From NCBI GenBank assembly GCA_903840265.1, contig CAIMFH010000178.1, positions 1-33,439 of the forward strand: a stretch of 33,439 bases of DNA. The letters are read 5' to 3'. Made by a program: the position numbers and the translations under genes. Below, piece after piece: positions 1-33,439 of the stretch. How positions within the stretch are numbered: position 1 is the stretch's first letter; each line of letters begins with the position of its first letter. This stretch comes from an uncultured Schlesneria sp. (GTDB taxonomy: Bacteria; Planctomycetota; Planctomycetia; Planctomycetales; Planctomycetaceae). The notes beneath the pieces were generated by a model that made no database searches, was not told where the DNA came from, and was given only the letters and a program-made list of their open reading frames with translations.

Positions 1-136
1 CCACCGGCTTCTTCACGTCGCTAGGAGTTCCGAGATTAATGCCCAAACCCGCTTAACCAACCGAATCGCCGTGTACGGACCCGTACGCACGGTGGTGTGG
101 GAGGGGTTCCGCCGCGAGGCGGACCCCTATCCCGAT
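1..136 (+). mobile_element. Group IIC intron, 3' end (domains V and VI)
   Basis: Positions 65-96 fold as intron domain V: a 9-bp lower stem (65-73 with 88-96), a two-base CG bulge (86-87), a 4-bp upper stem and a 4-base loop. The catalytic triad is CGC (67-69), as in the Oceanobacillus iheyensis group IIC intron, whose GCCGUAUACG...GUACGGUGGUGUG region it closely resembles from memory. Positions 99-133 fold as domain VI: GGGA/TCCC at the base, GGGG/CCCC, CCGCC/GGCGG and a GCGA tetraloop. A129 is bulged 7 nt from the proposed 3' end at 136 (…CCCGAT), where the branch-point adenosine should be. The intron body lies left of the window. The exact 3' splice site is inferred. Confidence 0.88.
3..56 (+). 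CDS. Possible C-terminus of the group II intron reverse transcriptase/maturase (partial)
   Basis: One frame is open from the window edge to a TAA at 54-56, just before domain V, and ends TGFFTSLGVPRLMPKPA. Intron-encoded reverse transcriptases sit in domain IV and usually stop shortly before domain V, so the position fits. Only 17 residues are visible and no catalytic motif is included, so the assignment rests on position. Another frame stops at 22-24 and cannot be excluded. Confidence 0.4.
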   Translation, partial: TGFFTSLGVPRLMPKPA

Positions 137-369
137 TGATGGCAGCCGCCCTATTTTCGCCGTGTTTACCGAAATTGGCTGCTATTCGTTCGACAATCGG
201 CGAAATCCCGCTGCGTGATTGTTGCCCGACCCAGATTCGTCTACGCTTTCGGTACTCGGAAACCCTAGAATTACCACTGAAAAGCCCGAAGGGATCACTC
301 ATCGGAGCCTTTTTATTTGGCCGCTCGTGAAGTGGCCGCGATTGTTCAATAGCTTCTCCGGATTTTTGC

Positions 370-1320
370 ATGAACCTCGAATTGAATGACATTGCCTCGC
401 AGTTGATTGAAGACGTGACCGACGGCCCGGAAGATCTGCGAGTGGCCCAATCCATTGTCCCCGGCGGCGGTCTGCTGCTGGACTTTGGAGTCGAAACGGA
501 AGGTGGTCTGGAAGCGGGATGTGCTCTGGCTTCGATCTGCACAGCAGGCATGGCTGATATTGGGATTACTCCTGGTTTGCTCGGCGATGTGGGTTGGCAG
601 CAGGTCTTCGTGCAAACCGATATGCCGGTCGCCGCGTGCTTGTTCAGCCAGTACGCTGGCTGGCAGATCAATGTCGGCAAGTTCTTCGCCATGGGCTCGG
701 GACCCATGCGAGCTGCCTTCGCGAAAGAAGCATTGTTCGATAAGTTGTGGTATCGCGAAGAAGCCGAACAGGTCGTCGGTGTGTTGGAAACGGGCAAACT
801 GCCTGGCCGCGAAGTCTACGAATACATTGCTCAGACGACGAATGTTGAACCCGAGAACGTGGTCCTGTGTGTCGCACCGACCTCCAGTATGGCGGGAAAC
901 CTGCAAGTCGTCGCTCGATCGGTCGAGACTGCTCTACATAAATTGTACGAGTTGGATTTCGACGTCACTCGCATCCGCAGTGCCGTTGGAAGTGCTCCGC
1001 TGCCCCCTGTCGCGAATAACGATCTGGATGGAATTGGTCGCACGAACGATGCCATCCTCTACGGTGGCCGTGTCACGCTATGGGTCCAGGGAGATGATGA
1101 ATCCATCGCTGAAGTGATCAACAAGGTTCCGTCGTCTTCGTCGGCCTCTTACGGAAGCCCGTTTCTCAAGATTTTTGAAGCAGCAGGCAAAGACTTCTAC
1201 AAGATCGACCCCCTGCTCTTCAGTCCTGCCGAAATCATCATGCAGAACGTTGACACCGGTCGCATCCACGTGGCGGGTCGAGTCAACGTCGAGATCCTGA
1301 AGCAATCGTTCGGCTTCTGA
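370..1320 (+). CDS. mch: Methenyltetrahydromethanopterin cyclohydrolase
   Basis: The 316-aa product has the normal length of Mch, which interconverts methenyl-H4MPT and formyl-H4MPT (EC 3.5.4.27) in the tetrahydromethanopterin C1 pathway. Family sequence is clear throughout: ADIGITPGLLGD, DMPVAACLFSQYAGWQI and GKFFAMGSGPMRA in the first half, and a C-terminal part ending in HVAGRVN. It is cytoplasmic, with no signal peptide. The ATG at 370 has no strong Shine-Dalgarno sequence upstream. The next gene starts 21 bp downstream in the same direction, so the two are probably co-transcribed. H4MPT enzymes are known in planctomycetes as well as in methanogens and methylotrophs. Here the pathway probably oxidises or detoxifies formaldehyde, but no other pathway gene is in the window. 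Confidence 0.93.
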   Translation: MNLELNDIASQLIEDVTDGPEDLRVAQSIVPGGGLLLDFGVETEGGLEAGCALASICTAGMADIGITPGLLGDVGWQQVFVQTDMPVAACLFSQYAGWQINVGKFFAMGSGPMRAAFAKEALFDKLWYREEAEQVVGVLETGKLPGREVYEYIAQTTNVEPENVVLCVAPTSSMAGNLQVVARSVETALHKLYELDFDVTRIRSAVGSAPLPPVANNDLDGIGRTNDAILYGGRVTLWVQGDDESIAEVINKVPSSSSASYGSPFLKIFEAAGKDFYKIDPLLFSPAEIIMQNVDTGRIHVAGRVNVEILKQSFGF

Positions 1321-1341
1321 GTCGTCCAGGGTGGAACCGTC

Positions 1342-2262
1342 TTGAAGATTGGAATCCTCGCCAGCGAAGGAAGCTGGTACTACCGTGATCTGGAGCGAGC
1401 GGCTCATTCGCTCGGGCATACTTGTACGCGACTCGACTTCGAACGACTGGTTGCCCGTGCCGGATCGGCCGGGGAAGCAATCAGTGCTACCCTGCTCGAA
1501 TACTGTGGGACGCAGGCGGCTCTATCAACGACTCTTCTTGGCGGTGATGGCCCGACTTCGTTTGATGTCATCCTAGTCCGCACGATGCCGCCGGGGACGC
1601 TAGAGCAAGTGGTCTATCGCATGGATGCCCTCGCACGGATTTCTGCGGCTGGGACACGAGTCGTGAACTCGCCAAAGTCGCTGGAGTGTGCCGTCGACAA
1701 ATATCTGACCACGGCCAGGCTCCATGGTGTCGGCCTGCCGGTGCCCGAGACAATTGTCTGCGAGCATGAAGACGATGCCATGGCGGCGTTTGAGGAATTG
1801 GGACGCGACATCGTTGTCAAACCACTGTTCGGAGCTGAAGGCCGAGGCATCGTCCGGGTCAGCGATCCTGACTTGGCCCATCGCACGTTTCGAACTCTGA
1901 TGCGACTAAACGCGGTCCTGTACCTGCAGCGCTATATCGACCACGAAGGTTTTGACGTTCGCGTGCTGGTACTGAACGGACGCGTAGTCGGCGGCATGCG
2001 CCGGCGGTCACCCCACGACTTTCGCACGAATGTGTCCCGAAGTGCCGTCGCAGAACTGCATGAAGTCACTTCATTGGAAGCAGACTACGCATTGCGAGCG
2101 GCGGAAGTTACGGGAACGAACATTGCCGGCGTAGACCTGCTTTACGATCGCCAGGGCCGCTGTTACGTGATTGAAGTGAACGCCGTTCCAGGCTGGCAGG
2201 CATTCGGCAAAACGACGGGAATCGATGTCGCGACGCGGCTGCTTGAAGAACTATCGGCCTAA
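1342..2262 (+). CDS. RimK-like ATP-grasp ligase linked to H4MPT metabolism
   Basis: This 306-aa protein starts at a TTG (1342), with AGGGTGGA (1328-1335) as a plausible ribosome binding site. It has the ATP-grasp fold of the RimK/glutamate-ligase group: DIVVKPLFGAEGRG in the nucleotide-binding part, then QRYIDHEGFDVRVLVLNGRV, and C-terminal GVDLLYDRQGRCYVIEVNAVPGW with the metal-binding E and N. Such enzymes join an amino acid, often glutamate, to a carboxylate through an acyl phosphate. It lies 21 bp after mch. Methylotrophs also carry an ATP-grasp gene (orfY) beside mch that has been linked to H4MPT cofactor synthesis, so glutamylation or another late step on the cofactor is a reasonable inference. 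The substrate is not shown by sequence. Confidence 0.85.
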   Translation: MKIGILASEGSWYYRDLERAAHSLGHTCTRLDFERLVARAGSAGEAISATLLEYCGTQAALSTTLLGGDGPTSFDVILVRTMPPGTLEQVVYRMDALARISAAGTRVVNSPKSLECAVDKYLTTARLHGVGLPVPETIVCEHEDDAMAAFEELGRDIVVKPLFGAEGRGIVRVSDPDLAHRTFRTLMRLNAVLYLQRYIDHEGFDVRVLVLNGRVVGGMRRRSPHDFRTNVSRSAVAELHEVTSLEADYALRAAEVTGTNIAGVDLLYDRQGRCYVIEVNAVPGWQAFGKTTGIDVATRLLEELSA

Positions 2263-2269
2263 GAGTGGT

Positions 2270-3508
2270 CTATTGATTCAGTCTCAACTCATGCCCCGCC
2301 CGATAGGCAGCATTCCCCAAGTGACACAGCGAGGCGGACGCGAGGCCAACACTCAGGTCCGCGGCTGGCGCTTTACGAGTGCGAATGCAATCGACAAAGT
2401 TGCCAAGATGCGCCGACAGCAAGTCCGACGAGTCCGCAGCGATCACTTCGCCATGGTCGTAGACTTTCCAGCCCCCTCGATCGACGACCAGCGTCCCGTT
2501 GTCACCATGGAAAGCAACCCCCGAGCTGCGGCCTTCGACTCCGTGAGACGACCACAGCCGTTGTTCCCACAAGATCGATTTCTGGCCGAAGTCGTACTGA
2601 ACCGAGAGCGCATCCGGTGTTTCTTGATCGTCGTCGAACGAATACTTTCCGCCAACCGCGGAGACACGGTTTGGTGTCGAAACCTGCAAGCCCCACTGGG
2701 CCACGTCCAACATATGAACGCCCCAATGAGCTAGTTCCCCACCACCATAATCCCAGAACCAGCGCCAGTTGAAATGGAAGCGATTCGGTTGGAACGCACG
2801 AGTCGGAGCCGGACCGAGCCACGCCGCGTAATCCACGTTCTGCGGGACTTCGACGAAGTCGCGGTGTCCAATACTCTTACGCCGATGAACGATCCACGCC
2901 TTCGCCATACGGACGCTCCCCAATTTGCCGGACTGCACAAATTGGATCGCCGATTGAAAATGAGCCCCGCTTCGCTGCTGCAGGCCGACCTGCACGATTC
3001 GGTGACTACGAGTTGCCACGTCGACCAGCATGTCCCCTTCGCCCAGGGAATGCGTGCAGGGACTTTCCAGATACACGTCTTTACCTGCCTGGCAGGCGAG
3101 TGATGTCATCGACGCGTGCCAGTGATCAGGAGTCGCAATCACAACGGCGTGAATCGTCGGATCATCGAGCATCTGTCGGAAGTCACGGACTGTCGTTGGC
3201 GTCCTCTGACCCGCATCGATCACTTCGCGAATCGCAGGGGCAAACTGGCTCTCGTCGACATCACACAGCGAACGAATTTCAACACCATTGATCTTGGCAA
3301 GCCCTGTGGCGAGCAACCGCCCCTGGTTGCGAACGCCAATCACGCCGATGCCAAGACGGTCGTTTGCCGAGTCCTGTGATCGCACCGAGCCCGATACCAC
3401 ACCTGCCAGCCCGACAACACCAACAGCAACGCCAGCTGCCTGCTGAGCACTCCGGCCTAAAAACTGTCGGCGACTGACTTCACGGCGTTTGAATTCGTCG
3501 AACTTCAT
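2270..3508 (-). CDS. Tat-exported Gfo/Idh/MocA-family protein, catalytic Lys replaced
   Basis: The ATG at 3508 gives 412 aa and places a twin-arginine signal at the N-terminus (SRRQFLG at 12-18, then a hydrophobic stretch). An in-frame start 13 codons upstream would be an unusual extension. The Rossmann domain follows (RLGIGVIGVRNQGR, about 51-64), then ATPDHWH (125-131) and a GGGELAHWGVHMLD C-terminal motif typical of planctomycete members. NAD(P)-dependent oxidoreductases of this family use a lysine in an EKP motif. Here the motif reads ESP (148-150), codon AGT at 3062-3064, so the usual catalytic Lys is Ser149. It may use another residue, act on an unusual sugar or be non-catalytic. The stop lies 7 bp from that of the convergent ATP-grasp gene. 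Confidence 0.85.
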   Translation of the reverse strand: MKFDEFKRREVSRRQFLGRSAQQAAGVAVGVVGLAGVVSGSVRSQDSANDRLGIGVIGVRNQGRLLATGLAKINGVEIRSLCDVDESQFAPAIREVIDAGQRTPTTVRDFRQMLDDPTIHAVVIATPDHWHASMTSLACQAGKDVYLESPCTHSLGEGDMLVDVATRSHRIVQVGLQQRSGAHFQSAIQFVQSGKLGSVRMAKAWIVHRRKSIGHRDFVEVPQNVDYAAWLGPAPTRAFQPNRFHFNWRWFWDYGGGELAHWGVHMLDVAQWGLQVSTPNRVSAVGGKYSFDDDQETPDALSVQYDFGQKSILWEQRLWSSHGVEGRSSGVAFHGDNGTLVVDRGGWKVYDHGEVIAADSSDLLSAHLGNFVDCIRTRKAPAADLSVGLASASLCHLGNAAYRAGHELRLNQ

Positions 3509-3540
3509 AACTTCTCTGATCAATTCATAGTGCGGATGGG

Positions 3541-3592
3541 GTGCCACGGTGATGGAGTCTTCGACATGGCCGTGTCTTCAACACCGTGACAC
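3541..3592. repeat. Dispersed hairpin repeat (intact copy)
   Basis: GTGCCACGGTG (3541-3551) pairs with CACCGTGACAC (3582-3592) at 10 of 11 positions, enclosing TGGAGTCTTCGACA and GGCCGTG. The same unit, with small differences, is found around 8783-9208, where it is split by a palindromic insertion. This copy lies between the start of the Gfo/Idh gene and the end of the HtrA-like gene and has no coding potential of its own. Confidence 0.7.
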
Positions 3593-3682
3593 TATTACCC
3601 ACATTGTCCGGCCCGCGTTCGTCGCCAGAAAGGCGAAAATCACCCGCCGGACAAATAATCGGCGAAAAACGCGCCGCGTGAC

Positions 3683-5680
3683 CTAAATCCTATCCAAACA
3701 GTCAGCCCAGCGGCCGATTTCATCGACTTCCGGATCAGCAGGATACTTAGCTCCCAGACCCTTCACCGTCGTGAACGAGGTGGGGAATTTCAACTTCCTC
3801 AGCAACTCGACCGTTTTCTTAACCGCGGCCAGAGCTTTGTCATCCTCACCGCAGACGAAGAAGAACTGCTGCCGAAACTCGGGTTCGTTGTCTCCCACTT
3901 GTCCCTGCAGCGGAGCCCCCGCCAGCATCAGGCCGCGGAAGATCTCGTGGTGCCGCGTCGCCAGCAGGCAAGCCATTGGCCCACCTGATCCATGCGAATG
4001 AACGAAGATCCGCTGAGGATCGATCGTGTACTTCTCACGCATGTGCGCTACTAAGCCTTCAATAAACTTGGCTTCACCTGGCACCCAACGAGCCACTTGA
4101 TCCGCTTTCGGGCCGACCAGAATGATGCCACGACGTTCGCAAATGGCTGCCCATTGCTTGATCATCGTCGCTTCCATCGTGTCACCACCGGGATGAATCC
4201 AGACCATCAGCCCGTACGCAGCGGCCGGGTTATATCCCTCGGGAACGTACGCCCAATAACTGTGATCGTGTCCGGCCAAGTCATCAGTGAATCGTCCCGT
4301 CTTCGCAGGTTCAGCAGGTTTCTCACCCGCTGGCTTTTCGGCAGCCTGATCAGCCGCAGCCTTTTCCGTTGGTTTTTCGATCACCTCAGCCGACAACTCA
4401 CCGACGATCGTCTCCGGCAACGTTGTCAGCGTGATCTCGAGCACCGCCTGTTTGCCCGCCTGCAAGCAGGTCAATTTCACGGTGTCACCTGGCCGGCCTC
4501 GTCCTACCATATCCGTTAATGCGCGAGTGTCCGCGACATCAGCGCCGTTATACTTCACGACACGATCGCCACGCCCCAAACCAGCCTTCTCAGCAGGACT
4601 GTCTGGAAAGACAAAGCGGATTCCCACTCCTGGCTCGGTCGAAGCTTCTCGCTTGGGAAGGATCCCCAGGTAGGGAACTTCATACGGGATCAGTTCCCCG
4701 ATCAGTGTCAATTCCATAGACAGCGATTGATCGCCGCGCTGTACCCCAAGAGTGACGGAATCGCCCCCATATTTGCGTCCCAGCACATGCTTCAACTGAG
4801 CGACGCGAGCGATCTTTTCCCCGTCCGCTTCCACGATCCGATCGTTGGTCTTCAAGCCCGCCTGCTGAGCGGGCGAGTTATAACGAACTCGGTCGACGAT
4901 CACCGGAACATTTGTGGATGGTCCACCCGCGAATGAGATCCCCAGCAATCCCGGTAACAGATCGGTTCCCGACTTCAATCGATCCAATGAGGCATAGATG
5001 TCCTCCAGAGGAATCGCGAATCCGATTCCTCCGTCATACCACTCGACTCCAGCCGTCTCGCCGTTGCCCGCGGGCGAAAGCGGCGCGATGACACCCATCA
5101 CTCGCCCTTCAATATCAACCAAGGCTCCGCCATAGTTGACCGGAGATGTCTTGGCATCCGTCTGAATCGCCTTGCCCCAGATGCGATTGACCGCGCTGAC
5201 GATGCCCACCGAGATGCTCGGTGTCGTCAGGTCAAACGTGCGTCCCATCGCGATCGCCCATTGACCGACTCGCACATCACCGCGCGGTGCTGGCTTGGCG
5301 GGTGTCAGCCCCGCGGCATCGATCTTCAGCAGGGTCAGCAGACGCAGTTTGTCATTCGCAATTTGCTTGGCGGCAAAGCGACGACCATCGGCGAGTGTCA
5401 CCAGGATCGACGCCGGTTTGGAAACGAAATTGAACGAACTGGAGATGATGTATCCGTCGTCGGAAACAATCACGCCAGAAGTTGGCCCGGTCCCCAGCAA
5501 GACCTCACCAACTTGCTCCAAGCCCCCGACCGTTTCGATCCGCACTAATGAGGGATCGACCAAAGCAGCCGCCTGCTTAAACGCCTGCTCCTCCTCAGCT
5601 TCCAATTTGCCATCGGCTGCCAAGACCGACAACGAACCGAGACAGAGCAACACGCCCGCAACAACCATCCGAACAATCAT
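3683..5680 (-). CDS. Exported HtrA-like PDZ protein fused to an alpha/beta-hydrolase domain, both apparently non-catalytic
   Basis: The 665-aa protein has a Sec signal peptide (1-22), a trypsin-like domain (about 35-235), two PDZ domains (about 240-325 and 335-420), an Ala/Glu/Pro/Lys-rich linker (about 430-462) and a PHB-depolymerase/esterase-like domain (about 465-665). Aligned by eye to DegP/HtrA, the catalytic His, Asp and Ser positions are occupied by Phe83 (SSSFNFV), Leu114 (LRLLTLLKID) and Tyr183 (VNYGGALVD). In the second domain the nucleophile elbow reads SHGSGG (562-567), with Gly564 where GxSxG has Ser, and the usual GxGH motif reads GLGAKYP, with Ala644 for His. The folds seem kept but both active sites lost. 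A binding, scaffold or sensing role in the periplasm is the simplest inference. The gene stands alone. Confidence 0.85.
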   Translation of the reverse strand: MIVRMVVAGVLLCLGSLSVLAADGKLEAEEEQAFKQAAALVDPSLVRIETVGGLEQVGEVLLGTGPTSGVIVSDDGYIISSSFNFVSKPASILVTLADGRRFAAKQIANDKLRLLTLLKIDAAGLTPAKPAPRGDVRVGQWAIAMGRTFDLTTPSISVGIVSAVNRIWGKAIQTDAKTSPVNYGGALVDIEGRVMGVIAPLSPAGNGETAGVEWYDGGIGFAIPLEDIYASLDRLKSGTDLLPGLLGISFAGGPSTNVPVIVDRVRYNSPAQQAGLKTNDRIVEADGEKIARVAQLKHVLGRKYGGDSVTLGVQRGDQSLSMELTLIGELIPYEVPYLGILPKREASTEPGVGIRFVFPDSPAEKAGLGRGDRVVKYNGADVADTRALTDMVGRGRPGDTVKLTCLQAGKQAVLEITLTTLPETIVGELSAEVIEKPTEKAAADQAAEKPAGEKPAEPAKTGRFTDDLAGHDHSYWAYVPEGYNPAAAYGLMVWIHPGGDTMEATMIKQWAAICERRGIILVGPKADQVARWVPGEAKFIEGLVAHMREKYTIDPQRIFVHSHGSGGPMACLLATRHHEIFRGLMLAGAPLQGQVGDNEPEFRQQFFFVCGEDDKALAAVKKTVELLRKLKFPTSFTTVKGLGAKYPADPEVDEIGRWADCLDRI

Positions 5681-5831
5681 GCGATTCCGATCTACTCGAC
5701 AGAACTTCGATTCTGACTAAGTACGGCTGGCAGGGCGCTCCCACTGCCTTCCGCGTGCGCGAAACACCAAGACAATCATAGCAAATCTATCGAATTTCTG
5801 AGGGGGAATTTCTCGCAATGACGATCGCAGT

Positions 5832-7301
5832 TTACTTTGGCATCAACCCGTCCCGTATCGCAAATCGCTTGGCAAGCGACGCCCCCGACTTCAACGCCCC
5901 TTCCATGTAACCGACGAATTCGTAGCAAGTGTGCTCGCCAATGAAGTGGAGGTGCCCCAACCCTGCCCGCAACGCCGGTCCGACAGTCGTCACCTGACCG
6001 GGGGCTGGAAAGGAATAGCCCGCGCGAGTCCATGGGTCGCCAATCCAATCCATGAACTGACCTTTGACGAATTGCTCGCCAAAACCGGGGAATAACGCGT
6101 GCAGCGACTTCAGGTAAGCAGGCTGCCGTTCGGCCACTGGCCTCTTGTGGATCACTTCAGCCGGAGGCCCTCCCGAAAAAGCGACCAGCGCCGCGGCACC
6201 GTCAGTCCCCTGCCCCGCTGTCCCTTCATACACATGACTGATGTCCTGATCGGTCGTCGCTTGGGGGGGCAAATTCGCGGCCTGCCAGAACCGCTCTTTC
6301 ACCACAGACAGATACTTGACGTTCGTCCCCATCTGCGGACTCAGTGCTTCCGGGAGTCCGGGTGAGAACTTGATACCATTCCAGACCGACGGAGGAACGG
6401 CCAGCACCACATCGTCCGCCTCGTATCCTCGCCCTTCGCCATCCACGACGATCATGCTGCTATTCTTGCCGATGACCTCTCGTACGGGACAATTCAGTTG
6501 GACTCGTCCCGGCCCCAGTTCCTTGGCCATTCGTTCGGCATATTGTTGATTCCCTCCCTGTAGTCTGTAGGCCTCAGTATCGGTCCAATACTTTTCGAGA
6601 CCCCCGCCGCGAACCTGCGCGAGGTTTCCCAGGTAGCTTTGTCGATCGGTCGCAACTCCATTATTTGCCGTGAGCTGAACCGCCATCAGGGCCTTCGCGA
6701 CTGCGGACATCTCAAGACGATTGATCCACGCCGCGGTCGACAGTTGATCCAATCGCTTCGCATCAGGCGTCAACCAAGGCTCTTCCAGCACCACGGCCCG
6801 AGCGTCATTCGTCATCAAAGTCAGGACGGCATCGATCTCAGAAGACGCCTGCGCGATCTCTGGCCCCGTGAGCTGCTTCCCACCTAGGATCATCGGCGGC
6901 ACACCTTCGGGCTCGGACACCTCCCAAAACTCAAATCCAAACTTTGCTGCATAGGCCAGCGCATGCGGATGGTTCGAGCCCAGGAATTCTGCTCCCCCCT
7001 CCACGCTCTTACCGGGAATCAGTTCTTGTAAGCTATGCACGCGGCCACCGGCGCGCTTGCGAGCCTCCAAGACCTGCACCTCATATCCCGCGGCAACAAG
7101 TTCGAATGCACACGCCAGCCCCGCAAACCCCGCCCCCACGATCAGCACCCGAGGTCGCTGCTTCTGAGCGTTTCCACCGAACGATTGGTTCGATAGCAAT
7201 CCGACCCCGGCCGCCAGACCCATCCGCAGCAACTGACGCCGCGTGATTGCGGTCGGTCGAAATTGAGTTCCCGTGATCAGGTCCAGCCAACGTCGCGACA
7301 T
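5832..7301 (-). CDS. FAD-dependent flavin monoamine oxidase family protein, Tat signal
   Basis: The 489-aa protein begins with a twin-arginine export signal (TRRQLLRMG, 20-28). It has the dinucleotide-binding motif VGAGFAGLACA (about 55-65), ending in an acidic LEA, then RAGGRVHS, the GG-motif of amine oxidases. The C-terminus has GEHTCYEFVGYMEGALKSG, the second FAD-contact region. Members oxidise amines or amino acids with release of H2O2; the substrate cannot be read from the sequence. GGGAAG lies 5-6 nt before the ATG. The gene is divergent from the YtrA operon and shares its 168-bp intergenic region. The Tat signal fits export of a folded FAD protein to the periplasm. Confidence 0.9.
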   Translation of the reverse strand: MSRRWLDLITGTQFRPTAITRRQLLRMGLAAGVGLLSNQSFGGNAQKQRPRVLIVGAGFAGLACAFELVAAGYEVQVLEARKRAGGRVHSLQELIPGKSVEGGAEFLGSNHPHALAYAAKFGFEFWEVSEPEGVPPMILGGKQLTGPEIAQASSEIDAVLTLMTNDARAVVLEEPWLTPDAKRLDQLSTAAWINRLEMSAVAKALMAVQLTANNGVATDRQSYLGNLAQVRGGGLEKYWTDTEAYRLQGGNQQYAERMAKELGPGRVQLNCPVREVIGKNSSMIVVDGEGRGYEADDVVLAVPPSVWNGIKFSPGLPEALSPQMGTNVKYLSVVKERFWQAANLPPQATTDQDISHVYEGTAGQGTDGAAALVAFSGGPPAEVIHKRPVAERQPAYLKSLHALFPGFGEQFVKGQFMDWIGDPWTRAGYSFPAPGQVTTVGPALRAGLGHLHFIGEHTCYEFVGYMEGALKSGASLAKRFAIRDGLMPK

Positions 7302-7432
7302 GAATTCTTCCCATCAATTCACCATTGATTGCCTTCCCAAGAAGCCTCGCAAATGCCGCGACGCGATTCAAGTGGCTGTGGCAGGTCGCAACCATTCACT
7401 CGCCGCTGTTTGAGAGATTTCAAGTAAACTCG

Positions 7433-7471
7433 TTGACTCGCCGATAGTGTATTACTATAGTAATGCACTAT
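7433..7471 (+). promoter_or_regulatory. Sigma-70-type promoter with YtrA-like palindromic operator over the start codon
   Basis: TTGACT (7433-7438) and TATAGT (7456-7461) are separated by exactly 17 bp. A 28-bp palindrome (7444-7471) pairs at 13 of 14 positions and covers the -10 box and the first two bases of the ATG at 7470. Transcription should start near 7468, leaving almost no 5' leader. The palindrome is the natural operator for the GntR/YtrA protein encoded immediately downstream, so autorepression is expected. Confidence 0.8.
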
Positions 7472-7865
7472 GGCAAGCGTCCCCATTCAGTTCGAGATTC
7501 ACCCCTCCTCCGGGGTCCCGATCTTTCGACAGATCATGGATCAAGTTCGGGCACAGGTGGCGAGTGGTCGGTTGAAAGCCGGCGATCTACTGCCCAGCGT
7601 TCGGCAGATGGGCGCGGAATTGCAGGTCAACATGATGACGGTCTCCAAGGCCTACAGTCGCCTGGAGGCTGAAGGGGTGCTGGAACGCGATCGCGGGATG
7701 GGGATGCGAGTCCGTACGGCTTCGCCTACCTCTGCCAGCGTCGGCGATCGGCAGCAAGAACTGCGAGAATTGGTTGATCACGTCGCGACGCGTGGTCTGC
7801 AGCTTGGACTGACAGATGAACAGATCGTGGCCGTCGTGAAAATGGTTCTTAAGGAGCGACGATGA
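7470..7865 (+). CDS. GntR-family transcriptional regulator, YtrA subfamily
   Basis: The 131-aa protein has an N-terminal winged helix-turn-helix (about 12-75) with PIFRQIMDQVRAQVASG, LLPSVRQMGAELQVNMMTVSKAY and a wing LERDRGMGMRV. A short helical C-terminus (about 90-131) replaces the usual large effector domain, which is the YtrA layout. YtrA-type repressors are normally the first gene of an ABC-transporter operon, as here: its TGA overlaps the ATG of the ATPase gene. No ribosome binding site is present before the ATG, and the predicted transcription start is almost at the start codon, so the mRNA is probably leaderless. The next in-frame Met (residue 23) would remove part of the DNA-binding domain. 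Confidence 0.9.
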   Translation: MASVPIQFEIHPSSGVPIFRQIMDQVRAQVASGRLKAGDLLPSVRQMGAELQVNMMTVSKAYSRLEAEGVLERDRGMGMRVRTASPTSASVGDRQQELRELVDHVATRGLQLGLTDEQIVAVVKMVLKERR

Positions 7866-8767
7866 TGAGCGAATTGATTATTGAATCGCAAAGCCTGCAT
7901 CGAAGCTTCGGTAGCACCGCGGTCCTGAAAGGGATCGACCTGTCCATCCAACGCGGTATGGTCGTCGGACTGCTCGGTGTGAACGGCAGCGGTAAATCGA
8001 CGTTGATCAAATGCCTGCTCGGCTTACTTCGCGTGTCGGCAGGTCAGGCTCGCGTCTTTGGGGAAGATCCGTGGGTCCTCAGCGGTGCCGCCAAAGCCCG
8101 GTTGGGATACGTTCCCCAGGATGTGAAACTCTATCCCTGGATGACCGTGACACAGGTGATCGGCTACACCGCCGCCTTCTATCCCAAATGGGATTTTGCT
8201 CTGTCCGAAAAGCTGATTCGCCGCTGGGATCTGGATCGAGACCGACGTGTCGGGCCATTGTCGCCGGGGCAACTCCAGAAGCTGGGATTGATCCTAGCCT
8301 TGGGGCACCGCCCTGATCTGCTGATCCTGGACGAACCAGTTGCGGCGCTCGATCCTGTCGCTCGCCGTGAGTTTCTAAAGTCCTTATTGGAAGTGACTCA
8401 GGATGAACAACATACCGTGTTGTTTTCGACGCACATCACATCGGACCTCGAACGAGTAGCCTCGCATGTGGCGCTCCTCAAAGAAGGCCGACTGGCGTTG
8501 TTCGAGGATCTCGACACGATCAAAGATCGCGTGAAGCGGTTGCGAATTTCCACATCGGGGCCTCTGCCGCACTCGTTCAGTGTGACTGGAGCATTGCGAA
8601 CCGAAGTCACAGGACAGACGGCTCTGGTCGCCGCCACGAACGTCAGCGATCGAATGGTGAGCGACCTCAGGTCGCAGTGGGATGCCGAGGTGGATGTCGA
8701 AGATCTAAACCTGGAAGAGATCTTCCTGGAACTCCATCAGGAACCCGATCGACGACCTGGACTCTAG
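7862..8767 (+). CDS. ABC transporter ATP-binding protein
   Basis: The 301-aa ATPase has Walker A GVNGSGKST (39-47), Q-loop YVPQD, signature LSPGQ (133-137; Pro in place of the usual Gly), Walker B LLILDEP (153-159) with D-loop AALDP, and switch His191 (STHI). A C-terminal extension of about 75 aa follows, common in ATPases paired with ABC-2-type exporters. AAGGAG (7851-7856) serves either ATG at 7862 or 7865; the former overlaps the stop of the regulator by 4 bp (ATGA), which suggests translational coupling. No permease follows directly. The next gene on this strand, 518 bp away beyond a palindromic insertion, encodes a polytopic membrane protein that may be its partner. Confidence 0.93.
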   Translation: MMSELIIESQSLHRSFGSTAVLKGIDLSIQRGMVVGLLGVNGSGKSTLIKCLLGLLRVSAGQARVFGEDPWVLSGAAKARLGYVPQDVKLYPWMTVTQVIGYTAAFYPKWDFALSEKLIRRWDLDRDRRVGPLSPGQLQKLGLILALGHRPDLLILDEPVAALDPVARREFLKSLLEVTQDEQHTVLFSTHITSDLERVASHVALLKEGRLALFEDLDTIKDRVKRLRISTSGPLPHSFSVTGALRTEVTGQTALVAATNVSDRMVSDLRSQWDAEVDVEDLNLEEIFLELHQEPDRRPGL

Positions 8768-8782
8768 ACGCCCGATGATCGG

Positions 8783-9208
8783 GTGCCACGGACTTGGAGC
8801 ATAGGTATCTACACATCTTACACGAGAGCAATCTGAATGATCGTCGGTCGGTTCATCGTCCTCAGGCCCAAGGGGCCGGAACATTGCCCAGCCAGGGCCC
8901 TTCGGCCCTGGAATTAGGCCAATAATTAAACTTCCAAAGGCCTGAAGGGCCGGACATTTCAGGAGGACGCCGACTTCAAAACAAGGGACTAATGGGCCGG
9001 CCCTTCAGGCCTCAAGAGATGTTAATAGAGATCTTATTCCCGGGGCCGAAGGGCCCCGGCTGGGCAAAGTTCCGGCCCCTTGGGCCTCATGACAGACGCC
9101 AATGCACCGCAAAACGAATACGCCGAGATGTGTAGATACCTACGGTTTTGGAGTCTTCGACAAGGCCGTGCTCTTCGTCGAGCACACTGCCTCCGAAGGC
9201 CGTGGGAC
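8783..9208. repeat. Dispersed hairpin repeat, interrupted copy
   Basis: The outer parts (8783-8799 and about 9148-9208) match the hairpin repeat at 3541-3592: GTGCCACGG then TTGGAG on the left, TTGGAGTCTTCGACA and GGCCGTG on the right. CCGTGGGAC (9200-9208) pairs with the left end at 8 of 9 positions. Joined at TTGGAG, the two halves reproduce the uninterrupted copy, so the sequence between them is an insertion. The repeat itself is noncoding. Confidence 0.65.
8800..9147. mobile_element. Palindromic MITE-like insertion element, 348 bp
   Basis: The element is bounded by a 6-bp direct repeat TTGGAG (8794-8799, 9148-9153). It carries near-terminal inverted repeats of 17 bp (8802-8818 with 9126-9142, perfect) and GC-rich inner arms centred near 8975. 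These include a perfect 19-bp pair (8864-8882 with 9069-9087) and a perfect 15-bp pair (8939-8953 with 8997-9011). The left arm contains a small hairpin of its own (8892-8911). No transposase-sized ORF is present, so it must be mobilised in trans if it moves at all. It separates the ABC ATPase gene from the downstream membrane-protein gene and accounts for most of this gene-free stretch. Confidence 0.72.
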
Positions 9209-9285
9209 TTTCACTCTAACGAACCCAATTCGACCAATGTGATCGACCGCCTTAGGCGAGCCTCTTTCAACGTGAGCAATCAATC

Positions 9286-11547
9286 ATGATTCGTCGCCTG
9301 GCCTATGTCCTGCTGAGTTATGCCACACGACCTTTGGTCTGGCCGCTGGCCGCAATTTACGTCGTTGTCCTCGGCATCTCACTCTGGACCGCCGCAAATG
9401 ACTTCTTTACTCATCGCGGACATCCATTGCAGACCGCGTACCCCGTCGTCGATACGACAAGCCATCGACTCGTGCTGTCTGACCCCAAGAGCCTCGCAGA
9501 TTTCGAAAATGCCAAGGTCGATCGGGGCGTCACCCAAGTCGAAATTCGCTGGCCGACCACCGAAGGACTCAGCGACGCGGCCATTCGCGCCGCCCTTCCC
9601 TTCTCACTCCGACACTTGCAACTACTGAAGACCTATCCGCAATTGAAATCTCTATCACTCTTCTCGTGTCGGCCACTTCATCCCGACGAGATCCAAGCCA
9701 TCGGAGACCTCACGCGACTGGAATCGCTGCAACTGATCGACTGCGACGTGCCCGCGGAACTGTGGCCGCAAATCGGCAAGTTGCCGCAACTGCGCTATCT
9801 CGAACTCAGCGGTTCGAACTTACGGGGCGGCTATCCGGAACTCGAAACGGTGACTCGACTCGAGACGCTGGTTCTTGGGACGATCGTTCATCGCGGGTTC
9901 ACCGAACACAATGCCCCTTTTTTGCCGCAGCTCAAGCGGTTCGCCAAACTGAAAACGGTCGTGATTCAGAATTACTATTCAACAGTCAAAAGTCCCGACG
10001 CGGACCGCGTAGTCCCGGCGCGACCCGCAGTTCATAACCCGCTGCAAGAAAACTTGGACGACATTCGCCTGATTCCGATGCTCCGGACGCTATACGTCAA
10101 TGACCAAATGGGGAGCTTTCCTGGCTTCACCGTTCTACAGCAAAAGCTGCCCGCAGTTCGCGTTCGCCCGGCCTACATCGACGTAGAGCGAATGTATTGG
10201 TTTCTGGTCCTGCTCTTTTTGAACAATGTGATCCTGATGCTGATCGGCTTGCAATTGCAGAGCCAATTTTCGCAGTCCTTCTCACGCTTGATACCGAATT
10301 ACACGGCACCCCATGTGATACCGGTTGTCTGTCTGTGGTTGTTTTGTATCGTCCTGCACTGCATTCCACTCTGGGTGGCTGGAGTTTCGGTGCCAGCGGC
10401 CATCTCGCTGAATCTGCTGTGCTGGAGTATCTCTTGCGGTTTCGGTGCCTTCGGGACTGCGATGAATTTGGAAGGTAGCCGCGCCAAAACTCTGATCAAG
10501 CCTTTGGCCATCGCAGCCGCCGCTTGGGGACCACTCGCCATTGTGGCTGTTCGCTGGAACACGTCGGCAATTGACTGGTACCTGCGCGGGTACGATCCGT
10601 ACTTCACTTGGTTCTTGATTGTCAGTGGGATTGTGATCTGCACGATGGCGCTACGACAGTCATTGCAGACGAACGCCATTTGTCTGGAACGCGGCGTCAG
10701 TTCCCCACCCATCAGTCTCGATCCGGTCGCCATGTCGGCCTGGCAACAGTCGATTTATACGCAGCAGGCCGGTGGCCGGCGTGGGTGGTTCTCCTGGTTG
10801 ACGACGTCCGATGTGGATCGACTAGTCGCTCGATCGCCGCAGTCTGGATTCGTTTGGCGATCGAGGTTGTGGATCGCTGGCAATCCCGTCACCGGCAACG
10901 TGATGTACCAAGTCGCCTTGGCAACCGCAGCCTTGATCTGGATCACTCATCGGCTGAGTACCAACGGGGCCAACGAATGGTTTTCGTTCGAAAACCCAGC
11001 GATGCTGATGAGTTCCTTTTTGTTTCCGGACATGAGCGTGATTGTGGCGGCCAGTGTTTGGCGTGGTCGTCGCAAGCTATTTGCTGCGGAATCGCTGCGC
11101 CCGCTTTCGCGAACGGAATTTGCGCGGCAGATTGCTCAAGCGATCGCTTGGGATCTAATCCCATTGGCTCTGATCTACTTGACGGTGTTGATCGGGTACG
11201 TCATCGCATCGAATCCTGAACGATGGTCCTGGGCCTGGACCATCGGCATGTCACTGGTCTTCGCGGCACGCTGGCTGGCTGTCTTTGGCTTGTTGCTCTG
11301 GACAATCGCGATTCGACGCGATTGGGTCTTGATCCTGGCAGCATTCGTCGCCGCCTACGGACTGCTCTTCGCAAATATCGGCATCATCTTCGTGCAGGCG
11401 CGGGTTTTTGATGTGGGTAGCCTGCCGTCCGATTTGCCAGACATTGGCGTGCCAGGATTGTTCCTCTGTGCGGCGTTGCTCGGTTTAGCCGCCAGCGCCA
11501 TCACGCACTTCGGCTATCGCCGCTGGCAATCGATTGAACTCATTTAA
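9286..11547 (+). CDS. Polytopic membrane protein with leucine-rich repeat domain, possible ABC permease partner
   Basis: The 753-aa protein has one N-terminal membrane segment (about 14-34), then a soluble domain with leucine-rich repeats (about 105-275, for example LKSLSLFSC, LESLQLIDC, LRYLELSGS, LETLVLG). About ten further hydrophobic segments follow (303-325 onward to the end), with a soluble loop around 470-530. ABC-2-type permeases often have one membrane helix, a large extracytoplasmic domain and then a helix bundle, and the gene lies downstream of a YtrA regulator and an ATPase. It may therefore be the membrane component, with the LRR domain binding a partner outside the cytoplasmic membrane. 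No sequence motif proves this. There is no clear ribosome binding site before the ATG at 9286. Confidence 0.75.
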   Translation: MIRRLAYVLLSYATRPLVWPLAAIYVVVLGISLWTAANDFFTHRGHPLQTAYPVVDTTSHRLVLSDPKSLADFENAKVDRGVTQVEIRWPTTEGLSDAAIRAALPFSLRHLQLLKTYPQLKSLSLFSCRPLHPDEIQAIGDLTRLESLQLIDCDVPAELWPQIGKLPQLRYLELSGSNLRGGYPELETVTRLETLVLGTIVHRGFTEHNAPFLPQLKRFAKLKTVVIQNYYSTVKSPDADRVVPARPAVHNPLQENLDDIRLIPMLRTLYVNDQMGSFPGFTVLQQKLPAVRVRPAYIDVERMYWFLVLLFLNNVILMLIGLQLQSQFSQSFSRLIPNYTAPHVIPVVCLWLFCIVLHCIPLWVAGVSVPAAISLNLLCWSISCGFGAFGTAMNLEGSRAKTLIKPLAIAAAAWGPLAIVAVRWNTSAIDWYLRGYDPYFTWFLIVSGIVICTMALRQSLQTNAICLERGVSSPPISLDPVAMSAWQQSIYTQQAGGRRGWFSWLTTSDVDRLVARSPQSGFVWRSRLWIAGNPVTGNVMYQVALATAALIWITHRLSTNGANEWFSFENPAMLMSSFLFPDMSVIVAASVWRGRRKLFAAESLRPLSRTEFARQIAQAIAWDLIPLALIYLTVLIGYVIASNPERWSWAWTIGMSLVFAARWLAVFGLLLWTIAIRRDWVLILAAFVAAYGLLFANIGIIFVQARVFDVGSLPSDLPDIGVPGLFLCAALLGLAASAITHFGYRRWQSIELI

Positions 11548-11560
11548 CGCGACAGGGTGG

Positions 11561-11591
11561 CCGGGTCTGGAGCGTCTTCGCGAAGACCCGG
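11561..11591 (+). terminator. Hairpin after the LRR membrane-protein gene
   Basis: CCGGGTCT (11561-11568) pairs with AGACCCGG (11584-11591), 13 bp after the stop codon. An alternative inner stem uses TCTTCGCGAAGA. There is no T-run, so it is a weak terminator or mRNA 3'-end stabiliser. Confidence 0.45.
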
Positions 11592-11743
11592 TCCGAGATA
11601 GCCCAACTACCGATTGGACGTCTTCGGCTACAAGTCCCCTGTTACATCTGACCCTAGTTTGTCTCTTCGAGCCAATCCCAAGGAATCGGATCTGGCTTCA
11701 ATTCATTCAGAGGGATTTCCTCATACCAACCTGCGCCGGGTGC

Positions 11744-11804
11744 CACTGGCGGCAGCTTTGGGCCGCCAGTGTCTTATCGGTGTGGCGAAGAGTTTCGACC
11801 GATA
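11744..11804. repeat. Tandem pair of hairpins
   Basis: CACTGGCGGC (11744-11753) pairs perfectly with GCCGCCAGTG (11762-11771) around an 8-nt loop. Four bases later TATCGGT (11775-11781) pairs with ACCGATA (11798-11804). The GCCACTGGCGG form recalls dispersed hairpin repeats common in planctomycete spacers. Confidence 0.6.
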
Positions 11805-11894
11805 GTGAGTGCTCGTAGTGACAAAGGTTCATCCCCTTTTTCACATCACCTGCCGCGATGCAAAAGCTCTCGCGACCTAAGCTACAAATCCTCA

Positions 11895-11920
11895 CCGTGA
11901 CTTAGTGCCTCTGTGAGAGA
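11895..11920 (+). repeat. 26-bp direct repeat, copy 1
   Basis: Reads CCGTGACTTAGTGCCTCTGT followed by GAGAGA. It differs from the copy at 12396-12421 at two positions, both C/T changes. Function unknown. Confidence 0.65.
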
Positions 11921-12189
11921 TGACTCGTGAATTGATCTGAATCGAGATGAATTCGATCTGTCACAAAACATCCACTTTTTTGAGGAAAACAGCCAAAAAC
12001 AGGCCGTTTTTGTCCCCCAATGTCAAAAACTGTCAGTGGCTGTCGGCTTCCTAGGCGAGCATCCCACCCACAGTGACGAGACATTTCGCGAAAAATGGCA
12101 AAATATCCAAAACACCGTCTAGCTCGACTCACGCGAAATATGGCATAACGAACATCCACCACGTACTGAAAATCAGTGGACCGTAACCA

Positions 12190-12245
12190 ACGGCCACACG
12201 TGTCGACTGCCGAAATCGGCGTCAACATGTGTGGCCGTTTTTCTT
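12190..12245 (+). terminator. Strong Rho-independent terminator with no obvious gene
   Basis: A 14-bp stem with one G/A mismatch (12190-12203 with 12225-12238) contains a nested GCCG/CGGC hairpin (12209-12220) and is followed by TTTTCTT. No protein gene on the plus strand ends nearby; the closest stops 640 bp upstream. It may end an unannotated small RNA. Confidence 0.7.
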
Positions 12246-12395
12246 AGGAGGCAGATCGATGTGTCAGTGTCACACTGTCAATTCTCAAAATCTCGCTAGA
12301 CATCTGATGACAAAATCACAGCCCCCCCCAAAACACTGCCATGGACTGACAAATTCTGCCATTTCGTAATGTTCGAGGCGACGAGTTCTCCCTCT

Positions 12396-12421
12396 CCGTG
12401 ACTCAGTGCCTCCGTGAGAGA
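12396..12421 (+). repeat. 26-bp direct repeat, copy 2
   Basis: Reads CCGTGACTCAGTGCCTCCGT followed by GAGAGA and matches 11895-11920 at 24 of 26 positions. The two copies bracket the orphan terminator. Confidence 0.65.
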
Positions 12422-12551
12422 CCTTCAAATGTGCCTCCCTCATCACGCCCCAGCCCCTCGAAACGCGGCATATCCCTCAGCCCTCGCCCCCTCAGCCTTC
12501 CAGTTGTGCCACGCAGCCGAAGGCCGGAGGTTGTGTCATGCGGTCTCCAAA

Positions 12552-12579
12552 ATCCGTGTTCATCCGTGTCAATCCGTGG
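12552..12579 (+). repeat. Triple ATCCGTG repeat with 10-bp period
   Basis: ATCCGTGT (12552), ATCCGTGT (12562) and ATCCGTGG (12572) are spaced exactly 10 bp apart. Very similar intergenic phrases recur in planctomycete and related genomes, as far as I recall. Function unknown. Confidence 0.6.
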
Positions 12580-12728
12580 CTCGCCTTCTCCTATTCCGTC
12601 GCTTGCCCTCGCCCCTCAGCCCTTCGCCCTCAGCCGCCGCGACTCGCTTGCGAATCCGCCCGGGAATCCCTAATTTCCACCGCACATCGATCTCATTGCG
12701 CCCGTCGTTCACTTGAAAGGACTCCCAT

Positions 12729-13787
<1,059 letters not shown>

Positions 13788-13816
13788 CGTGTTCGCGTTG
13801 AAATCGTGAGGTTTCG

Positions 13817-14737
13817 ATGACGCAGAGTGTGGGAAAACCGATCAAGCAACGACTGCCAGGACGCATCGTCTGGACAGTCGTTGCCTTCGGTTCTCTCGCC
13901 GCCGTGGGTCTAAGTCACTGGTTGAATCACATTCCGCCAGACGACTCGGAACAGGCCGACTTCATCAGCCGCTACAAAGGGGGCTCACTGGTGATCGCCG
14001 GCGGAGGCACGTTGCCGCCTGAGATTCGCCAGCGCTTTCTGGACCTGGCAGGTGGCGCAAGTCGGACCCGCCTGGTCATCATTCCGGCGTTCGATGCCAC
14101 CCAGGCCCAGCAAGTTGCACTGTGTGATTTCTGGCGAAGCTTGGGTGTGCGGTCCGTGCAGATCCTGCATACCAACTCGCGAGATGAAGCGAATCGAGCT
14201 TCGTTCTCTGGTCCACTCGATCAGGCCACCGCAGTCTGGCTAAGTGGCGGCATGCAAGCCTGGCTGTCCGCACAGTATGCCGGAACGTTAGTTGAAGATA
14301 AATTGCAAGGCGTCATCGACCGCGGAGGAGTTATCGGCGGCAGTTCGGCCGGCGCGGCAGCGATGACGAAGGTCATGATCCAGCAAGGGCAGGAAGAGGC
14401 CGTCGAGGGAACCGGGTTTGACCTGCTGGGGGGAGCCGTTATCGACCAGCATTTCCTGCGTCGTAGCCGCGTCAATCGACTACTCGGATTGATGGAGTCC
14501 CATCCGGATCTAACCGCGTTTGGCATCGACGAGGGAACAGCGCTGGTCGTCCAGGTTCCCAGAGGTCGACTCGGTGTGATCGGTGCCTCCTACGTCCTCG
14601 CCTATATCCCGAAAGCAAATTCTGGGGACTCGCGATTTGAGATCTTGAAGCACGGCGATCAGATCGATCTGGCGGGACTCAAGAGTGGTGTTCGTATCAG
14701 TACGCCAGTCGATTTCAATAACCTGATCAGCGACTAG
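13817..14737 (+). CDS. Cyanophycinase-like peptidase (family S51), membrane-anchored
   Basis: The 306-aa protein has an N-terminal membrane segment (about 17-35), then the S51 fold: SLVIAGGGTLPPEI (57-70), AVWLSGGMQ (139-147), the nucleophile elbow GGSSAGA (174-180) with Ser177, DQHF (210-213) and DEGTAL (238-243). Cyanophycinases cut the beta-Asp-Arg storage polymer cyanophycin to dipeptides; related S51 enzymes cleave other Asp peptides. The anchor suggests action outside the cytoplasm, where intracellular cyanophycin would not be the substrate, so the true substrate is open. GAGG (13808-13811) lies 5 nt before the ATG. The link to recA may be only positional. Confidence 0.9.
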   Translation: MTQSVGKPIKQRLPGRIVWTVVAFGSLAAVGLSHWLNHIPPDDSEQADFISRYKGGSLVIAGGGTLPPEIRQRFLDLAGGASRTRLVIIPAFDATQAQQVALCDFWRSLGVRSVQILHTNSRDEANRASFSGPLDQATAVWLSGGMQAWLSAQYAGTLVEDKLQGVIDRGGVIGGSSAGAAAMTKVMIQQGQEEAVEGTGFDLLGGAVIDQHFLRRSRVNRLLGLMESHPDLTAFGIDEGTALVVQVPRGRLGVIGASYVLAYIPKANSGDSRFEILKHGDQIDLAGLKSGVRISTPVDFNNLISD

Positions 14738-15049
14738 ATGATCATGTTGCCAGCGCCGGGTTGCGTGGCGTGATTCGCATCCATCGTTTGCGGAATGCGG
14801 GATATGTCTCCGATCAGATTACGGGGGCGTCAGAGTGGCTTGCTTTTGAACATTGCGTTTGCTTGTTGTGAGCGTTCTGCTATTCTCTGATGTCTTTTCA
14901 GCGAAGATCCGTTCTGAGGTTTTCTCTCATCCATCAAGGATCTCTCTGCTTTTATTCGCCTTCCGACTCTTAAGAAATCACGTTATCTGTCACATATTTG
15001 GGACGATCCCGACTGTTTCGTGTTCTTTATTTTTTGTAGGAGTTCAGCT
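14738..15049. other. Intergenic region before the DUF1559 gene
   Basis: 312 bp with no gene. It becomes AT-rich towards the right, as expected for a promoter region. I see no convincing -35/-10 pair, terminator or repeat in it. The only clear signal is the ribosome binding site TAGGAG at 15038-15043. Confidence 0.6.
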
Positions 15050-16045
15050 ATGGCGAGCTTGCGAGTAGAACGAAAACGGGCCTTTACACTGATCGAATTG
15101 CTGGTGGTAATCGCCATCATTGCGGTGTTGATCGCGCTTCTGCTTCCGGCCGTACAGCAAGCCCGTGAAGCAGCGCGTCGCACCCAATGTAAGAACAATT
15201 TGAAGCAGATTGGGCTTGGGATGCACAACTATGAGTCCACGTACATCACGTTCCCTATCGGAGCGAGAGTCGATAATGGATGGGGCCCCTCCTGGTGGGC
15301 AGGGTTACTTCCCTACGCAGATCAGGCACCGCTGTACAACAAACTGAATCTTGGCGGTTCCCACCCGGGATGGGTCGGTGCGGGCGGGGGGACGACCGGC
15401 GACTTGAACGGACAAGCTTCGAACGGCATCAACATTCCAGTGATGATCTGCCCTTCCAGTCCAATGCCATCCTTGATCCAGGTTGGCAGCTATAACGTCA
15501 CGGGGCCGCAGTATCTGGGCATCTCGGGCGCTATGACCGGAAACGGACTAACAGAGCCGCGCGCGGTGGCGTGCTGTGGTTGTTGCGGAATGACAGCTGG
15601 AGGCCAGATTGTATTCGGCGGCGTGTTAGTCGCCAACGCCGTAACGCGAATGAAAGATATGAGCGATGGCACTTCGAATACGATGATGGTTGGCGAATGC
15701 TCGAATTGGATTCCCGGCAGCGCCAAAGTCAATCCAACACCCACCGATGGGTGGCTGATGGGAACGGGAACCGGAGGGACTGGCACGAACTTCAACGCTG
15801 CAGCGGGAGATGGCCGCGCCGACCAGATCACGACGATCAACTTTCCCCCCAATGGCGCGACTTCAGGAGCGGCTGGCGTCCACCAAAATTACGGTCCCAA
15901 TAACGGGCTCCTGTCTGCTCACACCGGTGGCGTGCATGTGCTTCTTGGAGACGGCGGTGTCCGGTTCGTCAGCAATAACATCAACATGCTGACGCTGCGG
16001 GAACTGGCGACTCGCGACGACGGCATGGCGTTGGGCGAATTCTAA
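15050..16045 (+). CDS. DUF1559 protein with type IV prepilin-like N-terminus
   Basis: The ATG at 15050 follows TAGGAG by 6-7 nt, giving 331 aa; a start 10 codons upstream has no such site. The N-terminus RAFTLIELLVVIAII (10-24) is a prepilin methylation/cleavage signal with Ala in place of the more usual Gly at -1. It is followed by LLPAVQQAREAARRTQCKNNLKQ, the hallmark of the DUF1559 (SBP_bac_10) family, which planctomycetes carry in tens of copies per genome. The C-terminus has the family's HTGGVHVLLGDGGVRFVS. These are surface or pseudopilin-like proteins of unknown exact role. An odd feature is the cysteine cluster CCGCC at 175-179. The small lipoprotein gene that follows is a common companion. 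Confidence 0.93.
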   Translation: MASLRVERKRAFTLIELLVVIAIIAVLIALLLPAVQQAREAARRTQCKNNLKQIGLGMHNYESTYITFPIGARVDNGWGPSWWAGLLPYADQAPLYNKLNLGGSHPGWVGAGGGTTGDLNGQASNGINIPVMICPSSPMPSLIQVGSYNVTGPQYLGISGAMTGNGLTEPRAVACCGCCGMTAGGQIVFGGVLVANAVTRMKDMSDGTSNTMMVGECSNWIPGSAKVNPTPTDGWLMGTGTGGTGTNFNAAAGDGRADQITTINFPPNGATSGAAGVHQNYGPNNGLLSAHTGGVHVLLGDGGVRFVSNNINMLTLRELATRDDGMALGEF

Positions 16046-16172
16046 TCCGCACCGGACTCGTCATCCATAAGTCCAATTTGAACTTGGAACTACTGCCGAT
16101 TTCAATCGTGGCGGGAGACGATAATCCTGTGTCACGAATGTGTTCATCAGTCGCAGAAAGGTTTTTGCTAAC

Positions 16173-16610
16173 GTGAGAATTCTACAGCAAAAGTATTGGA
16201 TTCTGGCCCTCATCCTGCTCAGTACAGGTTGCGGTGGCGGATCCACTGATGTCACCGGCACAGTATCCGGAAAGGTGACCTCGGAAGGGAAACCTGTGCC
16301 CGTAGGAACGTCCGTGATTTGTCAACATATCGAGCGCAGCTTTCCCGCAGTCGGAAAAACCGCGGCTGACGGGACTTTCAAGCTCAACATGAAGGAGACT
16401 AATAAGGTCATTGTTGGCGACTATGAAGTGATGCTGCAGTCGCCGGTGGTGACGATGGACCCGGCTGAAGCAATGCGTTTATCTCAAGCGGGAAAATTTC
16501 CAAAGCAAGAAGAAACTGTGCCGCCGAAATATCGAAGCTTTACCACGAGCGGGCTGAAGATGACCGTCAAGAAGGGTGCCAACACCTACGACATTGACAT
16601 GAAGCCCTAA
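16173..16610 (+). CDS. Small lipoprotein with carboxypeptidase-regulatory-like domain
   Basis: From the GTG at 16173 the product is 145 aa and begins with a compact lipoprotein signal ending LLSTGC (Cys20). AGAAAGG lies 11 nt upstream. A longer GTG start at 16140 would put 11 extra residues before the signal. The mature part (VSGKVTSEGKPVPVGTSV, then TAADGTFKLN) resembles the beta-sandwich carboxypeptidase-regulatory/transthyretin-like domain typical of planctomycete lipoproteins encoded after DUF1559 genes. It is likely attached to a cell-envelope membrane. Role unknown. Confidence 0.82.
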   Translation: MRILQQKYWILALILLSTGCGGGSTDVTGTVSGKVTSEGKPVPVGTSVICQHIERSFPAVGKTAADGTFKLNMKETNKVIVGDYEVMLQSPVVTMDPAEAMRLSQAGKFPKQEETVPPKYRSFTTSGLKMTVKKGANTYDIDMKP

Positions 16611-16617
16611 ATTCACG

Positions 16618-16650
16618 AATTGACGGCGCTCCTCATGAGCGCCGTCAATT
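16618..16650. terminator. Bidirectional hairpin between convergent genes
   Basis: AATTGACGGCGCTC (16618-16631) pairs perfectly with GAGCGCCGTCAATT (16637-16650) around a 5-nt loop. It fills the 41-bp gap between the lipoprotein stop and the stop of the convergent CRTAC1-type gene and can serve both. Confidence 0.85.
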
Positions 16651-16651
16651 G

Positions 16652-19627
16652 TTAATGGTGCAACTCAATCAGGTTCTTCTGTCCCTCGACTGCGATCAAG
16701 TCATTTCCTGCAGGCAGATCTCGGTAGACTTCGCGAATTCCGCTTGGCCAGGTGATCTCGATCAGTTCTGCCTGCGTATTCTTCCCAATGCCAAATACGA
16801 GGCGGCGTTCGTTGGCTGCCATGTAACCATCACCGGCTTTGACTTGCTTCAGCCAGGTGCGATCGCCGGCCGTGAGACGAACCCTTGCTCCGATGGCATC
16901 TCGAGCCGTTGTGGTAGCGCAGAGTCGCAACCCCAGCCAGTTGCCGGTTGCCTGCGACTGGTTTGTCAACAATGCGGCGGGGGCGTCGAGATGGGTGACA
17001 CAAACGTCCTGGCGACCGTCACGGTTCCAATCCAGACCTATCAAGCTGCGGCCCAGCAGGTTTTGTTGGAAGTACGGTCCCAAGCCGGCAGCAGATAACT
17101 CAACGAATTTGCCGACGCCTCGATTGTGAAACAGTTGGGGAGGCATCGCATCGGGAACGCCCGTAGAAAATGTCCGATCAACATGACCGTTCGCAACAAT
17201 TAAATCAGGCCATCCATCCAGATCGGCGTCAATAAACTGGGAGCCAAATCCCAGCAGATTAAACGTTGGATCCCGGAGCTTGGCATATCTCGTCATGTCC
17301 GCAAAAGAGAGATCTGGTTGCTGTAGGTAAAGTGTGTTGTAGTCTGCATAGAAATTGGTGACATACAGATCCAGACGTTCGTCACCGTTGGCATCATCGC
17401 AAGCGATACCCATGCAAGCCTGCGCCACTCCGTCTTCGTTCAATGCCACTCCTCGGAACAACCCGTCTTCCTGAAATATTGGCCGACTGGCTGAATTCGA
17501 GGCGACGTTGACGAAGAGGAAGTTTGCCGTCGTATCATTTCCGACAAAGGCGTCCAATCGGCCGCGATTTTGAAAGTCAGCAACGACGATTCCCAGACCC
17601 TTTCCGTCAGCCACGGCGATTCCGGATTCTTTGGTAATATCAACGAAGTGCCCATCACCGGAATTCAAATAGAGCCGATCCTGCTCTGCCGTAAACATCG
17701 TGGGCGCGCAACCCATTGGCCGCCCTTTCGACTTACAGGCGTGCTCAAGCACCTCGGCCAGGACGAGATAATTGACGACATACAGATCTGGGAGCGAATC
17801 GCCATTGAAATCAGCGAAGGCCGCGCTGGTCGTCCAGCCATCGTTCCCAACGACACGTGAAATCGACGTGATGTCTGAAAACGTACCGTCGCCATTGTTG
17901 TGATAAAGGCGATCGGGACCGACATTACCCACAAATAGATCAGGAAAACCGTCATTGTCAAAATCACCGACAGCAAGCCCTTGAGAGAAATCACCATCGC
18001 CAAGACCCGCTTGCTGTGTGACGTCGAGAAATGTTCCATCCCCTCGATTTCTGAAGAGATGATCCAGATGCGGGTTCTGGTCGGCAACAACAGGCCAGAT
18101 GCCGCTTTGACAAAAGTAGATATCTGGCCATGAGTCGCCATCGAAGTCGATTGCCCCGCAACCAGCTCCTGTTGCTTGCAGCATATGTTCCAGCCCTGTC
18201 GTCTTGGTGGTACCGTTTACATATTGAAAATCGAGACCCGAATTTGCCGCGTCATCGCGAAAGCGAATCTGGGGCTGATCAAGACTGAGATTTGCTCCGT
18301 CTTTCGGATCTTCAACGGACGTGGAATTTGGAAAAATCGGTCGGGCTAAAAGAGCATCTGTGACACCGTTCAGCAGAGCCAGCGACGGTTCTGGGAGTGC
18401 ATAGCGATATTGTCGCACGGCAGCATGAGCCCATTCCGATTCAGGCTGATACATCAGCATGACTCGACACCAGCCGAGTGCCTCGGAAGTCCGTCCCAGG
18501 GAAATCAGAAGTGTGTACGCATCCTTGATGCGGTCAGCGTTTGGAGTGCTTCGAAGCTCATCGACGGTGTACTCCAGCTTTGACAGCTCTGTCGATCTCT
18601 TGGCGAACCGGTCTGCAGAACTTGAGTCGCCCACGGCTGCGAAGAGTTGCGACAACTGGTAGGTTGCTGCCACATGCTCGGGAAATAGCCGAATCGCTGC
18701 GGCGAAACAGGCTAATGCATCCCGGTCGCGATGAAGATGCCTCATCCAATATCCCCTGGTGACCCAGATTTCGGGATGATTGTCCGCCTCTGCCGGAAGT
18801 GTGGCATGCCACTTTGCCATAGCTTCGGATCCTTCCGAATCCAGCAACAGCCGTCCCCATCGCGCTTGAGCTTCCAAACACTCTGGTCGCCCCTTCACAA
18901 TTCGTTCGAGGAGCGACTGAGCATATTCGCGATTCGCTCGGAGCAATGCGTGACGTGATTCGCCCAACAGGGGCAATGGGTCATCCGGACAAGACGCCTG
19001 ACTGGCACCGACCAAGCGCTCATCTCGAATGAAGACCCGTTCGGGCGTGCCAATTAAAATCAATTCGTCGGCACCGGTGGCTTGATGTGCTAAAGAGTGT
19101 TTCAAATACGGCAACGACTCCCAACAGCGTCCTTCAACTTGTAACAGGTACGCCAGCCGCCAATTCGCCCAGACGTGGTTGGAATCGAGAGCGAGCAACA
19201 TGCGAAGGGTGGATTCGGCCTCTCGAGCTCGGCCGACTAGCAATTGACGTTCAGCCAAGCCTTGCAAGGCGGCCCGCCGCAATTCTCCCGGGGCGGTTTC
19301 TGGAATCGCAGAGAACAGCTCGATGGCCTTACTTGATTCATTCGATTGGGCCGCAACCATCCCGGCGAGAGCCAAAGCCAAGTCGGAACGCGGTTCAAGT
19401 TCCAGAGCTTGTCGAGCGAACAAATCTGCTGATTTGTAATCTTCGCACGAAAGTGCTTGTGCGGATTTGCGTAAAAGATTCTCTAACCGAGATGGCAGAA
19501 GAACTTGCCACCCGATGAATGCAACAAGCCCAATTAAGCCAACCAGCAACAGCCTCGTTGACCATTCGATTGACCGAGTAGATCTTGGCTCCCGATCAAA
19601 TCGCACGATCTCAACTGAGCCCGCCAT
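16652..19627 (-). CDS. TPR and FG-GAP repeat protein of the CRTAC1 / ASPIC-UnbV family
   Basis: The 991-aa protein has an N-terminal membrane segment (about 25-43) and TPR-type helical repeats (about 48-400). A beta-propeller follows with calcium-binding FG-GAP/VCBS motifs: DFDGDSWPD (494-502), DFDNDGFPD (555-563), DFNGDSLPD (606-614), DANGDERLD (745-753), DADLDGWPD (800-808) and DWNRDGRQD (866-874). A C-terminal ASPIC/UnbV domain (about 895-970) has LGLRLCATTTARDAIGARVRL and ITWPSGIREVYRDL. Such proteins are abundant in planctomycetes; the propeller side probably lies outside the cytoplasm and may mediate adhesion or protein binding. Its start lies 12 bp after the stop of a two-TM protein gene, so it is the last gene of a cluster. 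Confidence 0.92.
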   Translation of the reverse strand: MAGSVEIVRFDREPRSTRSIEWSTRLLLVGLIGLVAFIGWQVLLPSRLENLLRKSAQALSCEDYKSADLFARQALELEPRSDLALALAGMVAAQSNESSKAIELFSAIPETAPGELRRAALQGLAERQLLVGRAREAESTLRMLLALDSNHVWANWRLAYLLQVEGRCWESLPYLKHSLAHQATGADELILIGTPERVFIRDERLVGASQASCPDDPLPLLGESRHALLRANREYAQSLLERIVKGRPECLEAQARWGRLLLDSEGSEAMAKWHATLPAEADNHPEIWVTRGYWMRHLHRDRDALACFAAAIRLFPEHVAATYQLSQLFAAVGDSSSADRFAKRSTELSKLEYTVDELRSTPNADRIKDAYTLLISLGRTSEALGWCRVMLMYQPESEWAHAAVRQYRYALPEPSLALLNGVTDALLARPIFPNSTSVEDPKDGANLSLDQPQIRFRDDAANSGLDFQYVNGTTKTTGLEHMLQATGAGCGAIDFDGDSWPDIYFCQSGIWPVVADQNPHLDHLFRNRGDGTFLDVTQQAGLGDGDFSQGLAVGDFDNDGFPDLFVGNVGPDRLYHNNGDGTFSDITSISRVVGNDGWTTSAAFADFNGDSLPDLYVVNYLVLAEVLEHACKSKGRPMGCAPTMFTAEQDRLYLNSGDGHFVDITKESGIAVADGKGLGIVVADFQNRGRLDAFVGNDTTANFLFVNVASNSASRPIFQEDGLFRGVALNEDGVAQACMGIACDDANGDERLDLYVTNFYADYNTLYLQQPDLSFADMTRYAKLRDPTFNLLGFGSQFIDADLDGWPDLIVANGHVDRTFSTGVPDAMPPQLFHNRGVGKFVELSAAGLGPYFQQNLLGRSLIGLDWNRDGRQDVCVTHLDAPAALLTNQSQATGNWLGLRLCATTTARDAIGARVRLTAGDRTWLKQVKAGDGYMAANERRLVFGIGKNTQAELIEITWPSGIREVYRDLPAGNDLIAVEGQKNLIELHH

Positions 19628-19639
19628 CTGGTGATCCGA

Positions 19640-19870
19640 TCAACCTTGACGAATGGACACTTGCTCTTCGGCGGCCCGTCGCGAATTTGAGCCATTTCGA
19701 TCCAACCACAACCCCATGCCGATCAGCCCTGTTCCGATGACTGTCAGCAGGCCGCTTACGGGGAGCAGAATCTCGTTCACAAACCGATAGTGAGGAAAGC
19801 CGATGCTATGTGCATGATAGAAAGCCTGCTCGGCAACTAAGAGAAGTAGCGCTCCCGTGATCATCCGCAT
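19640..19870 (-). CDS. Small two-helix membrane protein
   Basis: The ATG at 19870 is preceded by GGAGG (19878-19882) at 7-nt spacing and gives 76 aa; a longer reading frame upstream lacks such a site. The product has two hydrophobic segments (about 4-18 and 30-52) and a charged tail (DRNGSNSRRAAEEQ). I recognise no family. It sits between the zinc-ribbon protein gene (157 bp upstream) and the CRTAC1-type gene (12 bp downstream), so it is probably part of that transcription unit and may help anchor or assemble their products. Confidence 0.7.
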   Translation of the reverse strand: MRMITGALLLLVAEQAFYHAHSIGFPHYRFVNEILLPVSGLLTVIGTGLIGMGLWLDRNGSNSRRAAEEQVSIRQG

Positions 19871-20027
19871 GGAGAATCCTCCACCAGCAATTCTAGAAGA
19901 ATGCGACCAAGTTGGAATCTGGCTCAACAAGCAACTGGCCCCAGCCTACAGCACGTCTCTACACAAAGCAACGAGTGTAAATCAGTACTCATCCCCGCAG
20001 AAGAGGCTTGAGATTGCGGGCGTCCAC

Positions 20028-21209
20028 CTAGGGGTTTGCCTTCAACAATTCGCGTGCCTCGTCTGCTTCTGCAGAATGGGGAAAGCGGCGAATCAGACCC
20101 TTCAGGATTCCGATGGATTCGCGTTTGGACGAACCCGTGCCACTGTCGAGTTTCTTCTTCGCGGTTTCCAGTAGGCGTTCGGTGGCAGTTAAGGTCTTTG
20201 GCGTCCGTAGTACTTGTTCTTCTTCGGGGCCCTCGATCAGAAGTGTATCGACTTCAAAAAACTGCTTCTCACCGACTGCTCCGGAAAAGCTGCGCACGCT
20301 GTCAGGAGTTTTAACTTCCACAGTGAAGGGAATGACTCGTGGGGTCGAATTGCTGTTTGATCTCAGGTGGAATCCATGAACCAGAATCAGGTAGGTTCCA
20401 GATGGCGGAGTCTTGGTGTTCCAGCGAATGTGCTCGATCGGATCTTCGACATAGGCCGGTTTGAAATTCTGATCGACGTCCAGGAAGCCGGTTTCCGGTT
20501 TCCCCTTGTCGCCAAAATTGATGAAGCGTCGAATTCTTTCCGAGGGCGATCGAAAATGAACGTGCAAATCGAGATCGCTGGGGCCATCCCAGAATAGCGC
20601 GATTTCAAAGTCGCCCCGTCTGGCAGCGGGCTGTCTTTTGAGGCGTTCGGTTGCTGTAGGAGAGAATCTGGCAGCGGGGTCCGTGGAACCAGTGGTCTCT
20701 GCAGAAATCGACATCCGCCGTTGTCGTCCTCCAACATTGGTGCCCCCCTGTACAAGTGGCCCGTCCAATGGTTGATCCGGGATCTCTTGGCTCATGGCAG
20801 CCACTTGGGCATCTCCCTCAATGGTTGCCAGATCCGGGGCGGGTATTTCAATTGAAATCTCGCCCACTTCAATCTCTGTTCCTTCTGAGTCAAAAAACAT
20901 GGTCGCAATGAGTGATCGACCGAGCTCGCGTGATTCGAAAACAATGACGCCCAGTGCGGAGAGTAGAACCAGATGGATAACCAACGACACTGCGACGCCT
21001 TGCGGGAGCCCATTCAGCTTGGGGCGGCGAGGTCCGGTATCGACTATTTCCAGTGGAAACGGGGCTATCGTCTCCGATGCCGCGGGGGCGTGGACGACCT
21101 TCTGGCAAGTAGGACACCGTCCGGCGCGACCTTCTGATGTCGCCGCAGCCTTGATCACGTGCTGGCAGTATCGACAAACGAACGTGATGCTCGAATTGAC
21201 GTTGGCCAT
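20028..21209 (-). CDS. Zinc-ribbon, single-TM protein with YfaP/DUF2135-like beta domain
   Basis: The ATG at 21209 follows GGAAGGG (21217-21223) by 7 nt and gives 393 aa; a TTG start 24 codons upstream has no such site. The N-terminus is a zinc ribbon (C12xxC15 and C32xxC35), then a membrane helix (about 71-91) and a low-complexity stretch. A domain with FEIALFWDGPSDLDLHVHF, ETGFLDVDQN and SGTYLILVHGF resembles the YfaP/DUF2135 fold, which binds or presents substrates outside the cytoplasm. The last 60 residues look like a TPR hairpin (RESIGILKGLIRRFPHSAEADEARELL). The domain call is by pattern and is uncertain. The gene heads a likely operon with the two-TM protein and the CRTAC1-type gene. 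Confidence 0.75.
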   Translation of the reverse strand: MANVNSSITFVCRYCQHVIKAAATSEGRAGRCPTCQKVVHAPAASETIAPFPLEIVDTGPRRPKLNGLPQGVAVSLVIHLVLLSALGVIVFESRELGRSLIATMFFDSEGTEIEVGEISIEIPAPDLATIEGDAQVAAMSQEIPDQPLDGPLVQGGTNVGGRQRRMSISAETTGSTDPAARFSPTATERLKRQPAARRGDFEIALFWDGPSDLDLHVHFRSPSERIRRFINFGDKGKPETGFLDVDQNFKPAYVEDPIEHIRWNTKTPPSGTYLILVHGFHLRSNSNSTPRVIPFTVEVKTPDSVRSFSGAVGEKQFFEVDTLLIEGPEEEQVLRTPKTLTATERLLETAKKKLDSGTGSSKRESIGILKGLIRRFPHSAEADEARELLKANP

Positions 21210-21518
21210 CGTCATGCCCTTCCACGAGTTCGATGTCGCCGCCGAAGGGGAATTCTGCCCGATTGCAGAGTTGGAATTCAAGAGGGACTTGGTCTATTCG
21301 CAGGGCGATCGCTTTTTTGATTTTGGGTGGCACGCTCTGAGGCTTTGCGAAGGGCGTGGTTCTGAATGAAGCCGAAATCCCACGCCCTTCGAAGACTCAG
21401 GGCGTGCCACACTTCCTGCATTGTGATAAAAGCGATGGCGCTGGGTCTATTCGCAATCTGGCGTGATGCCCCCGGACGCTGAACGCTCGACGATCCGGGG
21501 TTCACTTTCGCCGCCTGC
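21210..21518. other. Intergenic region upstream of the zinc-ribbon gene
   Basis: 309 bp without a gene. It is largely occupied by the hairpin element at 21291-21455. The rest gives no clear promoter or terminator. Confidence 0.6.
21291..21455. repeat. Nested inverted-repeat element flanked by 12-bp direct repeats
   Basis: GGTCTATTCGCA occurs at 21291-21302 and again at 21444-21455 (12 of 12). Between them are three nested inverted pairs: ATCGCTTTT (21308-21316) with AAAAGCGAT (21428-21436); GTGGCACGC plus CTGAG (21327-21341) with CTCAG plus GCGTGCCAC (21396-21410); and CGAAGGGCGTGG (21348-21359) with its exact complement (21380-21391). The layout suggests a small non-autonomous insertion with target duplication. 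It lies in the upstream region of the zinc-ribbon gene and may affect its expression. Confidence 0.68.
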
Positions 21519-21980
21519 TCAATTGGCCTGTGTCAATTCGATCGTCTTCGTGCTGCTACTCGAACTGGACTTCAACTTCGATTTGCTGCTGATTTCGATC
21601 GCTTTTTGTGCGGCAATCCGCTTCCTGTTTGCACTGGCCTGACGCATACCTTCCCTCTGTCGATCGTGATGTTGGTGGATCTGCTGCATCATCATGTTAT
21701 GCGACGCTTGCATGTTGTTCAGGTATTGAGCTGTCTCCATCTGCGCTGCGATCATCGACGACTGCGAGGTGAGGTTGTTGTTCCCCATGCCGCCCATGCC
21801 GGCGCGGCCCATCCCCATTCCAGCCATCGAACCGGACATCTGCCCGCCGCTACCCCCCTGCCCGCCACCGGAACATTGGGCCTGAGCGGACATCGTCAAA
21901 CCAAAAACCGCCACTGCTGCCAATAATCCGGTCTTCAGCGACCACATCTCGGCAACACCCTGCATTCCTCTTGTGATCAT
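21519..21980 (-). CDS. Secreted Gly/Met-rich protein of unknown function
   Basis: The ATG at 21980 follows AAAGGGAGA by about 6 nt. The 153-aa product has a Sec signal (about 1-35, ending SAQA), then a Gly/Met/Ser-rich region (36-70, repeated GGxGG and MGMG). A Gln/Met/His-rich helical segment follows (about 75-115, MMMQQIHQHHDRQ), with a basic Ser-rich tail (KSKLKSSSSSS). I recognise no family. The Met and His clusters could bind metal, but that is only a guess. The gene is separate from the downstream operon. Confidence 0.72.
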   Translation of the reverse strand: MITRGMQGVAEMWSLKTGLLAAVAVFGLTMSAQAQCSGGGQGGSGGQMSGSMAGMGMGRAGMGGMGNNNLTSQSSMIAAQMETAQYLNNMQASHNMMMQQIHQHHDRQREGMRQASANRKRIAAQKAIEISSKSKLKSSSSSSTKTIELTQAN

Positions 21981-22166
21981 CGGAATCTCCCTTTGTGCTA
22001 ATCGCTCTTCGACATCGACTTCGCGGGATCCGCACGGAGTGGCGTCAAAAGCCTGCTGTTTGGTTAAGCGACATGCTTAACCTTGCCATCAGAGAGAAAC
22101 GTATTCCCAAGACAGGGTTCAACACCACGCAAACTGAATCCTCTTCAATTCACCTTGTGTCAATGC

Positions 22167-22201
22167 AAAACGCCCTTGGCCGAGGTGGCCAAGGGCGTTT
22201 T
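22167..22201. terminator. Strong bidirectional terminator
   Basis: A perfect 15-bp stem (22167-22181 with 22187-22201) with a GAGGT loop has T-runs on both strands. It lies 32 bp after the stop of the prolyl oligopeptidase gene (minus strand), whose transcript it most likely ends. Confidence 0.9.
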
Positions 22202-22232
22202 TGGTAATCGTGATGACTGGCGAGTCATTACT

Positions 22233-24350
22233 TCAGTCGGTCTTCATGTTCAGGCTCTTGACTAGGAACGCCATCTGATCAGCCGCTTCTTCGATCACCT
22301 TGGCGGTGGGCTTCCCCGCACCGTGACCGGCCCGCGTTTCGATGCGAATCAAGACGGGAGCCGAACCCGCCTGACATTCCTGCAACCGTGCGGCGAACTT
22401 GAAACTGTGCCCGGGAACAACGCGGTCATCGGTGTCGGCCGTTGTGATCAGCGTGGCAGGATACTTCGTATCGGGCTTCAGCGAGTGGTACGGCGAGTAG
22501 CCCAACAAGGCTTTGAATTCTTCGGCATTATCGGCACTTCCATAATCATCGACCCAGAACCGACCAGCAGTGAACTTGTGGAACCGCAGCATGTCCATCA
22601 CGCCGACTGCGGGCAGGCAGGCTCCAAACAGATCTGGTCGCTGAGTCATACAGGCTCCAACGAGCAAGCCGCCGTTTGATCCACCTTGGATCGCTAGTTT
22701 CTCGGGCTTGGTGTAACTGTTCTTGATCAGCCATTCGCCAGCCGAAATGAAATCGTCGAACACATTCTGCTTCTTCAGCTTCGTCCCGGCCTTGTGCCAT
22801 TCCTCGCCGTATTCGCCGCCACCGCGCAGGTTGGCGACCGCATAGACGCCCCCCATTTCCATCCACGCGACGCGCGAGACCGAGAACGCAGGCGTCAGCG
22901 GGATCGAGAATCCGCCGTAGCCGTACAGTAGCGTTGGATTCGATCCATCCAGCTTGAGTCCCTTCTTGTGAGCAATGAACATCGGAACTTTCGTTCCGTC
23001 TTTGCTCGAATAGAAGACCTGTTTGACTTCATAGTCGTCCGACGTGAACTTGACCGCAGCGCGACGCAACAGCTTGCTCTCGCCCGTCAGCAGGTCGTAA
23101 CGAAACACGGAGGGTGGCGTCGCGAAGCTGGAGAACGAATAGAACGTCTCGGTATCTGTTCGCTTTCCACCAAAACCTGATGCTGTCCCGATCCCTGGAA
23201 ACTGCACTTCGCGAATGAACTTGCCATCCAGCTCATGCATCTTGACTTGAGTTCGGGCGTCCTTCAGGTACGTCAACACGAACTGATTCGCGACGATGTC
23301 AGCACCGATCAGTGTCTCGGTGGTCTGTGCGACGACCTCGCGAACTTCTGTTGGCTTGCGAGTGTCGATCGCAATGATCCGCTTGCGTGGTGCTTCCAGA
23401 TCGGTGACGAAATAGAACACGGGACCATCGTTTCCGATGAACGAATAGTCGTCATTGAAGTGCTCGATCAGGTCGATCGGCATTCCATAAGGTTCGGTCA
23501 GATCCTTGTAGAGGACTCGGAACTTCTCGTTCGTCCCCTTCCAGATGTTGATCACCAGATAGTGTCCGTCTTCACTGACGCGCAGTCCGAAGCCCCAAGT
23601 TGGTTCGTCTGGTCGCTTGTAGACCAGCGTATCCTGGGACTGAGGCGTCCCAATGCGATGATAGAACACCTTCTGATTCAAGTTGGTCCGTTGGAATGCG
23701 GCTTCTTTCGGCGGTTCATCGTAACGGCTGTAGAAGAAGCCCTTGTTGTCGGTGGTCCAGGCTGCTCCACTGAACTTGACCCAACGCAATTCGTCTTCCA
23801 GCAGACGCCCGGTTTCCACTTCCATGATGCGCCAGACATTCCAGTCCGATCCCGCCTCGGCAACGCTGTAGGCGACATAGCGACCATCATCGCTGAACGA
23901 GGTGGCACCCAAAGCAACAGTGCCGTCTTTGGACCACTTGTTGGGATCGATCAGGACACTCGGCTCGGCATCGAGCGTGTCCTGCTTGTACATGACCGAC
24001 TGATTTTGCAGGCCATCATTCTTCAGAAAGAAGTAGCGTCCACCAGCCTTCGAAGGAGCTGAGAACTTTTCATAGTTCCAGAGCTCTGTCAGGCGTTTTC
24101 GGATCGTCTCGCGCTGCGGGATCGAATCGAGGTAGGCAAACGTCACCTTATTTTCGGATTCCACCCACGCCGCGACATCTTTCGATTCACGAACATCGTC
24201 TTCGAGCCAGCGATAGGGGTCAGGGACCTTCACGCCGTGCAGTTCATCTATGTGATCGATTTTCTTCGAACTCGGATACGTCATCTTCTCCCCTGCTCCA
24301 GCCGAACATGTCGCCAACGCCAAAATCAAGCACCAGATAATTCTCCTCAT
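22233..24350 (-). CDS. Prolyl oligopeptidase family serine peptidase (S9A), exported
   Basis: The ATG at 24350 gives 705 aa with a signal peptide (MRRIIWCLILALATCSAGA); the frame is open further upstream but lacks a sensible start. Family sequence starts at once: DPYRWLEDD. A beta-propeller follows (about 60-410), then the catalytic domain with GGSNGGLLVG (nucleophile Ser558), DTDDRVVPGHSFKF (acid) and AGHGAGKP (His). All three catalytic residues are present. The enzyme cuts short peptides after proline; here it is probably periplasmic. AAGGAAAA lies about 9 nt upstream, inside a small gene whose TGA overlaps this ATG (TGATG), so the two are probably translationally coupled. Confidence 0.95.
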   Translation of the reverse strand: MRRIIWCLILALATCSAGAGEKMTYPSSKKIDHIDELHGVKVPDPYRWLEDDVRESKDVAAWVESENKVTFAYLDSIPQRETIRKRLTELWNYEKFSAPSKAGGRYFFLKNDGLQNQSVMYKQDTLDAEPSVLIDPNKWSKDGTVALGATSFSDDGRYVAYSVAEAGSDWNVWRIMEVETGRLLEDELRWVKFSGAAWTTDNKGFFYSRYDEPPKEAAFQRTNLNQKVFYHRIGTPQSQDTLVYKRPDEPTWGFGLRVSEDGHYLVINIWKGTNEKFRVLYKDLTEPYGMPIDLIEHFNDDYSFIGNDGPVFYFVTDLEAPRKRIIAIDTRKPTEVREVVAQTTETLIGADIVANQFVLTYLKDARTQVKMHELDGKFIREVQFPGIGTASGFGGKRTDTETFYSFSSFATPPSVFRYDLLTGESKLLRRAAVKFTSDDYEVKQVFYSSKDGTKVPMFIAHKKGLKLDGSNPTLLYGYGGFSIPLTPAFSVSRVAWMEMGGVYAVANLRGGGEYGEEWHKAGTKLKKQNVFDDFISAGEWLIKNSYTKPEKLAIQGGSNGGLLVGACMTQRPDLFGACLPAVGVMDMLRFHKFTAGRFWVDDYGSADNAEEFKALLGYSPYHSLKPDTKYPATLITTADTDDRVVPGHSFKFAARLQECQAGSAPVLIRIETRAGHGAGKPTAKVIEEAADQMAFLVKSLNMKTD

Positions 24351-24547
24351 CAGAGATTTTCCTTGAGTTGTTGTTCGTTGATTGCAGGAGATTCGCGTTC
24401 GCGAATCTCCTTTACTGTTCCGAGACGTTTTGCGGACGCTAGGGTCAGGCACAAATAAGTGAGTTCACTGACATCGCGCAGCCGCTGATCGATGGCCTCC
24501 GGGGACATGTCTACGCTGCGGGGGCGAAGCTTAGGAAGTGGTGTCAT
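24350..24547 (-). CDS. Small conserved-looking protein coupled to the S9 peptidase gene
   Basis: The 65-aa product from the ATG at 24547 (a G-run lies about 10 nt upstream) begins MTPLPKLRPRSVDMSPEAID and continues RLRDVSELTYLCLTLASAKRLG. I recall similar short proteins with an S-V-D/E-M-[ST]-P-E-A-I core and an R-L-R-[DE]-[LV]-S-[EQ]-L helix encoded in planctomycete genomes, with no known function. It is predicted helical and cytoplasmic. Its TGA overlaps the next gene's ATG by one base. A longer form starting at 24619 is possible. Confidence 0.6.
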   Translation of the reverse strand: MTPLPKLRPRSVDMSPEAIDQRLRDVSELTYLCLTLASAKRLGTVKEIRERESPAINEQQLKENL

Positions 24548-24965
24548 CTGGCCAAAGCCCCCCATTCGTTGAAGGTCGACAAGAATTAGTAGGATAGATC
24601 GAAGCCACCGGTTACTCAATTCGATATCGTCAACCGATCTCTCCGGTCATCGCGAGGTTCGAGATCCGGCTGCGTCCAGGCCTGTTCGTCCGATCCTGCG
24701 CGGACTTCACGGCTTGAGCAGGCAAGATTCTGGCTTGGCCATTTTGTCGCCGCGTCGTGGACTCGGCAGATTCAATGTCGTCGTCCGTATTGCCTTAGGC
24801 TTGAAGTTCGGGCTATCGATCGCTACTTTTCGCGTTGTCAACGAGTGGTTTTGCTCGGGCGCTGATTGTTCGCGCCGAGGACCCCTTTCTGGCCGGAAAT
24901 GACATAAACCCGGCCGATCCCTTAATTTGCGGTTGTTTAGACGACCGGGTTTGGAAGGACTGCGC
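24548..24965. other. Divergent intergenic region before ppdK
   Basis: 418 bp between the divergent small-protein gene and ppdK. It must hold both promoters, but I cannot pick a convincing -35/-10 pair. The one clear structure is AAACCCGG (24906-24913) complementary to CCGGGTTT (24945-24952), directly abutting the ribosome binding site. Confidence 0.5.
24906..24959 (+). promoter_or_regulatory. 5'-UTR stem abutting the ppdK ribosome binding site
   Basis: An 8-bp perfect stem (24906-24913 with 24945-24952) with a 31-nt loop ends exactly where the Shine-Dalgarno GGAAGGA (24953-24959) begins; that site lies 6 nt before the ATG at 24966. It could modulate translation or stabilise the mRNA. It does not match a riboswitch class I know. 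Confidence 0.4.
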
Positions 24966-27698
24966 ATGACTCAATACGTCTATTACTTCGGCGATGGTGT
25001 GGCCGACGGTGATGCCACCATGAAGACCCTGCTCGGGGGCAAAGGTGCCAATCTGGCCGAAATGGTGCGAATTGGGTTGCCCGTTCCAGCCGGTTTCACC
25101 CTGACCACCGAAGTCTGCACGTACTACTACGCCAACAACCGCACGTTCCCTCCCGAACTCAAGCAGCAAGTTCTGGACGCCCTGAAGAAGGTCGAAAAGG
25201 GAATGGGAGCCGAATTCGGTTCCGCCACCAATCCCCTGCTCTTCTCGTGCCGCTCGGGTGCTCGCGAATCGATGCCAGGGATGATGGACACTGTTCTGAA
25301 CATCGGCCTGAACGACACCACCGTCGTCGCCTTGGCCAAGCAGACCGGTAACGAACGATCCGCCTGGGACAGCTACCGCCGTTTCGTGCAGATGTACGGC
25401 GACGTCGTGCTTGAGCTGAAGGCAAAAGACAAGACGGAAGGCGATCCATTTGAAGTCGCTCTGGAACACAAGCGAGAACACGAAGGCGTGACCGAAGATT
25501 CGGCCCTGTCCGTCAAGGCGCTGAAGGAACTGGTTGCCGAGTTCAAGCAACTGATCAAGACCCGCGCTGGCAAGGACTTCCCAACCGATCCAATGGAGCA
25601 GGTTTGGGGAGCAATCGGCGCTGTGTTCGGAAGCTGGATGAACGATCGCGCGATGGTCTATCGACGAACGTACGGCATCCCTCACGAATGGGGTACCGCC
25701 GCTAACGTTCAAGCGATGGTCTTCGGTAACCTGGGTGATGATTGTGCGACTGGCGTGGGCCTGACCCGCGACTGTGCACTCGGTAACCCAGGCTTCTGCG
25801 GCGACTACCTGATCAACGCTCAGGGCGAAGACGTCGTCGCCGGTATCCGTACTCCAAAGCGTATCGAAGAAACGCTGGCGACCGACATGCCAGTCTCGTA
25901 CGCTCAGTTGAACGAAATCGGCAAGAAGCTCGAAAAGCACTACAAAGAAGTGCAGGACATCGAGTTCACGATTCAGCGTAATAAGGTCTACATGCTGCAA
26001 ACCCGTAACGCCAAGCGTACTGGTTTTGCTGCTGTGCGAATTGCTGTTGACCTCGTTAACGAAGGTTTGATCACCGAGCAGGAAGCATTGCAGAAGCGAC
26101 GTATTCCCGCCGACGACCTCTCACAACTGCTCCAGCCGATCTTCGATCCTGCTTCGAAGAACGCAGCGACGAAGGAAGGCCGATTCCTCGGCAAGGGAAT
26201 CAACGCTGGTCCTGGCGCTGCTTCGGGCGTGATCTGCCTGTTCGCCGACGAAGCTGAGAAGTTCCACGAGAAGAACCCGAACATCGACATCGTTCTGGTT
26301 CGTAAGGAAACCAGCCCAGAAGACCTTCGCGGCATGAAGGCCGCCAAGGGGATTCTGACGGCAACCGGCGGTGCCAGCTCGCACGCCGCTCTCGTCAGTC
26401 GCCAGATGGGCAAGGCCTGTATCGTTGGTTGTTCGGCTTTGGAAGTCGACTACACCGCCTGCACCGTCAAAGTCGGCGGCAAGACTTTGAAGGCTGGCGA
26501 CTTCATCAGCATGGACGGTTTCACCGGCGAAGTCTTCGAAGGCAAGGTCCAGACCAAGGACAGCGAAGTCATCCAAGTGCTCGTCCAGAAGACGCTGAAG
26601 CCAGAACAGTCGGAAACCTATCAGCGATATGCTCAGCTTATGGGTTGGGTCGACAAGTACCGCAAGCTGCGAGTCCGCACGAACTCGGATACCCCGAGCC
26701 AGGCTGACGAAGCGATTGCGTTCGGTGCTGAAGGGATCGGCCTGTGTCGAACCGAGCACATGTTCTTCGATCACCTCGACGAAATTCGTCACATGATCGT
26801 GGCCGACACCACGGAAACTCGCGAAGAGGCCCTGGCCAAGCTGCTGCCGTTCCAGCGAGCCGACTTTGCTGGCCTGTTCCGCAGCATGAACGGTCGCCCA
26901 GTGACCATTCGTCTGCTCGATCCCCCACTGCACGAGTTCCTCTCCGATCGTCACCTGGAAGAACAGCCCGACCTGGGTGAGAAGCTCTCCAAGTGGACTG
27001 GTTCCACGATCGAAGCGGTGAAGCGTCGTGTGGGCGAACTGCACGAAGCGAACCCAATGCTCGGACATCGTGGCTGTCGTTTGGGGATCGTGTATCCCGA
27101 AATCACCGCCATGCAAGCACGAGCCATCTTCGAAGCGGCTGTGCTGGTGAAGAAGGAAGGAATCAGCGTGGTTCCAGAAGTCATGGTTCCGCTGGCCGGA
27201 TTCGTGACCGAATTTAAGCACCAAGAGAAGATCATTCGTGCTGCTGCCGAAGCAGTCTTCAAGGAAACGGGAACGAAGGTCGAATACCTCGTCGGTACGA
27301 TGATTGAAGTTCCACGTGCTGCGATTCGTGCAGACCAGATCGCGAAGGACGCCGAGTTCTTCAGCTTCGGAACCAATGACTTGACTCAGACGACGCTGGC
27401 GATCAGCCGCGACGACTACGGTCCATTCATCGGCTTCTATCGTGAGAACGACATCATTGGTCACGATCCGTTCCAGACGATCGATCAAGAAGGTGTCGGC
27501 GATGTGATGCGAATCGGTGTCGAACGCGGTCGGTCGACTCGACCGGACCTCAAGATCGGCATCTGTGGTGAACACGGGGGCGATCCAGCCTCGGTCATGT
27601 TCTGCCACGACATCGGCCTGAACTACGTCAGTTGCTCACCACGCCGAATCCCAGTCGCCCGACTGGCAGCGGCTCAGCAGGCGTTGGCCAGCAAGTAG
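24966..27698 (+). CDS. ppdK: Pyruvate, phosphate dikinase
   Basis: The ATG at 24966 follows GGAAGGA at 6 nt and gives 910 aa; the frame is open 13 codons further upstream without a ribosome site. PPDK (EC 2.7.9.1) interconverts pyruvate + ATP + Pi and PEP + AMP + PPi. It is built of an N-terminal ATP-grasp domain (LLGGKGANLAEM at about 20-31), a swivelling phosphohistidine domain with TGGASSHAALVSRQ (His473) and a C-terminal PEP/pyruvate barrel with GLCRTEHMFF, EVMVPL, FGTNDLTQ and GICGEHGGDP (catalytic Cys867). All key residues are present. It is cytoplasmic and links glycolysis and gluconeogenesis. Its codon use looks strongly biased (AAG, CTG, GAA), consistent with high expression. Confidence 0.97.
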   Translation: MTQYVYYFGDGVADGDATMKTLLGGKGANLAEMVRIGLPVPAGFTLTTEVCTYYYANNRTFPPELKQQVLDALKKVEKGMGAEFGSATNPLLFSCRSGARESMPGMMDTVLNIGLNDTTVVALAKQTGNERSAWDSYRRFVQMYGDVVLELKAKDKTEGDPFEVALEHKREHEGVTEDSALSVKALKELVAEFKQLIKTRAGKDFPTDPMEQVWGAIGAVFGSWMNDRAMVYRRTYGIPHEWGTAANVQAMVFGNLGDDCATGVGLTRDCALGNPGFCGDYLINAQGEDVVAGIRTPKRIEETLATDMPVSYAQLNEIGKKLEKHYKEVQDIEFTIQRNKVYMLQTRNAKRTGFAAVRIAVDLVNEGLITEQEALQKRRIPADDLSQLLQPIFDPASKNAATKEGRFLGKGINAGPGAASGVICLFADEAEKFHEKNPNIDIVLVRKETSPEDLRGMKAAKGILTATGGASSHAALVSRQMGKACIVGCSALEVDYTACTVKVGGKTLKAGDFISMDGFTGEVFEGKVQTKDSEVIQVLVQKTLKPEQSETYQRYAQLMGWVDKYRKLRVRTNSDTPSQADEAIAFGAEGIGLCRTEHMFFDHLDEIRHMIVADTTETREEALAKLLPFQRADFAGLFRSMNGRPVTIRLLDPPLHEFLSDRHLEEQPDLGEKLSKWTGSTIEAVKRRVGELHEANPMLGHRGCRLGIVYPEITAMQARAIFEAAVLVKKEGISVVPEVMVPLAGFVTEFKHQEKIIRAAAEAVFKETGTKVEYLVGTMIEVPRAAIRADQIAKDAEFFSFGTNDLTQTTLAISRDDYGPFIGFYRENDIIGHDPFQTIDQEGVGDVMRIGVERGRSTRPDLKIGICGEHGGDPASVMFCHDIGLNYVSCSPRRIPVARLAAAQQALASK

Positions 27699-27724
27699 TC
27701 GATACGACCAATAGTTTTGAATCG

Positions 27725-27763
27725 AGCGGCCCGACTGATTTTCAGTCGGGCCGCTTCTTTTTT
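27725..27763 (+). terminator. Rho-independent terminator of ppdK
   Basis: AGCGGCCCGACTG (27725-27737) pairs perfectly with CAGTCGGGCCGCT (27743-27755), followed by a TCTTTTTT run. It lies 27 bp after the ppdK stop. The 283 bp from here to the next gene hold no other signal I can support. Confidence 0.93.
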
Positions 27764-28046
27764 GCAGGCCTCGTCTTCTTGCTGATAAGGATCTTCATCG
27801 CCTTCATCGATCACTCGATCCGGCAGAACCCGACAGATTGTCGGCAGGATCTGCTGGTTGCGAGGACTTCTCACCGATGCACTCGACTCCCGAGTCAGCC
27901 GCCTGCTGTCTGAGCTAGGCTAGAGCGAGGGCTCTCTGATAGATCTCTGTCGATTCACAGGTCTCGTCAATCCGGTGGGAACGACCTCAGTTTGAACGAA
28001 TCGGTGTTGATTTCGACTTCAACAGCCATCGCTAGGGTCTGCTGAC

Positions 28047-28196
28047 ATGAATTGCCTGAACTATCGAATCCTTGCGATCGCTCTCATCTTGAGTCTATTC
28101 GTAGGATGTGCATCGGCCGGCCGACAATCCGTGGGGGGGTATGGAGGAGGCGACGATGAGCCGGAAGACACGTCGTCGATCTTTGACTTCCTTTGA
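28047..28196 (+). CDS. 49-aa small lipoprotein
   Basis: The ATG at 28047 opens a 49-codon gene ending TGA at 28194-28196. The product is a lipoprotein: MNCLNYR, a hydrophobic stretch, lipobox LFVGC (Cys21), then a Gly-rich and acidic tail (GGYGGGDDEPEDTSS) ending SIFDFL. Short lipoproteins with a Gly-rich and acidic tail recur in planctomycetes to my recollection. It is convergent with the permease gene, 14 bp away. The ribosome binding site is weak (TAGGG about 10 nt upstream). Function unknown. Confidence 0.65.
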   Translation: MNCLNYRILAIALILSLFVGCASAGRQSVGGYGGGDDEPEDTSSIFDFL

Positions 28197-28210
28197 CGCC
28201 TTTGTGGCTT

Positions 28211-29749
28211 TCAGATCGTTGCCGCCAATTGTTTGATTCTCAGCAGGAGCAAAATGTGGCAGATGGCACAGATTCCCAGAACAAACATCCCCATGGGAAT
28301 CAAGATCACTGCTTCCGGACGAAAGCGAAATATCGCCTCCAGGAACATAGCCGAACCGAGGTAGGAACCAATCGAAATCACCACGCTCAATGGGACCGCA
28401 CCCCACCTCACGTAGGTGGATAGCACGGCTGCCAGATGTGGAATGAGAATGAAGAATGTCGTGACGTAAAATCCAATTGGCAGTCGAATCATCTCGGCAA
28501 GATTTCTTCTTCCCTGATCCGTGATGGCTGTAACTAGAATCTCGACCACGACACATGGCAGCCAGCCGATCAATGCCCCAGCAAACTTCGAATAAAGGAG
28601 AGAGACAGGCGATTCGGGCAGCATGATCAGCGATGATAAGGTTTGACCACGGATCTCATCGCTGATCGAGCGTGCCAGCAATCGGGCGGCATCAATCGAA
28701 ACTGCCAATGAAAGGAACACCTGGTAAAACGAAACGTCGATATACAGATTGCCGGGGCCGCCGCTTCGGAAGCCATTCTGCATCAGAGCAATGCCATACA
28801 AACCGAGGCAGAAGGCGAGTCGCACGGGGATCATTCCCAAGCCGCCCGACACAAAGTAATAGTCTTTCCAGGCAAATGGATTGGCCCACGGTCGACCGGG
28901 TGAAAACCAACGGAATCGACCGCGACTGCGAGCGATCAAACCTCGTGTCATGGATTCGGTTCCCGGTTGTCGCGAGAACAGTCCGAACAGTGCCCAAGCT
29001 AGTCCGAAGCAGAGGAACCCTACTGAAAGGTTGCTGATCACCTGCCAACTGAATCTGGCGTCGCCAAAGCCCGTTGTCAGAATCCAGCCCATCTGTTCAA
29101 ACACCGAGAACCGCGCGATGGGCTCAAGGACCGCGCCGGCTTGTATTGCGCCGGGTATTCTGTTGCTTGCAAGATAGGCCAGAACGGCTGCTGCAAGTCG
29201 CGGCAGCAGAACGTAGGTTGACAAGCCAATCGTCATGTACGCTGCTGCGGATCGATTGTTGGATCCGATCGTTGAGCAAAGCAGGCCAAACCCAGCCAGC
29301 AATACCAGGTAGGCGGCCAGTCCAAGGTAGACCGCGGCTACCTGAGCTTGAGTCACTCCGCCCATCGTGACCGCCAGCAATGTGAAAGGATACTGCACGG
29401 CGATCAGCAACAGCGCTTGCGCCAGTCGCCCGCCTGACTTGCCGATCAGGATTCCGAGCGGACTGATCCCGGCCATCAATATCAGACCCAGTGTGTCCTC
29501 TTCCTTTTCCTCGCTGATCGATGTGGAAAAGAAACTGAGCCCGAGCAGCGTCATGAACGTCAGGTTCAGATAGCCGATGCCATAGAAGAATCGCAGTCCA
29601 GGTGCCCCAAACGATGTGGAATTCCATTGCGCCACGCAAAGTGCCACATAGATCGCGGCCATCAATCCGAACCGCGCCAAGTGCGATTGCATCGAGCGAG
29701 CGTCCACTCGCAATGACCGCCCGACCAGTGTGAGCACACCGTGAAACAT
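28211..29749 (-). CDS. ABC-2-type transporter permease-like membrane protein
   Basis: From the ATG at 29749 the product is 512 aa; the open frame continues 28 codons upstream without good start features. About 12 hydrophobic segments are visible. The N-terminal half contains FFSTSISEEKEEDTLGLILM followed by AGISPLGILIGK, the cytoplasmic motif that ABC-2 exporters of the NatB/gliding type place between helices 2 and 3. A second such motif, ARSISDEIRGQTLSSLIML, occurs in the C-terminal half, so it looks like two fused permease halves. No ATPase gene is adjacent, so the partner must be encoded elsewhere. Substrate unknown. Confidence 0.8.
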   Translation of the reverse strand: MFHGVLTLVGRSLRVDARSMQSHLARFGLMAAIYVALCVAQWNSTSFGAPGLRFFYGIGYLNLTFMTLLGLSFFSTSISEEKEEDTLGLILMAGISPLGILIGKSGGRLAQALLLIAVQYPFTLLAVTMGGVTQAQVAAVYLGLAAYLVLLAGFGLLCSTIGSNNRSAAAYMTIGLSTYVLLPRLAAAVLAYLASNRIPGAIQAGAVLEPIARFSVFEQMGWILTTGFGDARFSWQVISNLSVGFLCFGLAWALFGLFSRQPGTESMTRGLIARSRGRFRWFSPGRPWANPFAWKDYYFVSGGLGMIPVRLAFCLGLYGIALMQNGFRSGGPGNLYIDVSFYQVFLSLAVSIDAARLLARSISDEIRGQTLSSLIMLPESPVSLLYSKFAGALIGWLPCVVVEILVTAITDQGRRNLAEMIRLPIGFYVTTFFILIPHLAAVLSTYVRWGAVPLSVVISIGSYLGSAMFLEAIFRFRPEAVILIPMGMFVLGICAICHILLLLRIKQLAATI

Positions 29750-29977
29750 TGCGTTCGTATTCCCAGTGGATTGAAGTGACGGGTCGGAACGTGAGCCGAC
29801 ACATGCTAACCAAACGCCTTGGCGAAGTCCCAACTTTGCAAATCACGTCAAATCCTGCAGCTTTCCACAAAACGCCGTCGCGCATCGTCATCGGATTCGA
29901 TGGGCTGCTGAGTCTTGCGATTTGATGAAGAATACCTCGCTGTCCGCGCCCTAACCGCGTAAGATGAATAGAGAGAT

Positions 29978-29983
29978 AGGAGG
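29978..29983 (+). promoter_or_regulatory. Ribosome binding site of the Uma2-family gene
   Basis: AGGAGG is a full-strength Shine-Dalgarno sequence 8 nt before the ATG at 29992. It fixes the start and stands out because most genes in this window have weak sites. Confidence 0.85.
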
Positions 29984-29991
29984 CAATTGCG

Positions 29992-30612
29992 ATGTCAGCG
30001 ATTCTTGATTCTCCAAACACAGGTCTTGGCAGTGGCGCGATTCCGTCGACGCCCGTCTGGCGATTTAGCCTCGATCAGTACCATGCCATGATCGACTGCG
30101 GCATTCTGCAAAGTGGCGATCCCGTCGAGTTTCTGGATGGAGTTCTGGTCCCCAAGATGACTCGAAATCCTCCCCACCGAATCGCGCTGGCTCATCTTCG
30201 CGACCTTCTGCAATCGATGGTCGGTGGCGATTGGCACATTGAATCGCAAGAAGCCATCACGCTGGAGGCCAGCGAACCCGAACCTGACATCGCCGTCGTT
30301 CGCGGTCGGGTCGACGATTATCCGGATCGGCACCCCGGACCCGCTGATATCGCGCTTGTCGCCGAAGTCTCCGACAGCACACTGGCCAGCGATCAAACCC
30401 TGAAAAAGCGAATCTATGCGCAAGCGACGATTATCGAATACTGGATCGTGAATCTTGTGGAGCGACAGATCGAGGTTTACTCGGATCCCACCGGTCCCGT
30501 AACGCAGCCCGAATATCGTCTTCGTCACGTTTTCACGCCTGGGCAATCAGTTCCGGTGAAAGTCGGGGAAGTCGTAATCGGATTCATCGCCGTATCACAG
30601 ATATTGCCGTGA
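29992..30612 (+). CDS. Uma2-family (DUF820) putative PD-(D/E)xK endonuclease
   Basis: The 206-aa protein has the Uma2 layout: VEFLDGVLVPKM (45-56), EPEPDIAVVRG (95-105) with the active-site Asp99, then LVAEVSDSTL (122-131) with Glu125, and KKRIYAQATIIEYWIVNL (138-155). These match the restriction-endonuclease-like core. Uma2 proteins are numerous in cyanobacteria and planctomycetes, usually as lone genes with no methylase, and their biological role is not established. No DNA-modification gene is nearby. It is divergent from the permease gene. Confidence 0.9.
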   Translation: MSAILDSPNTGLGSGAIPSTPVWRFSLDQYHAMIDCGILQSGDPVEFLDGVLVPKMTRNPPHRIALAHLRDLLQSMVGGDWHIESQEAITLEASEPEPDIAVVRGRVDDYPDRHPGPADIALVAEVSDSTLASDQTLKKRIYAQATIIEYWIVNLVERQIEVYSDPTGPVTQPEYRLRHVFTPGQSVPVKVGEVVIGFIAVSQILP

Positions 30613-31098
30613 ATTTAACCGATTTGCGAAAAACCGCGACGATTGCAAAGTCGTGAGTTGAAGAAATTCGGGTTAAGCAGATCATTGCGCTCTTTCCGAA
30701 CTCCCGATCTGCCGTTATTATTTTTACCCTTGCATTGACGGCGCGGAAGAAGTGTTCGCGCACCGCAACCGGAAAGCCAAACCAGCCCCAGGAAAGACTC
30801 GCCGAGTCTCACCAACGAGTAAAAAATGCTCAGGAAATGCACGATTCGCTGTGTTCGATAGGGTTCATTGCAGCGCCTCACTGTGATGGACCCCTTCGCC
30901 GGCTGTGCTTTCCGTGCGCTTTCCAGAGGCATCCCCCCTACTCTACCCCCTGTGACATCTCCGCTTTTGTGAACGAGGACTTGTAACTCACGAGCCTCTC
31001 AGCGATTGCGTTGTTTTCACAACACCCTGTAAGTCTTGGCCAATTGTGGTCCAGGACGTTGTTTTCAACCGCGATTTTAGTAGTAACAGTACCAAGCC
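30613..31098. other. Intergenic region and fusA leader
   Basis: 486 bp with no believable gene. A weak terminator-like stem GCAGATC (30677-30683) with GATCTGC (30706-30712), followed by a T-rich stretch, may end the Uma2 transcript. The right part is the fusA leader, with CGTTGTTTTCA occurring twice (31009-31019, 31057-31067) and no Shine-Dalgarno sequence before the fusA ATG. Confidence 0.5.
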
Positions 31099-33237
<2,139 letters not shown>

Positions 33238-33264
33238 GCTTCAACGAGTTTGGTTAATGATTTC

Positions 33265-33298
33265 GCAAAGCCCGGCTTGGAAACAAGCCGGGCTTTGC
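33265..33298 (+). terminator. fusA terminator hairpin
   Basis: GCAAAGCCCGGCTTG (33265-33279) pairs perfectly with CAAGCCGGGCTTTGC (33284-33298) around GAAA. The usual T-run is missing; a group II intron starts 4 nt after the stem and may have displaced or replaced it. Confidence 0.88.
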
Positions 33299-33302
33299 TG
33301 TT

Positions 33303-33439
33303 GTGTGCCGAGCATGTTTTTCAGCTTGAGGGTGCAAGTCCCTTATCCAACCTGATGGAGGTGAAGGATTAGCGAAGTGCAAGGGCGACTTCCGCGAGGG
33401 GTCGTCTGAAAGAAGCATGGAGCAAACACGTGAGCCGAC
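33303..33439 (+). mobile_element. Group IIC intron, 5' end (continues beyond the window)
   Basis: From 33303 the sequence begins GTGTGCC then GAGCATG, the group IIC 5' end (the Oceanobacillus iheyensis intron starts GUGUGCCCGGCAUG). Domain I features follow: GAGGGTGCAAGTCCCTT, AGTGCAAGGGCGACTTCCG, GTCTGAAAGAAGC and GAGCAAACACGTGAG, the conserved intron text GUCUGAA/GGAAGC…GCAAAC. It lies 4 nt after a terminator stem, the known preferred target of IIC introns. The reverse transcriptase would lie right of the window. Confidence 0.88.

Follow-up and report, generated by a model that had tools for sequence, protein, structure and literature searches.

The window, that is, the whole stretch of 33,439 nucleotides analysed here, belongs to contig C178 in the draft assembly of a genome (G000) from Schlesneria, a genus of the Planctomycetota, and was compared with its sister genome in the same genus, the MAG Schlesneria sp. 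RYN_441 (G012). Three genes on the forward strand frame the locus: a GntR-type regulator upstream (7470-7865; PF00392, E = 5e-17), the ATPase of an ABC transporter (7862-8767; PF00005, E = 2e-24), whose G012 orthologue is 96% identical and served as the anchor for locating the empty site, and a downstream gene encoding 753 aa (9286-11547), for which only weak leucine-rich-repeat matches were found. The spacer between the last two genes holds a REP-like hairpin repeat split by a palindrome, as read directly from the sequence. The left piece, GGTGCCACG (8782-8790, forward strand), starts as do the 161 REPs of the genome and is unbroken at the orthologous site of G012; the right piece, TCTTCGACAAGGCCGTG (9154-9170, forward strand), was identified from the sequence and the same G012 site. 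The first-pass annotation had described a repeat split between 8783 and 9170, with TTGGAG at 8794-8799 and 9148-9153, and an unbroken member of the repeat family at another place in the window (3541-3592, forward strand), all of which was seen on direct reading.

The palindrome had been given as 348 bp long with 17-bp near-terminal inverted repeats. The insert measures 345 bp (8800-9144, forward strand), and its inverted repeats are in fact terminal and 19 bp long, with 18 of 19 positions matching: CATAGGTATCTACACATCT at 8800-8818 on the forward strand, and CGTAGGTATCTACACATCT, read inverted, at 9126-9144 on the reverse strand. No listed ORF of at least 100 aa lies inside, and the element is short and without a transposase gene of its own. 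Folded as single-stranded DNA, it reached -110.4 kcal/mol, compared to -49.2 (sd 4.1) in 100 dinucleotide shuffles (z = -15), so that the palindrome is not due to chance. The strong fold, together with the position between the ATPase gene and a same-strand downstream gene, would suit a regulatory RNA structure or an attenuator of the ABC operon. Against this, the Rfam search gave no match, the promoter and terminator scan of 8700-9320 gave no such site, the palindrome is missing at the G012 locus and at six other congeneric loci read on the right side (L087, L088, L090-L092, L095), and copies of it occur at many other places; a regulatory identity is therefore barely credible. A side effect of the insert on expression is conceivable.

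The repeat that was split reads GGTGCCACGGNNTTGGAGTCTTCGACAAGGCCGTG and forms an imperfect hairpin; there is a second subtype, GGTGCCACGGTCTCACCGTCTTCGGTGTGGCCGTG, and each of the two is found as singlets and as inverted pairs. In being a short and abundant palindrome with this arrangement it is like REPs, REPINs and BIMEs, from which it differs in that its ends showed neither an unpaired GTAG foot nor an unpaired CGTC foot (the rows examined start GGGTGCCACGG) and no cognate transposase was identified; given the lack of such a foot, it is termed REP-like only, and REP is used below in this sense. Allowing up to two mismatches, GGTGCCACGGNNTTGGAG occurred 161 times in the window's own genome and once for the reversed control, and with at most one mismatch it was present in 10 of 15 congeneric genomes. 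The fold of the 52-bp repeat at 3541-3592 was only modestly better than that of its shuffles (z = -1.5; 15 of 200 shuffles equal or better). For 8783-9208, 80 matching pieces were found in the window's own genome, and when this genome was pooled with the 99 relatives searched, 7 of them all had related palindromes, two of the 7 (G088, G091) having only 30-bp matches with E > 1e-4.

The insert is flanked by a direct repeat of 9 bp, not of the 6 bp initially proposed: GACTTGGAG at 8791-8799 and GTTTTGGAG at 9145-9153, both on the forward strand, are identical at 7 of 9 positions, TTGGAG being their conserved part. This length is backed by other copies of the element, and the right-hand 9-mer recurs at the corresponding locus of G012, where the ATPase orthologue is followed by the unbroken GGGTGCCACGGTTTTGGAGTCTTCGACAAAGCCGTG and then by a matching downstream gene start. 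Excision of the insert had been expected to restore the repeat, and a close match did result, but the cut proposed (8800-9153) leaves 3 of 36 positions different from the G012 site, compared to 1 of 36 when the insert is excised and the right-hand 9-mer is kept. The G012 REP is likely, though not certain, to be the same ancestral copy as the interrupted one, because the spacer around it is otherwise much diverged.

A second empty site was found for copy L002, whose flanks abut in G012 with a 10-bp overlap and without the element, exactly the element and one 9-mer being missing. The empty site reads CTCCAAGAC, from which each of the two G000 copies (CTCCAAGTC, CTCCAAAAC) differs by a single base; two mismatches in nine, as in the window, could mean that there was no duplication, and L002 shows how such differences may originate. 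At a third locus (L005), an inverted REP pair that is complete in G012 is represented in G000 by its two outer halves with the element between them, which suggests an insertion followed by an adjacent deletion. In both L004 and L005, the interior of an inverted REP pair is gone, and the element lies precisely between the two outer halves that are left. The REP pieces at these two loci are thus in inverted rather than direct order, which requires an extra deletion step and counts against the reading preferred below. L007 also has no element in G012, but its spacer differs and the locus is uninformative as an empty site. The left flank common to L003 of G000 and L192 of G012 indicates an insertion older than the split of the two genomes.

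Allowing up to three mismatches, the 18-bp end occurred 16 times in the window's own genome, 30 times in G012 and 12 times in G013, and was absent from G011, G001 and G006. The same ends thus lie at different places, as had been anticipated for a mobile element. Since the palindrome abuts REP sequence at most ends in the genus (24 of 29), REP and palindrome might instead be one decaying ancestral unit, with the unbroken REPs as its deletion products. That reading is already disfavoured by the empty sites, including that of L002, where what is missing is no more and no less than the element and one 9-mer. REPs also far outnumber ends (161 versus 16 in the own genome), two REP subtypes receive insertions, and in other genera the same ends lie within unrelated sequences. 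Palindrome and REP were thus found to be separable, with empty REP sites for three copies, and common descent as one unit is very improbable. The idea that TTGGAG belongs to the longer inverted repeat of a single unit was likewise dropped, given these empty sites and a perfect 9-bp duplication in another copy (L083).

The duplications expected at other copies were found. Among the 58 two-ended copies fetched by then (48 outside Schlesneria and 10 within), perfect direct repeats were seen at 9 bp (n = 10) and at 10 bp (n = 13), with none at any other length from 4 to 13 bp. All 23 lay outside Schlesneria, so that a perfect 9- or 10-bp repeat flanked 23 of the 48 copies of other genera, compared to 19 of 5000 mismatched flank pairs. 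A full-length Acinetobacter copy (L286) had a 9/9 duplication, and L314 one of 10/10. Within Schlesneria, the ten copies matched at 7, 7, 6, 5, 3, 3, 2, 2, 2 and 2 of the 9 positions. A gene-bearing copy, L083, which stands outside this series since its left end is diverged (12/19) and is counted as the eleventh, carries GTCTCACCG on both sides, a 9/9 duplication in the second REP subtype. Only 3 of the 11 two-ended Schlesneria copies therefore reach at least 7/9 (the window copy and L002 at 7/9, L083 at 9/9), while the other 8 have 6/9 or less, which counts against a MITE; three or four of the Schlesneria copies look rearranged or eroded past reading.

The preference for REPs was measured on 29 ends that had been located in G000, G012 and G013 by no criterion other than the end sequence: a REP piece lay within 45 bp of 24 of them, compared to 163 of 3000 random 45-mers from the same loci. 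A first count of 35 out of 48 had included loci partly fetched for their REPs, and the unbiased count is the one retained. Insertions hit both REP subtypes. Outside Schlesneria, GGCTTGCC, which we take to be the REP core of pseudomonads, or its complement lay within 30 bp of 17 of the 48 two-ended copies, compared to 47 of 4800 random windows. Whether hairpins in general are preferred as targets was also considered, but 31 joined targets folded only slightly better than random 50-mers from the same loci (means -7.6 and -6.2 kcal/mol; p = 0.03), and no such preference is claimed. Two loci (L177 near 389, L178 near 370) hold REPs with GTTTTGGAG GTTTTGGAG in tandem, which could mean that an element left and both copies of its target stayed behind; slippage explains the pattern equally well.

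As recommended in the first-pass annotation, a full-length relative that shares the termini and encodes a transposase was sought, by searching six genomes for the end; this led to an IS of 1,370 bp in G012 (L227; C3:1-1370) with a 428-aa ORF. The left end of the insert is identical to that of the IS, and its right end matches the right end of the IS at 18 of 19 positions. The best model for the IS transposase was the IS4 family model NF033590 (E = 4e-31), at 108.5 bits against a cut-off of 160; the Tn5-type DNA-binding domain PF14706 scored 22.1 bits against a cut-off of 24, and comparison with Tn5 transposase structures (PDB chains) gave an E-value of about 2e-9. Because its contig begins at the IS, the flanking duplication is unreadable there. 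Further IS ends at the edges of three G012 contigs (C10, C11, C12) indicate that the IS is probably multi-copy in this genome. At E <= 1e-20, the transposase was found in only one of the 15 congeneric genomes (G012), and it was not found in the window's own draft assembly. The last 350 positions of the NCBIfam model NF011312, named for the flagellar regulator FlhF, also match the IS4 transposase, and this model thus seems to contain transposase sequence.

Beyond the genus, the exact 18-bp end occurred in at least 119 stretches of named genomes and, among the matches listed (80 titles), in Pseudomonas, Acinetobacter, Betaproteobacteria, Methylomonas, Fuerstiella and Schlesneria. Some of these stretches adjoin transposases of about 33-45% identity, and 60 plasmid records carry a relative, every one below 60% identity. 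Pseudomonas and others also hold elements of 150 to 850 bp that share these ends (L258-L365, e.g. L259, L263, L305 and L331), many of them with no transposase match within the fetched stretch. The IS may already have a name; its end sequence was not found in the literature searched.

The interior of the insert is not derived from the IS4-type IS; its two arms are what flanks a Y1 (HUH, IS200-like) transposase gene. The left arm (approximately 8862-8965, forward strand) aligned with the multi-hairpin flank 5' of the Y1 gene in L083 and L011, and the right arm (approximately 8992-9094, reverse strand) with the inverted multi-hairpin flank 3' of that gene. In L083, the gene lies between such arms and the same outer ends as in the insert, and is broken by a frameshift near its N-terminus; in two gene-bearing elements of G012 it is open (L228, 876 bp; L212, 779 bp). 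A 73-bp remnant of the 3' part of this gene survives in L004 (82% identity), and the C-terminal residues survive in L233; no remnant was found in L001-L003 or L005-L007. Given these gene-bearing and remnant copies, the window element is best read as a Y1 unit after gene loss. The arms belong to the Y1 unit itself, as they are present, though diverged, around a related Y1 gene at C8 that lacks such outer ends. Multi-hairpin arm units near REPs with no adjoining gene seen were also observed (L086 from about 2564, L062, L145), and one apparently stand-alone arm unit sits in G012, in the spacer that corresponds to the window site. Four Y1 matches (PF01797) were found in the window's own genome, one of them in L083.

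The Y1 protein, of about 150 aa with a Y1_Tnp domain (PF01797), has the motifs DH[IV]H and Y---Q--HH, and the motifs of subclass 1.2 were found in 34 of 34 distinct loci when L was allowed in the HUH motif. The available part of Quentin et al. (2018, PMC6006769) gives this subclass as DH[IV]H, WQ and Y---Q--HH, with 'no' in its REP column. By its motifs the protein fits TnpA Y1 subclass 1.2, and it departs from the absence of REP or terminal secondary structures that goes with that subclass in having inverted flanks at most loci. Y1 matches occurred in 59 of 120 genomes of the family Planctomycetaceae, and 30 loci were picked by protein similarity, one from each of 30 genomes (L385-L414). Inverted flanks scored at least 18 at 24 of them and at least 25 at 20, the six loci without inverted flanks being L388, L390, L391, L393, L408 and L412; four extra loci chosen for their known arms each scored above 35. 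The control, which paired the upstream side of one locus with the downstream side of another, had a mean of 11.9 (sd 6.5) and a maximum of 45, because the arms of relatives resemble each other, and single scores thus overlap with it. By eye, many arms have three hairpins; when five arms were folded, three separate hairpins did not result every time.

With the arms being the flanks of a Y1 gene, and with arm units lacking the outer ends in the genus, the palindrome could have been moved by the Y1 transposase as a REP-like unit through single-strand transposition, the outer ends being its recognition structure. Target duplications and terminal repeats of this kind are not expected of IS200-type transposition, whereas the insert family has 9-bp duplications and 19-bp ends in common with a DDE-type IS; moreover, such outer ends are absent at C8, where the related gene has its arms. 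The Y1 transposase was demoted as mover once the IS with the same ends had been found, and its having moved the element is unlikely.

The insert is very probably a MITE that was moved in trans by a Tn5-like DDE transposase of the IS4 family into a REP and whose interior came from a Y1 unit. The ends common with the IS, the 9- or 10-bp duplications and the REP locations argue for a MITE of a REP-targeting IS4-type family. Such a transposase would cut at the CATAGG ends (CATAGGTATCTACACATCT) and insert into REPs at GNNTTGGAG with a 9-bp stagger, duplicating 9 bp of the target, and would mobilise in trans other elements bounded by CATAGG ends. A Y1 gene with inverted multi-hairpin arms would at some point have come between IS4-type ends, and this unit would then have lost its gene and been reduced by decay to the present 345 bp. 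The locus is a nest of three palindromic layers, namely the REP target, the IS4-type ends and the arms of the Y1 unit. With neither the IS transposase nor an intact Y1 gene of the closest type found in its own genome, the window copy is probably a fossil, now inactive. The points that weigh against a MITE at this locus are the 7/9 duplication, the transposase scores below the curated cut-offs and the IS transposase not having been found in the own draft assembly. With the ends, duplications, full-length relative and empty sites taken together, the initial suggestion of a non-autonomous mobile element lying in another dispersed repeat is upheld, with the corrections given above.

Insertion sequences in REPs are known, and so are MITEs and units in which long inverted repeats accompany a tyrosine transposase. 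According to the part of Tobes and Pareja (2006, PMC1525189) consulted, ISRm22 of Sinorhizobium meliloti, also of the IS4 family, inserts into REPs at a fixed point with 6-bp direct repeats, and unequal repeats are attributed to recombination between copies. Likened by description and not by sequence, the family of the insert is similarly IS4-type, REP-inserting and producing direct repeats, and differs in its 9 bp, its planctomycete host, and the non-autonomous nature and foreign interior of the insert. The same partial source gives a 9-bp target duplication for Tn5. Tn5/IS50 (IS4 family) thus resembles the insert's family in this length and in a related transposase, but has another end sequence and low sequence similarity, and the REP preference belongs to the insert's family. 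TIRtrons/TIRYT and REPtrons, in the portions seen of De Nocera group (2013, PMC3733652) and Quentin et al. (2018), consist of a tyrosine transposase gene with long inverted repeats that are partly self-complementary and are also found where the gene is missing, features shared by the Y1 unit and its arms. The unit differs from TIRtrons and REPtrons in its subclass 1.2 protein, for which the consulted part of Quentin et al. (2018) gives no REP, and in the DDE-type ends that bound it in three elements.

The literature searched held neither a DDE-type MITE with the body of a Y1 unit nor flanking arms for subclass 1.2. Chances are about even that the element is a hybrid in which a Y1 subclass 1.2 gene and its arms became cargo of a REP-landing DDE transposon, and that in planctomycetes the arms are the cognate repeats of subclass 1.2, not recognised as such until now. 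If so, two unrelated transposition systems would be joined within one element. The locus shows an IS4-type family inserting into REPs of a planctomycete, with before-and-after loci from sister genomes and an 18-bp end that recurs without a single change in Pseudomonas and other distant bacteria. It also provides a candidate for the cognate repeat of a transposase subclass that is listed as having none.
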